NCBI RefSeq assembly: GCF_014191605.1
Contig: NZ_JACHWU010000005.1
Location: forward strand, 62,001 to 126,000
DNA from: Prauserella isguenensis
GTDB taxonomy: Bacteria > Actinomycetota > Actinomycetes > Mycobacteriales > Pseudonocardiaceae
DNA: 64,000 bases
Reading direction: 5' to 3'
The notes under the pieces were generated by a model. The model searched no databases. It had not been told where the DNA came from and saw only the letters and a program-made list of their open reading frames with translations. Within the stretch, counting starts at the first letter, position 1, and each line of letters starts with the position of its first letter. Shown piece after piece: positions 1 through 64,000 of this stretch. Position numbers and translations under genes: made by a program.

Positions 1-1672
1 GCTGCATGTTCGCCAGGAAGCGGTCGTTGGTGTCCTGCAGGCTCGCCTGCTCCCCGCCGAGGACGTGGCCGTTGCCGAGCGTGGCCAGGATCGATGCCAC
101 TGCGGGTTTGCAGACGGCACAGCCCTTACCGGTGCCGTGCTTGGCGATCAGCTCGCTGAAGGTCGTGATCCGCGTGGCACGGACGATCTCGAACAGCTCG
201 GCGCGCGACTGCGTGAAGTGCTCGCACAGCGCCGTCGACTGCTCGACACCGCACGCCGACAACAGTTTCCCGAGCATCGGAACGCACGATCCGCACGAGG
301 TGCCCGCCCTGGTGCAGCTCTTGATCGCCCCGACGCCGTCGCAGCCGTCGTCGTGGATCGCCGCGTTGATCGCACCCTTCGTCACCGCGTTGCACGAGCA
401 GATCTGGGCGTCGTCGGGCAGCGCCTCGACACCGACCGCGTCCCCGCCGCCACCACCGGCGGGCCCGATCAGTGCCGCGGGGTCGACGGGAAGTTCGCCG
501 CCGACCAACGGCCGCAGCAGGTTGTACTCGCTCGCGTCACCGACCAGGACACCACCGAGCAGCGTCGTCGCGTCGTCGGACACCACGAGTTTCTTGTACG
601 AACCGTTCACGGCGTCGTTGAACACGACCTCGAGCGACCCCTCCGTCGCCGCGTGCGCGTCGCCGAAACTGGCGACGTCGACGCCCATGAGCTTGAGCTT
701 CGTGGACGTGTCCGCGCCGGGGAACGAGGCCTCCCTGCCCAGCAGCGTCGCCGCGGCGACCTCGGCCATCGAGTAGCCCGGCGCGACGAGGCCGTACACC
801 CGGCCCGCCACCGAGGCGCACTCCCCGACGGCGAAGATGTGCGGGTCGCTGGTGCGGCACGTCTCGTCGGTCAGTACGCCGCCGCGCTCGCCGAGCTCCA
901 GTCCCGCCTCGCGGCCGAGGTCGTCCCGCGGCCGCACCCCGGCGGAGAACACGAGCAGGTCGATGTCGAGTTCGGTGCCGTTGCCGAGACTCGCCCGGAG
1001 CCGGTCGCCGTCCTGCGCGATCGCGGACGTCGACGTTCCGGTGTGGACGGTTACGTCGAGGTCGGTGACCAGCCGGTTCAGCAGCCCGCCTCCGCCGTCG
1101 TCGACCTGCAGGGGCATCAGCCGCGGGGCCATCTCGACCACGTGCGGCGACAAGCCCATGTCGCGCAGCGCCTTCGCCGCCTCCAGTCCGAGCAGGCCGC
1201 CGCCGACCACCGCCGCGGCGGGCCTGCCACGGCGCTGCCGGGCACGTTCCACCGCCGCGCGGATGTCGTCGAGGTCCTCGATGGTGCGGTACACGAACAC
1301 GCCCGGCAGGTCCTTGCCCTCGACGGGCGGCACGAACGGCCGCGAGCCCGTGGCCAGCACCAGCGCGTCGTAGTCCTGCACGCGGCCGCTTCGGGTCGTG
1401 ACCCGCTTGGCGCCCCGGTCGATCGACTCGACCGGATCGCCGAGCACCAGCTCCACCAGCTCGTCGCCGCGGTACTCGGCGCCCGGCAGCGCCAGCACAT
1501 CCGGGTTCCAGGTATCCACATAGGACGTCAGCGCCACCCGGTCGTAGGCAGGACGGGTCTCCTCGCCGAACACGACGACCCGCCACGTCCCGTCGACGTC
1601 GTCACTGCGCAACGCCTCCACCAGGCGGTGGGCCACCATGCCGTGCCCGGCGACCACCAACGTTCGACTCAT
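1..1672 (-). CDS. nirB: Assimilatory nitrite reductase large subunit, N-terminal 557 residues (cut by window edge)
   Basis: NAD(P)H-dependent reduction of nitrite to ammonium in the cytoplasm. Visible parts are an FAD/NAD pyridine nucleotide-disulphide oxidoreductase module (dinucleotide motifs VVAGHG at 6-11 and VVGGGLLGLE at 155-164), then a BFD-like [2Fe-2S] domain with C425, C427, C460 and C463, and a further CAVC pair at 518-521. This domain order is the NirB order; the sirohaem/[4Fe-4S] half lies beyond base 1. The ATG at 1672 has a GGAGGT seven bases upstream. It follows narK on the same strand after 171 bp, so co-regulation with nitrate import is likely. A NirD subunit, if present, lies outside the window. 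Confidence 0.93.
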   Translation of the reverse strand, partial: MSRTLVVAGHGMVAHRLVEALRSDDVDGTWRVVVFGEETRPAYDRVALTSYVDTWNPDVLALPGAEYRGDELVELVLGDPVESIDRGAKRVTTRSGRVQDYDALVLATGSRPFVPPVEGKDLPGVFVYRTIEDLDDIRAAVERARQRRGRPAAAVVGGGLLGLEAAKALRDMGLSPHVVEMAPRLMPLQVDDGGGGLLNRLVTDLDVTVHTGTSTSAIAQDGDRLRASLGNGTELDIDLLVFSAGVRPRDDLGREAGLELGERGGVLTDETCRTSDPHIFAVGECASVAGRVYGLVAPGYSMAEVAAATLLGREASFPGADTSTKLKLMGVDVASFGDAHAATEGSLEVVFNDAVNGSYKKLVVSDDATTLLGGVLVGDASEYNLLRPLVGGELPVDPAALIGPAGGGGGDAVGVEALPDDAQICSCNAVTKGAINAAIHDDGCDGVGAIKSCTRAGTSCGSCVPMLGKLLSACGVEQSTALCEHFTQSRAELFEIVRATRITTFSELIAKHGTGKGCAVCKPAVASILATLGNGHVLGGEQASLQDTNDRFLANMQ

Positions 1673-1843
1673 GACTCGCACCTCCGCCGATGACTGCGTT
1701 CCATGCTCACCAGTGGTCGTATCCGGACCACTTCCGCCGTGTTTCCGCGGCGTTACCAACAGTTCCCTTTCCCGCTCAGGGGCTGTGACACCCGGTGCGG
1801 GCACGCGGCGACACCCGATGCAGGGCCCGCGCGCTCGCGGTGC

Positions 1844-3232
1844 TCACACGCGCGCGTACGCGAGACTCGGCGCGCGCTCCACCGCGAAGCTCGTGCGGAG
1901 GTAGAACCACCAGGTCGTGGCCATGCACCCGCCGTAGAAGACGAGGATCGCGACGAGCGCGGGCGTCAGCGTGCCGCCGCCTTCGAGGGAGAATTTGAAG
2001 ACGAGGTTCACCAGCACGCCGCCGAACGCGCCGAGCGCGCCCGCGACGCCGACGACCGCGCCCGCCTGCCGCTTGGCCGACTTGGCGACCGCGTCGGGGT
2101 CCGCGTCGACCCCGGCGTTCCGCTTCGCCTCCTCGGCGAAGATCATCGGGATCATCCGGTACGTCGAGCCGTTGCCGATCCCGGTCAGCACGAACAGCAG
2201 GATGAACGAACCGAAGAACAGCGCGAAGCTCTGCTGCGCGACGCTGACCATCACCCCGACGGTGCCGATCGCCAGCCCCGCGAAGTTCCACTGGGTGATG
2301 CGCCCGCCGCCGAACCGGTCCGCGAGCCACCCGCCGAACGGCCGCGTGGCCGACCCGATGAGTGCGCCGAGGAACGCCAGCCCGACGAAGGCGGTGTACT
2401 CCGAGAACGTGAGCTGGATCAGCGACGGGAAGGCGAACGAGAAGCCGATGAACGACCCGAACGTTCCGATGTAGAGGAAGGACATGACCCACGTGTGCTT
2501 GTTGCGCAGCGCGATGCGGTACGAGCTGCCGTCCGGCCTGGCGGAGGTGATGGAGTCCATCAGCGTCCACGAGCACACAGCCGCGACGACGATCAGCGGC
2601 ATCCACATCAGTGCCGCGTAGGCGAGGTTGACGCCGGTGCCGATGCTGATGACCAGTGGCACGAACAGCTGCGTGACGGCGACGCCCAGGTTGCCGCCCG
2701 CCGCGTTGAGGCCCAGCGCAAAGCCCTTCTTGCCCCCGGGGAAGAAGAACGAGATGTTGCTCATCGACGACGAGAAGTTGCCGCCGCCGAAGCCCATCGC
2801 GGCCGCGGTGAGCAGGAAGAACCAGAACGGTGCCTGGGTGGTCACCGCGACGACCAACATGACGCACGGGATCAGCAGCAGCGACGCGCTGACCGTCGTC
2901 CACGCGCGCCCGCCGAACCTCGGGATCGCGAACGTGTACGGCACCCGGAGCAAGGACCCGACCAGGTTCGGGACGATGATGAGCCAGAACGTCTGCCCGA
3001 CTCCGAAGTGCACCCCGGCGTCGGGCAGGTTCACCACGACGATGCTCATCAGGATCCACACGTTGAAGCCGAGGTGCTCGGCCAGGATCGAGAAGCCGAG
3101 GTTGCGCCAGGCGACCTTCTTGCCGACGGCGTTCCAGAACCCCGGGTCCTCGGGTTCCCAGTTGTCGATCCACCGTCCTCGTCGCCGGGCGAGCGTGTGC
3201 TCGTCGGCCGGTTTCTCTGGTGCGAGCGTCAT
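1844..3232 (-). CDS. narK: Nitrate/nitrite MFS transporter NarK type
   Basis: Inner-membrane major facilitator carrier for nitrate uptake or nitrite exchange, 462 aa. About twelve hydrophobic segments are visible. The nitrate-porter signature regions are present: GFGGGNFSSSMSNISFFFP near residues 145-163 and a second glycine-rich stretch GALGAFGGVLVN near the C-terminus, with arginines inside helices as in the NNP family. The ATG at 3232 is chosen because AAGGAG lies about seven bases upstream and the N-terminus then matches the short soluble lead of the family. The reading frame stays open far upstream but that part is antisense to nasB. A GlnR-like site lies about 90 bp upstream. Confidence 0.93.
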   Translation of the reverse strand: MTLAPEKPADEHTLARRRGRWIDNWEPEDPGFWNAVGKKVAWRNLGFSILAEHLGFNVWILMSIVVVNLPDAGVHFGVGQTFWLIIVPNLVGSLLRVPYTFAIPRFGGRAWTTVSASLLLIPCVMLVVAVTTQAPFWFFLLTAAAMGFGGGNFSSSMSNISFFFPGGKKGFALGLNAAGGNLGVAVTQLFVPLVISIGTGVNLAYAALMWMPLIVVAAVCSWTLMDSITSARPDGSSYRIALRNKHTWVMSFLYIGTFGSFIGFSFAFPSLIQLTFSEYTAFVGLAFLGALIGSATRPFGGWLADRFGGGRITQWNFAGLAIGTVGVMVSVAQQSFALFFGSFILLFVLTGIGNGSTYRMIPMIFAEEAKRNAGVDADPDAVAKSAKRQAGAVVGVAGALGAFGGVLVNLVFKFSLEGGGTLTPALVAILVFYGGCMATTWWFYLRTSFAVERAPSLAYARV

Positions 3233-3323
3233 GGAAGTCTCCTTCGGCGTGACGGGCATCGTGGGGCGGGCGTCGCAGGGTCGCCGCACCCGACGTGACG
3301 TGCGATCACGGTAGGAATCGGCT

Positions 3324-3361
3324 GTTTCCGGAGGCAGCGCGCGCGATTCCGGCCGTGCTAC
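3324..3361 (-). promoter_or_regulatory. Candidate GlnR-type nitrogen box upstream of narK
   Basis: Read on the minus strand, four pentamers are spaced exactly six bases apart: GTAGC, GGAAT, CGCTG, GAAAC. This is the a-b-a-b layout of actinomycete GlnR sites (gTnAc-n6-GaAAc repeated). The last pentamer is perfect, the first has one mismatch, and the two middle ones are poor. It lies about 90 bp before the narK start. The spacing is directly seen; GlnR binding is inference. Confidence 0.4.
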
Positions 3362-3455
3362 CTGGTACTCACCGCGGGCGGCGGTGGCTGTGAGGTCGCG
3401 GCCGGGATTCCGCCACACTGCGGAACGTCCCGCGGGTGGGAGCCGCGCACCGGGC

Positions 3456-4907
3456 CTAGTCGGTACTGGTGAGCCAGTCGGCGATGCCGCACACCGCGTC
3501 CCGGCAACTGCCGCACCCGGTGCTCGCACGGGTCCGCTGCGCGATCTCATCCACTGTGGACGCTCCGCCACGGTAGGCCTCGATGATCTTGGCCTTGCTG
3601 ACGGAGTTGCACCGGCAGACGATGGCCGAACCGGGCAGGTCGGCCGGACTGGCCGCCGCGGGTGCCGCCGACGGCAGGGCCCGGCCGAGCAGCAGCGCGA
3701 GCCGGTCCTCGGGAATTCGCATCCCGCGGTCGTAGAGCTGGGTGATCGTCGCCGCCGCATCGGGCACACCGAGCACGATGGCGCCCGCCACCTTCTCGTC
3801 GCGCACCACCAGCTTGGCGTAGCGGCCACGCGTCGGATCGTCGAGGCACACGACCTCGGTATCGTCGTCGGCCGTGTCCGCGGTGACCGCCGTGTCGCCG
3901 AGCGCCGCGACGTCGATGCCCTTCGCCTTGAGCCGCGTGACGACGGACGTCCCGCTGTAGCGCGACGCGGTATCGGCGCCGGTGAGCAGGTCGGCCAGCA
4001 CCCCCGCCTGTTCCCACGCGGGCTGGACGAGCCCGGGCGGCGCCGCGGGGTGCCTGCAGCAGTCGCCGAGGGCGTGGATCCGGCCGTCACTGGTGCGCAG
4101 GGCGTCGTCGACGACCACGCCCCGGTCGACGTCGAGTCCCGCGTCGGCGGCGAGGCCGGTCTCGGCGCGGACCCCGGTCGACACGACCAGCAGGTCCGCC
4201 TCGACGTGGCTGCCGTCGTCGAGCTTCAACCCGTCCCCGGGAAGGTATTTCGCCGCGCCCCTGCCGAGGCGGAAGTCGATGCCGAACCCTTCGAGCGTGC
4301 GGGCGAGCACGCGGCCCGACCCCGGGTCGAGCTGGCGCTCCATCGGATACGGCGCGGGGTGGACGACCGTCACGCGATTACCCCGGCCGGCGAGGCCGCG
4401 TGCGGCTTCCAGGCCGAGCAGCCCGCCGCCGAGCACGGCGACCGGAGCGCCCACCTTCGCCGCGTCGAGGATCCGGTCGCAGTCGTCGAGGTTGCGGAAC
4501 GCCAGGGCGCCCTCGGCGAGCTCGCCGTCGTCGCCGACGAGGCCGTCCACGGGCGGCACCCACGGCCTGCTTCCCGTCGCCAGCACGAGCGAGTCGTACG
4601 CCACGGCGGTGCCGTCGTCCAGCTCGACCGTCCGGTTGCGACGGTCGATGCGCCGCGCCGCCACGTTCAGCCGGAGATCGACGTGGTTGCGCTCGGCCCA
4701 GCCGTCGTCGTGCAGGCGCACGCTCCCCGGCTGCATGGTCCCCGCCACCACTGCCGACAGCAGCACCCGGTTGTAGGCGGGGTGCGGCTCGGCGCCGACG
4801 ACCGTCAACGCGACCCGCTCCCCCTCCGGGTCCCGGTTGCGGATCTCGTCGGCGAGCCGCGCGCCCGCCATGCCGTAGCCGAGGACGACCACTCTGCGCG
4901 CGGTCAC
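3456..4907 (-). CDS. nasB: FAD-dependent reductase with C-terminal [2Fe-2S] domain, nitrate reductase electron-transfer subunit
   Basis: 483 aa. An N-terminal FAD site (VVVLGYGMAGARLADE, 5-20), a central NAD site (VAVLGGGLLGLEAARG) and a FAD-closing motif (HALGDCC) are followed by a BFD-like domain with C431, C433, C465 and C468. The architecture matches NasB of Bacillus, which passes NAD(P)H electrons to the nitrate reductase catalytic subunit, and resembles the front half of NirB but without sirohaem domains. The start ATG overlaps the nasC stop by 4 nt, so the two are translationally coupled and should work as one enzyme. It could also be annotated as an isolated nitrite reductase-like oxidoreductase; the coupling favours NasB. 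Confidence 0.82.
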   Translation of the reverse strand: MTARRVVVLGYGMAGARLADEIRNRDPEGERVALTVVGAEPHPAYNRVLLSAVVAGTMQPGSVRLHDDGWAERNHVDLRLNVAARRIDRRNRTVELDDGTAVAYDSLVLATGSRPWVPPVDGLVGDDGELAEGALAFRNLDDCDRILDAAKVGAPVAVLGGGLLGLEAARGLAGRGNRVTVVHPAPYPMERQLDPGSGRVLARTLEGFGIDFRLGRGAAKYLPGDGLKLDDGSHVEADLLVVSTGVRAETGLAADAGLDVDRGVVVDDALRTSDGRIHALGDCCRHPAAPPGLVQPAWEQAGVLADLLTGADTASRYSGTSVVTRLKAKGIDVAALGDTAVTADTADDDTEVVCLDDPTRGRYAKLVVRDEKVAGAIVLGVPDAAATITQLYDRGMRIPEDRLALLLGRALPSAAPAAASPADLPGSAIVCRCNSVSKAKIIEAYRGGASTVDEIAQRTRASTGCGSCRDAVCGIADWLTSTD

Positions 4908-7123
4908 AGCGCCTCACCCGGTTCCTGCTGCCCCGGCTCTCTCTCCACGTGTTCCCGAGCACCGGCCGGCACCAGCCGGGCCGCGCACACCTTGAACTCG
5001 GGCATCCGGCTGGTCGGGTCGAGCACGGGGTTCGTGATGAGGTTGGCCCGCTGCCCACCCGGGAAGTGGAACGGCACGAACACGACGTCCGGCCGCATCG
5101 ACGGCACGCACCGCACCGGCGCGGTCACGGCGCCGCGGCGGGATTCGACGGTGGCGACCTCACCGGCGTCGAGCCCGGCCCGGGCGGCGGTGTCCGGATG
5201 CACCTCGATGTGGGCCTCCGGTACCGCGTCCGCCAGCTCCGGAACGGCCCGCGTCTGCGCGCCCGACTGGTAGTGCTGCAACACCCGCCCGGTCGTGGCC
5301 TGCAGCGGATACTCCGCGTCCGGCGGCTCGGCGGGTCCGGTGTGGTCGACGGCCACGAAGCGCGCGCGGCCGTCGGGGTGGGCGAACCCGTCGAGGAACA
5401 TGCGGGGCGTGCCCGGGTGATCCGCCTCCGGCACCGGCCAGTGCAGCGCCTCGCCGGCGCGCAACCGCTCGTAGGTCACACCCGCGTAGTCGGCGGGACC
5501 TCCCGCCGACGCGGCCCGCAGTTCGGTGAAGACCTCCTCGGCGTCGGCGGGGAACCGGCCGGAAGGCTGGCCGAGGCGGTCGGCGAGCCCGGCGAGGACG
5601 TCGAGGTCGCTGCGCACGCCGTCCGGCGGGTCGATCGCCTTGCGGCGCAGCAGCACCCGGCCTTCGAGGTTGGTCATCGTGCCGTCCTCCTCGGCCCACT
5701 GGGTCACGGGCAGCACGACGTCGGCCATCGCGGCGGTCTCGGACAGCACGACGTCGGCGGTGACGAGGAGGTCCAGCGCACCCAACCGGTCGGCCACCCG
5801 CTGCGAACGCGGCGCCGACACGACGACGTTGCTGCCGAACACGAGCAGCGCCCTCGGCCCGTCCGGCTCACCGAGCGCGTCGAGCAGCTCGTACGCCGAC
5901 CGGCCGGGCGCGGGCAGCGAATCCGCGTCCACGCCCCACACGCGCGCCACGTGCTCCCGCGCGGCCGGGTCGGCGAGCGTGCGGTAACCGGGCAGCTGGT
6001 CGGCCTTCTGGCCGTGCTCCCGTCCGCCCTGGCCGTTGCCCTGGCCGGTCAGGCAGCCGTAACCGGAGCCGCGGCGGCCCGGCAGGCCGTGCGCCAGTGC
6101 CACGTCGATCCAGGCACTCACGGTGTCGACGCCGGTGGCGTGCTGTTCCGCGCCGCGCGCGGTGAGCACGTACGCGTTGCGTGCCGCCGCGAGCCTGTGG
6201 GCGAGCGCGCGCTGGTCGGCGGCGCTGACGCCGGTGATGCGTTCCACGTGCTCGGGCCAGTACCGGGCGACGGTCCGCCACAGGTCGTCGAACCCGGCGG
6301 TGCGTTCGGCCACGTACGCCTCGTCGAGCAGCCCCTCGGCGACGGTCGCGTGCAGCACGCCGAGCGCCAGCGCCAGGTCGGTGCCGGGCGCGGGCGCGAG
6401 GTGCACGTCGGCCTGCTCGGCGGTGGGCGTGCGCCGCGGGTCGACGACGACCAGTCCACCCTTGGCGGCCGCACCCTGCAGGTGCTGCAGGAACGGCGGC
6501 ATCGTCTCCGCCGGATTCGAGCCGACCAGCACGATCAGGTCGGCGCCCGCCAGGTCCGTCATCGGGAACGGCATGCCCCGGTCGAGGCCGAACGCCCTGA
6601 TGCCCGCCGCGGCGGCCGAGGACATGCAGAACCGGCCGTTGTAGTCGATCTGCGACGTCCCGAGCGCCACCCGCGCGAACTTGCCCAGCAGGTAGCTTTT
6701 CTCGTTGGTCAGCCCACCGCCGCCGAAGATCGCCACGGCGTCGCGCCCGTGTTCGGCCTGCAGCTCGGTGAGCCGGGCCGCGACGAGGTCCAGCGCCTCG
6801 TCCCAGCTCGCGGGGCGCAGCTCGCCGCCGGTGCGGACGAGCGGGGTCGTCAGCCGCGCCGGGGAGTCGAGCAGCGAGGCCGACGTCCAGCCCTTCTGGC
6901 ACAGCCCGCCGCGGTTGGCGGGGAACTCCCGCGGGGCGACCTCGACTGTCGGTGCGACGTCGGCGGTCGCCGTGAGGGACATGCCGCACTGCAGCGCGCA
7001 GTACGGGCAGTGCGTGTCGGTCCGCGCCCCGTTCGTGTCCGATGTGGCGGGCCGCTCGTCCGTGCCGTGCCGGGACGGACGAGCCGCGTCCGCCCCGGAC
7101 GGGGTGTCGGCTGTCAGCGTCAA
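4904..7123 (-). CDS. nasC: Assimilatory nitrate reductase catalytic subunit (molybdopterin, [4Fe-4S])
   Basis: 739 aa cytoplasmic member of the DMSO reductase superfamily, reducing nitrate to nitrite with bis-MGD. The N-terminal cluster motif is C39-x2-C42-x3-C46-x28-C75, followed by CQKGW typical of NasA/NasC. The body carries GGGGLTNEKSYLLGKFAR and later GCLTGQGNGQGGREHGQK, characteristic of assimilatory nitrate reductases. No Tat signal is visible, fitting a cytoplasmic enzyme. It heads an operon with nasB (4-nt overlap). Molybdenum cofactor supply may link it to moeZ nearby. Confidence 0.93.
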   Translation of the reverse strand: MTLTADTPSGADAARPSRHGTDERPATSDTNGARTDTHCPYCALQCGMSLTATADVAPTVEVAPREFPANRGGLCQKGWTSASLLDSPARLTTPLVRTGGELRPASWDEALDLVAARLTELQAEHGRDAVAIFGGGGLTNEKSYLLGKFARVALGTSQIDYNGRFCMSSAAAAGIRAFGLDRGMPFPMTDLAGADLIVLVGSNPAETMPPFLQHLQGAAAKGGLVVVDPRRTPTAEQADVHLAPAPGTDLALALGVLHATVAEGLLDEAYVAERTAGFDDLWRTVARYWPEHVERITGVSAADQRALAHRLAAARNAYVLTARGAEQHATGVDTVSAWIDVALAHGLPGRRGSGYGCLTGQGNGQGGREHGQKADQLPGYRTLADPAAREHVARVWGVDADSLPAPGRSAYELLDALGEPDGPRALLVFGSNVVVSAPRSQRVADRLGALDLLVTADVVLSETAAMADVVLPVTQWAEEDGTMTNLEGRVLLRRKAIDPPDGVRSDLDVLAGLADRLGQPSGRFPADAEEVFTELRAASAGGPADYAGVTYERLRAGEALHWPVPEADHPGTPRMFLDGFAHPDGRARFVAVDHTGPAEPPDAEYPLQATTGRVLQHYQSGAQTRAVPELADAVPEAHIEVHPDTAARAGLDAGEVATVESRRGAVTAPVRCVPSMRPDVVFVPFHFPGGQRANLITNPVLDPTSRMPEFKVCAARLVPAGAREHVEREPGQQEPGEAL

Positions 7124-7172
7124 CGGGCACCTCCTGCTGGTCGCCGGCGTTCAGGCGACGGTAGGAAGCGCG

Positions 7173-7210
7173 TGTTACCCGAAAGTGCGCTGATGTTTCA
7201 GGCGTTTGAC
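7173..7210 (-). promoter_or_regulatory. Candidate GlnR-type nitrogen box upstream of nasC
   Basis: On the minus strand the sequence reads GTCAA-n6-GAAAC-n6-GCACT-n6-TAACA. The first pair is nearly perfect for the GlnR a-b half-site, the second pair is degenerate. It sits about 50 bp before the nasC start, a usual distance for GlnR control of nitrate assimilation genes. Spacing is observed; regulator identity is inferred. Confidence 0.45.
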
Positions 7211-7270
7211 GTTGCTCCGCGACCTCGGCGAGGACGCGGTGAGCACGCGGTGAGCACGCGGGCCCTGCGC

Positions 7271-8101
7271 CTACAGGAGTTCGCTGACCTCCGCGGCTGC
7301 GGCGCGCAGGCGGGTGGCCTCGACGTCGGCCGAGCCGGGGTGACGTGCGTGATACGCGAGCCGGAACAGAGTCGCCCGCAGCAGCAGCTGTGACCAGTCC
7401 GGCAGGTACGACCAGCGGTGCAGCAGCGTCATGTCGGCCCCGCCCCACGCGACCGCGTCGATCGCCGCGACGGCGGCTCCCCACTCCGCGGGCCGGAAAT
7501 GCGGCACCAGGTCGACGATGCCGGGCGGGGCGTCACCGTCGAACAGGACGGTGCCGAACAGCTCGCCGTGCACCAGCTGCGGCCGGGAGGACAACGGTTT
7601 GCGGGCGGGCGCGAGGATCTCGAACCAGCGGCCACCCTTGGCTTCGTCGAGTTCGACGTCGACCTCGCCCCAGGCCACGCGTTCGGCGTCCGCCGCGATC
7701 CCCTGCCTGCCCGCGAGGAAGTCGGGCTCGGACAGGTCGGCCATGGCTCGGTGCAACTTGATCGCCGTGAGCACGGTGTCGTCGGGGCGGTTCTCGGGCC
7801 TGCCGGACACGAACCGGGCCGCGGCCCAGCCACCCATGACCCAACGGCCGTCCGTGGTGTTCAACGGCCGCGCGATGCGCAGGCCGGGGGCGTCGAGCGC
7901 GGCGAGCGTGCGTGCCAGCCACACGGCGTGCGCCCGGTCCGAGACCTTCCGCAGGACGACGTCGCCGTAGCGCCACACGGTCGCGGCCAGCTGCTCGCCG
8001 TCGTCGTCGGAGGCCGCGGTCAGGCCGAAAGCCGCGCGCACGTGCGCAGGCGGACGTTCGGCTGCATACCCCACGCCGACCGACGTTACCGCCGACACCA
8101 C
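7271..8101 (-). CDS. TIGR02569-type actinobacterial protein, phosphotransferase-like fold
   Basis: About 276 aa. It resembles the family next to moeZ in mycobacteria (Rv3205c). Weak kinase-like features are visible: a lysine in VVLRKVSDRAHA, a catalytic-loop-like LVHGELFGTVLF and a following IVDLVPHFRPAEW, as in aminoglycoside/choline-type phosphotransferases, but the usual HGD..N is altered to HGE. Substrate unknown. Two GTG starts are possible, at 8101 and 8074; neither has a convincing ribosome site. It follows moeZ after a terminator-like hairpin. Confidence 0.72.
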   Translation of the reverse strand: MVSAVTSVGVGYAAERPPAHVRAAFGLTAASDDDGEQLAATVWRYGDVVLRKVSDRAHAVWLARTLAALDAPGLRIARPLNTTDGRWVMGGWAAARFVSGRPENRPDDTVLTAIKLHRAMADLSEPDFLAGRQGIAADAERVAWGEVDVELDEAKGGRWFEILAPARKPLSSRPQLVHGELFGTVLFDGDAPPGIVDLVPHFRPAEWGAAVAAIDAVAWGGADMTLLHRWSYLPDWSQLLLRATLFRLAYHARHPGSADVEATRLRAAAAEVSELL

Positions 8102-8213
8102 ACGGGCGGGTGAGCGACCCCACGACCGACACCGGCCTGTGACCCGAGGACGCCGTGCCCGACGTCCGCCCGACTCGAGAGGCAGGCCTCGAGGACGACC
8201 CCGAGAAAGACGA

Positions 8214-8248
8214 AGGCCCCGGCGCTGGGGTCTCCAGCTCCGGGGCCT
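8214..8248 (-). terminator. Intrinsic terminator after moeZ
   Basis: Perfect 9-bp arms (AGGCCCCGG at 8214-8222, CCGGGGCCT at 8240-8248) enclose a 17-nt loop with an inner CTGG/CCAG pair. Read in the moeZ direction it is followed by a T-rich run (TCGTCTTTCTC). It lies about 85 bp past the moeZ stop. Confidence 0.75.
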
Positions 8249-8334
8249 CCGCCGCACCCTGCAACCGGCCAGATGGCCTGAGCAAGTCTCAGCCGGCAGC
8301 ACAAGACGACGCCTTCAGCAGGCGCTGCCACCTA

Positions 8335-9513
8335 TCAGTATGTAGGCAAGCTCGTGTCGATCTGCTTCGCCCATGCCAAAACGCCTCCGCCGAGGTGCGA
8401 TGCGCTCGAAAAACCGGCCTTGTGCAGGGCGGCGAGCGCCTCGGCGCTGCGCTGACCCGACTTGCAGTGCAGCACGACCGGCTTGTCCTGCGGCAGCTCC
8501 GCCAGCGCCTCACCCGACAGGATCCGATCCTTCGGGATCAGCTTCGCGCCCTTGATGTTGACGATCTCGTACTCGTGCGGCTCGCGGACGTCGATGAGCT
8601 CGAAGTTCTCACCGGCGTCGAACTTGGCCTTCAGCTCGGCCGGCGTGATCGTGCTGCCGGAGGCGGCCTGCTGCGCGTCGTCGGAGACGACACCGCAGAA
8701 CGACTCGTAGTCGATCAGCTCGGTGATCTTCGGGGTCTCCGGGTCCTTCCGGATCTTGACCTCGCGGTACTTCATCTCCAGCGCGTCGTAGCTGATCAGC
8801 CGGCCGAGCAGCGGCTCACCGATGCCGGTGATGAGCTTGACCGCCTCGGTCACCATGATCGAACCGATCGAGGCGCACAGCACGCCCAGCACGCCGCCCT
8901 CGGCGCACGACGGAACCATGCCGGGAGGCGGCGGCTCCGGGTAGAGGTCGCGGTAGTTCAGGCCACGACCGTTCGGCGCGTCCTCCCAGAACACGCTGAC
9001 CTGGCCCTCGAACCGGAAGATCGAGCCCCACACGTACGGCTTGCCGAGGATCACCGCGGCGTCGTTGACCAGGTACCGCGTGGCGAAGTTGTCCGTGCCA
9101 TCGAGGATCAGGTCGTAGTCGCGGAAGACGTCGAGGGCGTTGTCGTTGGTCAGCTGCTCCTGGTGGAGCACCACGTCGACGTTCGGGTTGACCTCGGCGA
9201 CCGACTCCTGGGCCGAGACGGCCTTCGGCTTGTCGATGTCCGACTGACCGTGGATCACCTGCCTCTGCAGGTTCGACTCGTCCACGACGTCGAAGTCGAT
9301 CACGCCGAGCGTGCCCACTCCCGCCGCGGCGAGGTACAGCAGCGCGGGGCTGCCGAGCCCGCCCGCGCCGATCACGAGCACCTTGGCGTTCTTCAGCCGC
9401 TTCTGCCCGTCCATTCCGACATCCGGGATGATCAGGTGCCTGCTGTACCGGGCGACCTCATCCTTGGTCAGCTCGGCAGCCGGCTCGACGAGCGGCGGCA
9501 GCGCAGTCGACAT
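8335..9513 (-). CDS. moeZ: Adenylyltransferase/sulfurtransferase MoeZ (ThiF domain plus rhodanese)
   Basis: 392 aa, the length recalled for mycobacterial MoeZ. An N-terminal E1-like ThiF/MoeB domain (nucleotide loop VIGAGGLGSPALLYLAAAG; DIDKPKA; adenylate region DGTDNFATRYLVND; SCAEGG) activates the C-terminus of small sulfur carriers, and a C-terminal rhodanese domain (IDVREPHEYEIVNI; active loop HCKSGQRS with C350) supplies sulfur. Substrates known for the family include the MoaD and CysO type carriers. The ATG at 9513 is preferred over 9546 because GGAGG lies five bases before it and gives the family length. Molybdopterin made with its help would feed the nitrate reductase upstream. Confidence 0.95.
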   Translation of the reverse strand: MSTALPPLVEPAAELTKDEVARYSRHLIIPDVGMDGQKRLKNAKVLVIGAGGLGSPALLYLAAAGVGTLGVIDFDVVDESNLQRQVIHGQSDIDKPKAVSAQESVAEVNPNVDVVLHQEQLTNDNALDVFRDYDLILDGTDNFATRYLVNDAAVILGKPYVWGSIFRFEGQVSVFWEDAPNGRGLNYRDLYPEPPPPGMVPSCAEGGVLGVLCASIGSIMVTEAVKLITGIGEPLLGRLISYDALEMKYREVKIRKDPETPKITELIDYESFCGVVSDDAQQAASGSTITPAELKAKFDAGENFELIDVREPHEYEIVNIKGAKLIPKDRILSGEALAELPQDKPVVLHCKSGQRSAEALAALHKAGFSSASHLGGGVLAWAKQIDTSLPTY

Positions 9514-9618
9514 CACGTCCTCCATCTCGCGCTTGTCGCAGTCCATCCATTCATAACCGCTCCGAGCCCCGGAACCTTCCCGGTGTCCACATCCTGGACA
9601 GATTTCCCGAGATCCGGC

Positions 9619-10773
9619 TCACTGGGCCTGGGGGTTCGGGAACGCGTTCGGACGGCAGGTCTTGCCATCGGCAGGCACACTGCCCGCGTCGCCGCCCTGC
9701 GTGTCGTTGAGCTTCGCGACGTAGTCGTTGGCGACGCCGAACGTCTGCTGCATCATCACCGGCGCCAACGCGCCCTCCTTGGCGCACCCCACGTGACCAT
9801 TGCCGAGAGCGTGACCGACCTCGTGGTTGACGGCGTACTGACGGTACGCCGTCAGGTCGCTGCTGAACGCCTTCGCGCCCCGGACCCACCGGGCGAGGTT
9901 GATCACGACCTCGCCATTGACGTGACACGACGCCGGGTACGGAATCGCGTCGCCGCAGACGTCTTTCGCCGTCTCGGGAGTGGTGAGCCTCACGTAGAAG
10001 TCGGGCTCGGGTCCACTGTCGTCGACGCGCTGCAGCCGCACGTCGCCACTGCTGACCCAGCCGCGCTCGTCGTCCGAGAGGATGCCCTCCACCGCGGCCG
10101 CGTAGCTGTCCTCGCCCGCGATGTCGGCGGGGGCGATACCGTCCTCGACCTCGACCGTGTAGTGCAGCAGCCTGCCGCCCTTGCCGACCGGGTCACTACC
10201 GCCCGGCACCACGTGCCACGTGCCCTGCCCACTGCGCGTGAACTCGCTTCCGTCGGGCAGTTCCGCGGTGGGGATGTTCAGGTTCTGCTTCTCAGCCGGA
10301 ATCTCCTCGACCCCGCCCGCGCCGCCCCCGGACTCCTTCGTACCGACCGCGGCCGACGTACCGCTCGCCTCGGCGCCCGGCTGGTCGGGATCGGTCTTGG
10401 TGGTGTCCACGACGACGAGCGCGGTGACCACGAGCAGCACCGGGATCGCATACACCCGCCAGCCGTAGGTGGCGACGACCCTGCGGAAGCCGGACTTCGA
10501 CTTCCGGGTGCGTACCGGGTCGGCGTCCGCCGCCTCCTCGTCCGGGTCGACGGCCACATCCCGGCGCCCTTCGAGCGGCTCCGCGTCCGGGTCCTCGTCG
10601 TGGGGCCGCCAGGACGCCCGCAGCGGCTCACCCGGCCTGCGGACCCCGGGCCCGTAGCGTTCGTCCAACGGCCGCGCGCCGGGCGTGCGTTGGTGCCGCA
10701 CACGCCCGGGGCCGCGGCCGGAATACCCGGACCGCTCGCCGTCCCGCCGTGCTTCGTGCGACACCCTGTCCAC
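9619..10773 (-). CDS. Membrane-anchored DUF3152 protein with metzincin-like zinc motif
   Basis: 384 aa, Rv3207c-like. An arginine-rich cytoplasmic region (1-105) is followed by one membrane helix (about 107-122), a Gly/Ser/Thr linker and an extracellular DUF3152 domain (about 165-384). The domain holds NHEVGHALGNGH (316-327), which fits HExxHxxGxxH, the zinc site of metzincin peptidases, and four cysteines (C273, C283, C330, C373) that could form two disulphides outside the cell. A peptidase role is inferred from the motif only; no substrate is known to me. Confidence 0.85.
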   Translation of the reverse strand: MDRVSHEARRDGERSGYSGRGPGRVRHQRTPGARPLDERYGPGVRRPGEPLRASWRPHDEDPDAEPLEGRRDVAVDPDEEAADADPVRTRKSKSGFRRVVATYGWRVYAIPVLLVVTALVVVDTTKTDPDQPGAEASGTSAAVGTKESGGGAGGVEEIPAEKQNLNIPTAELPDGSEFTRSGQGTWHVVPGGSDPVGKGGRLLHYTVEVEDGIAPADIAGEDSYAAAVEGILSDDERGWVSSGDVRLQRVDDSGPEPDFYVRLTTPETAKDVCGDAIPYPASCHVNGEVVINLARWVRGAKAFSSDLTAYRQYAVNHEVGHALGNGHVGCAKEGALAPVMMQQTFGVANDYVAKLNDTQGGDAGSVPADGKTCRPNAFPNPQAQ

Positions 10774-10824
10774 ACCGCCCAGCCTGCCACACCGTCCGAG
10801 CCCGGCACGGTGTCACCCGATGGG

Positions 10825-11928
10825 CTACCAGCGCCCGTCGGCGACGTGTTCCCACATGCCGAGGACGGCTCGCGCCACGGTCACAGGGCGTTCCATCTGG
10901 GCGACGTGCCCCGTACGGGGCAGCACCAACAGCCGAGCCGACGGGATCGCAAGCGCCGTCGGCCGGGCGCGTCGCACCGAGATCACCCGGTCCTCGGTGC
11001 CCCACACCACGAGCGTCGGCACCCGCACCCGCGGCGCGGCCGACCACAGCGAACCCGCCCCGGGCGTGAACCACGAGCGGAAGATCTCCAGGGTGCTGCG
11101 TGCCAGCGCAGCACCCGCCCACGCGTACGTCGAACGCGCCGCGAACTCCTCGGCCTGCTCGGTCAGCCGGTGGCGCGGGAACCGGTCGGCGTCGGCGTAG
11201 ACGAGACGGATCGTCTGCAGCGCGCGCTCCTCGGGCGTCAGCCGCGCCAGCCGCCTGCGGGCGGGCGTCCCGATCACCGGCAGCATCGCCAGCGCCATCC
11301 GGGGGTCGGACAGCCTGCGCGGGTCGGGCCTGCGGTCGGGCATCGCGGGCGAGACGAGCGTGAGCGTGCGCACGAGTTCCGGCCTGCGCGCCGCCACCAG
11401 GAGCGAGACCGCCCCGCCCATCGAGTTGCCCACCAGGTGCACCGGACGTCCCAGCCACTCCAGGTAGCGGGCGACGACGTCGGCGTGCGCGTCGAGGCTG
11501 TAGCGGAACCCGGCCGGCGGCTGGGAGAAGCCGAATCCCGGCAGGTCGAGCGCGATCCCCTCGGCGTGCGGCGCCAGCTGCGCCGCCAGGTCCGTCCAGT
11601 TGGTCGACGACCCGCCGAGACCGTGGACGTAGACGGCCGTCTCGTCGGCACAGCCCGGGGTGCGGCGCACGTGGAGCCGCACGCCACCTGCCTCGTCGCC
11701 CACCTCGCCGTCACCGTGCCCGCCGTTACCGTGCCCGCCGTCACCCGGCGCGGCGGCGGCTTCCCACGAGCCCTCCCACGGGGGCAACATCGGGTCGTGG
11801 GCGGGCAGCGCCGCCCGGGACAGCGGCACGTGCGTCAACGGCCCTCGGGTCGTCCCCACGGGCGGGACGGCCGGGCGCTGCCGGTCCTGCGGAATCGGGG
11901 CACTCGTCGTCGATGCGGTCTCGGACAC
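10825..11928 (-). CDS. Alpha/beta hydrolase
   Basis: 367 aa from a GTG start. After about 80 residues of Gly/His-rich, probably disordered N-terminus, an alpha/beta hydrolase fold begins: oxyanion region VYVHGLGGSSTNW, nucleophile elbow GNSMGG, acid loop VVWGTEDRVI and a late histidine in RTGHVAQMERP. Substrate not predictable. It is divergent from the TetR gene starting at 12015, with 86 bp between, so it may be that regulator's target. Confidence 0.85.
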   Translation of the reverse strand: MSETASTTSAPIPQDRQRPAVPPVGTTRGPLTHVPLSRAALPAHDPMLPPWEGSWEAAAAPGDGGHGNGGHGDGEVGDEAGGVRLHVRRTPGCADETAVYVHGLGGSSTNWTDLAAQLAPHAEGIALDLPGFGFSQPPAGFRYSLDAHADVVARYLEWLGRPVHLVGNSMGGAVSLLVAARRPELVRTLTLVSPAMPDRRPDPRRLSDPRMALAMLPVIGTPARRRLARLTPEERALQTIRLVYADADRFPRHRLTEQAEEFAARSTYAWAGAALARSTLEIFRSWFTPGAGSLWSAAPRVRVPTLVVWGTEDRVISVRRARPTALAIPSARLLVLPRTGHVAQMERPVTVARAVLGMWEHVADGRW

Positions 11929-11964
11929 GACGTCCAGGATGCCGTATGAACTCGATGTTTGGCG

Positions 11965-11986
11965 TTACTTACATACCGCCGAGTAA
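11965..11986. promoter_or_regulatory. Candidate TetR operator between hydrolase and tetR
   Basis: Inverted arms TTACT (11965-11969) and AGTAA (11982-11986) separated by 12 bases lie in the 86-bp divergent gap. The local base composition is clearly lower in GC than the flanks. TetR autoregulation from such a site is common; binding here is inferred. Confidence 0.35.
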
Positions 11987-12014
11987 TGTGCCCGGGGAAG
12001 TCTGGAGGCGAAAG

Positions 12015-12638
12015 ATGACCGACACGGCGCACGGCAAGGGCGTGCGACTGCCCCGCACGCAGCGACGTGCCCAACTGCTGGCCGCGGCACAGCAGGTGTT
12101 CGCTGCCAACGGCTACCACTCGGCGGCGATGGACGACATCGCCGAGCAGGCGGGTGTCAGCAAACCGGTGCTCTACCAGCACTTCCCCGGCAAGCTCGAC
12201 CTCTACATCGCGCTGCTCGAGAGCCACGTCGACGACCTGGTGCGGGCCGTCGAGGGCGCGCTCGCCTCCACCACGGACAACAAACAGCGTGTGCAGAACG
12301 CCGTCGGCGCGTTCTTCGACTTCGTCAACGGTGACGTCGGCGCGTTCCGCATGGTCTTCGAATCCGACCTCCGCGGCGAGCCCGACGTGCAGCAGGCCGT
12401 CGACAGGGCGACGACCGCCACGGTGGACGCGATCGCGAAGACGATCATGTCCGACGCCGGGCTCGACGCGGAGCGTGCACGGCTGCTGGCCGTCGGCCTC
12501 GTGGGCATGAGCCAGGTCAGCGCGCGCTACTGGCTGGACCAGGACAGCGACATCAGCCGGGATGACGCCGTACGGCTCACCTCGACGCTGGCGTGGCGCG
12601 GGATCGGTGCGGGCTTCCCGCTGCACCATCCGCTGTAG
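12015..12638 (+). CDS. TetR/AcrR-family transcriptional regulator
   Basis: 207 aa. The N-terminal helix-turn-helix is clear (LLAAAQQVFAANGYHSAAMDDIAEQAGVSKPVLYQHF region, about residues 20-55), followed by an all-helical ligand domain. GGAGG lies seven bases before the ATG at 12015. Its 3' 62 bp overlap, on the opposite strand, the coding end of the hydrolase at 12577-13665. Ligand unknown. Confidence 0.92.
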   Translation: MTDTAHGKGVRLPRTQRRAQLLAAAQQVFAANGYHSAAMDDIAEQAGVSKPVLYQHFPGKLDLYIALLESHVDDLVRAVEGALASTTDNKQRVQNAVGAFFDFVNGDVGAFRMVFESDLRGEPDVQQAVDRATTATVDAIAKTIMSDAGLDAERARLLAVGLVGMSQVSARYWLDQDSDISRDDAVRLTSTLAWRGIGAGFPLHHPL

Positions 12639-13665
12639 CGCCACCGTCCCCGGTGCCGCCGCTCCCGGTGCCGCCGCTCCCGGTGCCGCCGTCCGCGACG
12701 ACTCCGTCCCCAGCGGCCCCGTCCCCGGCGGCACCACCACCCGCTGCGGCATCCACGGCAGCGGCGCTGGTGCTGTGGGAGCTGTGGGCGTCGGCGACGA
12801 GCCCGCCGATGGCCTCGGCGACCGAGGTGTGCCGTTCCTGCGTGATCATGTGCCCCGCACCGGGCAGCAGCACGAACCGCGCGTCCGGCAGTTCGTCGGC
12901 GATGGCCTCCGCGTGCTCGACCGGCGTGAGCCGATCCCGGTCGCCGACCATCACCACCGTGGGCACGGTCCGCAGCGCCGCCAGCGCGGTGCGGCGGTCG
13001 TGCAGCGAGATCGCGTTCTGGAACCCGCCGACACTACGCGGGTGCGCCTTGCGCAGCTGGTCCGCGACCGAACGGACGTCGGCCTTCCGCGGCCGCTTGC
13101 CGAACACGAGCAGCCTGCCGCCGACCGTCGCGAGCGGACCGCCCACCGGCAGCCGCTCCGTCCGGTACGCCAGCAGCAGTTTCGCGAGCCGACGTTCCAG
13201 CCGCGCTGCACCCCTGCCCAGCGCGCCCGGGAAGCCGAGCGTGACGCGGTCCATGTTCCCCGACGACGTCGCCACGAACGCCGCACCCGCGACGCGACGT
13301 GCCACCAGGTCCGGGTACCGGTCCGCCAGCGCCATGATCGTCATGCCGCCCATCGAGTGCCCCGCCAGCACGACCGGCCCCGCGGGCGCCTGCGTGGCGA
13401 TGACCTCGGCGAGGTCGTCGGCCAGCCGGTCGATCGTCGCCGAGTCCGGTCCCGCCGGGTCGGACTCGCCGTGCCCGCGCAGGTCGTACCGCACGATGCG
13501 CGCCGACGAGGCGAGCTCGCCCACCACGCGGTCCCACGTACGCCGGTCCTGGGTCCACCCGTGCACCAGCACGAGCGTCACCCCGGAACCCGCGTCCCCG
13601 ACGGGATCGCAGGTCTCGACCGCGAGTCGGGTTCCGTCCGACGAGGTGACAGTGGTCGTCGCCAT
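12577..13665 (-). CDS. Alpha/beta hydrolase with glycine-rich repeat tail
   Basis: 362 aa. Hydrolase core: VHGWTQDRRTW, YDLRGHGES, nucleophile elbow GHSMGG, VGDRDRLTPVEH, and histidine in GAGHMITQERH. It ends with about 70 residues of low-complexity Gly/Ala/Thr/Ser sequence containing SGGTG repeats, encoded by 15-nt DNA repeats, and its last 20 codons are antisense to the end of the TetR gene. GAGGG lies before the ATG at 13665. It starts 8 nt after the diiron oxygenase stop, so the two probably form an operon. Confidence 0.87.
   Translation of the reverse strand: MATTTVTSSDGTRLAVETCDPVGDAGSGVTLVLVHGWTQDRRTWDRVVGELASSARIVRYDLRGHGESDPAGPDSATIDRLADDLAEVIATQAPAGPVVLAGHSMGGMTIMALADRYPDLVARRVAGAAFVATSSGNMDRVTLGFPGALGRGAARLERRLAKLLLAYRTERLPVGGPLATVGGRLLVFGKRPRKADVRSVADQLRKAHPRSVGGFQNAISLHDRRTALAALRTVPTVVMVGDRDRLTPVEHAEAIADELPDARFVLLPGAGHMITQERHTSVAEAIGGLVADAHSSHSTSAAAVDAAAGGGAAGDGAAGDGVVADGGTGSGGTGSGGTGDGGATADGAAGSPHRSRATPASR
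12649..12692. repeat. 15-nt tandem repeats in hydrolase tail
   Basis: Three nearly identical units of CCCGGTGCCGCCGCT begin at 12649, 12664 and 12679. On the minus strand they encode SGGTG-type repeats in the hydrolase tail. Replication slippage probably sets the tail length. Confidence 0.85.
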
Positions 13666-13673
13666 ACCTGCCC

Positions 13674-14579
13674 TCACTTGTTCGGCAGCAGGCCCGCGCC
13701 GCGCCACAGCCTCATGCCGGGAGCGCCGACCAGGCCCGCCTCGTCGAGGAACGGCATGATCTTCTCGCCGGAGAACAGCAGCGTCGCCCGCCAGTGCGGG
13801 TTCTTCAGCGCCGCCTCGTAGCCGTCCCTCGGGCGGATGCCCACGGCCTTGTAGACGTACGGGTTCACCAGGCTGCGGGTGATGTGCCAGGACACGAACG
13901 CGATGAGCCAGCGCTGGTAGGCCAGCTCGACCTTGCCCATGCCCTTGATCCGACGCGTGACCTCTTCGCGCGCGAACGTGACGTGCCGGGCCTCCTCCAG
14001 CACGTGGATGCGGTTGACCATGCGCACCAGCGGCTGGATCTCCGGGTCGTTCATCTGCTCACGCTGGAGCCGGTCGAGGATCTCCTCGGCGATCAGGATC
14101 GAGCCGTACAGCGCGGGGCCGTAGCCGATGATCGGCAGGATCTTGGCGAGCTTGTGGCGCCACTTCACCGGACCGTAGTGCGGGCAGCCGAACGTGTTCG
14201 ACATGCGCGCGAACATCGTGGAGTGCCGGCACTCGTCGGCGATCTCCGTCAGCGCGTACTGCGCGTGGCTCGTGGTCGGGTCGCCGTTGTCGACCTCCTT
14301 GAGCAGCAGCTGCATGAGGATGACCTCGAACCAGATGCCGTTGGTGGCGATGCTGGCCATCTCGTGCTTGCCGAGCTCGATCCGCTGCTCGGGCGTGAGG
14401 GTCTCCCAGAGGTCGGTGCCGTAGATGCTCGACCGCTCCTCGGGAATGAACCGCTTGCCCTCCACGAGGGGCGCGTCCCAGTCGATGTCGACCTCGGGGT
14501 CGTAGAACTTGTTCGCCGACGACTTCAAAAGACGCTCGGCCGTCTTCTCGCGCCCGGCATCGCCCAGGGTCCGCGTCAT
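13674..14579 (-). CDS. AurF-like diiron oxygenase (ferritin-like fold)
   Basis: 301 aa helical protein. Carboxylate/histidine ligand motifs expected for a ferritin-like diiron site are in order: E85 in WFEVIL, E116/H119 in DECRH, E165-E166 in IAEEILD, and E195-E196/H199 in EEARH. This pattern fits the AurF N-oxygenase/diiron oxygenase group. Substrate unknown. It is divergent from the TetR gene at 14660 with an inverted-repeat site between them, and is followed by a hydrolase 8 nt later, so all three likely form one regulated unit. Confidence 0.82.
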   Translation of the reverse strand: MTRTLGDAGREKTAERLLKSSANKFYDPEVDIDWDAPLVEGKRFIPEERSSIYGTDLWETLTPEQRIELGKHEMASIATNGIWFEVILMQLLLKEVDNGDPTTSHAQYALTEIADECRHSTMFARMSNTFGCPHYGPVKWRHKLAKILPIIGYGPALYGSILIAEEILDRLQREQMNDPEIQPLVRMVNRIHVLEEARHVTFAREEVTRRIKGMGKVELAYQRWLIAFVSWHITRSLVNPYVYKAVGIRPRDGYEAALKNPHWRATLLFSGEKIMPFLDEAGLVGAPGMRLWRGAGLLPNK

Positions 14580-14628
14580 CGCGGGCCACCACCTTTCACG
14601 GCTCTGTGAGGACTGCTCCGTGGTTAAT

Positions 14629-14649
14629 GTAACTTCCGGTAACAGTTAC
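14629..14649. promoter_or_regulatory. Candidate operator between diiron oxygenase and tetR
   Basis: The stretch contains GTAAC at 14629, then a palindrome GTAAC-A-GTTAC at 14639-14649, and a wider inverted pair TAACT/AGTTA. It is in the 80-bp gap between divergent starts at 14579 and 14660, the usual place for a TetR operator. Binding is inferred. Confidence 0.5.
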
Positions 14650-14659
14650 TTCTGGTAGC

Positions 14660-15475
14660 ATGCGAGGCATGCCGGACCCTGTCAAGTCGAGCAAGAAGAA
14701 GTCGTCCGACAAGGCCACGCCCGGAAGCGGTGATGCCAGGAAGGACCGCTGGCGCAAGCACCGCATCGCGCGCCGGGCCGAGTTCGTCGACGCCGCACTG
14801 GCCGCGCTGGAGGAACAGGGTCCCGACCTGGGCATGGAACACGTCGCGGCGGCGGCGGGCGTGACCAAGCCGGTGCTGTACCGCCACTTCGAGGACAAGG
14901 CCGACCTCTACCTCGCGCTCGGCGACCGCGGCACCGAGATCCTGTTCGAACGCCTCATGCCGGCGATCAACGCCGAACTCGCCCCGGTTCCCCGCATCCG
15001 CATGGCGCTCGACGCGTTCTTCACCGTCCTCGAGGAGCACCCCAACCTGTACCGGCTGCTCGCACGCAGACGGTTCGCCGACCGCCCGCTGGACTCGGAC
15101 GTCACCGACGTCGTCGCCGAGGACAAGGCGCTCATCGCCAACGCGCTGACCGCACTGCTCGGCGACTACCTGCGCATGTTCAGCGTGGATTCGGGCGCGG
15201 CCGAGCCGTGGGCGCACGGCGTGGTCGGGCTCGTGCACAACACCGGCGAATGGTGGCTGGCCAAGCGCAGCATGAGCCGCGACGCCGTCGTCGAGTACCT
15301 GACCCAGATCATCTGGGCCGCCATCGACGGACTCGCCCGGCAGCACGGCATCGAGATCGACCCCGACCGACCGGTCGACACCAACAAGGTCGTCCAGTTC
15401 AACCGCGACGACGACACCGCAGACCCCGCCGACGGAACCGCAGGCCCCACCGACGAAGCTGGAGCAGCACGATGA
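14660..15475 (+). CDS. TetR-family regulator
   Basis: 271 aa. A lysine-rich N-terminal lead precedes a TetR DNA-binding domain (EFVDAALAALEEQG...MEHVAAAAGVTKPVLYRHF, about 40-77) and a long ligand domain; the C-terminus is acidic and low in complexity. Start is uncertain: ATG 14660 has no ribosome site, and ATG 14669 has a GAGG too close to it, so the message may be leaderless. The gene after it starts inside its stop codon (ATGA), so the regulator and DUF4873 protein are made together. Confidence 0.9.
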   Translation: MRGMPDPVKSSKKKSSDKATPGSGDARKDRWRKHRIARRAEFVDAALAALEEQGPDLGMEHVAAAAGVTKPVLYRHFEDKADLYLALGDRGTEILFERLMPAINAELAPVPRIRMALDAFFTVLEEHPNLYRLLARRRFADRPLDSDVTDVVAEDKALIANALTALLGDYLRMFSVDSGAAEPWAHGVVGLVHNTGEWWLAKRSMSRDAVVEYLTQIIWAAIDGLARQHGIEIDPDRPVDTNKVVQFNRDDDTADPADGTAGPTDEAGAAR

Positions 15476-15798
15476 GCGAACACGACGAGGACGGCTACAC
15501 CGGCACGGCCACCCTGCTGGTCAACGAGACCGAGTTGACGGTCGAGGTCGAATTGCGCGGCCACTTCCAGCCGATCGACGGCTACTACCACTGGTACGGC
15601 CGGATCAAGCGCCACGACGAGCTCATGGCCCTGACCGGGGGCAAGAAGCGCAAGGTACGGATCTCCACGCCGGAGGCCGCCGCCGACGGCGAGATCTCCG
15701 ACCCCGACCCGTGGGACCGGTACCGGATCATGGGCACGAGCACCCCGCCGTTCGCGGTGCCGACCACGCTCGACGAGGTCGAGGCCACCGCCCACTGA
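15472..15798 (+). CDS. DUF4873 protein
   Basis: 108 aa, compact beta-rich protein with the motif GHFQPIDGYYHWYGRI near residues 31-46. This matches DUF4873, which I know mainly as a stand-alone protein or a C-terminal part of flavin monooxygenases. Function unknown. Its ATG overlaps the tetR stop by 4 nt, and the diiron oxygenase across the operator suggests it belongs to an oxidation pathway. Confidence 0.8.
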   Translation: MSEHDEDGYTGTATLLVNETELTVEVELRGHFQPIDGYYHWYGRIKRHDELMALTGGKKRKVRISTPEAAADGEISDPDPWDRYRIMGTSTPPFAVPTTLDEVEATAH

Positions 15799-15876
15799 AC
15801 GGACCACGTCCACGGGCACGTCCGAACGGTCCACGCCGGCCCACGGGCCGCGTCGACCGACGCGGCCGCACACGAC

Positions 15877-15912
15877 GAACGCCGCGCCTTCCCCTCGGAA
15901 GGCGCGGCGTTC
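15877..15912. terminator. Bidirectional terminator hairpin
   Basis: A perfect 16-bp stem (15877-15892 with 15897-15912) closes a CCTC loop, between the convergent DUF4873 and DUF3107 genes. No U tract follows on either side, but stem length and position fit a shared terminator. Confidence 0.8.
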
Positions 15913-15958
15913 GGATGTTCGGGTGTTCGGATGCGGCCGGCTGTCGGCCGCCCGCGGG

Positions 15959-16189
15959 TCAGCCGCCGACCGCGAAGCCGACGCGACGAGCGTCCGACGG
16001 CGCGATCTCGACGTACGCGATCCGGTCGGACGGGACCAGGTACTTGCGGCCCTTGTCGTCGGTCAGGCTGAACAGGCCGTCTTCGGCACCCAGTGCGTCG
16101 GCAACCAGCTTCTCGACCTCGTCGGCCGTCTGGCCGCTGGACACCACCAGCTCCCGCGGGGCGTCCTTGATGCCGATCTTGACCTCCAC
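15959..16189 (-). CDS. Small DUF3107 protein (TB9.4-like)
   Basis: 76 aa, related to mycobacterial Rv3208A/TB9.4. It begins VEVKIGIKDAPRELVV and contains DKGRKYLVPSDRIAYVEI near the end, as in DUF3107. Function unknown. GTG at 16189 is chosen because GGAGG lies six bases upstream; a TTG six bases earlier is the alternative. Confidence 0.88.
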   Translation of the reverse strand: MEVKIGIKDAPRELVVSSGQTADEVEKLVADALGAEDGLFSLTDDKGRKYLVPSDRIAYVEIAPSDARRVGFAVGG

Positions 16190-16287
16190 GTGCAACCTCC
16201 GCTGCGAAAAATTGAGCCCGTTCGTTCCCCACCCAGGCTAGCGCGCCGCACCAAGGAAAGCGCCCGAGGTGGCCAGGCGCGCCGTAG

Positions 16288-16944
16288 TCAGCCCAGGCCG
16301 AGGACCTGCATGCGCTTGGCGTGTCCCTGCTGGAGCTTGCGGAACAGCGCCGCGATCCCGGACAGATCGACCGACCCCGCCACGATGAGCTCGGCGAGGC
16401 CGTCCCGTTCGGCGACGATGTACTGCGCCTGTGTCAGCGCCTCGCCCAGGAGCCGGCGCGACCACAGCGACAGCCGGTCGCGCTGGGTGCTGTCGGCCTC
16501 GATGGCGGCCGCCACCTCCCGTTCGGCGAACGCCGAGTGCCCGGTGTCGTCGAGCACGGTGAGCACGAGACGGCGCACCTCGTCGTCGAGCACGGTCGAG
16601 AGCTCCCGGTACAGGTCGGCGGCGAGATTGTCGACGACGTAGGCCTTGACCAGGGACTCCAGCCAGGTACGCGGCGCCGTCGACTCCTGGAACGCATCGA
16701 CGTGCTTGCGGAACGGCTGCATCGCCTCCTCGACCGACGCGCCGTGTGCGTGCAGATGGTTGGCGAGCATCTCGTAGTGGCCGATCTCCGCACCGGCCAT
16801 GGCCGCCAACGCGGCGCGCCCGGCCAGTGTCGGAGCCGATCGCGCGTCCTCGGCGAGCCGGTCGAACGCCGACAACTCCCCGTAAGCCAGGACCCCGAGC
16901 AGGTCGACCACGCCGTCACTGATTTCCGCACGCGCCTCCGTCAC
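16288..16944 (-). CDS. Ferritin-like fold protein (Rv3210c-like)
   Basis: About 218 aa, almost entirely helical. Ferritin-like metal-ligand positions are recognisable: E in LAYGELSAFDR, E-x2-H in AEIGHYEM, D in VVDNLAADLYREL, and D-x2-H in DDTGHSAF. Family role is unknown; a bound iron is possible but not shown. Starts at GTG 16944 or GTG 16953; neither has a good ribosome site. It is divergent from rhlE across a long low-GC leader. Confidence 0.8.
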   Translation of the reverse strand: MTEARAEISDGVVDLLGVLAYGELSAFDRLAEDARSAPTLAGRAALAAMAGAEIGHYEMLANHLHAHGASVEEAMQPFRKHVDAFQESTAPRTWLESLVKAYVVDNLAADLYRELSTVLDDEVRRLVLTVLDDTGHSAFAEREVAAAIEADSTQRDRLSLWSRRLLGEALTQAQYIVAERDGLAELIVAGSVDLSGIAALFRKLQQGHAKRMQVLGLG

Positions 16945-17040
16945 GACGTTCACCGTAGTCGAGAGCGCAAACCGGCCCGCAGTTACCAACGACACGTGAT
17001 CAATTGCGGCGGGCGTCACGATATGTCGGCGTGTTCGCTG

Positions 17041-17046
17041 TACACT
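17041..17046 (+). promoter_or_regulatory. Candidate -10 element for rhlE leader
   Basis: TACACT fits TANNNT. Transcription would begin near 17053 and give a leader of about 214 nt before the rhlE reading frame. No convincing -35 was found, which is common for actinobacterial housekeeping promoters. Confidence 0.35.
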
Positions 17047-17128
17047 CGGAGCCGAGAGCGATTTTCACCACTCGTGGACCGCCGCGAAAGACATATTCGT
17101 GGCAGGTGAACACGCAAGGTGAGAAGCA

Positions 17129-17203
17129 ATGTGCGTGCACGCCTCGGCGATGTTCCCACACCGTATTTCTTCGCTGGTCACGAACGCGAAAACACGGATG
17201 TGA
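17129..17203 (+). CDS. Leader small ORF upstream of rhlE
   Basis: 24 codons, ATG to TGA, with AAGGTGA about six bases before the start. The peptide has Cys at position 2 and two further Met residues and ends in KTRM. A second overlapping small ORF (17227-17304) runs into the rhlE start in another frame. Whether either is translated is unknown; position in a long 5' leader suggests a regulatory role, not a product. Confidence 0.4.
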   Translation: MCVHASAMFPHRISSLVTNAKTRM

Positions 17204-17266
17204 GTGTGGTCGAGCCATCGCGGTATATGCCTGGCTTGCGCGCCGGTATGAGAGAGGCGATTTCCC

Positions 17267-19021
17267 ATCATCCAGGACCAGAACCAGACCGCAGGCGCCG
17301 ATAGCGCAGGCGGTCCCGCAACCGATGTCGCACCCGACGTCTCCCGCCCCGCCGAGGAAGCCGACACTCCGGCCTTCGCCGAGTTCGGCCTGAAGCCCGA
17401 GATCATCTCGGCGCTCGAGGCGTCGGGCAAACACCGCACCTTCGCCATCCAGGCGCTGACCCTGCCGCTCGCCCTCAAGGGCGACGACGTGATCGGGCAG
17501 GCTCGGACCGGCATGGGCAAGACCCTCGGGTTCGGCGTGCCGCTGCTGCAGCGGCTCGAGACCCCCGGCGACGGCACGCCGCAGGCGCTGGTCGTCGTCC
17601 CCACCCGCGAGCTGTGCGTCCAGGTCACCAAGGACCTGGCCGAGGCGGGCGCGAACCTCGGCATCACCGTCGAGTCGATCTACGGCGGCAGGCCGTACGA
17701 ACCGCAGATCGAGGCACTGCAGCGCGGCGTGGACATCGTCGTCGGCACGCCCGGCAGGCTGCTCGACCTCGCCGAACAGCGCCACCTGGTGCTCGGCAAA
17801 GTGCGCTCGCTGGTGCTCGACGAGGCCGACGAGATGCTCGACCTGGGCTTCCTGCCCGACATCGAGCGCATCCTGCGGATGGTGCCGGACGAGCGGCAGA
17901 CGATGCTGTTCTCGGCCACCATGCCCGGGCCGATCATCAACCTGGCCAGGACGTTTCTCACCCAGCCGACGCACATCCGCGCCGAGGAGAACGACGCGGG
18001 CGCCATCCACGAGCGCACGACGCAGTTCGTCTACCGCGCGCACTCGCTGGACAAGCCCGAGCTGGTCGCGAAGGTGCTGCAGGCCTCGGGCCGCGGCCTG
18101 ACGATGATCTTCACGCGCACCAAGCGCACCGCGCAGAAGGTGGCAGACGAACTCACCGACCGCGGGTTCGCCGCGGCCGCCGTGCACGGTGACCTCGGCC
18201 AGGGCGCGAGGGAGCAGGCGCTGCGCGCCTTCCGTTCCTCGAAGGTCGACGTCCTCGTCGCCACCGATGTCGCGGCGCGCGGCATCGACGTCGACGACGT
18301 GACCCACGTCATCAACTATCAGATGCCCGAGGACGAGAAGACCTACGTCCACCGCATCGGCCGCACCGGCCGCGCGGGCAAGACGGGCGTCGCGGTGACC
18401 CTCGTCGACTGGGACGAGATCCCCCGGTGGAAGCTCATCTCCGACGAGCTCGGACTGGACCAGCCGGAGCCGGTGGAGACGTACTCGACGTCGAAGCACC
18501 TCTTCTCCGACCTCGACATCCCCGCGGACGCGACGGGCCGCCTGCCGCTGAGCAAGCGCACCCGTGAGGGACTGGCCGCTGAGGACGCCGAGGACCTGGG
18601 TGACAAGCGGCGTGAGCGGGGCGGATCCCGCGACAGCGGCGCATCCCGCTCGCGCAACCGCAAGCCCCGCAGGCGCACGCGCGGCGGCCTGTCCGAGGAC
18701 GGCGGTTCGGCCGAGTCCGCGGGCGGCGAGTCGCAGTCCGACGGCGAGACCGCGCCCGCGGGCTCATCCGGTTCCGGCCGGTCGCGCTCGCGCCGCCGCA
18801 CCCGCGGCGGCGGCAGCGGATCGAAGCCCGCCACCGAGAGCCACGCCTCGGCCGACGGCGCCACCAGCGGTGGCGACGCCCAGGCCGACGGCGGCCAGCG
18901 GCCCGCGCGCAGGCGGCGCCGCCGTGGCGGGCGCGGCCGGGGCGGTTCCGGCTCCGAGGCCCCGCAGGACAACACGCCGCAGACCGCCAACACGAGCGAA
19001 ACGTCGGCCGCGGCAGACTGA
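17267..19021 (+). CDS. rhlE: DEAD-box RNA helicase RhlE-type, non-canonical start
   Basis: About 584 aa; unwinds RNA duplexes in ribosome assembly or RNA decay. Taking the ATC at 17267 as codon 1, motifs are: Q motif FAEFGL...FAIQ (37-63), Walker A ARTGMGKT (79-86), DEAD (185-188), SAT (216-218) and HRIGRTGR (362-369). A long Arg/Ser/Gly-rich tail follows from about residue 415. The frame has a stop at 17249-17251 and no ATG, GTG or TTG until GTG 17489, which would delete the Q motif. An AGAGAGG lies nine bases before ATC 17267. Start is therefore either a rare ATC, a frameshift from a small ORF, or a sequence error. Rv3211 is the mycobacterial equivalent. Confidence 0.85.
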   Translation: MIQDQNQTAGADSAGGPATDVAPDVSRPAEEADTPAFAEFGLKPEIISALEASGKHRTFAIQALTLPLALKGDDVIGQARTGMGKTLGFGVPLLQRLETPGDGTPQALVVVPTRELCVQVTKDLAEAGANLGITVESIYGGRPYEPQIEALQRGVDIVVGTPGRLLDLAEQRHLVLGKVRSLVLDEADEMLDLGFLPDIERILRMVPDERQTMLFSATMPGPIINLARTFLTQPTHIRAEENDAGAIHERTTQFVYRAHSLDKPELVAKVLQASGRGLTMIFTRTKRTAQKVADELTDRGFAAAAVHGDLGQGAREQALRAFRSSKVDVLVATDVAARGIDVDDVTHVINYQMPEDEKTYVHRIGRTGRAGKTGVAVTLVDWDEIPRWKLISDELGLDQPEPVETYSTSKHLFSDLDIPADATGRLPLSKRTREGLAAEDAEDLGDKRRERGGSRDSGASRSRNRKPRRRTRGGLSEDGGSAESAGGESQSDGETAPAGSSGSGRSRSRRRTRGGGSGSKPATESHASADGATSGGDAQADGGQRPARRRRRRGGRGRGGSGSEAPQDNTPQTANTSETSAAAD

Positions 19022-19026
19022 CGTCC

Positions 19027-20328
19027 GTGAGCTCCACCGGATCACCAGAGCCGGACCCGGACACCACGACCGGCGACACGACCCACGACGGCGGCTCCGC
19101 ACTCACCACGGTGCGGAGCCGCCGCTCGCCGTGGAACCGCAGGCGTGACCGCGTCGCCGCCGCGCTGCTCGGCGTGGCGGTCGTCGTGACGGGCCTCGTC
19201 GTCTGGGCGGGCAGCGACAGTCGGGCCACGATCAGTGAGACCGGGCCCGCGCCCGGACGCGTGCCTGCGCAACCGGCCTCCGTGCCCCCGGACCTTCGCG
19301 AGGCTTGGCGGGCGCCGAGCTCCGCGACCCCGGTGCCCGTCGCGACGGCGGGCACCGTGATCACCGGCCACGACGGTGAGGTCACCGGCCGCGACCCCGA
19401 CACCGGCGAGGTCCGCTGGCGCTACGCCCGCGACCTGCCGTTGTGCACCGTCGGCGCCGAATGGGAACGCGCACTGGCCGTGTACCGCACGGACGCGGGC
19501 TGCAGCGAGGTCACCCAGCTCGACGCCGGCACGGGTCAGCGCACCGCCCAGCGCAACGGCGATGCCGAACACGGCACGCGGCTCGTCGGCGACGGCGGGT
19601 ACGTCACCACCACCGGCGACCGGGTGCTCAACACCTGGCGCGACGACCTGGTCAAGAGCATGGAGTTCGGGCGCGTGTATGCCCAGGTCAACGCGGGTTA
19701 TCAGCCGCGGCCGAACTGCACCTACGGCACCGTCGCCGCGGCGTCGGGCCGCGTCGGCGTGATCGAACGCTGCCCCGGCCGCGACGGCGCGCTGCTGACG
19801 GTGCTCAAGGCCGCGCCGGAGGAGTCCGACCAACCGGAGCAGGAGTTCTCCCAGACGCTTCCCGAGCGGGGCGCCAAGCTCGTCGCGATGGTGCCCGGCG
19901 GTTCGGCGGTACTGCTGCCCGAGGCGAGGGAACTCGTGCTGTACGACGCGAAGGGCCGCGAAAGGACCCGCTACCCGCTCGACCTTCCTCAGTCCGATCT
20001 GGACCGCGAACCGCGCGACGGCGTGATGCCCACCGCCCGCGGCCCGAAGAACGTCTACTGGTTCACGGGGTCCCGCACGATGGCGCTGTCCACGGCGGAC
20101 CTGACTCCGCAGTGGACCGTGCACAACACGCGCGGGCCGGGCACGGCGTACGCCGGCCGGTACCTCGCCCCGGTCGGTGGCGGGCTGGCCGTGCTCGACG
20201 CCGCGAGTGGCGACACCGTCCGCACGATCGCCGTCGACCGCGGCGGTTACCGAGGCCCGATCCACATGGCGACCGCGGGCCCCGTGGTGCTCGAACGCCG
20301 CGGCGACGAGGTGGTGGCACTGCGATGA
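19027..20328 (+). CDS. Membrane-anchored beta-propeller protein (Rv3212-like)
   Basis: 433 aa from a GTG start, 5 nt after rhlE. A short charged cytoplasmic N-terminus, one membrane helix (about 43-61), then an extracellular domain with PQQ-propeller-like repeats: DPDTGEVRWRYA, LDAGTGQRTAQ, VLDAASGDTVRTI. Three pairs of cysteines are on the outer side. No catalytic residues recognised. The gene order rhlE then this protein matches Rv3211-Rv3212. Function unknown; a surface scaffold or sensor is possible. Confidence 0.8.
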   Translation: MSSTGSPEPDPDTTTGDTTHDGGSALTTVRSRRSPWNRRRDRVAAALLGVAVVVTGLVVWAGSDSRATISETGPAPGRVPAQPASVPPDLREAWRAPSSATPVPVATAGTVITGHDGEVTGRDPDTGEVRWRYARDLPLCTVGAEWERALAVYRTDAGCSEVTQLDAGTGQRTAQRNGDAEHGTRLVGDGGYVTTTGDRVLNTWRDDLVKSMEFGRVYAQVNAGYQPRPNCTYGTVAAASGRVGVIERCPGRDGALLTVLKAAPEESDQPEQEFSQTLPERGAKLVAMVPGGSAVLLPEARELVLYDAKGRERTRYPLDLPQSDLDREPRDGVMPTARGPKNVYWFTGSRTMALSTADLTPQWTVHNTRGPGTAYAGRYLAPVGGGLAVLDAASGDTVRTIAVDRGGYRGPIHMATAGPVVLERRGDEVVALR

Positions 20329-21173
20329 CCGGGGACCCCCGCACGACCGCGTTCTCCCAGCTGTCGCCGCACGGCGGCACGCGGATCGACCTGCCGGGCG
20401 GCATCGCCGCGCTGTCCGGCCCCGAACCCGCCGACGTCGCGGGCACCGCACTGCTCGTACCCGGCTACACCGGGTCCAAAGAGGACTTCGCGCCACTGCT
20501 CGACGGCATCGCCGACGGCGGACTGCACCCGTTGGCGATCGACCTGCCCGGCCAGTACGAGTCCCCCGGCCCCGACGACGAAACCGCGTACCTGCCGGAC
20601 CGGCTCGGCGAGGTCGTCGCCGAGCTGATCACCGCACTCGACGGCCCCGTCCTGCTGCTCGGCCACTCCTACGGCGGACTGGTCTCGCGTGGCGCCGTGC
20701 TCGCGGGCGCCCCGGTGGCCGGCCTCACCCTGCTCGACAGCGGCCCCTCCCGGCTGCCGCACGGCCTGCGCACCCAGGCGCTCGAAGCGGGCGAGCCGCT
20801 GCTGCGCACCCAGGGTGTCGAAGCCGTGTACGCGATTCGCGAGCAACTCGGTGGCCTGCCCGCCGCCGAACTGCGCGAGTTCCTGCGCAGGCGGTTCGTC
20901 AACTCGGCCGCCGCGGGACTGCTGGGCATGGCACGAGGCCTGCGCAGCGAACCGGACCGCACCGAGGAACTCGCCGCCGCACTCGGCGATCGCCCCGCAC
21001 TCGTCGTCACCGGCGAACGCGACGACGCCTGGCCCGTCGACCTGCAGAAAGACATGGCCCGCAGGCTCGCCGCGACGTTCACCGTGGTCCCCCGCGCCGC
21101 CCACTCCCCGAACACCGAGAACCCGCACTTCCTTCTCGACGTCCTCCTCACCGAGTGGCACACCTGGCTCTAA
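20325..21173 (+). CDS. Alpha/beta hydrolase
   Basis: 282 aa. Motifs: LLVPGYTGSKEDF, AIDLPGQYES, nucleophile elbow GHSYGG, TGERDDAWP and a late histidine in AAHSPNTENP. The ATG overlaps the propeller gene stop (ATGA), so the two are coupled. The frame stays open far upstream antisense-like through the propeller gene, but that part is a GC-rich shadow. Substrate unknown. Confidence 0.87.
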   Translation: MTGDPRTTAFSQLSPHGGTRIDLPGGIAALSGPEPADVAGTALLVPGYTGSKEDFAPLLDGIADGGLHPLAIDLPGQYESPGPDDETAYLPDRLGEVVAELITALDGPVLLLGHSYGGLVSRGAVLAGAPVAGLTLLDSGPSRLPHGLRTQALEAGEPLLRTQGVEAVYAIREQLGGLPAAELREFLRRRFVNSAAAGLLGMARGLRSEPDRTEELAAALGDRPALVVTGERDDAWPVDLQKDMARRLAATFTVVPRAAHSPNTENPHFLLDVLLTEWHTWL

Positions 21174-21200
21174 CGGTTGTCGACGCCGTCGACCGCCCGC

Positions 21201-21326
21201 GTGTTGCGCCTTCCGGGGCCCGTGTTGCGCCTTCCGGGGCCCGTGTTGCGCCTTCCGGGGCGCGTGTTGCGCCTTGCGGGACCCGTGTTGCGGTTTCGGG
21301 GGCGGGTGTTGCGTATTCAGGAAACC
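21201..21326 (+). repeat. Array A1: six 21-nt GTGTTGCG repeats
   Basis: Units begin at 21201, 21222, 21243, 21264, 21285 and 21306, exactly 21 nt apart, consensus GTGTTGCGCCTTCCGGGGCC. The first three are nearly identical and the last two have diverged. The array fills the gap between the convergent hydrolase and LysR remnant and runs a few bases into the remnant's end. No spacers occur, so this is not CRISPR. Confidence 0.95.
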
Positions 21327-22111
21327 GCCAGGTCCGGTGTCCATGCATCGTCCGGGGTTCGCGGCCGTGTGATGCGCAGATGATCGCGTAGTGCGGCCAG
21401 CAGTGGGTGCCGGTCTCCGCTGCGGAACAGCAGAGTGTGCGGGTAGACGGGTGTGGGTGCGCGCAACGGGATGCGTCTCAGGTCGTGACTCCCGGGCCAC
21501 AGGTACCGGTCCCCACAGCCGACGAGAGTGCCCAGCGAGGCCGACTCGGCCAGCGCGTCCATCAGTGCCTCGTCACCGAAGTGGGGCCCCAATGCGTCGA
21601 TGCTCAGCCCGAAGGCCTCGGATAGCACCCGGTAGTACTCCTCCCACTCCGACCCCGGTCTGATCCCGGGGATCCAGATGCGGTGGCCGACCAGGTCCGC
21701 GGGTTTGGCCCACGACTCGTTCGCCAGCGGGTGGCCGGGCCCGACCAGGAGCTCCAGCGGCACGTCCAGGAGTCGTTCGGCTTTGATGCCCGCCGGCAGC
21801 GGGGATGCCGGCAGGGCGCGGAACGATGCGTCGACCGTTCCGTCGAGCACGGCCTGAGCGGCCTGGGCGGCGTTGTCCCCGCTCAGCGTGACCGCGTCCA
21901 GGTTCATCTCCTGCTGGGAACGGTAGAACCGGTATACGGCCTGGGCAGGAGCGATACGCCGGTTGAGGACATCGACGCGCAACGGCCTGCTGCCGGGACG
22001 CACGGCCTGCTCGGCCTGATCGAGAGCCTTGAGGACGTTCTTTGCGTGCGGCAGGAGAATCCGTCCGTCCAGAGTCGTCCGAGAGCCGCGGGAGGTCCGC
22101 ACCAGGAGCAT
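21317..22111 (-). pseudogene. LysR-family regulator lacking its DNA-binding domain
   Basis: 264 aa open frame. It starts inside the end of the LysR wing/linker (LLVRTSRGSRTTLDGR) and continues through an intact type-2 periplasmic-binding-like ligand domain to a normal C-terminus. The roughly 55-residue helix-turn-helix is absent and no frame upstream encodes it. The break coincides with the 5' break of an acetyltransferase on the other strand, so this is a deletion remnant that cannot regulate DNA in the normal way. Confidence 0.85.
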
Positions 22112-22113
22112 GA

Positions 22114-22242
22114 CCTCGAGGTGTCTCTGTGACCATCGGGGCCGGTGCGGTGGTCGCCGCAGGCGCCGTCGTCACCCGGGATGTCCCTGCCGGCACCGTG
22201 GCCGCAGGAGTCCCCGCCCGGGCCATCAAAACCATCGACTGA
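22114..22242 (+). pseudogene. 3' fragment of a hexapeptide-repeat O-acetyltransferase
   Basis: The frame reads [25 protein letters not shown]..., ending AARAIKTID-like with PARAIKTID and TGA at 22242. This is the last left-handed beta-helix coil and tail of a LacA/Maa-type acetyltransferase. An in-frame stop at 22111 and loss of all earlier coils show it is a remnant. It points away from the truncated LysR gene, as an intact lysR/acetyltransferase divergent pair would. Confidence 0.85.
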
Positions 22243-22327
22243 ACCAGCCGGTCCGCGCTCCCGAGCGGCCCTTGTCACCCCTCGGAATTCCAGCGCCCTC
22301 GCCGAGCAGGCCGACAGTTACTCAGCC

Positions 22328-22615
22328 TCAAGCCCACCAGCAGATCCAGAGCACGACACCGGCGATGCCGACCACGCCGACACCTGCCAGGCCGGCGACC
22401 GCTCCCCGTGCCCGGTCAACCACCACGGACTGGATCGCGATCGCCGCCACCGCACCGAGCACGTGCCACACGACCACGTCGGTCCCGGGCCCGCTGTCGG
22501 TCGCGAACGCGACCACGAGCACGACGACGGCCAGCAACGCGAATCCCGCGGCGACCGAGCCCGTCAGGCCCCGCCACACGCGCCCGCCCGTCCCCGGTCT
22601 GTCCGGCTCGCTCAC
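22328..22615 (-). CDS. Small membrane protein (Rv2120c-like position)
   Basis: 95 aa with three hydrophobic helices and a C-terminal end VVLWICWWA. GTG 22615 is chosen for a GGAG six bases upstream. Lies downstream of the RecB-like gene on the same strand, the arrangement recalled for Rv2119-Rv2120c. No functional motif seen. Confidence 0.65.
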   Translation of the reverse strand: MSEPDRPGTGGRVWRGLTGSVAAGFALLAVVVLVVAFATDSGPGTDVVVWHVLGAVAAIAIQSVVVDRARGAVAGLAGVGVVGIAGVVLWICWWA

Positions 22616-22680
22616 GGGCGTCTCCAGTGGTTCGGTGCGGTCGTTGGCTGTGGTCGTCCTCGTCCAGCCCGGAGCCCGGG

Positions 22681-23664
22681 TCACGACACCCCCCCTGATG
22701 ATCGGTCCACCCCGGCCGCGGCGCGCTCCGGAGTGCCACCCTCGCCGCGTTCACCGCCGGCCGAGCCACCGTCCCCGTCGGCGCCGTCGGCGTCACCGGG
22801 GTCGTCTCGGAGTGGGGCGAGCAGGTCCCACGACCGCGCGGCCGGTGCCGCTTGTTGCCCGGCGGAGCAGCTCGGGCGGAAGTCACACCACGAACACCGC
22901 CGTCCGGTTCGTGCGGGGAACAGCTCGTCGGGATCGCCGCCGTCGGCCAGCTTATCGGTGGCCTGTTGCAGGTCGCCCGCCGTCTCCTCGGCGCGGGTCA
23001 GCTGCCTGCGCAGGCTGTCGGCGGTGTGCTCGGCCGCCACGACCGTGCCACTCGGCAGATGGTGCAGCTCGACGCGCCGACAAGGTGTGTGCAGGGTCCG
23101 TTCTGCGGCGACGGCGTACAACGCAAGCGCTTGCGACGAGCGTGCCTCCGGCTCGTCGGGTGCGCGCCTGCCGGTCTTGTAGTCGACGACCACGAGCTCG
23201 CCGTCACGCTCGTCGATTCGGTCGGCGCGGCCTTCCACGATCATCGACGGTGGACCGTCGCCGCCCGCCGCGGGCGCCGACACCCACCGCTCGACCCCGC
23301 GGGGCTCGTCACTCACGTCGTGCTCGGACACGTATCGGGCGGCCCAGTCCTTGGCGAGTCGCCGGTACTCGGCGGCCTGGTCGGAGTCGGCGAACCCGGC
23401 GCCGGTCCAGTGCCGTCCCACGAGCGCGGCGGCGCGGCCCGGAGTGCGCTCGGCGGCGGGCAGGTCGAACAGGGCGCGCAGGGCGTTGTGCACGACCGCG
23501 CCGAGCGTGCTGTGCGCCCACGCCCCCGTGCGCTGCGGCGTCGGCCGGTCGACGTACGCCAGGCGGTACCGGCGCGGACAGTCTTCGAACGTCGACAGCC
23601 GCGCCGGCGTCACCTTCATCAGGCGCCGCGGCATCACACCGAAGTCGAACCCCAGTTGCTCCAT
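22681..23664 (-). CDS. RecB-family PD-(D/E)XK nuclease with Fe-S cysteines
   Basis: 327 aa stand-alone nuclease domain. Active-site pattern: E and D in VEGRADRIDERDG and the DYKTG motif (VVVDYKTGR). Cysteine C29 in FEDCPRRYR with three later ones in RRCSWCDFRPSC make the four-cysteine [4Fe-4S] arrangement of AddB/Cas4-type nucleases. The C-terminus is Gly/Asp-rich and disordered. No helicase or Cas genes are adjacent. Start ATG 23664 fits the fold; GTG 23694 is an alternative. Role in DNA repair is inferred. Confidence 0.85.
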   Translation of the reverse strand: MEQLGFDFGVMPRRLMKVTPARLSTFEDCPRRYRLAYVDRPTPQRTGAWAHSTLGAVVHNALRALFDLPAAERTPGRAAALVGRHWTGAGFADSDQAAEYRRLAKDWAARYVSEHDVSDEPRGVERWVSAPAAGGDGPPSMIVEGRADRIDERDGELVVVDYKTGRRAPDEPEARSSQALALYAVAAERTLHTPCRRVELHHLPSGTVVAAEHTADSLRRQLTRAEETAGDLQQATDKLADGGDPDELFPARTGRRCSWCDFRPSCSAGQQAAPAARSWDLLAPLRDDPGDADGADGDGGSAGGERGEGGTPERAAAGVDRSSGGVS

Positions 23665-23695
23665 CCCGCGCACCGTACCGACAGTCCCCGACACC

Positions 23696-24313
23696 TCACG
23701 CGCCGGCGATGAAGCCGCGCACCGAATCCGCCACCAGCTGTACCGCGATCGCCGCCAGCAGCAGACCCGCGATCTTCGCCAGCAGCGTGATACCGCTCTC
23801 CCGCAGCACCTTGATGAGCACGCCGGAGTAACGCATGCACACCCAGATGATCAGGTGCACGGCCACGATGGCACTCGCCAGCGCGATGTACCCGGCGGGA
23901 TCGCCGTCGGCCTCACGGACGAACACGATCGTCGCCGCGATGGCACCCGGCCCGGCCAGCAGCGGAGTCCCCAGCGGCACGAGCGCGACGTTCACGTCGT
24001 CGGCCACCTCGGGTTCGCTGCCGCCCTTGCTCGTGAGCAGGTCCAGCGCGACCAGCAGCAGAAGCAACCCACCGGCGCCCTGCAGCGCCGGGATGCCGAT
24101 GCCCAGATACGCGAGGATCGCCTGTCCCGCGACCGCGAACAGCGCGACCACCAGGAACGACACCAGCACCGCCTGCAACGCCGCCCGCGCCCGCGCCGAC
24201 GGCTGTTTGCGGCCCACGAGACTCAGGAACACCGGCACCGTGCCGGGCGGGTCCATGATGACGACGAGAGTGATGAGGGCCTCGGTGAACAGCGTCAGGT
24301 TGAAGTAGTCCAT
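23696..24313 (-). CDS. MarC-family integral membrane protein
   Basis: 205 aa, six hydrophobic helices. The MarC/UPF0056 signatures are present: MDPPGTVPVFLSL near the N-terminus and LGTPLLAGPGAIA in the middle. The family has no firm function; the old link to multiple antibiotic resistance is not supported. Its ATG overlaps the PHP gene stop by one base (TGATG). Confidence 0.92.
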   Translation of the reverse strand: MDYFNLTLFTEALITLVVIMDPPGTVPVFLSLVGRKQPSARARAALQAVLVSFLVVALFAVAGQAILAYLGIGIPALQGAGGLLLLLVALDLLTSKGGSEPEVADDVNVALVPLGTPLLAGPGAIAATIVFVREADGDPAGYIALASAIVAVHLIIWVCMRYSGVLIKVLRESGITLLAKIAGLLLAAIAVQLVADSVRGFIAGA

Positions 24314-25197
24314 CACCGCCGCCTCGGGCCGCCGACCACGACGTCGGTGCCCGTGGCCTGGGCGATCAGGGCGTCGAACTCCTCCGGGGCCGTGACCTCC
24401 TGGCCGATCGCGATCGACTTGTTCGTGCCGTGGTAGTCGCTCGACCCGGTGCGCACGAGGCCGAGGTCCTTCGCGAGTGCACGCAGTTCGTCCCGGGTGC
24501 GGCCGTCGTGGTTGGGATGGTCCACTTCGACGCCGGTGAGCCCGCGGCGCGCCAACGACTCGATGACCTCGGCCGACACGGTCGGCCCGCGCTGGAACGC
24601 GAACGGATGCGCGAGCACCGTCACGCCGCCTGCCTCGGCGATCATGTCGATGGCGCGTTCGACGGGCGTGTCCCTGCGCGCCACCGAATACCCGCGACCG
24701 CCCGCCAGGTAGCTTCCGAACGCCTCGTCGACCGTCTCGCACAGCCCGGCACGCACCAGTGCCTGCGCCAGGTGCGGCCGACCCGCCGGGGCGTCCGGTC
24801 CGAGCCGAGCCAGGATCTCGTCGGCGTCCACCGGCAGCCCGTCGGCCGCCATCCGCCCGGCGATCGTCCGCAGCCGTGACCGTCGCTGTTCCCGCAGCCT
24901 GCGCTGCTCGGCCACGATGGCCGGGGCCGCGGGGTCGAACAGGTAGGCCAGCAGGTGCACACTCACCCGACCGCCCCGGCCGTCGTCGGATTCGCACGAC
25001 AGTTCCGCGCCCGGCACGAGCCGCATGCCCCGCGGCAGCGCATCGGCGGCGGACTGCCAGCCCGCGGTCGTGTCGTGGTCGGTCAGTGCCACCACACCGA
25101 GCCCGGCGGCGGCCGCCACGGCGACGAGGTCGGCCGGGCCGTCCGTGCCGTCCGAGACGGTCGAATGGGTATGCAGGTCGATGCGCACGACGACCAT
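24313..25197 (-). CDS. PHP-domain phosphoesterase (TrpH/RNase AM type)
   Basis: 294 aa. Metal-binding histidine and aspartate motifs of the PHP fold are in order: DLHTHSTVSDG (7-17), LTDHDT (38-43), GAELSCE (63-69), VLAHPF and SSDYHG near the end. Related enzymes remove 3'-phosphates from nucleotides or trim RNA 5' ends. Position in a run of minus-strand genes with marC and the nuclease suggests shared transcription. Confidence 0.88.
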   Translation of the reverse strand: MVVVRIDLHTHSTVSDGTDGPADLVAVAAAAGLGVVALTDHDTTAGWQSAADALPRGMRLVPGAELSCESDDGRGGRVSVHLLAYLFDPAAPAIVAEQRRLREQRRSRLRTIAGRMAADGLPVDADEILARLGPDAPAGRPHLAQALVRAGLCETVDEAFGSYLAGGRGYSVARRDTPVERAIDMIAEAGGVTVLAHPFAFQRGPTVSAEVIESLARRGLTGVEVDHPNHDGRTRDELRALAKDLGLVRTGSSDYHGTNKSIAIGQEVTAPEEFDALIAQATGTDVVVGGPRRR

Positions 25198-25282
25198 TGT
25201 CCAACACGCAGGCCCGGTGACCCCACGGCAGGCGCCGCGGCGGCCCGCGAAGCGCGACCGTGTGCTGCGACGACCGTCCGGG

Positions 25283-25843
25283 TCAGCCCCGGACCTTCTT
25301 GCCGCGCGCGGCGCGCTGGGCCTTGATCATGGAGAACCGCTCGGCCTGCTTCTGCTTGTCGCCGAACACGAGCTCCGAGATGGTGTCGTAGAAGTTCTCG
25401 GGCTCCGGCAGGTACCGGATCTTGTTCAGCGCCTGGATCTGACCGGCGGATTCGATGACCGTCGTGCCGTAACCGAAGATGCGCCCACCGAACGTCCGCT
25501 CGTAGGTGAGGTCGGTGACCTTGGTGATCGGCATCATCAGCACCTGCGTGGTCCAGACACCGGTGGTCATGATGAACCGCTTGTCGGTCACGACGAGCCG
25601 TTCGACCCACCATTCGATGACCTTGTACGCGAACCAGAGCACGACGCCCAGGGCGGCGTACCAGAGCAGGTTCTGTACGACCCACATCGACGGCGGGAGG
25701 ATGTACGAGATCATCACGCAGATCGCGATCATGGCGATGGCCTCGAACACGTTCCACCCCAGACACGCCCAATGGCGTCGGATGCGAATCACCCGGCGCT
25801 CGGTGTCGAGGAGGTACTCGTCTGGATCGCGTGGAGCGAACAT
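25283..25843 (-). CDS. Membrane protein with bacterial PH domain (bPH2)
   Basis: 186 aa. Two hydrophobic helices (about 32-50 and 56-75) are followed by a soluble PH-like domain with RLVVTDKRFIMTTG, the recurrent start of bPH2 domains, and GTTVIESAGQ. Usually membrane-associated proteins of unknown function. Clear ATG. Confidence 0.85.
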   Translation of the reverse strand: MFAPRDPDEYLLDTERRVIRIRRHWACLGWNVFEAIAMIAICVMISYILPPSMWVVQNLLWYAALGVVLWFAYKVIEWWVERLVVTDKRFIMTTGVWTTQVLMMPITKVTDLTYERTFGGRIFGYGTTVIESAGQIQALNKIRYLPEPENFYDTISELVFGDKQKQAERFSMIKAQRAARGKKVRG

Positions 25844-25862
25844 GGACCGAGGGTAACGCGTG

Positions 25863-26024
25863 TCAGGTGAAGATGTTGCTGACGAACGTGATCACGGCTT
25901 CGGCGGCGTCGCGCAGGAAGCCGATGATGTTGTTGACAAAACCCGCAGCTTGACCTGGCTGCGCGATCACGAAGAACAGAACCAACGCGACAGCGGCAAT
26001 TCCTGCGAGCTTCTTCGCGTTCAC
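25863..26024 (-). CDS. 53-residue single-helix membrane protein
   Basis: From GTG 26024: a lysine pair, one hydrophobic helix (about 7-24), then an amphipathic segment ending VISNIF-like (ITFVSNIFT). I recognise this as a widespread short actinobacterial protein of unknown role. A GGGA lies about nine bases upstream. The frame opens further upstream but the extension lacks character. Confidence 0.65.
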   Translation of the reverse strand: MNAKKLAGIAAVALVLFFVIAQPGQAAGFVNNIIGFLRDAAEAVITFVSNIFT

Positions 26025-26290
26025 GGCGATCAATCCCGTCTCTCGAGTGCAGACCAGTTGCTTGGACCTGTTGGGTGAGGTGCCACTAAGTTTGTACCGC
26101 ACTACCTGTCGCTACGGGAGGTAAGTCCTGCGCTTGGGGCAGTACGCGCGGCGATCGTAGCGTGATCGCTACGCATCGTGACCGGAGGGGCGACCGTCGC
26201 GGCGACACGCGGCGCCGCCCCGGCCCGTCCCGCGGCCCGGCGACACGGAGACGACGGCTCGCCGACCGCGGCGGAGGGACAGAGGACGGC

Positions 26291-26695
26291 ATGGACCACA
26301 TCCGTTGTGTCGGCGGCATCGTGCACGACACCGACGGCAGGCTGCTGCTCATCCGGCGGGCCAACGAACCTGCGCGGGGCCGCTGGTCACTGCCGGGAGG
26401 ACGGGTCGAGCCGGGCGAGACGGACCGCGACGCGGTCGTGCGGGAACTTGCCGAGGAGACCGGGCTGACCGTCGAGGCGGGCGCACTCGTGGGCCGTGTG
26501 ACGCGCGAGCCCTACCTGATCCACGACTACCGCTGCGTCGTCCGTGGGGGGCGGTTGACCGCAGGAGACGACGCCTCCGACGCCCGGTGGGTCGACCGTG
26601 CCGAGCTCACTCGGATGGAGTACCACGACGAGCTGACAGACAACCTCGTGAGCACATTGCGTGCATGGGGAATGCTGCCTCACGACTCTCCGTGA
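26291..26695 (+). CDS. NUDIX hydrolase
   Basis: 134 aa. The Nudix box GGRVEPGETDRDAVVRELAE continued by ETGL (about 35-58) is complete. Likely hydrolyses an unwanted nucleoside diphosphate derivative. ATG 26291 has AGAGGA four bases before it; residues upstream in frame are arginine-rich noise. Convergent with DUF2332. Confidence 0.9.
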   Translation: MDHIRCVGGIVHDTDGRLLLIRRANEPARGRWSLPGGRVEPGETDRDAVVRELAEETGLTVEAGALVGRVTREPYLIHDYRCVVRGGRLTAGDDASDARWVDRAELTRMEYHDELTDNLVSTLRAWGMLPHDSP

Positions 26696-26751
26696 GGACC
26701 CGCGCGGGCTGTCGTGGCGAACGCCACCGGCGCCCGGGGTGGGGCGGCACC

Positions 26752-27861
26752 TCACCCGCCGAGCCAGGTCATCCGCTGCCCGTGCGGGTCGGCCAGCGCG
26801 AGCGCCTGCCCGCTCGGCGTGCCGTTCTTCCAGGACACAAGGCCTACGGCCGGCCGAGCCGTCGACGCGTAGGCGAGGTCCTCGCGGTGCGGCAGCACGA
26901 GACCGAGCCCGTACTCGTACGGCTCGAGAGACGCCCACCACACCGGCCTCCGCCCGGCGAGTTCACCCAGTGCAGTGACGAACTCGTCGCGGTGCTCCGG
27001 CTCCATGTACATCAGCACGTGACTCGTGAAGACGACGAGGGGCATGCCCTCCGGCACGCGGTCGGCCGCCGTGGACAGGCCACCCGCCGCATCGCCCGCG
27101 ACGAGCTCCGGCACGTCCTTGGCCTGCGCATCCGCGGCCGTGCGCAGCATGCGGATCCGATCCGGCTGGTCGGCCCACACGCACGCCTCGAGCCAGGCGA
27201 GCTCGTCGTCGTCCTGCGCGTCGACCGGGTTGCGGTCGAGGCCGACCTTCGCGCCGACGTTCAGCTTGGTCGGCACCGTCGGCGGCTGGGCCCCGTCGGC
27301 GAGCTCGACCGCACAGTGCAGGCCCACCGGCGTCTTCTTCGGCCCCGCGGCGAGCTGCTCACCACCCGGCAGCCGGTACTGGTAGGCGAACCGGTCCATG
27401 CCCAGCAGCAGTCCGGCGCTGCAGCCGGCCTCGACCAGGCCAACCTTGCCCTTCGCCTCCTTCGCGGCACGCGCCACGGCGGGGTAGAGCACAGCGGCGC
27501 GGTTGACCTCGTTGGTCTGTGTGAAGCGGGTCCGCAGGAGTTCCTTCACCCGGTCACTGCGCTCGAGCAGGAACGTGCGGAACTCGGGCCACGTCGCGCC
27601 GTCCACGCCGTCCATCCCGCCGAGCGACGGGTAGTACCGCGACAGCGGATGGATCGGCTCGGCCTGGATCAGCCGGTGCGCCACCGCCAGCAGCAGATTC
27701 GGGTGCGCGTCACCGCCGGTGCCCGCCTCCAGCAGCAGTGCGGCGACGTCGTCGTCCTCGGCGGCGTGACCCGCGAGGTGCGAGTACAGCGGGGAGATCC
27801 CGGCCGCCTCGTGGTCGGCGAACCGGCGCAGCCGCTCCTTCGCCGTGCCGACGTCAGCCAT
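26752..27861 (-). CDS. DUF2332 protein
   Basis: 369 aa. Sequence landmarks: HPLSRYYPSLGG, VEAGCSAGLLLGMDRFAYQY and VVFTSHVLMYM. GCSAGLLL resembles a methyltransferase-like glycine loop, but no function is established for the DUF2332 family. Stand-alone gene, convergent with the NUDIX gene. Confidence 0.85.
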   Translation of the reverse strand: MADVGTAKERLRRFADHEAAGISPLYSHLAGHAAEDDDVAALLLEAGTGGDAHPNLLLAVAHRLIQAEPIHPLSRYYPSLGGMDGVDGATWPEFRTFLLERSDRVKELLRTRFTQTNEVNRAAVLYPAVARAAKEAKGKVGLVEAGCSAGLLLGMDRFAYQYRLPGGEQLAAGPKKTPVGLHCAVELADGAQPPTVPTKLNVGAKVGLDRNPVDAQDDDELAWLEACVWADQPDRIRMLRTAADAQAKDVPELVAGDAAGGLSTAADRVPEGMPLVVFTSHVLMYMEPEHRDEFVTALGELAGRRPVWWASLEPYEYGLGLVLPHREDLAYASTARPAVGLVSWKNGTPSGQALALADPHGQRMTWLGG

Positions 27862-27963
27862 GCCGCCGCTCCGTCTCGACGACTACCCATGATCCGAACC
27901 GCACGTCAGAGCCCTCCTCGAAGATCCCCCAGCGATGATGCGAGACAACCCTAGAGGTACCCT

Positions 27964-28358
27964 TGACCATCGGCGCGCAACGCGTCAACGCGAGCAACAC
28001 CACGTCGCGTGCAGACCGGCCGGAGGAGGTGAGGAATGCAGATGAGCAGTGACGACAGTCCGCCCAGTACGTCGAATCCGCTCAGTACCCCGAGCCCGCT
28101 CAGTACGGGCACCGCTTCCTCACGCCGGTCCGAATCGGCCTGACTCCCGGCGAGCAGCGCTTCCGACGGTGTCGGAAACCGCACCTCCCTTGCCGTGAGG
28201 CATGCGCCACGGGTCGCAGAGGCGAGTCCCTCGCCTACCGCGGCCCTCACTTCGCTCCAGCGCGGAAGCGGTCCTGAGCACCCGCCCGCGTCGCTGGTCG
28301 AGCACCGGCCCTGCGTGGCACCTCAGTGAGATCCGGCGACACCCAGCCTGGAGAAGCC
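27964..28358 (+). promoter_or_regulatory. Long 5' leader of corA
   Basis: A -10-like TACCCT (27958-27963) would start a leader of about 390 nt. It holds a strong Shine-Dalgarno and a 35-codon ORF (28036-28143), a perfect 7-bp hairpin TTCCGAC-GGT-GTCGGAA (28161-28177) and a GGCGAG-TCC-CTCGCC hairpin further on. No M-box magnesium riboswitch features were recognised. The layout suggests attenuation coupled to translation of the small ORF. Confidence 0.5.
28036..28143 (+). CDS. Proline/acidic leader peptide upstream of corA
   Basis: 35 codons, ATG to TGA, behind AGGAGGTGA, an almost complete match to the 16S anti-Shine-Dalgarno. The peptide opens with an acidic pair and a proline pair (MQMSSDDSPPSTS) and then repeats a P-x-S-T-x-x hexapeptide three times; the underlying DNA repeats are exactly 18 nt (28060, 28078, 28096). 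E. coli MgtL, a magnesium-sensing leader, begins MEPDPTPLP; the resemblance in composition, and the magnesium channel downstream, suggest a sensing leader. Not homologous in sequence; function inferred. Confidence 0.6.
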   Translation: MQMSSDDSPPSTSNPLSTPSPLSTGTASSRRSESA

Positions 28359-29462
28359 ATGCCTGCGATTCCTTCCTTCGGCAACCTGCGGGGCCGCGGC
28401 GGCAGGGGCGTCCGCGGACGCCGCTCCCCCGTGCAGGCCCCGCAGCGCCGGCCGCAGCCGCTGTCGGCGTCCGTCGTCGACTGCGGCGTCTACGTCGGCG
28501 GCGAGCGCAGGCCCGGGACCTGGACGCACGAAGAGGCGGTCCGGGAGGTCCGCGACCGCGACGACGGCTTCGTGTGGATCGGCCTCCACGAGCCGACCGA
28601 GCTCCAGATCCAGGGCATCGCGGAGACGTTCGGGCTGCACGAGCTCGCCGTCGAGGACGCCGTGCACGCGCACCAGCGCCCGAAGCTCGAACGTTACGAC
28701 GAGACGCTGTTCATGGTGTTCCGGACGGTGCGCTACATCGAGCACGAGTCGCCGACGACCGCCAACGAGATCGTCGAGTCCGGCGAGCTGATGGCGTTCC
28801 TCGGCAAGGACTTCATCATCACGGTGCGGCACGGGAACCACACGGGGCTGGCGCGGTTGCGGCGCGAGCTGGACGCCGATCCGGAACGGCTGCAGAACGG
28901 GCCGGCCGACGTCCTGCACGCGATCGCCGACCACGTCGTCGACCACTTCCTCGACGTCACCGACAAGATCGAGGACGACATCGACGAGATGGAAGCCGAG
29001 GTGTTCGCCCCGCGCACCCGCGTCACGTCGGAGCAGATCTATCTGTTCAAACGTGAGGTGCTGGAGCTGCGGCGGGCGGTCTCGCCGCTGGCGACGCCAC
29101 TGCGCAGGCTCTCCGAGGGCTACACCCGGCTCGTACCCGAGGACGTGCGCTCGTACTTCCGCAATGTGCACGACCACGTCACGACCGTCGCCGAACGCGT
29201 CGAGGCGTTCGACGAACTGCTGACGACCCTGGTGGACGCCACGCTGGGGAAGATCACGCTGCAACTGAACTCGGACATGCGCAAGATCACCGCGTGGGCG
29301 GCGATCATCGCCGTGCCGACCGCCATCGCGGGCATCTACGGCATGAACTTCGAGTACATGCCGGAGCTGAACTTCAAGTTCGGCTATCCGCTCGTGCTCG
29401 CGATCATTCTCGGACTCTGTCTGCTGCTCTATCGAATATTCCGGAAGAACCGCTGGCTCTGA
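28359..29462 (+). CDS. corA: CorA-family magnesium/cobalt channel
   Basis: 367 aa. Cytoplasmic N-terminal domain, long helices, and two C-terminal membrane helices with the GMN selectivity motif (YGMNFEYMPEL). Carries divalent cations, chiefly magnesium, inward. ATG 28359 has GGAG five bases upstream; the in-frame ATG 28326 lacks one. Rv1239c is the mycobacterial counterpart, next to lpqY-sugABC there as here. Confidence 0.95.
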   Translation: MPAIPSFGNLRGRGGRGVRGRRSPVQAPQRRPQPLSASVVDCGVYVGGERRPGTWTHEEAVREVRDRDDGFVWIGLHEPTELQIQGIAETFGLHELAVEDAVHAHQRPKLERYDETLFMVFRTVRYIEHESPTTANEIVESGELMAFLGKDFIITVRHGNHTGLARLRRELDADPERLQNGPADVLHAIADHVVDHFLDVTDKIEDDIDEMEAEVFAPRTRVTSEQIYLFKREVLELRRAVSPLATPLRRLSEGYTRLVPEDVRSYFRNVHDHVTTVAERVEAFDELLTTLVDATLGKITLQLNSDMRKITAWAAIIAVPTAIAGIYGMNFEYMPELNFKFGYPLVLAIILGLCLLLYRIFRKNRWL

Positions 29463-29527
29463 GCACCCGCTCGGGCCCGCGCTGAGGGGCACATCCGGTT
29501 TCGATCGATCACTCGTGGGGAGTTGTC

Positions 29528-29644
29528 ATGATCCGCAAGCTCATGGACCTGAAGTTCTGGGGTGTCATGCTGGGCATCGCCTGGCTCGTCATGGTCGTCG
29601 CCCTCATCGCGGTCAACCCCGAGGCCGCAGCGGTGGCCCACTGA
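29528..29644 (+). CDS. 38-residue membrane peptide downstream of corA
   Basis: Begins MIRKLMDLKFWGVMLG, with one hydrophobic helix (about 10-29) and a polar end. GGGGAG lies five bases before the ATG. It follows corA by 65 bp on the same strand and could be a channel-associated small subunit, which is speculation. Codon use and ribosome site support a real gene. Confidence 0.65.
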   Translation: MIRKLMDLKFWGVMLGIAWLVMVVALIAVNPEAAAVAH

Positions 29645-29672
29645 CGCTGCCGACCCACTGCCGGCAACGCGC

Positions 29673-29735
29673 GTGTCCTGCGCTCAGACACGCGTGACCT
29701 GCAGCCGGACGCGCGTGTCCTGCATTCGGGATCAT
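29673..29735 (+). repeat. Array B1: three 21-nt GTGTCCTGC repeats
   Basis: Units begin at 29673, 29694 and 29715, 21 nt apart, consensus GTGTCCTGCNNTCGGACNC. This is the only array in the window not between convergent genes; it precedes the phosphoesterase gene. Confidence 0.9.
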
Positions 29736-29778
29736 CGCCAGGCCCGATTTCGCACGTGTCCCGCGCCCGTGCGAGTCG

Positions 29779-29784
29779 TATCCT
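29779..29784 (+). promoter_or_regulatory. -10 element for leaderless phosphoesterase transcript
   Basis: TATCCT followed by six bases and the ATG at 29791. The spacing places the transcript start on the start codon, and no ribosome site exists upstream, so translation is probably leaderless. Confidence 0.6.
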
Positions 29785-29790
29785 GTCGCC

Positions 29791-30441
29791 ATGGTGCGAG
29801 CGCTGGTGGTCGCCGACGAGGTCGACGAGTCGCTGTGGTGCGGCCGTCAGGTCGACCTGGCCGTCGACGTCGTGCTCGGCGCGGGCGACCTGCCGTTCGG
29901 CTACCTGGAGCACCTCGCCGACCTGGTGGACGTACCGGTGGTGTTCGTGCCGGGCAACCACGACCCGGACCTGACCGGGTTCACGCGCCACCGCGGACTG
30001 TCGCTGCGCGGTGGAATCCCGACGTCGTGGCCCGGCCCCGCGGGCGGGATCGACGCGGACGGCCGCGTGGTCACGGTCGCGGGACTGCGGATCGCGGGGC
30101 TCGGCGGGTCGGTGTGTTACAACGGCGGGCCGAACCAGTGGACGCAACGGGCGCAGGCGCGTCGCTCGCGGAGGCTGGTGCGACGCGCCCGCGGCCGGCC
30201 GGTGGACGTCCTGCTGACCCACTCGCCGCCGCGCGGGGTCGGCGACCGCGAGGACCCGCCCCACCACGGCTTCGACTGTCTACACGAGACGGTCCACCGG
30301 CTGCGCCCGCGGTGGCTGCTGCACGGGCACATCCACCCTCACGGCGAGGCCGTGGCCGACCGCAGGCTCGACGGCACGACGGTGCGCAACGTCGTGGGCA
30401 GCCACGTGCTCGAACTCGGGTCGCTGGTGCAGCCGGCATGA
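29791..30441 (+). CDS. Metallophosphoesterase
   Basis: 216 aa. Calcineurin-like motifs in order: GAGDLPFGY (GD), FVPGNHDPD (GNHD), LTHSPP and HGHIHPHG (GHxH). The usual first DxH motif is reduced to VADEVDE near the start, so one metal ligand is uncertain. Substrate unknown. Its stop overlaps the next start (ATGA), giving a two-gene operon. Confidence 0.87.
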   Translation: MVRALVVADEVDESLWCGRQVDLAVDVVLGAGDLPFGYLEHLADLVDVPVVFVPGNHDPDLTGFTRHRGLSLRGGIPTSWPGPAGGIDADGRVVTVAGLRIAGLGGSVCYNGGPNQWTQRAQARRSRRLVRRARGRPVDVLLTHSPPRGVGDREDPPHHGFDCLHETVHRLRPRWLLHGHIHPHGEAVADRRLDGTTVRNVVGSHVLELGSLVQPA

Positions 30442-31280
30442 GCCGCGACACCGGATTCCCCCGCGCCGACGCGGAACACGACTTCCTGCGCGCCCGCAGA
30501 CGGCAGGTGCTGTCGCGGCTCTCGACGTGGCTGCGCCGTGAACCCGACGACGTCAACATCACGCTGCCGTTCGACGAGGTCGTCGCCGCGCTCGGCTGGG
30601 AGGGCCAGCGGCGCCTGGGGCTGCGGGTGATCACGCTGGACAGCATCGTCGGCAGCGTGGACCGCGACTCCGACTTCGACCGCCGGTTCCGGCCGACGTC
30701 GGGCAAGGTGCGGCAGCGCTGGGAGCGGCTCGCGCTGGCCAGCCGCCGCGGGGAGTCGATACCGCCGGTCGAGGTGTACCGGGTGGGCGAGCTGCACTTC
30801 GTCATCGACGGCCACCACCGCGTGTCCGTGGCGCACGCGCTGGGGCTCGGCACGATCGACGCGTTCGTCACCGAGGTCCGCACGAAACTCGACCCCGCGG
30901 GCATCCGCTACCGGGGCGATCTGATCGTCAAGGACTACCGGCGGCTGTTCCTGGCGCGTGTGCCGCTGACCGGCGAGGCTCGCGCTTCGGTCATCGTCAC
31001 CGACCCGTGGGACTACGCCGAGCTCGGCGAACACGTCGAGGCATGGGGGTTCCGGCTGATGCAGGACTCGGGCACGTTCCTCGACCGGGCCACGATCGCC
31101 GCGCGGTGGTACGCCGACGAGTACCAGCCGGTGGTGCGGATGCTGCGGCAGGCCGATCTCGTCGGGACCCGGACCGAGGCCGAGGCGTACCTGTGGGTCG
31201 CGGGCGAACGCTACCGCCTCATCCGGACCCACAGCTGGGATGACGACCTCTTCGAGGCACTGCGCGCCCGGCGGCGCTGA
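30438..31280 (+). CDS. ParB/sulfiredoxin-fold domain protein
   Basis: 280 aa. A central segment PPVEVYRVGELHFVIDGHHRVSVAHALG matches the ParB/Srx N-terminal fold (IDGHHR in place of the usual DGxHR). No helix-turn-helix of true chromosome-partition ParB is evident and no ParA is near, so a partitioning role is unlikely. Coupled by 4 nt to the phosphoesterase. Function unknown. Confidence 0.75.
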   Translation: MSRDTGFPRADAEHDFLRARRRQVLSRLSTWLRREPDDVNITLPFDEVVAALGWEGQRRLGLRVITLDSIVGSVDRDSDFDRRFRPTSGKVRQRWERLALASRRGESIPPVEVYRVGELHFVIDGHHRVSVAHALGLGTIDAFVTEVRTKLDPAGIRYRGDLIVKDYRRLFLARVPLTGEARASVIVTDPWDYAELGEHVEAWGFRLMQDSGTFLDRATIAARWYADEYQPVVRMLRQADLVGTRTEAEAYLWVAGERYRLIRTHSWDDDLFEALRARRR

Positions 31281-31325
31281 CCGCACGTCGGGCCCCGAAC
31301 CGCTGGCCCGGATCACCGCCGAACC

Positions 31326-31367
31326 GGCGAAGGTGCGCTCGCGGACGTGCCGGAGCGCACCTTCGCC
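31326..31367. terminator. Convergent terminator hairpin
   Basis: Perfect 15-bp stem (31326-31340 with 31353-31367) and 12-nt loop, between the ends of the ParB-like gene and sugC. Suits a shared bidirectional terminator. Confidence 0.8.
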
Positions 31368-31379
31368 GCGCGGACCTGC

Positions 31380-32561
31380 TCAGCCGTCGAACGTCAGGTT
31401 CCTGCCCGACGTCGGGTCGAACAGCTGGAGACGGTCCGGGTCGAACCACACCTCCAGCGCCCCACCCTCGGCGGCGGCCGACGCCGCGTCGAGCCGGGTC
31501 ACGATCGTCGATCCGCTGCCGGGCACGTCCGCCGAGCCGGCGTCGGCGGCGAGCTCCGCCAGCTCCTCGTTGACGGCCGTCTGCTCCTCGAGGGAGAAGT
31601 ACGCGTACTTCTCGGCGCCCATCGACTCGAGGACGTCCACGGTGGAACGGAACGTCGCACCGGACTCGCGGTGTTTGTCGTCCACGAGCGAGACGTCCTC
31701 GAAATGCTCGGGGCGGATACCCGCGATGACCTCGCGTGGCCCGCCCGCCGCCTCGACGAGGCTCCGCACCCGGTCGGTGAGCGGCACCGTGCCGAGGGGG
31801 CTCTTGATCGCCCCGTCCTCCAGCGCGGCCGGAACGAAGTTCATCGACGGAGAGCCGATGAAGCCGGCGACGAACAGGTTGGCAGGCTGGTCGTAGAGGA
31901 ACTGCGGCGAGCCGATCTGCTGTACGTGGCCGCCGCGCAGTACGACGACACGGTCGCCGAGCGTCATCGCCTCGGTCTGGTCGTGCGTGACGTACACGGT
32001 CGTCGTACCGAGCTGCTTCTGCAGTTTCGACACCGACGTGCGCATCTGCCCGCGCAGCTTGGCGTCCAGGTTGGACAGCGGTTCGTCCATGAGGAACGCC
32101 TTCGGGCTGCGCACGATCGCGCGACCCATCGCGACCCGCTGGCGCTGCCCACCGGACAGGTTCGCGGGCCTGCGGTCGAGGTGCTGTTGCAGGTCGAGGA
32201 TCCGTGCCGCCTCCTCGACCTTCTCGTTGACGGTCGCGTCGTCGACCTTCGCCAGCCGCAGCGGGAACGCCATGTTCTCCCGCACGCTCATGTGCGGGTA
32301 CAGCGCGTACGACTGGAACACCATCGCGATGTCGCGGTCCTTCGGCGACTTCTCGTTGGCACGCGCTCCGTCGATCCGCAGTTCGCCGCCCGAGATGTCC
32401 TCGAGGCCCGCGATCATGTTCAGGGCGGTCGATTTACCGCACCCCGACGGGCCGACCAGGATGATGAACTCACCGTCGGCGATCTCGATGTTCATCTCGG
32501 ACACGGCGCGCGCCCCGTCGGGGTAACGCTTGGTCACCTTGTCGAGCACGATGTCTGCCAT
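31380..32561 (-). CDS. sugC: Trehalose ABC importer ATPase SugC
   Basis: 393 aa, same length as recalled for mycobacterial SugC. Walker A GPSGCGKST (38-46), signature LSGGQRQR, Walker B AFLMDEPLSNLD, H-loop THDQ, followed by a C-terminal OB/TOBE regulatory domain (MalK type). Energises uptake of trehalose released at the cell envelope. It lies 4 nt after sugB. Confidence 0.93.
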   Translation of the reverse strand: MADIVLDKVTKRYPDGARAVSEMNIEIADGEFIILVGPSGCGKSTALNMIAGLEDISGGELRIDGARANEKSPKDRDIAMVFQSYALYPHMSVRENMAFPLRLAKVDDATVNEKVEEAARILDLQQHLDRRPANLSGGQRQRVAMGRAIVRSPKAFLMDEPLSNLDAKLRGQMRTSVSKLQKQLGTTTVYVTHDQTEAMTLGDRVVVLRGGHVQQIGSPQFLYDQPANLFVAGFIGSPSMNFVPAALEDGAIKSPLGTVPLTDRVRSLVEAAGGPREVIAGIRPEHFEDVSLVDDKHRESGATFRSTVDVLESMGAEKYAYFSLEEQTAVNEELAELAADAGSADVPGSGSTIVTRLDAASAAAEGGALEVWFDPDRLQLFDPTSGRNLTFDG

Positions 32562-32565
32562 TGCC

Positions 32566-33405
32566 TTACCCCTTCACGGCACCGGACGTCAGCCCCGCGA
32601 CGATGCGGCGCTGGAAGAACAACACGAACAGAATGATCGGAATGGTGATCACCACGGCGGCTGCGGAGATCGTTCCCGTCGGGTCGTCGAACTGCGAGGT
32701 CCCGGTGAAGAACGACAGGGCCGCGGGAACGGTTCGCGATGCCTCGGTCGAGGTCAGCGAGATCGCGAACAGGAAGTCGTTCCAGCAGAGGATGAACACC
32801 AGGATCGCCGTGGTGAACACACCCGGTGCCGCCAGCGGGGCGATCACCCTCCGGAAGGCCTGAGCCGGTGTGGCGCCGTCCATCTTGGCCGCCTTCTCCA
32901 GCTCCCACGGGATCTCGCGGAAGAACGACGAGAGCGTGTAGATCGCCAGCGGCAGCGCGAACGTGATGTACGGCAGGATCAGGCCGGGCCACGTGTCGAA
33001 GAGGCCCAGTTGCCGCTCGATGTTGAACAGCGGCGTGACCAGCGAGATCTGCGGGAACATCGCGATCAGCAGCGACACCCCGACGAGCAGTTTCTTGCCG
33101 GGGAAGTCGAGCCGGGCGATCGCGTACGCCGCCATCATGCCGAGCACGACCGCGATGAACGTGGCGATGAGCGCGATGCCGATCGAGTTGAACAACGGCC
33201 GGATGAACTCGGTCGTCGCGAAGATGTCCCTGTAGTTCTGCAGCGTCCATTCCCGCGGGATGAAGTTCCCGTCGGCGATCGTGTCCTTGGTCTTGAGCGA
33301 CAACGACGCGATCCACAGCACCGGGACGAGCGCGTACACCACGACGATGATGTCGAGCAGCGCCCAGCGCGCCTTGCGGCCTGCAGTGGCCGTCTGCATT
33401 GCCAT
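32566..33405 (-). CDS. sugB: Trehalose ABC importer permease SugB
   Basis: 279 aa, six membrane helices. The EAA loop contacting the ATPase is [19 protein letters not shown]. MalG-type permease. ATG overlaps the sugA stop by one base. Confidence 0.92.
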
Positions 33406-34361
33406 CAGCGCTTACCTCCGTCGTCGCTGCCCGGCGCGGCCGTGCCGAAGCCCTTGACGAACAGGAACGCGATCAGCGCCACCGTCAGGAAGATCAGCAC
33501 CGCCATGGCGGATCCGATACCGAGATTCAGCCCCTTGATGAGGTTGTTGTAGGTCTGCATCGACACCGACGACGTGTCGTTCGAGCCGCCCGTGAGCACG
33601 AAGATGTTGTCGAAGATCCGGAACGCGTCGAGTGTGCGGAACAGCAACGCCACCAGGATCGCCGGCTTCATCACCGGCAGCATCACCTTGGTGAACCGCT
33701 GCCAGGCGTTCGCCCCGTCCATCGAGGCGGCACGCATCAGGTCGTCGGGTACGAGCGCCAGGCCCGCCATCAGCAGCAGCGCCATGAACGGCGTCGTCTT
33801 CCACACCTCGGCCAGCGCGATGATCAGCAACGACGGCCCGTACTCGGTGAGCGGGGCGCCGCCCTCGGCGAGGAGGTTGGCGAGATACCCCGTTTCGGGT
33901 GTCCAGGCGTAGTACCACGAGAACGCGGCCGCCACGGTGACGATGCCGTACGGGATCAGCGCGACCGTCCGGACCAGCCCGCGCCCGACGAGGGTGCGGT
34001 GCATGACCAGCGCCAGCGCCATGCCGAGCACGAACTCGATGGCGACGGTGACCACCGTGATCAGCATCGTCGTGCCGAAGGCGGTCCACCAGTAGGGGTT
34101 CGACAGCACCGCGATGTAGTTGTCGAGCCCGACGAACTCCTGCTCGCCGGGGAACCGCAGGTCGTAGCGCTGCAGCGACAGCCAGATCGAATAGACGATC
34201 GGATACCCGGTGACGGCGAGCATGACGATCGCCGCGGGTGCGCACAGCAGCCAGCCGAGCCTGCGTTCGGCCTTCCGGCCTTCGCTGAGCCTGGCCTTCT
34301 TCGGTGTCCCCGTCGACGCCGCAGGCTCCCCGCCCGATGCGTCGGTGACCGCGTGGCTCAT
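33405..34361 (-). CDS. sugA: Trehalose ABC importer permease SugA
   Basis: 318 aa, MalF-type permease with six helices after a polar N-terminus. EAA-like loop: [21 protein letters not shown] overlaps the lpqY stop by 4 nt, so binding protein and permeases are coupled. Confidence 0.92.
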
Positions 34362-35683
34362 GGGATCACGCCCTTCGAGTCGAGCGCGGCGGTGAGTTCC
34401 TCACGGAGCCGCTCCGCCGTGCGCTGAGGGTCGATTTCGGACGGTGGCGACAGCACCTTGGCCATCACCGTGGACAGATTCTGGTACGCGGGCGTCAGCG
34501 GCCGGACCGCCGAGTTCTGCAGCGCCTCCTTGATCGTCCCGCGCATCGGGTACTCCGTCGCCATGCTCGGGTTGTCCTCGGGGTCGGCGGGCTTCGACGG
34601 ATCGAGCGGCTCGGTGTCGTCGTAGACCGTCTCGATACTCGGCGGCACGCCGTCCTTCAGCGCCGAGTACTTCTGGTGCTCGGCGCTGCGCAGGCACAAC
34701 GCGGCCTCGAACGCCGCGGGCTTGTTCGTCGACGCCGACGAGACGGCCAGGTCGTAGCCGCCGATGGTGCTGCGGCCCGGTTCGCCCTGCTGGACGCTCG
34801 GGTACGGCGCCCACTTGAAGTGCTGCAGCGTGTCCGGCTTCTCCGCGGCGTACGAGGCGTAGACGAACGGCCAGTTGATCTCGAACGCGCCGCGGCCCTG
34901 CTGCATCGCCAGGCGAACCTCGTCCTCCTGCTGGTTCGTCAACGACGGGTCCGTCAGCCCGGAGGTTGTGATCTCCTTGAGGATCCGCAACGCCTCGACG
35001 GCGCCCTCGTCGATGATCACGCGTTCGCCGTCGTCGGAGAGAATGCGCCCGCCCGCCGACGCGACGAGGGAGTTGTAGAACACGACGAGGCCCTCGTACT
35101 GGGCGCCGGTGAACAGGATCTGGTGCGGTTCGCCCTCACGCTTGAGCCGTTTCGAATCCCGGATCATCTCGTCCCATGTGGATGGCGGTTCCGGCGTGAG
35201 GCGGTCGTCGTACCACAGCAACTGGACGTTCGTGTTCTTCGGCGCGGCCCAGAGTCTGTCGTCCCACTGCGCGGTCGCCAGCGGACCCGGCAGCACGTCG
35301 CGCTCCGCCTCGGCCTTGCGGTCGCCGGTCCACTCCTCGATCCAGCCCGCCTCGGCGAACTCCGGCACCCACGTGACGTCGAGCCCCAGCACGTCCATCG
35401 TCTCGTCACCCGCCGCGAGCCTGCGGACCATCTGCTCCCGCTGACCGTCGGCGTCACGGGGCAGCTTGTGATAGACGATCCGGTACCGGCCGTCGGCCTG
35501 CTCGTTGCAGTCGTCGACGACCGTCTGGAAGTTGTCCTCCGGGGCGTAGTAGACGTCGATCGTCCGGTTGTCGTCGGTGCCGCATGCGGTGACCAGGCCG
35601 GCCCCGGTGACCAGTGCGCAGGCCAGCACCGCCGCCCGTGCGGGTGGTCGGTGCCTGCGCGGCCGCGTCGGCGGTAGCGCCAT
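34358..35683 (-). CDS. lpqY: Trehalose-binding lipoprotein LpqY
   Basis: 441 aa extracellular solute-binding protein. A signal peptide ends in lipobox LVTAC with lipidated C34, followed by a type-1 extracellular binding domain (family 1). With SugABC it recovers trehalose freed during mycolate or cell-wall metabolism in mycolata; the exact sugar here is inferred from operon layout. ATG 35683 follows a GGAGGAGGAG; the upstream in-frame ATG 35806 is rejected because it would bury the signal peptide. Confidence 0.9.
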   Translation of the reverse strand: MALPPTRPRRHRPPARAAVLACALVTGAGLVTACGTDDNRTIDVYYAPEDNFQTVVDDCNEQADGRYRIVYHKLPRDADGQREQMVRRLAAGDETMDVLGLDVTWVPEFAEAGWIEEWTGDRKAEAERDVLPGPLATAQWDDRLWAAPKNTNVQLLWYDDRLTPEPPSTWDEMIRDSKRLKREGEPHQILFTGAQYEGLVVFYNSLVASAGGRILSDDGERVIIDEGAVEALRILKEITTSGLTDPSLTNQQEDEVRLAMQQGRGAFEINWPFVYASYAAEKPDTLQHFKWAPYPSVQQGEPGRSTIGGYDLAVSSASTNKPAAFEAALCLRSAEHQKYSALKDGVPPSIETVYDDTEPLDPSKPADPEDNPSMATEYPMRGTIKEALQNSAVRPLTPAYQNLSTVMAKVLSPPSEIDPQRTAERLREELTAALDSKGVIP

Positions 35684-35763
35684 CTCCTCCTCCTCCACGT
35701 AGTACACGCGGGACCGGAGGAATCGGCCTCCGCACCCCGTCGTGCGTGAGAATCCAGAATCGC

Positions 35764-35811
35764 GATCGTTGGACCGCTCGAGTGATCGCCGGAAAGGTAT
35801 TCCCAACGATC
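35764..35811. promoter_or_regulatory. Inverted repeat upstream of lpqY, candidate operator
   Basis: Nine-base arms GATCGTTGG (35764-35772) and CCAACGATC (35803-35811) lie 30 bases apart, downstream of a -10-like TACAGT (35829-35834, minus strand). Two half-sites so placed could bind a repressor that controls the sugar operon. No regulator gene is adjacent. Confidence 0.4.
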
Positions 35812-35934
35812 ACGGACGGCAAGCGCGGACTGTAACGATTCGGTCGGAGACGGGCCGAGACCCGACGAAAGAACTACTCCAGGACGGCGGTGCCCGCGGC
35901 GCCCGGGATCAGGTGATGATCACTCGGGGTGGCG

Positions 35935-36453
35935 TCAGCCGTGGGTGCCCATGTTCAGCTTGGCGAGCAGGTCGCGGCCCTGCTCCGCGTTCCGCGGCTG
36001 GCACAGCACGTCGTAGCGGCCCGCCACCAGCTGACTCGACGACGAGAAGTCCCGCCTGCCGCGGGTCGACGCGTAACTCACCGCCGCGAACGCCACGCCG
36101 AAGCCGATACCGACGACGAGTCCGATGAGGATCGGCGCCAGGGCCATGCCCTCGGCGTTGTTGCTGAACATGCTCAGCAGCAGGCCGACGAACAGACCGA
36201 ACCACGCACCGGACGCCGCGCCGGTGCCGAGCACGCGACCCCACGACAGCCGTCCGATGACGCGTTCGACCAGCATCAGGTCGACACCGACGATCGTCAC
36301 GTCGCGCACGGCGAAGTCGTTGTCGGCGAGGTAGTCGACAGCCCGCTGTGCTTCCTCGTAGGTGTTGTACGAACCGATCGGCCATCCGGTCGGCGGTGTG
36401 GGCAGCTTCGGCTGCCCGGGCGCCTGGCGGCCTGACGACAGTGGACCGGTCAC
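35935..36453 (-). CDS. General stress protein 17M-like membrane protein (Rv1234-like)
   Basis: 172 aa. An N-terminal YflT/GSP17M-like domain (SYNTYEEAQRAVDYLADNDFAVRDVTIVGVDL) precedes two hydrophobic helices rich in glycine (about 85-130). GTG 36453 is preferred since AGGTGA is five bases upstream; ATG 36459 is the alternative. Role unknown; Rv1234 occupies the same place. Confidence 0.8.
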   Translation of the reverse strand: MTGPLSSGRQAPGQPKLPTPPTGWPIGSYNTYEEAQRAVDYLADNDFAVRDVTIVGVDLMLVERVIGRLSWGRVLGTGAASGAWFGLFVGLLLSMFSNNAEGMALAPILIGLVVGIGFGVAFAAVSYASTRGRRDFSSSSQLVAGRYDVLCQPRNAEQGRDLLAKLNMGTHG

Positions 36454-36679
36454 GATCATCACCTGTGCTTTCGACTGCTCCGCGTTGTCAGCACTGTAGG
36501 CAGCGACCCACGTGGCTGGGTACCCGCAGTGGTGCTCGTTCATACGTGCTCGCCCACCGGGGAGCACCCCGGCGAAACGGCGAATCCTCCACAACAATAC
36601 GTACTTTCGCGTCGGGATGATCACCGGACACGGCGCGAGATCGGCGCGGCACGTGAGGCCGGGGCCCGCCACGCCGTGT

Positions 36680-36689
36680 GGTGATCACC
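36680..36689. promoter_or_regulatory. Palindrome in divergent promoter region
   Basis: GGTGATCACC is a perfect 10-bp palindrome in the 274-bp gap between the stress protein and MgtE/CBS starts. A partial copy GATGATCACC lies about 65 bases upstream. Could be a repressor site; unproven. Confidence 0.3.
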
Positions 36690-36716
36690 GCTGGGCAGGT
36701 CGGCCGCGGCACGCCT

Positions 36717-36722
36717 ACGCTT
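36717..36722 (+). promoter_or_regulatory. -10 element for leaderless MgtE/CBS transcript
   Basis: TACGCT, five bases, then ATG 36728. No ribosome site is present, so a leaderless message is likely. Confidence 0.55.
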
Positions 36723-36727
36723 GGCCC

Positions 36728-38062
36728 ATGGCCGCCGTCAACCGGGTTTTCGCAGCTCAGCTGGCAGGACTACCGGTCTTCGGACCCGACGGCGAGTCGA
36801 TCGGCAAGGTGCGTGACCTGGTCGCCGGGCTCCGGCTGGATCACCAGCCGCCGCGAGTGCTGGGCCTCGTCGTGGAGGTCTCGACCCGGCGCCGCGTGTT
36901 CGTCCCGATGTTGCGGGTCACCGCGATCGAGTCGAACGCCGTCACCCTCGCCACGGGGTCGGTGAACATGCGGCGGTTCCACCAGCGTCCCAACGAGGTC
37001 CTCGTGCTCGGCCAGCTCCTGGACGCCCGCGCCCACCTGCCACCGGAAGGCACCCGGCTCACGGTCGTCGACGCGGCCATGGAACCGACACGCACGCGCG
37101 ACTGGGTGCTCGCCAAGCTGGCGGTCCGGCAGCGCACCGGTCCGTTGAAGCTCACCGGCCGCAGGGGCGGACTGCAGGTGCTGAGCTGGGAGGACGTGTC
37201 CGGCCTGGGCCTGGCCGACCTCGGCACCCAGCCTCAGGGCGCCGGCCAGCTGCTGATGCTGTTCGACACGATGCGCGCGGTCGACGTCGCCGCGACCCTG
37301 CGCGACCTGCCGCTCAAGCGCAGGCACGAGGTCGCCGACGCGATGGACGACGAGAAGCTCGCCGACGTTCTCGAAGAACTGCCGGAGGACGATCAGAAGG
37401 AGCTCGTCGACTACCTCGCCGACGAACGGGCGGCCGACGTGCTCGAGGCGATGAGCCCCGACGACGCCGCCGACCTGCTCGGCGAACTCGGCCCCACCGA
37501 ACAGACCCGGCTGCTCGAACTGATGCATCCCGACGAGTCCGGTCCGGTCCGCAGACTGCTCGCCTACTCGTCCGACACCGCGGGCGGACTGATGACCCCG
37601 GAACCCGTCGTGCTCGCCCCGGACGCCACCGTCGCCGAGGCGCTCGCCCACATCCGCAACCCCGACCTGACGTCGGCACTCGCGAGCATGGTCTTCGTGT
37701 GCCGTCCGCCACAGGCCACGCCGACGGGCCGTTACATCGGGTGCGTCCACTTCCAGCGGCTGTTGCGCCGACCGCCGGCCGAACTCGTCGCCTCCGTCGC
37801 CGACACCGACCTGCCCCCGCTGCCGCCCACCGCCCCACTCGCGGAGCTGACCCGGTACTTCGCCGCCTACAACCTCACGTGCGCACCCGTCGTCGACACC
37901 CGGGACCACCTGCTCGGCGCCGTCACCGTCGACGACGTGCTCGACCATCTGCTGCCCGACGGCTGGCGCGAGACCGGCCTGCGCGATCTCGACCCCGGAA
38001 CCCCGGCCGGCGACGGCACCCCACCGCCCGCCGGCACACCAGCGGAGAACGACCATGCCTGA
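36728..38062 (+). CDS. PRC-barrel, MgtE N-domain and CBS-domain protein, soluble
   Basis: 444 aa, Rv1232c-like. Residues 1-80 resemble a PRC barrel (LPVFGPDGESIGKVRDLV); about 180-290 is an MgtE intracellular N-domain of repeated acidic helices (LEELPEDDQKELVDYLADERAADVLE); 300-430 holds two CBS domains (GGLMTPEPVVL; DDVLDHLLP). The magnesium channel part of true MgtE is absent, so it cannot transport by itself. It may sense magnesium or nucleotides for a partner. Confidence 0.87.
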   Translation: MAAVNRVFAAQLAGLPVFGPDGESIGKVRDLVAGLRLDHQPPRVLGLVVEVSTRRRVFVPMLRVTAIESNAVTLATGSVNMRRFHQRPNEVLVLGQLLDARAHLPPEGTRLTVVDAAMEPTRTRDWVLAKLAVRQRTGPLKLTGRRGGLQVLSWEDVSGLGLADLGTQPQGAGQLLMLFDTMRAVDVAATLRDLPLKRRHEVADAMDDEKLADVLEELPEDDQKELVDYLADERAADVLEAMSPDDAADLLGELGPTEQTRLLELMHPDESGPVRRLLAYSSDTAGGLMTPEPVVLAPDATVAEALAHIRNPDLTSALASMVFVCRPPQATPTGRYIGCVHFQRLLRRPPAELVASVADTDLPPLPPTAPLAELTRYFAAYNLTCAPVVDTRDHLLGAVTVDDVLDHLLPDGWRETGLRDLDPGTPAGDGTPPPAGTPAENDHA

Positions 38063-38594
38063 ACCGACCGGCCGCAGACGGCTCGACCAGCCCCGGCACT
38101 CCCACCGGCTCGGGCGGTTGACCCCGAACCTGGACTCCGAGGCGTTCGGCAACACGGCCGAACGCCTCGCGCGTTTCCTCGGCACCGGGCGCTACCTGTT
38201 CTGGCAGACGCTTCTGGTCATCGTCTGGGTCGCACTCAACCTCACCGCCGTCACGCTGCGCTGGGACCCGTATCCGTTCATCCTGCTCAACCTGGCCTTC
38301 TCGACCCAGGCGGCGTACGCGGCGCCGCTGATCCTCCTGGCACAGAACCGGCAGGACGACCGGGACCGCGTCTCGCTCGAGGAGGACCGCGCCCGCGCCG
38401 CGCAGACCAAGGCCGACACCGAATTCCTGGCGCGCGAGCTGGCGGCACTGCGGTTGGCGGTCGGCGAGGTCGCGACCCGGGACTACCTGCGCAGCGAGCT
38501 GGACAAGTTACGCGAAGACCTCGATGGGCAGCCACGTAGCATGGGGAGACAACAGCAGGCCGCCAGCGACAGAAGGTCGGTGCCCGAGCAGTGA
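38055..38594 (+). CDS. DUF1003 membrane protein (Rv1231c-like)
   Basis: 179 aa. Two helices (about 50-68, 74-96) in the order of DUF1003 (FWQTLLVIVWVALN, FILLNLAFSTQAAYAAPLIL), then a charged coiled-coil tail. It starts 8 nt inside the preceding gene, so it is translationally coupled to it, and its stop overlaps the mrp start. Function unknown. Confidence 0.88.
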   Translation: MPEPTGRRRLDQPRHSHRLGRLTPNLDSEAFGNTAERLARFLGTGRYLFWQTLLVIVWVALNLTAVTLRWDPYPFILLNLAFSTQAAYAAPLILLAQNRQDDRDRVSLEEDRARAAQTKADTEFLARELAALRLAVGEVATRDYLRSELDKLREDLDGQPRSMGRQQQAASDRRSVPEQ

Positions 38595-39736
38595 CCACCA
38601 CGCAAGAACAGCCCAGTGTCGAGACCGTCCGCACCGCGTTGGACTCGGTACAGGATCCGGAGATCCACAAGCCGATCACCGAGCTCGGCATGGTCAAGGA
38701 CATCACCGTCGGCGACGGCGGGGTCGTCACCGTCGAGGTGTATCTCACGGTGGCCGGGTGCCCGATGAAGGACACGATCACCAAGGACACCAAGGCCGCC
38801 GTGAGCGAACTGCCCGGCGTCAGCGAGGTGCGCGTCGAGCTCGACGTCATGAGCGACGAGCAGCGCACGGAACTGCGCAAGCAGCTTCGCGGTGACGCCG
38901 AGGAGCCGGTTATCCCGTTCGCCCAGCCCGGCTCGATGACGCGCGTGTACTGCGTCGCGTCCGGCAAGGGCGGTGTCGGCAAGTCCAGTGTCACCGTCAA
39001 CCTGGCCGCGTCCATGGCCGAACGCGGGCTCAAGGTCGGTGTCGTCGACGCCGACATCTACGGCCACTCGGTGCCCCGGATGCTGGGCGCCGACGAGAAG
39101 CCCACCAAGGTCGAGTCGATGATCATGCCGCCGCAGGCGCACGGCGTGAAGGTCATCTCCATCGGCATGTTCACCCCCGGCAACACTCCTGTGGTGTGGC
39201 GCGGGCCGATGCTGCACCGCGCACTGCAGCAGTTCCTCGCGGACGTCTTCTGGGGCGACCTCGACATCCTGCTGCTCGACCTGCCCCCGGGCACGGGCGA
39301 CATCGCGATCTCCACTGCGCAGCTCATCCCGAACGCCGAGATCCTGGTCGTCACCACGCCGCAGCAGGCCGCGGCCGAGGTCGCCGAACGTGCCGGTGCG
39401 ATCGCGCTGCAGACACGTCAGCGCGTGGCGGGCGTGATCGAGAACATGTCGTGGTTCGAGGCCCCCGACGGGTCGAGGATGGAGATCTTCGGCTCCGGCG
39501 GCGGGCAGACGGTCGCCGACTCGCTGTCGAAGTCCGTCGGCGCCGAGGTGCCGCTGCTCGGCCAGGTGCCGCTCGACCCGCGACTGCGCGAACAGGGCGA
39601 CGCGGGCACGCCGCTCGTGCTGTCCGCACCCGACGCCGCCGCCTCCGAGGTCATGCGTGCGGCCGCCGAGAAGCTGTCGGTCCGGGCACGCGGCCTGGCC
39701 GGGATGATGCTGAACGTCTCTCCCGCGGGCAGCTGA
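38591..39736 (+). CDS. mrp: Mrp/ApbC Fe-S cluster carrier ATPase
   Basis: 381 aa from GTG 38591. N-terminal MIP18-like domain (7-90) then a P-loop domain with deviant Walker A GKGGVGKSS (125-133), and DADIYGHSVPRML. The family loads [4Fe-4S] clusters into target enzymes. The CxxC of some ApbC proteins is not seen. GTG overlaps the previous stop (GTGA). Confidence 0.92.
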   Translation: MTTTQEQPSVETVRTALDSVQDPEIHKPITELGMVKDITVGDGGVVTVEVYLTVAGCPMKDTITKDTKAAVSELPGVSEVRVELDVMSDEQRTELRKQLRGDAEEPVIPFAQPGSMTRVYCVASGKGGVGKSSVTVNLAASMAERGLKVGVVDADIYGHSVPRMLGADEKPTKVESMIMPPQAHGVKVISIGMFTPGNTPVVWRGPMLHRALQQFLADVFWGDLDILLLDLPPGTGDIAISTAQLIPNAEILVVTTPQQAAAEVAERAGAIALQTRQRVAGVIENMSWFEAPDGSRMEIFGSGGGQTVADSLSKSVGAEVPLLGQVPLDPRLREQGDAGTPLVLSAPDAAASEVMRAAAEKLSVRARGLAGMMLNVSPAGS

Positions 39737-39755
39737 CGGCCGACGCCGTCACCAC

Positions 39756-39796
39756 GTGTCCTGCGCTCGGACCGCGTGTCCTGCACGCGCTCGTGC
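39756..39796 (+). repeat. Array B2: two GTGTCCTGC repeats
   Basis: Units begin at 39756 and 39776, here 20 nt apart rather than 21. Same family and orientation as B1, B3 and B4, between convergent mrp and tatB. Confidence 0.8.
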
Positions 39797-39861
39797 AGCC
39801 GGTGGAACACCCGCGCTCGGCACGGCCCTGGCAGGACTGCGGCGGTGACCACGGCGTGAGC

Positions 39862-39911
39862 GGTGGTCCCGAGGCCTCCACCCCCAGTGCGAGGGATGCC
39901 TCGGGACCACC
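39862..39911. terminator. Terminator-like hairpin after mrp
   Basis: Fourteen-base perfect arms (39862-39875 GGTGGTCCCGAGGC; 39898-39911) with a 22-nt loop, 125 bp past mrp. Confidence 0.65.
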
Positions 39912-40244
39912 CGCGCGCGTGCACGATCCGCGCATGCGCTCCCCTGCCGAGGCACCGGCCGTCGTCACTGCGCGCACTCCGCGACCGGTGTCACTCGCCT
40001 GCCGGCAGGGCCTGCCGGCGTCCGGGCACGCAGCCCTCGGACACGAGGTACACGCGCCGGCGCCGACGAAGGTTGCCGAACCGGCGCAGGACCCGACGAA
40101 AGTAGGGGTGCAGCGCGACGCGCGGATTCCCGTACTCGGACACAGTCGCGCGTCAGCGTGAGTGGCCACGGCCGGGCGCACACGGGCCCGAGTGCAGAAC
40201 ACGCCTGGCTGAGTGGAGAAACACGCGAGGCGGGCGCCGGAGGG

Positions 40245-40736
40245 TCAGGTGGCGTCCGGGTCGACCGGGGGCTTCTCACCGGACGTGAGCGGCTCCTGGG
40301 CGGGTTTCGCGGTGGAGGGCGCAGCTCCGGCGCCGCCCGCGCCGATACCGCCGACGCCGGCACCGCCCGTGCTGTCGGCTCGCATGTCGCCTGCGTACGG
40401 CGTGGTCTGTGCGCCGTCGCCGCCGATGGGGCGGGTGCCGTTGAGGCTGTTCAGCCCCGCGGGATCGGCGTCGCCGTCGAAGAGGTGCTGGGTCACGGCG
40501 CGCTTGGGGTCGAAGTTGCGCAGGCCACGCAGGTCCTCGATGGGCTTGCGGAACTCCTCGTACTCGGGGCCCATCTCGTCCTTGAGCTGCTGCCGGGCGC
40601 CGGTGGCGAAGTCGCGGACCTTGCGTACCGACCGGCCCATCCACGCCGCCGCCTCCGGCAGTCGCTCGGGGCCCAGGATGAACAGGGCAGCCACGAGCAG
40701 CACGAGGATCTCGGACCAGCCAACGCTCTCGAACAC
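40245..40736 (-). CDS. tatB: Twin-arginine translocase subunit TatB
   Basis: 163 aa. One N-terminal helix (about 5-22) followed by the Tat hinge [11 protein letters not shown], an amphipathic helix and a disordered Gly/Ala/Pro tail. The initial E in SEILVLLV is typical of TatB. GTG 40736 has GGAGG seven bases before. Forms the Tat substrate receptor with TatC. Next to htrA as in Rv1223-Rv1224. Confidence 0.92.
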
Positions 40737-40782
40737 CTGGGAACCTCCGCCTCGATCGGCCGCTCCGGCCAAGCCTACAAGG

Positions 40783-42333
40783 TCAGTCTGAACCCAGGGT
40801 GACATCGACGGTAAGGGCTCGTCCCCCACGAACGAGACGTACCGGCACGGTCTCACCGACGTCGTGTTCGCGGACCGCGACGGTGAGCTCGGCGGCGTTG
40901 CGCACCTGCCGATGGCCCACCTTCGTGATCACGTCGCCTTCCTTGATGCCGGACTTCGCGGCGGGCCCCTGGCCCCGCACGTTCTGCACCTGAGCGCCCT
41001 CGGAGCTGTTGGCCGACACCGACGCGGCGTTGACGCCGATGTCGGCGTGCTGCACCTTGCCGTCTCTGATCAGGTCGTCGGCGATGCGCATGGCCTGGTC
41101 GACGGGAATCGCGAAGCCGAGGCCGATGCTGCCGCCCTCGCCTTCGCCCACGGTGCGGATCATCGAGTTGATCCCGACGAGCGCGCCGCGGGAGTCGACG
41201 AGTGCGCCGCCCGAGTTGCCCGGGTTGATCGCGGCGTCGGTCTGGATGGCGTCGTAGGTGACGTTCGTGTCGCCGTTCTGTCCGGGGGCGGTGACGGGCC
41301 GGTCGACGGCGCTGACGATGCCTTCCGTGACGGTGTTCTCGAGACCGAACGGCGATCCGACGGCCACGACACTGTCGCCCGGGGCGATGTCGGCGGACTT
41401 GCCGACCTCGATCACCACCGGGTTGGAGACGTTCACCTTGATGACCGCCAGGTCCGTCTTCGGGTCGGTGCCGACGACCTCGGCGCCGGCGCGGGTGCCG
41501 TCGGTGAACACCGCCGTGATCTCGGCGTCCTCGGACTCGGCGGCCTGCGAGACGACGTGATGGTTGGTGAGCACGTAGCCGTCGGAGTCGATCATCACGC
41601 CGGAACCGACGCCGCCGTCCTGACCGGACGTGACCTCCAGGGACACGACGGCAGGCGCCACCCGCTTCGCGATCCCGGCGATCGAGCCCGCTGGGCGCTC
41701 CTTCGCGGCTTCGGCCTCGGCCACGTTGAGTTCACCGGTGAGCTCGTCGCCGGTACTGGCCACTCCCCAGCCGACGAGGCCGCCCGCCGCGCCGAGCAGC
41801 AGCGCGATCACCGCCAGCAGGCCCAGTGCGACGGGCTTGACGCGCCTGCCGAACAGCACCTCGGGCAGGCTCAGCTGCGCGCCCTGGGGTTTCGCGGACT
41901 CCTCGTCGGTCTCGTCATCGCCGACGGCGGGCCTGCCGAGCACGGCGGCCGCGCCCGGGTCCCGCCACGGGTCCTCCTCCGAGGCCCACAACGGGTCCTC
42001 GTCGCCGCTGTTCGCGGTGGTGTTCACGGCGGTGCCGTCGCTGCCGTCGGGCCGCTGCAACACGACGTCGCGTCCCCCGGAAGGGCGGCCGAACGCCTGC
42101 GCCAGCGACTCGGGTGTGGGTGGTGCGAGGACGGGCCCGCCCGCACCGCCGGTCCGATCGCCGTTGCCGGTGACGGCCCCGGGACGGGACAACGCGTCGA
42201 AAGAACCCTCCACGCCGCGCGGCCTGCCGAACGCCGACGCGGCCGCCGGGTCCACCGACGGGCGCGCGATGGGGCGCGGGCGGAGCCGCTGCTCGTCGTC
42301 GCCCTCGTGAGACGGGTTCGGTGGCTGGCTCAT
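40783..42333 (-). CDS. htrA: HtrA/DegP-like serine protease with PDZ domain
   Basis: 516 aa. Proline-rich cytoplasmic N-terminus (1-165), one membrane helix (168-192), then an extracellular trypsin-like domain with H259 (TNHHV), D294 (DLAVIK) and S374 (GNSGG), and a C-terminal PDZ domain (about 425-512). Degrades or refolds envelope proteins under stress. Placed after rseA and sigE; it may act in the release of SigE from RseA. ATG 42333 follows GGGGGAAG. Confidence 0.94.
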
Positions 42334-42510
42334 CTTCCCCCGGCATCCGGTTCGTCGCGTGCTCGTGCCTCGCACGGAGAGTACGCGTGCGCGGTGCGTC
42401 GGGACGACGCACCATGGGACATCACGACGTGATCCTGCCGCTCCACCGGTGAAGTGGGCGTGGGCCGGTCCCAGGGCCGGGCCGTGATCGGGCCACGGCC
42501 ACGGGAGGGG

Positions 42511-43254
42511 TCAGCGGCCGCTGGAGACCGTCGTGAGCGGCGCGCTCGACGCCGCGGGGCCGGTGGCGTCCGCAGGCGCGGTGGAGCGGGCCGCCGTCGG
42601 CGTCGACGTGGCCGTGCGTGGCCCCGCCGACCCCTCGCCGCCGAACTGCGCCCGCAGGACGTTCGTGTTCACGTCGCCTCCGCCGGGACGGGGCCGTTCC
42701 GGGTCTGCGGCCGTGCCGCCACCGGTCGTCGTCACGAGCGCGAGCGCGCTGAGCACGAGCCCGGACACGACGACGCCCGCACCCTGGGCGGCGCGGCGCC
42801 TGCCGTTGCCGGATCCTCCGCCGAGGACGTTGCCGGACTGCCCCAACGGCGTCGAACCGCCGAGCGGAGCGGACGCGCCCAGCGCCTCGGAACCGCCGAC
42901 GGAACGTCCGCGAAGGCCTGCCACGCGGTCGGGCCGCTGGACGGCGACGAGCTGACCGTCCTCGGTGACCGCGAGATTGTCCGGGGTCTGGTCGAGTTCG
43001 GTGTCCTGGGGAATCGAGCGCAGGCTCGCGAGGAAGCCCGCCGACATCGACGGTTCGCTCGCATCGCGCACGGCCGACCGCACCTGCCGCTGCGCATCGA
43101 CCTCCGCCGCGCACCACGGGCAGTGCGCGAGGTGCTCGGCGGCGCGTTCGGTCGCCCCGGTGGACAGTTCGTTGTCGACGAACGCCACGACCGCGTCCGG
43201 CAGCAGGTGCGACTCAGGAAGAGCGAACCCGCCGGACCCGTGGTGACGGCTCAT
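42511..43254 (-). CDS. rseA: Anti-sigma factor RseA
   Basis: 247 aa. Zinc-binding anti-sigma signature H41-x3-C45-x2-C48 (HLAHCPWC) that holds SigE; one membrane helix near 158-176; extracellular low-complexity tail. ATG overlaps the sigE stop by 4 nt. Under envelope stress its release or degradation frees SigE. Confidence 0.9.
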
Positions 43255-44024
43255 CCCAGCGCCTCCCGCTCACGTGTTGCGGCCGCGCGTTCCAGCGACG
43301 CCTTCAGCGCCTGACGGCCACGGTGGATCCTGCTGCGCACGGTCCCGAGCTTAACGCCGAGGGTCGCGCCGATCTCCTCGTACGACAGTCCTTCGACGTC
43401 GCACAGCACGACGGCGGCGCGGAACTCCGGCGGCAACTCGGCCAGCGCGGTCTGCAGATCGGGGTCGAGGTGGGTCTCGGAGAAGACCTGCTCGGGGCTC
43501 GGATCGTCGCCCACGATGCGGTCCGTGTCCTCGGGGAGGCCCTCCATGCGCACGCGCGAGCGTCGGCGGGCCATGTCGAGGAACAGGTTCGTGGTGATGC
43601 GGTGCAGCCAGCCCTCGAACGTGCCGGGCTTGTACGACGCGAGGGAGCGGAACACGCGGATGAACGTCTCCTGCGTGAGGTCCTCGGCGTCGTGGGCGTT
43701 GCCCGACAGGCGGTATGCCAGCCGGTACACCCGGTCGGCGTGTTCGCGGACGACCTCGTCCCACGTGGGCGGGGTCCAGGTCGCCGCCACGTCGTCACCG
43801 GGCGACGCGGGGTCGCCGGCTGCCGCAGTGTCGCCGGGCGACGGCGTGGATCCGCCTGCCGACACGGTGGAGTCCGGTGACGCGGTGAGCGTGGACCTCG
43901 CGTTCACGGACCTGTCCGGGCCCGCAGTGGACACGGCGGACACGGAACGGTCGGCGACCGCCACACTCGCCTGCTCGGCTGCGGGTTGCGTCGTGCTGCT
44001 CTGTGACAGCTGAGGCACCTCCAT
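43251..44024 (-). CDS. sigE: ECF sigma factor SigE
   Basis: 257 aa, the length recalled for mycobacterial SigE. A Thr/Ser-rich extension of about 75 residues, sigma region 2 ([20 protein letters not shown]...FEGWLHRI), and region 4 ([28 protein letters not shown]...RSRIHRGRQ). Directs transcription of envelope-stress genes. ATG 44024 lies 8 nt after AGGGGA. Earlier in-frame starts have no ribosome site. Coupled to rseA. Confidence 0.93.
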
Positions 44025-44050
44025 CGACCTGATCCCCTTCGTTAGCCGTT

Positions 44051-44078
44051 CAACGTCCGGCGCGATCCCCGTGTTCCC
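44051..44078 (-). promoter_or_regulatory. SigE-type autoregulatory promoter
   Basis: On the minus strand GGGAAC (-35) is followed by 17 bases and CGTTG (-10), fitting the ECF SigE consensus (GGAAC...CGTT). It lies about 25 bp before the sigE ATG, giving a short leader. Supports SigE driving itself. Confidence 0.7.
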
Positions 44079-44401
44079 GCCGGACCCGTATTTCCCTCGT
44101 GAGGGCCGCCCGCCGTCCGGAGGCGGGCTGTCGCTCGTGGCTGACACTTCCTGTGGATGAGACGCAGTCTCGTCGCTCTCCTTACGGATTCGATGAGGTG
44201 CGGCTGAGAATGGCCTGAGAACCTGGGCGGGCCCACTCGCGCCCCTCGCGACGCCGCGGCGCCGTGTGGGCGTGACGGGGCCGTGCGGGCGTGACGGCGC
44301 CGTGGCCCAGTGGCGGCGTGGCGGAGTGGCGGCGTGGCGCAATGGCACAGCGGCGGCGTGGCTGCCGGGCCGTGGTCGTCCGACCTGCTCGTGCCGCGCG
44401 C
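44079..44401. other. Divergent intergenic region between sigE and the O-methyltransferase gene
   Basis: About 320 bp. It contains a run of imperfect GTGGCGGCGTGGCGG-type repeats (about 44290-44350), in simple-sequence form, and no gene with a ribosome site. Confidence 0.55.
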
Positions 44402-44407
44402 TAACCT
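44402..44407 (+). promoter_or_regulatory. -10 element for leaderless O-methyltransferase transcript
   Basis: TAACCT, seven bases, then GTG 44415, and no ribosome site. Confidence 0.5.
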
Positions 44408-44414
44408 TTCGCGC

Positions 44415-45077
44415 GTGACCTCGGAAACCGATCCCACTGCGGCGCTCGCCGACGCCGTCAGCGGGTTCGTCGACGGCTTCGCGGCCGAAGACGACGTGAT
44501 CACCGCGGCTCGCGGGCGCGCCCGCGAGCTCGACTGCCCGGCGGTGTCACCCGGCACGGGCGCCGCGCTGGGGTTCCTGGCCACGACGGTGCAGGCCAGG
44601 TCCGTCGTCGAGATCGGGACCGGTACCGGGGTCAGCGGGCTGCACCTGCTGCGGGGCATGGCGCCCGACGGGGTGCTGACCACCATCGACTGGGAGCCCG
44701 AGTTCCACCGGGCCGCACGCCGCGTGTTCACGTCCGCCGGATACCCGTCGGGCCGGGTGCGCCCCATCACGGGCAGGGCTCTCGACGTGCTGTCCCGGCT
44801 GACCTCGGGGGGCTACGACCTCGTGTTCGCCGACGCCACGCTCGTCGAGTACCCGGGTTACTTCGACCAGGGCGTGCAGCTGCTGCGGCCCGGCGGGGTG
44901 ATCGTCCTCCACAACGTCCTCGCGGACCTGCACATCGGCGACCACGGCAGGCGCAGTCCGGAGCTGCTCGCGCTCCGCGACGTCGCCAGGGCGATGCGCG
45001 ACGACGACCGGCTCCGCCCCGCCGTACTGCCCCTCGGCGGGGGCCTGCTGGCGGCCGCCGTCGTCAGCCCCACCTGA
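44415..45077 (+). CDS. O-methyltransferase (Rv1220c-like)
   Basis: 220 aa SAM-dependent class I methyltransferase of the catechol/caffeoyl-CoA type. SAM motif [15 protein letters not shown] (65-79), TIDWEPE, and the metal/catalytic [13 protein letters not shown] and [13 protein letters not shown]. Substrate unknown. It lies divergently from sigE exactly as Rv1220c does from Rv1221. GTG 44415 chosen on promoter spacing and family length. Confidence 0.9.
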
Positions 45078-45099
45078 CCGGCGTCACGGCACCATGGGC

Positions 45100-45140
45100 T
45101 GTGTCCGTTGCCCACAGGCACCCTGGGGACAACGGACACA
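45100..45140. terminator. Convergent terminator hairpin
   Basis: Eleven-base perfect arms TGTGTCCGTTG (45100-45110) and CAACGGACACA (45130-45140) plus an inner CCCA/TGGG pair. Between the O-methyltransferase end and the MFS transporter end. Confidence 0.7.
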
Positions 45141-45191
45141 GTCACGCGTCTGCGTGCCCCGGGGGCATCGGTCCGGCACGTACGCGGCCGG

Positions 45192-46424
45192 TCAGGCGCG
45201 GCGGGCCGACAGGATCGCCAGGATGCCGACCGCGAGGGCGCCCGCCACGGCGACCACGAGCCAGGCCCAGCCCGCGTGGCCGTACAGCACCGCGCCGGCC
45301 GCCCCTCCGATGCTGCTGCCGAGGTAGTAGCAGGCGTTGTAGAGCCCGCCCGCCTGTCCGCGCCCCGCGGGCGGGGCCTCGGCGGCGGCCCAGCCGCTGG
45401 CGACCGAGTGCGCGGTGAAGAACCCCAGGGTGAGCACGAGGAAGCCCGCCGCGACGAGCGGGACGGAATCCGGCAAGGTCAGCACCGCACCGGCGATCGT
45501 CAGCGCGAGGCCGGTGCACGCCGTGCGCACGCGCCCGAATCGCGCGACCAGCCGTCCCGCCCTGCTCGAGGCGACCGCACCGCCCGCGTAAGCGACGAAC
45601 ACCAGCGACGCGGTCGCCGGGTGCAGGCCGAGATCACCGGTGAGGCGGAACCCGGCGACGTTGTACAGCGCGACGAACGACCCCATCGCGACCATCGCCA
45701 CGACGTACTGCGCGAGCAGGACACGGTCCGATGCCGCGGCGAGGAGTCCGCGGCCGACGTCGCGGAGCTTCGGCCTCGTGGCACGTTTCGGCAGGCCGGG
45801 CAGGAACGCCGCCGTGACCAGGGCGCACACCAGGCCGATCCCGCCGACGACGGCGAGTGCGCCGTGCCAGCCGAATGCGTCGGTGGTGAATCCCGCGCTG
45901 AGTCGTCCGGACAGTCCGCCGAGCGTGTTGCCCGCGACCATCGCCCCGACGGCGCCCGCCACGCCCGCGGCACCGAGACGTTCGGCCAGGTATGCGGCCG
46001 CCACCCCGGGGAATCCGGCGATGGCCACGCCCTGCAGCACCCGCATCACCAGCAACGCGTCGAAGGTCGGCGCGAGCGGCAGCAGCAGTCCCAGCACGGC
46101 CGAGACCAGCACCGACGCGACGATGACGGGTTTGCGCCCGACGATCTCCGACAGCACCGCGAGTGGCAGCACGGCCACGGCCAGCGACCCCGTGGCCACA
46201 CTGATCGCCAGCGAGGCGCGGCCGGGGTCGAGCGCGAACTCCTCGGCGAGCTGCGGCAGCAGCGGCTGCGGCGCGTAGAGCAGCGCGAACGAGCACAGCC
46301 CCGCCGCGGTCACCGCCAGCGTCACCCGCCGCGCCGGCACCGCGGCCGGGGCTGTGGGTGATGCCGCGGGAGTCGCGGTGGCCCCGGGGCGGGAGCCGGC
46401 GGGTGCCGACGAACGAACGGACAT
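45192..46424 (-). CDS. MFS drug/metabolite efflux transporter
   Basis: 410 aa, twelve hydrophobic segments. MFS signature A near LSEIVGRKPVIVAS after helix 2 and LGGLSGRLSAGF. Resembles arabinose/YnfM-type exporters. Divergent from a LysR gene across 64 bp, the usual arrangement of regulator and exporter. Substrate unknown. Confidence 0.88.
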   Translation of the reverse strand: MSVRSSAPAGSRPGATATPAASPTAPAAVPARRVTLAVTAAGLCSFALLYAPQPLLPQLAEEFALDPGRASLAISVATGSLAVAVLPLAVLSEIVGRKPVIVASVLVSAVLGLLLPLAPTFDALLVMRVLQGVAIAGFPGVAAAYLAERLGAAGVAGAVGAMVAGNTLGGLSGRLSAGFTTDAFGWHGALAVVGGIGLVCALVTAAFLPGLPKRATRPKLRDVGRGLLAAASDRVLLAQYVVAMVAMGSFVALYNVAGFRLTGDLGLHPATASLVFVAYAGGAVASSRAGRLVARFGRVRTACTGLALTIAGAVLTLPDSVPLVAAGFLVLTLGFFTAHSVASGWAAAEAPPAGRGQAGGLYNACYYLGSSIGGAAGAVLYGHAGWAWLVVAVAGALAVGILAILSARRA

Positions 46425-46488
46425 GGTTTCCGACGCTAAGCACCCCGGACCGATACGTCTAATGCACACATGACGCACAATCGATTCT

Positions 46489-47433
46489 GTGATGCATGAA
46501 TCCGAGGATGCGCGGGTCACGGCCGAGCTGGCACCGCACGTGGCGCTGCTGCGGGTGCTGAAGGTCACCGGGAACCTCACCCGCGCGGCCGCCGAGCTGG
46601 GCGTACCGCAGCCCACGGCGAGCAGACGACTGGCGGCGCTGAGCGACCTGCTGGGCACTCCCGTGGCCGAACCCGACGGCCGCGGCATCCGACTCACCCG
46701 CGCGGGCACGCTGCTCGCCGACGCCGCCGGACGCGCCCAGGACGAACTGGCCCACGGCGTCCGCAGGCTGCGTGAGGAGGTCGATCCCGAACGCGGGCAC
46801 GTCACACTCGGCTTCCTGCACCTGCTCGGCCGTTCCCTCGTGCCGGGCCTGGTGAGCGAGTTCCGCAGGCTGCGCCCGCACACCCGGTTCACGCTGGTCC
46901 AGGGGTCACGGCAGGACATCGTCGGCAGGCTCGCCTCGGGCGAGCTGGACCTCGCACTGGTCGCGCCACCCGCCGACGGCCCCGGACTCGACTCGCTGCC
47001 GCTGACCGAGCAGGAGCTGTTCGTCGCCGTACCGCAGGGACACCGCCTCGCGGGCAGGCCGCACGTCCACCTCGCCGAGCTCGAACGCGAGGTCTTCGTG
47101 ATGCTCGAACACGGGTACGGCCTCCGGCAGATCACCGACGACCTGTGCGCGCGGGAGGGATTCGAACCGGTCGTGGCCTTCGAAGGCCAGGAGTCGGAGA
47201 CCGTGCGCGGACTCGTCGCGTCGGGACTCGGCGTGACCCTGCTGCCGAAATTCGAACCGGGCACCCCGGCAGGAGTCGTCGAGGTGCCGTTACGGCCGCG
47301 GGTGACCAGGACCGTCGGACTGTCGTGGCACGGCGACCGCCCGCTGCCACCGGTAGTGGCGGCCTTCCGGGACCACGTGCGCGGACGCGCCCCACTGCCG
47401 CCCGCCGCCCAGGGCGGGCACGCTCACGGCTAG
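46489..47433 (+). CDS. LysR-family regulator
   Basis: 314 aa from GTG 46489 (or ATG 46492). Complete helix-turn-helix (LRVLKVTGNLTRAAAELGVPQPTASRRLAALSDLLG, about 21-56), unlike the broken LysR gene at 21317. Substrate domain intact. The 64-bp gap to the MFS gene includes ATGCA/TGCAT partial symmetry that could be its binding site. Confidence 0.9.
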   Translation: MMHESEDARVTAELAPHVALLRVLKVTGNLTRAAAELGVPQPTASRRLAALSDLLGTPVAEPDGRGIRLTRAGTLLADAAGRAQDELAHGVRRLREEVDPERGHVTLGFLHLLGRSLVPGLVSEFRRLRPHTRFTLVQGSRQDIVGRLASGELDLALVAPPADGPGLDSLPLTEQELFVAVPQGHRLAGRPHVHLAELEREVFVMLEHGYGLRQITDDLCAREGFEPVVAFEGQESETVRGLVASGLGVTLLPKFEPGTPAGVVEVPLRPRVTRTVGLSWHGDRPLPPVVAAFRDHVRGRAPLPPAAQGGHAHG

Positions 47434-47455
47434 GACGGTCCGGGAGTAGGACGGT

Positions 47456-48976
47456 TCAGGAGTAGGACGCGGCGAGTTCGACGAGTGTGCGGGCCCCGAA
47501 ACCGGTGCCGCCGGGCACGATCTCGTCGTAGGTCTTCTCCGCCCGCGCAGGCCCCGCGATGTCCAGGTGCGCCCACGGCAGCCCGCCCGCGAACTCGCGC
47601 AGGAACAGCGCCGCCGTGACCGCGCCCGGGCCGGGCGCCGCCTGCTTGACGTCGGCGATCTCGCTGCGCACGTCGCCCATGTGGTCCTCGAGCAGCGGCA
47701 TCCGCCACCACTGTTCCCCCGCCCGGTCACCGGCCGCGCACACGCTCTCGGCCAGCGCGTCGTCGGTGGCGAACACGCCGCCGGTGCGCAGGCCCAACGC
47801 GACCTTCATGGCACCGGTGAGCGTCGCGACGTCGACGACCGCGTCGGGGCGGAAGCGCTGGATGCCGTAGCCGAGCGCGTCGGCGAGCACCATGCGGCCC
47901 TCGGCATCGGTGTTGCCGACCTCGCTGGTGCGGCCGCCGTAGTGGCGCACGATGTCACCGGGCCGGTAGGCCGAGCCCGACACGTGGTTCTCGGCCGACG
48001 GCACGAGCGCGGTGACCTTCACGGGCAGGCGCAGCGCGGCGATGGCGCGCATGGCGGCGATGACGGCGCCACCCGCCGCCATGTCGGTGCGCATCAGATG
48101 CATGCCCGCGGCGGGTTTGATCGAGATCCCGCCGGTGTCGAACGTGATGCCCTTGCCGACCAGCAACAGGTGCGACGTCGCACCGCGCGGCCGGTAGGCG
48201 AGCTCGATGAGCCGCGGCGGGCTGACCGAGCCGCCGCCCACGGCGAGCATCCCGCCGAAGTTCTGCTCGGCGAGCCACGTCTCGTCGCGGACGGTCGCGG
48301 TGAGGCCGCGGGTCTGTTCGGCGACGCTGGCGGCCACGTCCGCCAGCCACGCCGGGTTCTTGACGTTCGACGGCGCGTTGGCCAGGTCGCGTGCCAGCGC
48401 CGATGCCGCGGCCACCTCACGGGCGCGGGCGACGGCGGCGGCCACCTCCTCGTCCGGCTCACCGTCGAAGCGCACCGCGGTGACGGCCGGCTTCGGCTTC
48501 TCCCCCGTCACGCGGAAGCGGTAGGCGCCCAGCACGACACCCGTCGTGAACGCGGCGGCCTGCTCGGCGTCGACCCCGGCCGGCAGCCGCACCGCCACGT
48601 GGGTCGGCGCGCGCCTGCCCGCGTCGGACTCGGCCTCGGCCAGCCCGCAGGCGGACCTCACCAGCGCCGCACCCGCCGACCGGTACTGCGCGGGTTCGCC
48701 GTCGCCGACGCCGACGAACCACGTCGGCACCGCACCGTCGCCGGTGGTCTCGGCACCCGGAGTCCCGCCGAGAGCCTTCACCGGGACGTCGACGACCTCG
48801 CCCGCTTTGCCCGTGATCTGCAGGTCCGCGGCCGTCCCGGCGTGCGGTGACCCGGCCTCGGACAGGGCGTCGGGACCGGCGTGGACGACGGCGAGCCGCT
48901 CGCCTCGCCGGGCGGCACCGCCTGCCTCCACCTCGACGATCGGACTCGGTACGGGCGGCAGGACGGCACGCGCCAT
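47456..48976 (-). CDS. pepA: Leucyl aminopeptidase (M17)
   Basis: 506 aa. The M17 signature NTDAEGRMVLADAL and upstream metal residues in GKGITFDTGGISIKP and MRTDMAAGG are present, giving two-metal aminopeptidase activity. N-terminal domain is divergent as usual. ATG 48976 follows GGAGGG by six bases; the ORF opens six codons earlier. Confidence 0.93.
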   Translation of the reverse strand: MARAVLPPVPSPIVEVEAGGAARRGERLAVVHAGPDALSEAGSPHAGTAADLQITGKAGEVVDVPVKALGGTPGAETTGDGAVPTWFVGVGDGEPAQYRSAGAALVRSACGLAEAESDAGRRAPTHVAVRLPAGVDAEQAAAFTTGVVLGAYRFRVTGEKPKPAVTAVRFDGEPDEEVAAAVARAREVAAASALARDLANAPSNVKNPAWLADVAASVAEQTRGLTATVRDETWLAEQNFGGMLAVGGGSVSPPRLIELAYRPRGATSHLLLVGKGITFDTGGISIKPAAGMHLMRTDMAAGGAVIAAMRAIAALRLPVKVTALVPSAENHVSGSAYRPGDIVRHYGGRTSEVGNTDAEGRMVLADALGYGIQRFRPDAVVDVATLTGAMKVALGLRTGGVFATDDALAESVCAAGDRAGEQWWRMPLLEDHMGDVRSEIADVKQAAPGPGAVTAALFLREFAGGLPWAHLDIAGPARAEKTYDEIVPGGTGFGARTLVELAASYS

Positions 48977-49060
48977 GTGAGACCCTCCAGGCACAAGAAG
49001 ATCAGCCGGTCGGGCTCGGGCAACCGCCCGACCGGCGGTGGGGACAACGGGAACGGCGGA

Positions 49061-49228
49061 CTAGCTCGTGGCCTCCTGAAGGGCCGCGCCGAGGTCCTTG
49101 GCCTCCTCGGCCGTCAGCTCGACGACGAGGCGCCCGCCGCCTTCCAGCGGTACACGCATCACGAGGCCCCGTCCCTCCTTAGCAACCTCGAGGGGACCAT
49201 CTCCGGTCCGGGGCTTCATGGCCGCCAT
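49061..49228 (-). CDS. DUF3117 protein, 55 residues
   Basis: 55 aa, the typical length of DUF3117 (Rv1211-like). Starts MAAMKPRTGDGPLEVAKEG and ends in LQEATS. GGAGGGA lies seven bases before the ATG. Nearly invariant across actinobacteria in my recollection, function unknown. Divergent from the enoyl-CoA hydratase. Confidence 0.9.
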   Translation of the reverse strand: MAAMKPRTGDGPLEVAKEGRGLVMRVPLEGGGRLVVELTAEEAKDLGAALQEATS

Positions 49229-49428
49229 AGCGTGCTCCCTCCATCTTCAGCCAGCACCCGGCTCGCGTTCGCGTCATGCTCCGGGTCAAGCACCTCACCC
49301 ACCATTGTCCCCCATAGACAGTTTGCGGCGAACGGCGGACCGATCTTAACGCCGGAGCATAGGCGCTGGTATGCGCTTCACAGGACTGACAGACTCGCGG
49401 CCGACACGACGATTCGGAGGGCTTTCCC

Positions 49429-50232
49429 GTGACGACAGACGACGTTCTGCAGGTGACCGACAGTGGCGAGGGCGCCGGGGTGCGGACGCTGACACTCAAC
49501 CGTCCGCAGGCGTACAACGCTTTGACGGTCGAGCTGAAGGAGCGCCTGCTAACCGCGCTGCGTGAGGCTGCCGGCGACGACGGCGTGCGCGCGGTCGTGC
49601 TCACCGGCGCGGGCAAGGCGTTCTGCGCGGGCCAGGACCTGAAGGAACACGTCGGCCTGCTGCAGTCCGGCGACGACGCCCCGCTGCGCACGGTCGCCGA
49701 CCACTACAACCCGCTCATCGAGACGATCACCGGCATGGCCAAGCCCGTGATCGCCGGAGTGAACGGACCGGCGGCGGGCGCGGGCGCGGCGCTGGCGTAC
49801 GCCTCCGATCTGCGGATCGCGGCCGGGTCGGCGAACTTCCTCATGGCGTTCGCGAACGTCGGGCTCGGGCCGGACAGCGGCGCGTCGTGGACATTGCAGC
49901 GTCTCGTCGGCCACGGCCGCGCACAGGAACTGATGATGCTCGCCCGCACGGTCGACTCCACGGAGGCGTTGCGTATCGGGCTGGTCGGCGAGGTCGTCGC
50001 CGACGACGAACTGGCGGGCCGGGTCCACGAGGTCGCCCTGAAGCTGGCCGCGGGCCCCACGGTCGCCTACGCCAAGATCAAGTCCACGCTCGCGACGGCT
50101 GCCGAAAGCACCCTCTCGGAGGCGCTCGCCGCCGAGGACGCGGCGCAGACCGAGCTCGGCGGCACCGCCGACCACGCCGAGGCCGTCGACGCCTTCGTCA
50201 ACAAGCGCAAGCCCGTCTTCACCGGCAAGTAG
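49429..50232 (+). CDS. Enoyl-CoA hydratase/isomerase
   Basis: 267 aa from GTG with GGAGGG upstream. Crotonase-fold motifs: NRPQAYNAL, FCAGQDLKEH (oxyanion), GVNGPAAGAGAALA and GLGPDSGASW. The last motif and the aspartate there resemble PaaG (phenylacetyl-epoxide isomerase), so aromatic-acid degradation is possible; ordinary fatty-acid oxidation is the alternative. Confidence 0.9.
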   Translation: MTTDDVLQVTDSGEGAGVRTLTLNRPQAYNALTVELKERLLTALREAAGDDGVRAVVLTGAGKAFCAGQDLKEHVGLLQSGDDAPLRTVADHYNPLIETITGMAKPVIAGVNGPAAGAGAALAYASDLRIAAGSANFLMAFANVGLGPDSGASWTLQRLVGHGRAQELMMLARTVDSTEALRIGLVGEVVADDELAGRVHEVALKLAAGPTVAYAKIKSTLATAAESTLSEALAAEDAAQTELGGTADHAEAVDAFVNKRKPVFTGK

Positions 50233-50255
50233 CGCCTCCCGACCCGTGACGCGCC

Positions 50256-50297
50256 GTGTTGCAGGTTCCGGGGCCCGTGTTGCGCATCCCGGGGCCG
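50256..50297 (+). repeat. Array A2: two 21-nt GTGTTGC repeats
   Basis: Units begin at 50256 and 50277. Same family and orientation as A1, between the convergent enoyl-CoA hydratase and tagA. Confidence 0.85.
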
Positions 50298-50362
50298 GCA
50301 ACCTCGTCGACACGTCGGGGCGGGACCGCGCCGCTCACGGGCGTCACGGGTCGGACCGCCGG

Positions 50363-50962
50363 TCACACCGCGCGGTGGCAGCCCGCGACATGGTCGTCGA
50401 CCATGCCCGTGGCCTGCATCATCGCGTAGCAGGTCGTCGGCCCGACGAACGTGAACCCGCGCTTCTTCAACGTCCTGGCCATCGCGGTCGACTCGGGCGT
50501 CACCGCGGGCACGTCGGCCATCGTCACCGGACGCTCCCGGGGGTCCGGGGCGAACGACCACAACAGGTCGTCCAGCGGGGTCTCCAGCTCGGCGATCGCG
50601 CGCGCGTTGCCGATCGTGGCGTGGATTTTCGCGCGGTTGCGGACGATGCGCGCGTCGTCGAGCAGCCGGGCGACGTCGTCGCCGGTGAACGTCGCGACGG
50701 CGTTCGGGGCGAACCCGGCGAACGCATCGCGGAACGCCTCCCGCTTGCGCAGGATCGTCAGCCACGACAGGCCGGACTGGAACGCCTCGAGCGACAGCCG
50801 TTCGAACAGCGCCGTCTCCCCGCGCAGCGGGACGCCCCACTCGATGTCGTGGTATTCCGCGTAGTCGGGGGCGGTGTTGCCCCACGAACAGCGGGTCACT
50901 CCGTCGGGGCCGGTCAGCTCGTTGCCGCCGGTCAGGGCTCGTTCGCTCTCGCCCGTCGTCAC
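50363..50962 (-). CDS. tagA: DNA-3-methyladenine glycosylase I
   Basis: 199 aa. Zinc-binding snap residues CSW (C25), histidines in YHDIEWG and DDHVAGCHR near the C-terminus, and the conserved EAFQSGLSWLTILRKREAFR region. Removes 3-methyladenine from DNA. Its ATG overlaps the upstream gene stop (ATGA), as Rv1209-Rv1210. Confidence 0.93.
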   Translation of the reverse strand: MTTGESERALTGGNELTGPDGVTRCSWGNTAPDYAEYHDIEWGVPLRGETALFERLSLEAFQSGLSWLTILRKREAFRDAFAGFAPNAVATFTGDDVARLLDDARIVRNRAKIHATIGNARAIAELETPLDDLLWSFAPDPRERPVTMADVPAVTPESTAMARTLKKRGFTFVGPTTCYAMMQATGMVDDHVAGCHRAV

Positions 50963-51471
50963 CGCTGCGCCCTGTTCACGCCCTGCGCCCTGTTCATGCC
51001 CTGTGCCCTGTTCACGCCCTGTGCCCCGTTCCTGCCCGCGGCGCCGCTGCCGTCCGGCGCACCGCCTTCCACAGCACCGCCTTCCACAGCGCCACCGTCC
51101 ACAGCGCCGCCGTCCTGTGCCGCGTCGCCGTCTCGCTCGCCGGGGTACTCACCGCCCCGTTCGGCACGGGCTGCGCGCGCGTCGAGTTCGGTCTCCAGGT
51201 CGGCGATCCGCCCGCGCAGGCTGTCGATCTCACCACCGAGCCGGGCGATCACCCAGTCCACCTCGGACATCTTGTAGCCGCGGGCGGTGAGCTGGAACTT
51301 CACCGCCGCCACATCGTCGCCCGTGATGTCCTCGGCGGGCAGTCTCGTCGGCGACGCACCCTGCGCGAGCGGCGCGAGCTGCTCACCGCGGCCGAACACG
51401 AGCGCGGCGAGCAGGAACACGACCGCCGCCACGAGCAGCATGACGAGCAGGTAGATGAGCGCGGTGGTCAC
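50959..51471 (-). CDS. Membrane-anchored DivIVA-domain-like protein with repeat tail (Rv1209-like)
   Basis: 170 aa from GTG 51471. One N-terminal helix (about 3-24), a short DivIVA-type segment (LPAEDITGDDVAAVKFQLTARGYKMSEVDWVIARLGGEI; the RGYKMSEVD pattern is characteristic), a coiled coil, and a Gly-Ala-Glu/Asn-Arg-Ala-Gln repeat tail. May bind membrane or wall-growth sites. Coupled to tagA. Confidence 0.82.
   Translation of the reverse strand: MTTALIYLLVMLLVAAVVFLLAALVFGRGEQLAPLAQGASPTRLPAEDITGDDVAAVKFQLTARGYKMSEVDWVIARLGGEIDSLRGRIADLETELDARAARAERGGEYPGERDGDAAQDGGAVDGGAVEGGAVEGGAPDGSGAAGRNGAQGVNRAQGMNRAQGVNRAQR
50968..51039. repeat. 18-nt tandem repeats at end of the DivIVA-domain gene
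   Basis: Three-plus units of about CGCCCTGTTCACGCCCTG from 50968, encoding NRAQG(V/M) hexapeptides on the minus strand. The last units abut the tagA start. Confidence 0.85.
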
Positions 51472-51547
51472 ACGCCGATCGTGGCACAGGCCCACATCGC
51501 TCGCGCGGACGTCACACCGGTTTGCCGGGCCGTGAGATGCTGGAGGG

Positions 51548-52222
51548 GTGCTGCACCTGTTGATCCGCCGCGGAGTCGCCCCTCTGGCCAGGATGTTGTG
51601 GCGGCCGGACGTCCGCGGCGCCGAGAACGTGCCGTCCGACGGCCCCGTGATCTTCGCGTCGAACCACCGCTCGGCCATCGACACGGCCGTGATCCCGTTC
51701 GTCGCGCCGCGCCCCGTGGCGTTCCTCGGCAAGGCCGAGTACTTCCAGGGCACGAGCCCGAAGGACCGGCTGCGGGCGGCGTTCCTGTCGGCGCTGGGTT
51801 ACGTACCGGTGGAGCGCGGCAACGCCGCGGCCGGACTCGCCGCGCTCGGTGCCGCGCAGAAGGTGCTCGGCTCCGGCGGCGCGTTCGGCATCTACCCCGA
51901 GGGCACGCGTTCCCTGGACGGCAAACTGCACCGCGGGCACACCGGCGTCGCGGCGCTCGCGCTCGCGACGCGCGCACCGGTCGTACCGGTCGCCCTGTCC
52001 GGCACCGAGGACCTGCTTCCCGTCGGGAAGAAACTCCCGCGGCCCGCAAAAGTCACGGTACGGTTCGGCGAACCGCTCGACTTCTCCCGCTACGACGGGC
52101 TGGCCGCCTCGCCGCCGATCCGCCGTGCAGTCACCGACGAGGTCATGTACTCGATCCTCGAACTGTCCGGCCAGGAGTACGTCGACGCGTATCACAAGCG
52201 CCCCGAAGGCGACGCCGCCTGA
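51548..52222 (+). CDS. 1-acyl-glycerol-3-phosphate acyltransferase (PlsC family)
   Basis: 224 aa. HX4D motif NHRSAID (acyl transfer), the EGTRS motif in FGIYPEGTRSLDG, and RGHTGVAALAL. Makes phosphatidic acid at the membrane, or acylates a related substrate. GTG 51548 sits very close to its GGAGG, so the start could be slightly later. Confidence 0.9.
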   Translation: MLHLLIRRGVAPLARMLWRPDVRGAENVPSDGPVIFASNHRSAIDTAVIPFVAPRPVAFLGKAEYFQGTSPKDRLRAAFLSALGYVPVERGNAAAGLAALGAAQKVLGSGGAFGIYPEGTRSLDGKLHRGHTGVAALALATRAPVVPVALSGTEDLLPVGKKLPRPAKVTVRFGEPLDFSRYDGLAASPPIRRAVTDEVMYSILELSGQEYVDAYHKRPEGDAA

Positions 52223-52232
52223 CCCACATCAG

Positions 52233-52274
52233 GTGTCCTGCGTTCCGCACCGCGTGTCCTGGACTCGTGCATCG
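52233..52274 (+). repeat. Array B3: two 21-nt GTGTCCTG repeats
   Basis: Units begin at 52233 and 52254 between the convergent acyltransferase and LOG1 genes. Confidence 0.8.
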
Positions 52275-52356
52275 CCCGGCCACCGCCCGCGAGACGACGC
52301 ACCTGCCCGCACGCCCGCCGAAACGGCCACGGAAAGAACCACCGAACAACCACAAT

Positions 52357-52394
52357 GGACACTGCGGAAACACAGGGACATTGCGGAAACACGT
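52357..52394 (-). repeat. Family C: two 19-nt repeats
   Basis: ACAYTGCGGAAACAC occurs twice, 19 nt apart, near 52363 and 52382. Read on the minus strand it is GTGTTTCCGCARTGTCC, similar in opening to family A. The only element of this type seen in the opposite orientation. Confidence 0.6.
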
Positions 52395-52477
52395 CGCGCC
52401 GGAGTCGATTCGCGACCCGGGTCGCGCCGCACGCACGCGACCCGGCCCACCCCGCACGGCGTCGCGGGCGGAGAGGG

Positions 52478-53050
52478 TCAGACGTCCCACTTGTCGACGC
52501 TGATCCCGGTGTGCCGGGAGAACACCTCGAGCAGGTTCTCCGGGTCGGCGTCGAGCTGCACCAATTCGCGACTCGGCGTGTTGAGGAAGCCGGAATCCAC
52601 CATGTGGTCGAGGAACTCGCCGAGTTTGCGGTAGTACCCGGCCACATCGACGATGCCGACCGGTTTCGCGTGCAGCCCGAGCTGGGCCCACGTCCAGATC
52701 TCGAACAGTTCCTCGAGCGTGCCGATGCCGCCGGGCAGCGCGAGGAACGCGTCCGACAGCGACGCCATCGTGGCCTTCCGCTCGTGCATGTCCTCGACGA
52801 TCCTCAGTTCGGTGACGCCGTGGTGCGCGACCTCGGCGCGCACGAGGTGCTCGGGGATCACGCCGATCACCTCGCCGCCCGCATCGAGGGCGGCGTCGGC
52901 CACCGTGCCCATCAGTCCGACGTCGCCGCCGCCGTAGACGAGACCGATCCCCCGGCCGGCCAGCAGCTTGCCGACCGCCGACGCGACCTCGGTGTACACG
53001 GGGTCGCCGCCCGCCGACGAGCCGCAGAATACGCAGATCCGCCGCAGCAC
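52478..53050 (-). CDS. LOG-family phosphoribohydrolase (Rv1205-like)
   Basis: 190 aa. Nucleotide-binding GSSAG (11-15), YGGGDVGLMG and PGGIGTLEELFEI (the PGGxGTxxE signature with the catalytic E). Cleaves cytokinin-type nucleoside monophosphates or other AMP derivatives. GTG overlaps the upstream LOG stop by one base (TAGTG). Mycobacterial Rv1205 is of this type. Confidence 0.9.
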   Translation of the reverse strand: MLRRICVFCGSSAGGDPVYTEVASAVGKLLAGRGIGLVYGGGDVGLMGTVADAALDAGGEVIGVIPEHLVRAEVAHHGVTELRIVEDMHERKATMASLSDAFLALPGGIGTLEELFEIWTWAQLGLHAKPVGIVDVAGYYRKLGEFLDHMVDSGFLNTPSRELVQLDADPENLLEVFSRHTGISVDKWDV

Positions 53051-53841
53051 TAGTGCGTGTCCTCCCAAGCCTGGTACGAGTCCTGCACGACCTTCACCGC
53101 GTCGTCGACGTCGTCGGTGAGGTAGAGCAGGTCGGCGTCGTGTTCGCCGATCTTCCCGCTGCCGAGCACGGTGTCGCGGATCCAGTTGTACAGCCCGCCC
53201 CAGTAGTCGCTGCCGAACAGCACCACGGGGAACTTCGTGACCTTCTTCGTCTGCACCAGCGTCAGCGCCTCGAACAGTTCGTCCAGGGTGCCGAACCCGC
53301 CGGGCAGGCAGATGAACGCCTGCGAATACTTGATGAACATCGTCTTGCGGGCGAAGAAGTACCGGAAGTTCACGCCCAGGTCGACCCACGGGTTCAGGCC
53401 CTGCTCGAACGGCAACTCGATGCCCAGGCCGATCGACAGCCCACCCGCCTCGGACGCGCCACGGTTGACGGCTTCCATCGCCCCGGGGCCGCCGCCGGTG
53501 ATCGCGGCGAAACCGGACCGCGCCAGTTGCGCGCCGATCTCCACGCCCACGGCGTACTCCGGCGACCCACGGTCCGTACGCGCGGAGCCGAACACGGTCA
53601 CGGCGCGCGGCACCTCGGCGAGCGCGCCGAAGCCCTCGACGAACTCCGCCTGGATCCGCAGCACGCGCCACGGGTCGGTATGCACCCAGTCACTCGGCCC
53701 GCGCGAGTCGAGCAGGCGCTGATCCGTGGTCGAACCGGGGCCGGTCTTCTGTTCGCGCCGCAGCACGATGGGCCCGCGGAACGCTTCGGAGGGGTGTTCG
53801 TTCTCGCCCGAGTCACCGGGGTTGTTCACGACGTCGCTCAC
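53050..53841 (-). CDS. LOG-family protein, longer paralogue
   Basis: 263 aa. A 75-residue N-terminal extension precedes a LOG domain with FGSARTDRG, TGGGPGAMEA and PGGFGTLDELFEAL. The tight coupling of two LOG genes suggests related substrates or a mixed complex. Substrate unknown. Confidence 0.88.
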   Translation of the reverse strand: MSDVVNNPGDSGENEHPSEAFRGPIVLRREQKTGPGSTTDQRLLDSRGPSDWVHTDPWRVLRIQAEFVEGFGALAEVPRAVTVFGSARTDRGSPEYAVGVEIGAQLARSGFAAITGGGPGAMEAVNRGASEAGGLSIGLGIELPFEQGLNPWVDLGVNFRYFFARKTMFIKYSQAFICLPGGFGTLDELFEALTLVQTKKVTKFPVVLFGSDYWGGLYNWIRDTVLGSGKIGEHDADLLYLTDDVDDAVKVVQDSYQAWEDTH

Positions 53842-53894
53842 ACGTCAAAGCGTACGAGGCGTCACGTGTGCGCTCCGTTCGGGCGATCCGTCCG

Positions 53895-54968
53895 TCAGCC
53901 GCCGGTGAGGAACCGTCGCAGCACGTCTGCGTGCCGCGTGATGTCGGCGACCGCGACCTGTTCGGCCTGCGTGTGCGCGAACGTCGGGTCGCCCGGGCCG
54001 AAGTTGACCGCGGGCATGCCGAGCGCCGAGAAGCGGGCGACGTCGGTCCAACCGAGCTTCGCGGTCGCCGTGCCGCCCGCAGCCGCGACGAGCTCCTTCG
54101 CGGCCGGTTCCGACAGGCCGGGCCGAGCGCTCGGCGAGACGTCGACGACCGTCACCTCGTAGCCGTCGAACACCTCGCGCAGGTGCGCTTCGGCCTCCTC
54201 GGCGGTGCGGTCCGGGGCGAACCGGTGGTTGACGCCGAGCACCGCGGAGTCCGGGACCACGTTGCCCGCCACACCGCCGCCGATGCGCACGGCCTGCAAC
54301 CCTTCGCGGTAGGTCAGCCCGTCGATGTCGACCACGCGCGGTTCGTACGCCTCGAGCCTGCGCAGCGGTTCGCCGAGCGCGTGCACGGCATTGACGCCCA
54401 TCCACGCGCGTGCGGTGTGCGCCCGTGCTCCCTCGGTCGTCACCTCGATGCGCATCGTGCCCTGGCATCCCGCCTCGATCGACGCGTTCGACGGCTCCCC
54501 CACGATCGCCAGGTCGCCCCGCAGCCACTCGGGCACCTCCCGCTCGATGCGGCCGAGGCCGTTGCGGCTGGCGTCGATCTCCTCGCAGTCGTAGAACACG
54601 AACGTGACGTCGCGCTCCGGCTCGGGGACGGTCGCGGCGAGATGCAGGAACACCGCGTCGCCGCCCTTCATGTCGACGGTGCCCAGCCCGTACATCGTCG
54701 CGCCGTCGGCACTGCGGCTGCTGGGCATGTTCGCGTTCTCCGGAACCGTGTCGAGGTGCCCGGCGAGCACGACCCGCGACGGCCTGCCGAGGTCGGTCCT
54801 GGCCAGCACGGCGTCGCCGTTGCGGACGACCTCGAGGTGCGGCGCCTGACTGCGCAGCGCGGCCTCGACCGTGTCGGCGATCGCCCGCTCATGGGTCGAC
54901 TCGGACGGGATGTCCACCAGCGCGGCGGTCAGGTCGACGGGATCGGCGTGCAGATCGAGCGTGGCCAT
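53895..54968 (-). CDS. dapE: Succinyl-diaminopimelate desuccinylase
   Basis: 357 aa. Zinc peptidase M20 motifs: [48 protein letters not shown]. Cuts N-succinyl-LL-DAP in lysine and cell-wall synthesis. ATG 54968 gives the usual family length; no strong ribosome site. Confidence 0.93.
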
Positions 54969-55027
54969 GGAGACCACACTAGCCGCGCGCCGGTGCTCCG
55001 ACGGTGGGCGGTCGGCACGCACCCGAT

Positions 55028-55033
55028 ACGGTG
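55028..55033 (+). promoter_or_regulatory. -10 element for leaderless lipoprotein transcript
   Basis: TACGGT, five bases, GTG 55039. Confidence 0.5.
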
Positions 55034-55038
55034 AGGAC

Positions 55039-55512
55039 GTGCGTATCCGGACATTGCTCGTGGCCGTGGCAGGCGTGCTCGTGCTGCTGACGTCGGCGTG
55101 TTCGCGCGAGGCCGGTCCGATGCCGACCGGGGGCGGCGGCGACGATCCCGGACCCGCGGCCTTGGCGACGAAACTGCGGGCGCTGACCCAGGACGTCTGC
55201 TACCGCTCGCCCGGCGACATCGACCCGCCCGCGTGCGAGAAGTACGTCACCCAGCTGGGCAGCGTGCCCGGCTCGGCACGCGACTTCGCCCGGGGCGAGT
55301 ACGGGCGCGACGACCACCCTGGCCTGCTCAAGGCGGCGAACACCCTCGGCAAGGGCCTGAAGACGTACAACAACGCCCAGTGCGGGCGCAGTGCGGGCGG
55401 CAGCCGCGACGACGAGGCGTGCACGCAGACACTGCAGGACGTCGCGGACGCGCTCGACGACGTGCAGGCCGGGGTGCAGGAGCTGCCGCAGGTGTCCGGG
55501 CAGGGCGGCTGA
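55039..55512 (+). CDS. Small lipoprotein of unknown function
   Basis: 157 aa from GTG. Signal peptide ending in lipobox LTSAC (C21). Mature part is acidic and helical, with four cysteines ([28 protein letters not shown]). Between dapE and dapD, but transcribed toward dapD with 21 bp gap. No known family recognised. Confidence 0.75.
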
Positions 55513-55521
55513 CGTGCGGGT

Positions 55522-55527
55522 TACCGT
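55522..55527 (+). promoter_or_regulatory. -10 element for leaderless dapD transcript
   Basis: TACCGT, six bases, GTG 55534; no ribosome site. Confidence 0.5.
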
Positions 55528-55533
55528 TACGGC

Positions 55534-56520
55534 GTGAGTGAGCAGACCCCTGATCCCGAAACGACCGGCGCGAGCGGCGTCGGCCTGGCCACCGTCACGG
55601 CGTCCGGCACCGTGCTGGACACCTGGTTCCCGCACCCGCGGCTGACCGAGCCCGCCGCGGAATCCGGCACTGTGCGACTGTCGGCCGAGGAGGCCGCGGA
55701 ATCGCTCGGCGCCGAGGTCACCTCGCTGCTGGGCACGGACGACGCCCGGGGCGTCGAGGTCGTGGCCGTGCGCACCACCGCGGCGACCCTCGCGACGGCC
55801 CCCGCCGACGGACACGACGTCTACCTGCGCCTGCACCTGCTGTCCCACCGGCTCGTGCGGCCGCACGGGGTGAGCCTGGACGGGCAGTTCGGCTTCCTGT
55901 CCAACGTCGTGTGGACCAACCACGGGCCGTGCCCTGTGGAGGGTTTCGAGGCGACGCGGATGCGCCTGCGCGCGCGTGGCCCGGTGACCGTGTACAGCGT
56001 CGACAAGTTCCCGCGCATGGTCGACTACGTGACGCCCAGCGGGGTACGCATCGGTGACGCCGATCGCGTCCGGCTCGGCGCGCACCTGGCCAGCGGCACG
56101 ACCGTGATGCACGAGGGCTTCGTGAACTTCAACGCCGGCACGCTCGGCGCGTCGATGGTCGAGGGCCGCATCTCGGCGGGCGTCGTCGTGGGCGACGGCT
56201 CCGACGTCGGCGGCGGTGCGTCGATCATGGGCACGCTGTCGGGCGGCGGCAAGGAGGTCATCTCCATCGGCGAGCGCTGCCTGCTGGGCGCGAACGGCGG
56301 CGTGGGCATCTCGCTGGGCGACGACTCGGTCGTCGAGGCGGGCCTGTACGTCACGGCGGGCACGAAGGTGCTGGTCGACGGCAAGGCGGTGAAGGCGGGA
56401 GAGCTGTCGGGCATCTCGAACGCGCTGTTCCGGCGCAACTCCGCCACCGGCACCGTCGAGGCCGTCCCGCGGAAGGGCACGGGCATCGAGCTCAACGAGG
56501 CCCTGCACGCCAACGACTGA
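55534..56520 (+). CDS. dapD: Tetrahydrodipicolinate N-succinyltransferase
   Basis: 328 aa, actinobacterial long form. Left-handed beta-helix hexapeptides ([38 protein letters not shown]-like) and [14 protein letters not shown]. Adds succinyl from succinyl-CoA to tetrahydrodipicolinate. GTG start, likely leaderless. Confidence 0.94.
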
Positions 56521-56537
56521 CCGGTTTCACGGACGGG

Positions 56538-56569
56538 GACGCCGCCGGGCTCGCGAGCCCGGCGGCGTC
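56538..56569. terminator. Terminator hairpin after dapD
   Basis: A perfect 32-nt palindrome, two 16-base arms without separating bases, followed by TCTTCGTG. Lies 18 bp past dapD and serves the convergent dapC too. Confidence 0.85.
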
Positions 56570-56578
56570 TTCGTGCTC

Positions 56579-56620
56579 GCGTCCTGCACTCGGACACGCG
56601 TGTCCGGGGCCGAGTGCCTG
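56579..56620 (+). repeat. Array B4: two 21-nt GTGTCCTGC-type repeats, degenerate
   Basis: Units begin at 56579 (missing GT) and 56600 (CTGC changed). Convergent dapD/dapC gap. Confidence 0.65.
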
Positions 56621-56645
56621 CGTGCCGGACGCGCGGTGCGGCGGG

Positions 56646-57737
56646 CTACTCCGAGAGGCGTTTCGCGGCGGTGGCGACGCGTTCGTCGGTCGCGGTCAGG
56701 GCGACGCGCACGTGGGAACCGCCCCCGGGGCCGTAGAACGTGCCGGGGGCGACGAGGATGCCGCGTTCGGCGAGCCACGCGACCGTGTCGTCGGTCGGTT
56801 CGTCGCGCGTGGCCCAGAGGTACAGGCCCGCTTCGGAGTGGTCGATGCGGAAGCCCGCGCCGGTCAGTGCTTCGCGCAGCAGCTCGCGGCGGGCGGTGTA
56901 GAGCTCGCGCTGCCGATCCAGCAGCGCGTCGTCGGCGAGGGCGACGCGCATGGCCTCCTGCACCGGCCTCGGCACGATCATGCCTGCGTGTTTGCGGACG
57001 GCCAGCAGGTCGGCGACCAGCGCGGGGTCGCCGGTGACGAAGCCTGCTCGGTAGCTCGCGAGGTTGGCGGACTTCGACAGCGAGTGCACGGCGAGCAGGC
57101 CCTCGTGGCTGCCGCCGCACACGTCGGGGTGCAGGATCGACACCGGCTCGGCGTCCCAGCCGAGTGCGAGGTAACACTCGTCGGACACGACCGTCACGCC
57201 GCGCCCGCGGGCCCAGTCGACGACCTTGCGCAGGTGGTCGACGCCGAGCACGCGGCCGGTCGGGTTCGACGGGGAGTTGAGCCAGACCATCGCGGGCGTC
57301 TCGGGCCCGAGCGCGGTCAGGCTGTCGGCGCGGCGGGGCGTCGCCCCAGCGATCAGCGCCCCGACCTCGTACGTCGGGTACGCCAGTTCGGGGATGACGA
57401 CGGCGTCGCCCGCACCCGCTCCCAACAGCATCGGCAACCACGCGACCAGTTCCTTCGAACCGATCGTGGGCAGCACGGCGTCGGGTTCGACGCCCGTGAC
57501 GCCGTGCCTGCGGCTCAGCGCGCCGACGGCGGCCTCCCGCAGCTCCGGCGTCCCGTGCGTGGTCGGATAGCCGGGGACGTCCGACACGGACGCCAGCGCG
57601 TCGCGGACGGCCTCGGGCACCGGATCCACCGGTGTGCCGACCGACAGGTCGACGATCCCGTCCGGGTGCGCCTTCGCCCGTGCGGTGTGTCCGGCCAGCG
57701 AGTCCCAGGGGAAGCCGGGCAGCTGGAGCCGGGTCAT
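56646..57737 (-). CDS. dapC: N-succinyldiaminopimelate aminotransferase
   Basis: 363 aa class I aminotransferase (fold type I PLP enzyme). PLP lysine in [16 protein letters not shown] in [11 protein letters not shown] and D in [10 protein letters not shown]. Actinobacterial DapC type; catalyses the transamination between DapD and DapE. ATG overlaps the fdxC stop by 4 nt, the Rv1177-Rv1178 arrangement. Confidence 0.9.
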
Positions 57738-58054
57738 TCGCCCTGCGGGGGCAGGTCCTTGATCCACTGCGGGTCGTGGGCGGTCTTGCCGACCTTCGAC
57801 GCCCCGCCCGGCGAGCCGAGCTCGTCGAAGAAGTCCACGTTCGCCTTGGTGTAGCTGGCCCACTCGTCCGGGACGTCGTCCTCGTAGTAGATCGCTTCCA
57901 CCGGGCACACCGGCTCGCAGGCACCGCAATCGACGCACTCGTCGGGGTGGATGTAGAGCATCCGGTCGCCCTCGTAGATGCAGTCGACGGGGCATTCGTC
58001 GATGCATGCCTTGTCGAGCAAGTCGACGCACGGCTCGGCGATAACGTAGGTCAC
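57734..58054 (-). CDS. fdxC: 7Fe ferredoxin
   Basis: 106 aa. Cysteines in [17 protein letters not shown] and [15 protein letters not shown] make one [3Fe-4S] and one [4Fe-4S] cluster. GTG 58054 with AGGAGA five bases upstream. Electron carrier; coupled to dapC by overlap, though no metabolic link is known. Confidence 0.93.
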
Positions 58055-58206
58055 TGCGCTCTCCTGCTGTTGCTGTGTTCCTCTAGCAGCCTCGGCCGGT
58101 CCGCATCCATGGCGGACACCTTCGGACATTACGTGGTGCCGCAAGGCATCCTAAGACCAGGCCACCCTTATCCGGCCCATCACGACGACGTGACGAACAA
58201 CGCTCA

Positions 58207-58425
58207 TCAGCGTCGCTTACGTCCGGTATCGCGACGGTCACCGGTGATCACGAAGCGTGGTGACTGCTGGTCCTGGGCGTCGCTGCCGTCACCCTCCGTG
58301 TCGTCCGGGTCCTTGCCGGTGCCGGGGTCGTCGGTCTTCCGCTGCCCGATGGCGCGGTTGAAGCTGTCGGAGATCTCCTTCGCGAGGTCGGCGTTGTGAC
58401 GGTCGTCCCTGCGCGAGATATTCAT
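58207..58425 (-). CDS. Small hydrophilic protein of unknown function
   Basis: 72 aa, rich in Asp, Arg and Gly, likely disordered. GAGGAGAGGC lies just before the ATG, which makes it likely real. Upstream is divergent to the GNAT gene. Confidence 0.5.
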   Translation of the reverse strand: MNISRRDDRHNADLAKEISDSFNRAIGQRKTDDPGTGKDPDDTEGDGSDAQDQQSPRFVITGDRRDTGRKRR

Positions 58426-58462
58426 GCCTCTCCTCTCGCCCGCGTGCGGTACCTATGTCCGC

Positions 58463-59284
58463 GTGATCAGTGCGCCGCGCATCGAACGGGCCTGTGCCGA
58501 CGCGTGGCCCGCCCAGGTCGACGAGCCACTCGGCGGGTGGCGACTGCGGGCCGCCGGCGGCTTCACCGGCCGTGCCAACAGCGCCCTCGCCGTCGACGAT
58601 CCCGGCCTGCCCCTGTCCGACGCACTGGCCGCGGTCTGTGACTTCGCCCACCAGCATGCCATCTCCCCGATGCTGCAGGCCGTCCAGAATTCGCCCGTGG
58701 AGCGCGACCTGCCGCGGCTCGGGTGGCGACCGTGCGACGGCCACGCCGCGGGCAACGACGTCGCGGTGCTGCTGGGGCCGGCCGTTCCGCCGGACGCGGC
58801 GGTCCCACCCGCCGTCGACCCCCGGGACATCGGGCGACCGCCGACCGACGAGACCGTGCCGGACGCGGACCCCGCAGGCCACCGCGTCGAGGTACTCGAG
58901 GAGCCGACGGCAGGCTGGTGGGAGCTGACGGTCGGCGCGCCCGAGCCCACCGACGCCGCACGAGCCGTCCTCACCGGCGGCGGGCCGGTGGGATACGGCG
59001 TGGTGACCGGCCCCGGCGGGACCCGCGCCGCGGTGCGCGGAGCCGTCGCGGACGGCCTGCTGCTCGTCGCGCGCCTCGCCGTGCACCCTGAGCACCGCAG
59101 ACAGGGTCTGGCGCGGGCGCTGATGGCCGCGATCGGCACCTGGGGCGTGCGCCACGGCGCCGAGACGTGCGTGCTCCAGGTCGCCGCCGACAACACCGCC
59201 GCGCTCGCCCTCTACGAAGGGCTCGGTTTCCGCGAACACCACCGGTATCGCTATTGGACGCCGTGCGAGGATCGAACGCTGTAA
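58463..59284 (+). CDS. GNAT-family N-acetyltransferase
   Basis: 273 aa from GTG 58463. C-terminal GNAT domain with acetyl-CoA loop VHPEHRRQGLARALM (about 208-222) and AADNTAALALYEGLGF. The N-terminal half is a degenerate GNAT copy, so this is a two-domain acetyltransferase. Substrate unknown; fbiA follows 32 nt later. Confidence 0.85.
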   Translation: MISAPRIERACADAWPAQVDEPLGGWRLRAAGGFTGRANSALAVDDPGLPLSDALAAVCDFAHQHAISPMLQAVQNSPVERDLPRLGWRPCDGHAAGNDVAVLLGPAVPPDAAVPPAVDPRDIGRPPTDETVPDADPAGHRVEVLEEPTAGWWELTVGAPEPTDAARAVLTGGGPVGYGVVTGPGGTRAAVRGAVADGLLLVARLAVHPEHRRQGLARALMAAIGTWGVRHGAETCVLQVAADNTAALALYEGLGFREHHRYRYWTPCEDRTL

Positions 59285-59316
59285 GGACGGGCGAGAACGA
59301 CGAAAGAGGCAGGGTC

Positions 59317-60318
59317 GTGAAGGTCGTGGTCGTGGTCGGCGGAGTGGGCGGGGCCCGCTTCCTGCTGGGGGTCAAAGCCGCGCTGGGGCTGCCGCCGACG
59401 GGCGCACCGGACAGCGGATCGGAACACGAGGTCACGGCGCTGGTCAACACCGGCGACGACGTGTGGATGCACGGCTTGCGCATCTGCCCCGACCTCGACA
59501 CCTGCATGTACACACTGGGCGGCGGGGTCGATCCGGAACGCGGCTGGGGTCACGCCGACGAGACGTGGTCGGTGAAGGCCGAGCTAGAGGCCTACAACGC
59601 CGACCCGACGTGGTTCTCGCTCGGCGACAAGGACATCGCCACGCACCTGGTGCGCTCGCGGATGATCCGTGCGGGCTATCCGCTGTCTGCGGTCACCGAG
59701 GCGCTGTGCAACCGGTGGCAGCCCGGCGTGCGGCTGCTGCCGATGTCGGACGACCGGGTCGAGACGCACGTGGTCATCGACGACCCGGAGGACGCGACGA
59801 AGCGGAAGGCCATCCACTTCCAGGAGTGGTGGGTACGGCACCGGGCCGAGCCGCAGGCGCATTCGATCGTGCCGGTCGGCGCGGAGGAGGCGGCTCCGGC
59901 GCCGGGCACGCTGGAGGCGATCGCCGAAGCGGACGCGGTGCTGTTCGCGCCGTCCAACCCCGTGGTGTCGATCGGGTCGGTGCTGGCGGTGCCCGGCGTT
60001 CGGGAGGCACTGCGCAAGACCGAGGCCGGCGTCGTCGGCGTGTCGCCGATCATCGGGGGCAAGGTACTGCGCGGCATGGGCGACGCGTGCCTGTCGGCGA
60101 TCGGCGTGGAGACGTCCGCCGAGGCGGTGGGCACGTACTACGGCTCGCGGCAGACCTCCGACGAAGGACTCCTCGACGGCTGGCTGGTGCACTCCGGCGA
60201 ACGCGTCGACGTGCCGGGCGTGGCGGTGCGTGCGGTGCCGATCATGATGTCCGATGTGGACACCACGGCGCAGATGGCGCGGGACGCCCTCGACCTGGCC
60301 GGGGTGCGCGTTGACTGA
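59317..60318 (+). CDS. fbiA: F420 biosynthesis 2-phospho-lactate/PEP transferase FbiA
   Basis: 333 aa, near the recalled mycobacterial length. N-terminal [35 protein letters not shown], and [16 protein letters not shown]. Joins a phospho-C3 unit to Fo to form dehydro-F420-0 in actinobacteria. GTG 59317 follows AGAGGCAGG. Confidence 0.94.
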
Positions 60319-61648
60319 CCACTCGGGCGAACGCGTCGAGATCCTGCCGGTCGCAGGACTGCCGGAGTTCCGGCCGGGCGACGACCTCACCGGCGCCATC
60401 GCCGCGGCCGCGCCGTGGCTGCGCTCGGGCGACGTCGTGGTGGTCACGAGCAAGATCGTGTCCAAGGCCGAGGGCAGGCTCGTCCGCGTGCCGTCGGACC
60501 CGGACGAGCGGGACGCCGCCCGGCGCAGGCTGATCGACGAGGAGTCCGAACGCGTCCTGGCGCGCATCGGGCGGACCCTCATCACGCAGAACCGCAACGG
60601 GATCGTGCAGGCCGCCGCGGGCGTCGACGCGTCCAACGTCGACCTCGACGAGATCGCGCTGCTCCCCTACGACCCCGACGCATCGGCCCTGGCGCTGCGA
60701 CACGGTCTGCGCGAACGCCTCGGCGTCGAGATCGCGGTGCTGATCACCGACACGATGGGCCGCGCCTGGCGCAACGGCCAGACCGACGAGACGATCGGTG
60801 CATCCGGTCTGCGCGTCTTGCACGCCTACGAGGGCGAGGTCGACGACCACGGCAACGAGCTGGCGGTCACCGAGATCGCCGTGGCCGACGAGATCGCCTC
60901 GGCCGCCGACCTGGTCAAGGGCAAGCTCGGCGGGCTGCCGGTCGCGGTGGTGCGCGGGCTGGAGGTCGGCGACGAGCGGTCGACGGCACGGGACCTGGTG
61001 CGTCCCGCCGACTACGACCTGTTCCGCCTCGGCACGAACGAGGCCATCGCCCAGGGCAGGCGAGAGGCCGTGCTGACGCGGCGGTCCGTGCGCGAGTTCA
61101 CCGACGACGCCGTGGATCCCGAACCGCTGCGCCGGGCCGTCGGTGCGGCACTGACGGCGCCCGCACCGCACCACACCCGCCCGATCCGGTTCGTGCGGCT
61201 GCGCGAACCCGGCACGCGGACGAAGCTGCTCGAGGCGATGCGCGAGGCGTGGCGGGGCGACCTGACCGCCGACGGCTTCACCGACGAGCAGATCGAGAAA
61301 CGCCTGCGCCGCGGCGACATCCTCTTCGACGCGCCCGAGGTGATCGTCCCGTTCCTGGTGCCGGACGGGGTCCACACCTATCCCGACGAGCGGCGGAGCG
61401 CCTGCGAGAACACGATGTTCACCGTCGCGGGCGGCGCGGCCGTGCAGGCTCTGCTGGTCGCGCTGGCCGCAGAAGGGCTCGGCTCGTGCTGGATCGGGTC
61501 GACGATCTTCGCCGCCGACGTCGTGCACTCGAGCCTCGGCATCGACCCCTCGTGGCGACCGCTGGGCGCCGTCGCCGTCGGCCATCCGGCCGAGCCGCTC
61601 GCGCCGCGTCCGCCCCGCGACCTCGACGACGGATTCCTGGAGCTGTAG
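60311..61648 (+). CDS. fbiB: F420-0 gamma-glutamyl ligase/dehydro-F420 reductase FbiB
   Basis: 445 aa fusion: CofE-like ligase (1-245, with [34 protein letters not shown]) and C-terminal FMN nitroreductase (about 255-445, [15 protein letters not shown]). Adds glutamates and reduces the dehydro form. Start is TTG 60311, eight bases inside the end of fbiA; no ATG or GTG nearby fits the frame. Confidence 0.92.
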
Positions 61649-62188
61649 ATGACCGCCCTGCACCCGGCCGCCACGTCCACTCTGGACAGCTGGAAACCGG
61701 ACACGCCCGCGCAGGAATCGCTCCGGCAGGCCTATCTCGGATTCCTCGCGGCACGCCGGGACGCCTGCGCGCGTTCGTGCGAGGCCGGCCACCTCACGGC
61801 GTCGGCGATCGTGTTGGACGCCGCGGCCGAGCACGTGCTGCTGACGCTGCACCCGCGGGTCGGCCGATGGCTGCAGCTCGGCGGGCACTGCGAACCCGAG
61901 GACACGTCGCTCACCGCGGCCGCGCTGCGCGAAGCCACCGAGGAGTCGGGCATCTCCGGCCTGACGATCGAGGACGACCCGCTGCGGCTCGACGTCCACC
62001 CGATCACGTGCTCGCTCGGCGTGCCCACGCGGCATTTCGACGTCCAGTTCCTCGTACGCGCGCCGGCCGGCGCTGAGCCGGTGGCCAGCGACGAGTCCGA
62101 CGACCTGCGCTGGTGGCCGGTGCACGCACTGCCGCCCGACACCGAGGACCTCACCGAACTGGTGGCGGCCGCACTCGACAGGACATGA
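61649..62188 (+). CDS. NUDIX hydrolase
   Basis: 179 aa. Nudix box GGHCEPEDTSLTAAALREAT continued by EESGI (about 78-102). Starts on the base after the fbiB stop, so it is part of the F420 operon. May clear a nucleotide by-product of that pathway; inferred from position. Confidence 0.9.
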   Translation: MTALHPAATSTLDSWKPDTPAQESLRQAYLGFLAARRDACARSCEAGHLTASAIVLDAAAEHVLLTLHPRVGRWLQLGGHCEPEDTSLTAAALREATEESGISGLTIEDDPLRLDVHPITCSLGVPTRHFDVQFLVRAPAGAEPVASDESDDLRWWPVHALPPDTEDLTELVAAALDRT

Positions 62189-62231
62189 CGCGGTTGCCCA
62201 CCTCGGCGCGGGAATGCGAGGGTTACCTGCG

Positions 62232-62606
62232 ATGACCGAGACGGGACCGCCGGTCGACGTCGACCCGGAGTCGAAGGTGCCGCCGTACGAGCAGATCCGC
62301 TCCGGGCTGGCCGAGCGGATCAACGACGGCGCACTGGCCGTCGGCACGAAGCTGCCGACCGTGCGCAAACTCGCCGCGGACCTCGGCATCGCACCCAACA
62401 CGATCGCCCGCGCCTACCGCGAACTCGAAGAGGCCGGACTGATCGAGACGAAGGGCCGTTCGGGCACGTTCGTCGCGGCCACCGGCGATCGCACGAGAAT
62501 CAGGGCCCGCGACGCCGCCCGCCGCTACGCCGACACGGCACACAAGCTCGGCCTGAGCGAGGACGAGGCCGTCGCCATCGTCACCGCCGCCATTCGCGCC
62601 GACTGA
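62232..62606 (+). CDS. GntR-family regulator (YtrA type)
   Basis: 124 aa. Short GntR with winged helix-turn-helix (YEQIRSGLAERINDG...KLPTVRKLAADLGIAPNTIARAYRELEEAGLIETKGRSGTFV) and only a stub helical C-terminal domain. GAGGG lies nine bases upstream. Effector unknown. Confidence 0.92.
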   Translation: MTETGPPVDVDPESKVPPYEQIRSGLAERINDGALAVGTKLPTVRKLAADLGIAPNTIARAYRELEEAGLIETKGRSGTFVAATGDRTRIRARDAARRYADTAHKLGLSEDEAVAIVTAAIRAD

Positions 62607-62624
62607 CGCCGGACGCCAACCGCC

Positions 62625-62687
62625 GTGTTGCGGATTCCGGAGCCCGTGTTGCGGATTCCGGGGGCCGTGTTGCAGATACTCGGGGAG
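62625..62687 (+). repeat. Array A3: three 21-nt GTGTTGC repeats
   Basis: Units begin at 62625, 62646 and 62667 between the convergent gntR and DUF1445 genes. Confidence 0.88.
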
Positions 62688-62725
62688 CATGGTGCGGCCG
62701 GAGCGCAGTAGCCGGGTCCGGCGTG

Positions 62726-63517
62726 TCAGCGGTCGAGAAGGTAGTCGGTGTCACGGGCGTCGGTGATCGCCATGTGCCCGGGTGCGTGGCCGATCGCCAG
62801 CGGCGGCTTCGAGCGCATCACGGCGGCCTGCGGCGTCACCCCGCACGCCCAGAACACGGGAACCTCGCCGGGCTCGATACGCACCGGGTCGCCGAAATCG
62901 GGCCGGTCGAGGTCCTCGATCCCGAGGAGCCCGGGTTGTCCGATGTGAACCGGCGCGCCGTGCACCCGCGGATAACGGGCCGTCACCCGGATCGCGTCCT
63001 CCACGCGGTCGGCCGGGATCGGGCGCATGGACACCACGAGCGGTCCCGCCATACGCCCTGCCGGGCGGCACGCCACCGAGGTCGTGTACATCGGCACGTT
63101 GCCGCCGTCCTCGATGTGCCGCACCGGCACGTCCGCCGCCAGCAACGCCGTTTCGAACGTGAAGCTGCAGCCGATGAGGAACGTCACGAGGTCGCCGCGC
63201 CACAGGTCGACGACGTCGGTGCGCTCTCCGGCGAGTTCGCCGCGCTCGTAGACCCGGTAGGCGGGCAGGTCGCGGCGCAGATCGCCGTCGAAGATCGGCA
63301 GCGACACGGCACCCGGTTCGGTGAGGCCCAGCACCGGGCAGGCCTGCGGGTTGCGCTGTGCGAACCGGAGGAAGTCCTCGGCGAAATCGGCGGGCAGCGA
63401 GATCAGGTTGGCCTGCGTCCACCCCGGACAGTGCCCCGCGGTGGGCGTGCGCAGACCCGCCCGGTAGGCGACTCGGGCCTCGCGGGGCTCGGCGAACGGT
63501 GTGCTCGATCCGGTCAT
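62726..63517 (-). CDS. DUF1445 family protein (putative hydro-lyase / D-glutamate cyclase type)
   Basis: 263 aa. [20 protein letters not shown] at the start and later [19 protein letters not shown] and [10 protein letters not shown] match the DUF1445 family, one member of which in mammals converts D-glutamate to 5-oxo-D-proline. GGGAGGT lies just before ATG 63517. Overlaps the 5-oxoprolinase-like gene by 4 nt, supporting a role in oxoproline metabolism. Confidence 0.85.
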
Positions 63518-64000
63518 GACGACCTCCCGGAACTCGGCGCCCCTGATCGTGACGACGTGCGCGGCGGGGCGAATCGCACGCGCGTGCCAGGTCGCAGCTG
63601 GGCCGCGTCGTCCACATCGGAGGCGACGACCACGGCGATCACGGGATAACCACCGGTGACGGGATGGTCGGCGAGGAACAGGGTCGGCTTTCCCGACGGC
63701 GGCACCTGCAGCGCACCCGGCACCATGCCTTCGCTCGGCAGTTCGCCCACACCCGCACGGGACAGTTCCGGACCGTCGAGCCGCACACCGACCCGGTCGC
63801 ATTGCGACGTCACGGCGTAGGGCTCGCGCAACAGTGTCTCCAGGGCGCGGGTGGTGAACCAGTCGTCACGCGGGCCGGGGAGGACGCGCAGGGTCACCTC
63901 GTCGCCGGCGATCGGCCGCCCCGGCGCGCCGTCGACGACGGGGAACCGCGCGGGCGCCGGCCCGACGGGCAGGACGTCACCGTCGCGCAGCAGCTGTGGG
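63514..64000 (-). CDS. 5-oxoprolinase subunit C-like carboxyltransferase (cut by window edge)
   Basis: The last 161 residues of a biotin-dependent carboxyltransferase/KipA-PxpC family protein: [44 protein letters not shown] and [16 protein letters not shown] are family signatures. The start is beyond base 64000. PxpB and PxpA partners, if present, are outside the window. Confidence 0.88.

Follow-up and report, generated by a model that had tools for sequence, protein, structure and literature searches.

A short upstream open reading frame (uORF) and a covarying RNA helix, in which codons of the uORF pair with a strand lying past its stop, are tied to the magnesium channel gene corA across the Pseudonocardiaceae, an association that comparison of related loci makes close to certain. 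Regulation of corA through translation of this uORF is likely, and we hold with moderate confidence that the leader ORF is translated and works as an attenuator of corA. Magnesium is a plausible signal, given the identity of the downstream gene and the analogy with leaders described in other bacteria. The window (the whole stretch of DNA that was analysed, 64,000 nucleotides) carries the following features, in which strands 1 to 4 are the segments of the proposed switch, P1 is the helix of strand 2 with strand 3, and P0 is an alternative helix of strand 1 with strand 2.

27958..27963, + strand: candidate -10 hexamer TACCCT, promoter-like, followed by about 75 nt of conserved 5' leader
28022..28041, + strand: Shine-Dalgarno region of the uORF, strand 1
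28042..28143, + strand: leader ORF of 33 codons, MSSDDSPPSTSNPLSTPSPLSTGTASSRRSESA, with its start placed at the second ATG by comparison
28059..28112, + strand: three imperfect 18-nt units with the core CCG-CYC-AGT-ACN (Pro-Leu/Pro-Ser(AGU)-Thr)
28111..28123, + strand: strand 2, uORF codons ACCGCTTCCTCAC, shared by P1 and P0
28255..28260, + strand: CTCCAG, possible anti-Shine-Dalgarno adjoining strand 3, a 6-bp complement of 28348-28353
28264..28272, + strand: strand 3, GGAAGCGGT, the 3' strand of P1, past the uORF stop
28348..28353, + strand: CTGGAG, Shine-Dalgarno of corA, strand 4
28359..29462, + strand: corA, CorA-family magnesium channel gene (Pfam PF01544, E 4.8e-61)

A first, sequence-only reading of this region had named the next gene as a magnesium channel, and the Pfam match bears this out; the product contains GMN within YGMNFEYMPE, which we take to be a mark of the CorA family. 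The near-perfect Shine-Dalgarno noted in that reading is also present (AGGAGGTGA at 28024-28032, or GGAGGAGGTGAGG as written for the 33-codon ORF), and the uORF ends 215 nt before the start of corA. The 35-codon ORF that it described exists (MQMSSDDSPPSTSNPLSTPSPLSTGTASSRRSESA, 28036-28143, from the first ATG), but its start probably has to be moved. The first ATG occurs in five of the seven genomes of the genus (the window counted), and ACG or other differences are found at its position in the other two and, in the same alignment, in those relatives from other genera that have the site. Because relatives outside the genus are without the first ATG, the second ATG (28042) is likely to be the conserved start, and a start at 28036 was rejected.

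Further upstream, many of the 26 loci inspected have a stretch resembling GAGTACCCT at a similar distance from the uORF, and a sigma-70 consensus scan found no promoter. The 5' leader between 27958 and 28021 is conserved as well (GTACCCTTGACCATCGG..GTCAACGCGAGCAACACCACG in the genus and GTGTGTGAGCGAATCCACCGC in several other loci), and may contain a further hairpin. Two hairpins had been noted between the uORF and corA. The predicted fold of 28000-28360 is, however, ordinary for a sequence of that base composition (z -1.08), and hairpins alone are therefore weak evidence. No intrinsic terminator (a hairpin followed by a U-run) was found in 27860-28400. Similarly, no Rfam family matched the window at gathering score, the best match at E <= 10 within 27700-28600 had an E value of 0.72 and fell under its own gathering score, and nothing was found at E <= 0.1 in nine relatives.

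The evidence for the uORF is instead comparative. A uORF with the same Shine-Dalgarno stands 5' of corA in 26 of the first 30 related loci (the exceptions being L014, L019, L022, and L030) and, in a second set, in 57 of 60 Pseudonocardiaceae corA loci (the exceptions being L154, L158, and L166, all of genus g4). Relatives that lack the ORF or break its frame had been proposed as the check, and the outcome is mostly favourable: summed over both sets, Shine-Dalgarno and start codon are kept at 83 of 90 corA loci and seven are without the uORF, and the length differences among L001-L005 are in-frame steps of 18 nt. A covariance model (R2) built from 54 leaders, which replaced an unused earlier model (R1) with an automatic five-pair structure, matches 311 of 386 Pseudonocardiaceae genomes in 41 of 46 genera, a count that is not independent of the 26 of 30 and 57 of 60 loci above. 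There is one match per genome except in G232, which has two. When 111 matches were compared with listed corA places, 110 lay 43-86 nt upstream on the same strand; the exception (G368:C100:36232-36353) lies about 8 kb upstream of the listed corA on the same contig of an incomplete assembly. Conservation of ORF, Shine-Dalgarno, and position across corA loci thus indicates that the small ORF is real and beyond chance. Genus g4 (L014, L154, L158, and L166) has corA and lacks a uORF of this type in every genome fetched; its corA loci form a natural control group for comparisons of corA regulation.

Outside the family, a class-wide search with the model returned four of 394 genomes at E <= 0.01, two of them Pseudonocardiaceae and two weak matches in family f8, and matches outside the family are at about chance level. 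Of 26 Streptomyces or Kitasatospora loci that were fetched, 15 have a diverged version 5' of corA (MDTGRPCSTGSS, MDPSRPCSTDSS, MDRSRPCSTTRSS, and similar). The same search, covering up to 800 nt upstream of corA, found none in the fetched Mycobacterium, Nocardia, Gordonia, Geodermatophilus, Actinoplanes, and Corynebacterium loci.

The peptides were compared after reducing 113 non-identical loci to 99 distinct peptides. An acidic residue occurs before the core in 86 of these and a proline in 94, and in 85 an acidic residue is followed by a proline within five residues, still before the core, as in MSNDPHPAST, MKNEPHPAST, and MDPAPGSST. The sequence-only reading had proposed a leader peptide linked to corA and marked by an acidic pair and a proline pair. 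The link to corA and the acidic-then-proline order stand, but the pairs do not, since two acidic residues adjacent or one apart occur in seven of the 99 peptides and PP in six. The pairs therefore appear to be traits of few lineages, and the acidic-then-proline order a general trait that is not universal. In 13 of the 99, none of the first nine residues before the core is acidic (for instance, in the MPTAPGCSS type), and five are scored as lacking a proline there: three from Kutzneria (MSSASSRYRVP), which have neither an acidic residue nor a proline before the core, L018, and L013, the last of which has prolines and an altered core codon. In several MSNDPHPAST-type leaders, third codon positions vary while N-D/E-P-H-P is kept, which argues for selection on the peptide.

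It is conceivable, if somewhat unlikely, that the leader is a translation-coupled attenuator that responds, in place of magnesium acting on the nascent chain, to the decoding of proline codons (for example, through the magnesium-dependent, TrmD-dependent m1G37 of tRNA-Pro) or to the relief of proline stalls by an EF-P-type factor. Proline is more constant before the core than an acidic residue (94 against 86 peptides), and in Salmonella, control by magnesium is reported to run through m1G37-dependent codons of the mgtA leader, in the part of PMC6335274 concerned with that leader. Yet the proline codons at this site are mixed (CCG, CCC, CCT, and CCA), whereas CCC/CCU are stressed in the same part of PMC6335274, and the three Kutzneria peptides do without the proline.

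At the core itself, the ORFs of 81 of the 99 peptides have an AGU codon followed by A, and all 99 have AGU somewhere in codons 3-17. The recurrence of AGUA across genera (28102-28105 in the window) exceeds what a serine codon needs, and the AGUA core is possibly an RNA motif or a rare-codon effect. The window's repeats are built on this core. They had been described as exact 18-nt DNA repeats, which they are not: a repeat search links two 18-nt copies that are 78% identical, and three units, imperfect and each with AGTAC in frame, can be recognised by eye (28059-28112). Among L001-L005, the distance from the start to strand 2 is 51, 69, or 87 nt, in frame and in steps of 18 nt, and the repeats are best read as a genus-level duplication of the conserved core.

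The helix that accompanies the uORF begins just beyond the core. In the window, ACCGCTTCC (28111-28119) pairs with GGAAGCGGT (28264-28272); in relatives, the corresponding pairs are CCAGCGTTCCC:GGGAACGCTGG, CCAGCGTTTCCC:GGGAAACGCTGG, CGCATCCC:GGGATGCG, and GCTCTTCCG:CGGAAGAGC. The codons after the core encode R/S/G-V-P/L in most relatives and T-A-S in the window, and residues change while pairing is kept: V-P is replaced by A-S in the window (ACCGCTTCC:GGAAGCGGT), and V by I in L026, L028, and L029 (CGCATCCC:GGGATGCG). The first search for strand 3 had covered the sequence past the stop only, and strand order was therefore checked on alignment columns: strand 2 lies before the stop and strand 3 after it in all 59 relatives with assigned columns, and the spacing from AGU to P1 is 9 nt in 32 of 32 loci of the more distant alignment described below.

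Covariation was assessed in two MAFFT alignments made from sequence alone, A3 (32 distant sequences) and A2 (36 closer sequences). L032, L006, L012, and L052 were left out of both because the leader was partial, carried a long insert, or had unusual spacing; L001-L005, with long leaders, were already outside the redundancy-filtered set behind them. Ten of the 13 P1 pairs in A3 change on both sides, giving 22 such cells against 8.2 in shuffled alignments (0/500), and shuffles as good as the data numbered 0/500 on four of five measures and 2/500 on the fifth. In the same alignment, 86% of P1 cells pair, compared to 35-46% in slid controls; the paired columns were hand-picked on these alignments, so that the slid controls lean toward P1 and the permutation tests are the better guide. 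The effect in A2 is smaller (eight both-side-change cells against 3.0 shuffled, 1/500). For the clade permutations, one random locus was taken per peptide class in ten draws; a corA Shine-Dalgarno could be recognised in 16-18 of the 23 classes. Pairing of strand 2 with strand 3 was supported (p < 0.0002), in comparison to control pairings of strands 1 and 3 (p 0.60) and of strands 2 and 4 (p 0.29, range 0.045-0.549). Additionally, among 15 Streptomyces/Kitasatospora loci and one Kutzneria locus, with near-identical loci unthinned, own P1 partners scored -32.4 against -27.2 for permuted ones (0/4000). Taken as a whole, these comparisons indicate that P1 is kept by compensatory changes.

Single-sequence folding gives a more variable picture. 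The window fold (27960-28395) assigns P1 a pair probability of 0.65-0.99, whole-leader folds place it above 0.5 in 21 of 59 loci (36%), and an early, looser test over wide windows was weak, with p <= 0.05 in 28% of 112 loci. When seven genus genomes were checked separately, GGTGAGG and strand 3 were present in all seven, and strand 2 was intact in six and changed in L012. P1 was unrecognisable in the aligned columns of nine of the 36 A2 sequences, all from genus g25 (L008, L033, L117, L121, L123, L124, L126, L127, and L130), which retain both uORF and core; in this genus, either the position of the partner strand has shifted or the switch is a different one. These nine rows were set aside in the accessibility, whole-leader-fold, swap, and strand-order/spacing tests and in the A2-only permutation.

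A riboswitch-like or protein-bound structured RNA is an unlikely alternative; in it, the AGU(A) core and P1 would belong to an RNA fold, the ORF would be incidental, and peptide conservation would be secondary to that of the RNA. AGUA is found at the core in 32 of 32 A3 sequences and AGU at codon 10 in 33 of 36 A2 sequences. In A2, codons 2-9 are near-invariant, third positions included, except for codon 8. The MSSGDSPLP group likewise shows little third-position variation apart from codon 8, which argues for added constraint on the RNA, and the residues encoded by strand 2 can be accounted for by RNA pairing. Against such an RNA stand the Shine-Dalgarno and start codon kept at 83 of 90 loci, the position of strands 2 and 3 on either side of the stop in 59 of 59, the in-frame repeat units, and the synonymous third-position changes in several MSNDPHPAST-type loci where N-D/E-P-H-P is kept; no Rfam family matches either, though an undescribed RNA would be compatible with that. 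That the uORF product is a functional small peptide, produced together with CorA and with no regulatory role, is very improbable: short peptides with related N-termini are encoded at many loci, but their likeness is mainly in the first ~10 residues, they differ in length (15-39 aa) and toward the C-terminus, and RNA pairing, not peptide function, accounts for the C-terminal R-V-P/L that recurs among them.

A competing helix P0 is supported in the family by sequence comparison. The ribosome-binding site of the uORF itself is complementary to strand 2 (GGUGAGGACGC with GCGUCC[CU]CACC), with ten consecutive pairs in L020 and 8 bp in the window, where GTGAGGAA (28029-28036) is complementary to TTCCTCAC (28116-28123). 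The P1 and P0 segments of strand 2 (28111-28119 and 28116-28123, respectively) overlap at 28116-28119, and since strand 2 fits both partners, the two pairings would exclude each other. Clade permutation within the family favours own over permuted P0 partners (-19.6 against -18.0 kcal/mol, median p 0.0012). In duplex tests, the own strand 1 was better than a swapped one in 52 of 68 cases (25 of 32 within A3), and p <= 0.05 was reached against shuffles in 32 of 68. No covariation of P0 was seen in fixed alignment columns, in our view because the spacing between Shine-Dalgarno and start varies. In the window fold (27960-28395), P0 has a pair probability of 0.00 and the P0 fold lies 5.8 kcal/mol above the P1 fold. 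P0 was not supported in Streptomyces/Kitasatospora (p 0.997), where the pairing of strands 2 and 3 alone is supported.

Which step reaches corA is the weakest link of the mechanism. A family-wide pairing of strand 3 with the corA Shine-Dalgarno is suggestive: clade permutation gives a median p of 0.037 (range 0.017-0.196 over ten draws), or 0.087 for A2 only. No column covariation was found for these pairs, and a swap test gave a weak result: the own strand did better than strands from the other group in 36 of 52 loci, than strands from its own group in 27, and than shuffled strands in 30. Nor did accessibility prediction in 52 loci show that blocking strand 3 raises the accessibility of the corA Shine-Dalgarno: means were 0.28 free, 0.25 with strand 3 blocked, and 0.28 with control blocks, and blocking strand 3 raised accessibility by more than 0.1 in four of 52 loci and lowered it in 12. 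Strand 3 as a general means of hiding the corA Shine-Dalgarno was therefore set aside for now on the accessibility result, the missing covariation, and the swap test. Whole-leader folds of 59 loci pair strand 3 chiefly with strand 2 in 24 and close to the corA Shine-Dalgarno in 15. The CTCCAG hexamer beside strand 3 is present in four of seven genus genomes, and its pair probability with 28348-28353 is 0.00 in the window. Immediately before the corA Shine-Dalgarno, a hairpin (CGUCGU..ACGACG) has 86.5% of cells paired and shows no covariation.

The attenuator that we favour would work as follows. P1 starts 9 nt past the first base of AGU, approximately where mRNA would enter a ribosome with AGU in its A site, and ribosomes might be slowed at AGU with an acidic and proline-containing nascent chain. 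If magnesium is scarce, then ribosomes would stall or drop off before strand 2, P1 would stay closed with strand 3 held, and corA would be expressed. If magnesium is plentiful, read-through would melt P1 and free strand 3, which could pair near the corA Shine-Dalgarno, or the RNA could open to Rho, and corA would be turned down. A more specific version can be entertained tentatively: a four-segment translational attenuator, independently evolved in Actinomycetes, in which segment 2 chooses segment 1 or 3, strand 3 controls the corA Shine-Dalgarno (4), and magnesium is sensed by stalling or drop-off at the acidic-proline-AGU core against the helix. Tandem multiplication of the core in the window's genus might then tune the set point. 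Attenuators of the trp type are built on the segment pairings 1:2, 2:3, and 3:4. The leader described here is similar in that strand 2 has an upstream and a downstream partner between which ribosome position would choose; unlike the trp type, its strand 1 is the uORF's own ribosome-binding site, its 3:4 pairing is suggestive, and it has no run of codons for a single amino acid.

The closest known systems are the corA and mgtA leaders of E. coli and Salmonella, which, in the sections of PMC11552253 on these leaders, have the uORFs corL and mgtL, competing folds, and, for corA, an action of Rho. Translation of corL in E. coli is described there as magnesium-responsive and inversely related to corA expression, in dispute of the view that E. 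coli corA is constitutive (PMC11552253). Here too, a short conserved uORF precedes a magnesium transporter gene within its 5' leader, and, as for corL-corA, mutually exclusive RNA folds can be proposed (PMC11552253). In that account, corL is poorer in acidic and proline residues and its conserved N-terminus contains just one proline, whereas the acidic-then-proline order is common here; Rho control is shown for corL-corA (PMC11552253) and would be one option here. The EPDP motif of MgtL is reported to cause ribosome drop-off at low magnesium, altering the leader fold (PMC11282234, in its part on MgtL). The early acidic/proline motif is a partial likeness to mgtL-mgtA, and MSNDPHPAST-type starts resemble EPDP as given in that part (PMC11282234). 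In contrast, the transporter gene differs, as does the RNA arrangement as far as that source shows it, and the motif is looser, 13 of 99 peptides being without an early acidic residue. By anatomy, the element would work like mgtL and corL while being apparently unrelated to them, a likeness drawn from layout and not from direct sequence comparison, and it is presumably convergent.

Among actinobacteria, an M-box aptamer is reported to control a uORF in Mycobacterium tuberculosis (PMC12810186, as far as its account of that leader extends). Both are small uORFs in the leader of an actinobacterial magnesium gene, but the corA leader here matched no Rfam family. Similarly, the Corynebacterium ilvB-II attenuator, first seen as an RNA motif, has a conserved actinobacterial uORF according to the part of PMC10272879 that treats it; it serves an amino-acid operon, with peptides in which branched-chain residues abound, whereas the present uORF is tied to corA. 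Within the open-licence PMC literature, subscription papers lying outside this scope, no report of a uORF or attenuator 5' of an actinobacterial corA was found, and the word corA is absent from a 50-genome ncRNA paper (PMC11109978).

What appears new is that post-core codons form helix P1 with a strand past the uORF stop, and the element, matched by no Rfam family, may represent a new class of cis-regulatory element. Hundreds of Pseudonocardiaceae leaders with a covarying helix, together with the Streptomyces/Kitasatospora relative, suggest widespread control of corA through translation of a uORF, perhaps with more than one origin. The peptides, some of which lack acidic residues or prolines, also provide natural motif variants for studying ribosome drop-off at low magnesium.

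A second small ORF lies on the other side of the gene. This 38-codon ORF (MIRKLMDLKFWGVMLGIAWLVMVVALIAVNPEAAAVAH, window 29528-29644, + strand), which is 3' of corA and resembles a single-transmembrane protein, matched no Pfam family; its product may be a small membrane protein associated with CorA. Among 58 loci examined (L001-L061), some genomes being counted twice, 27 have a relative carrying a (K/R)FW-type motif downstream of corA, at a distance of no more than about 160 nt.
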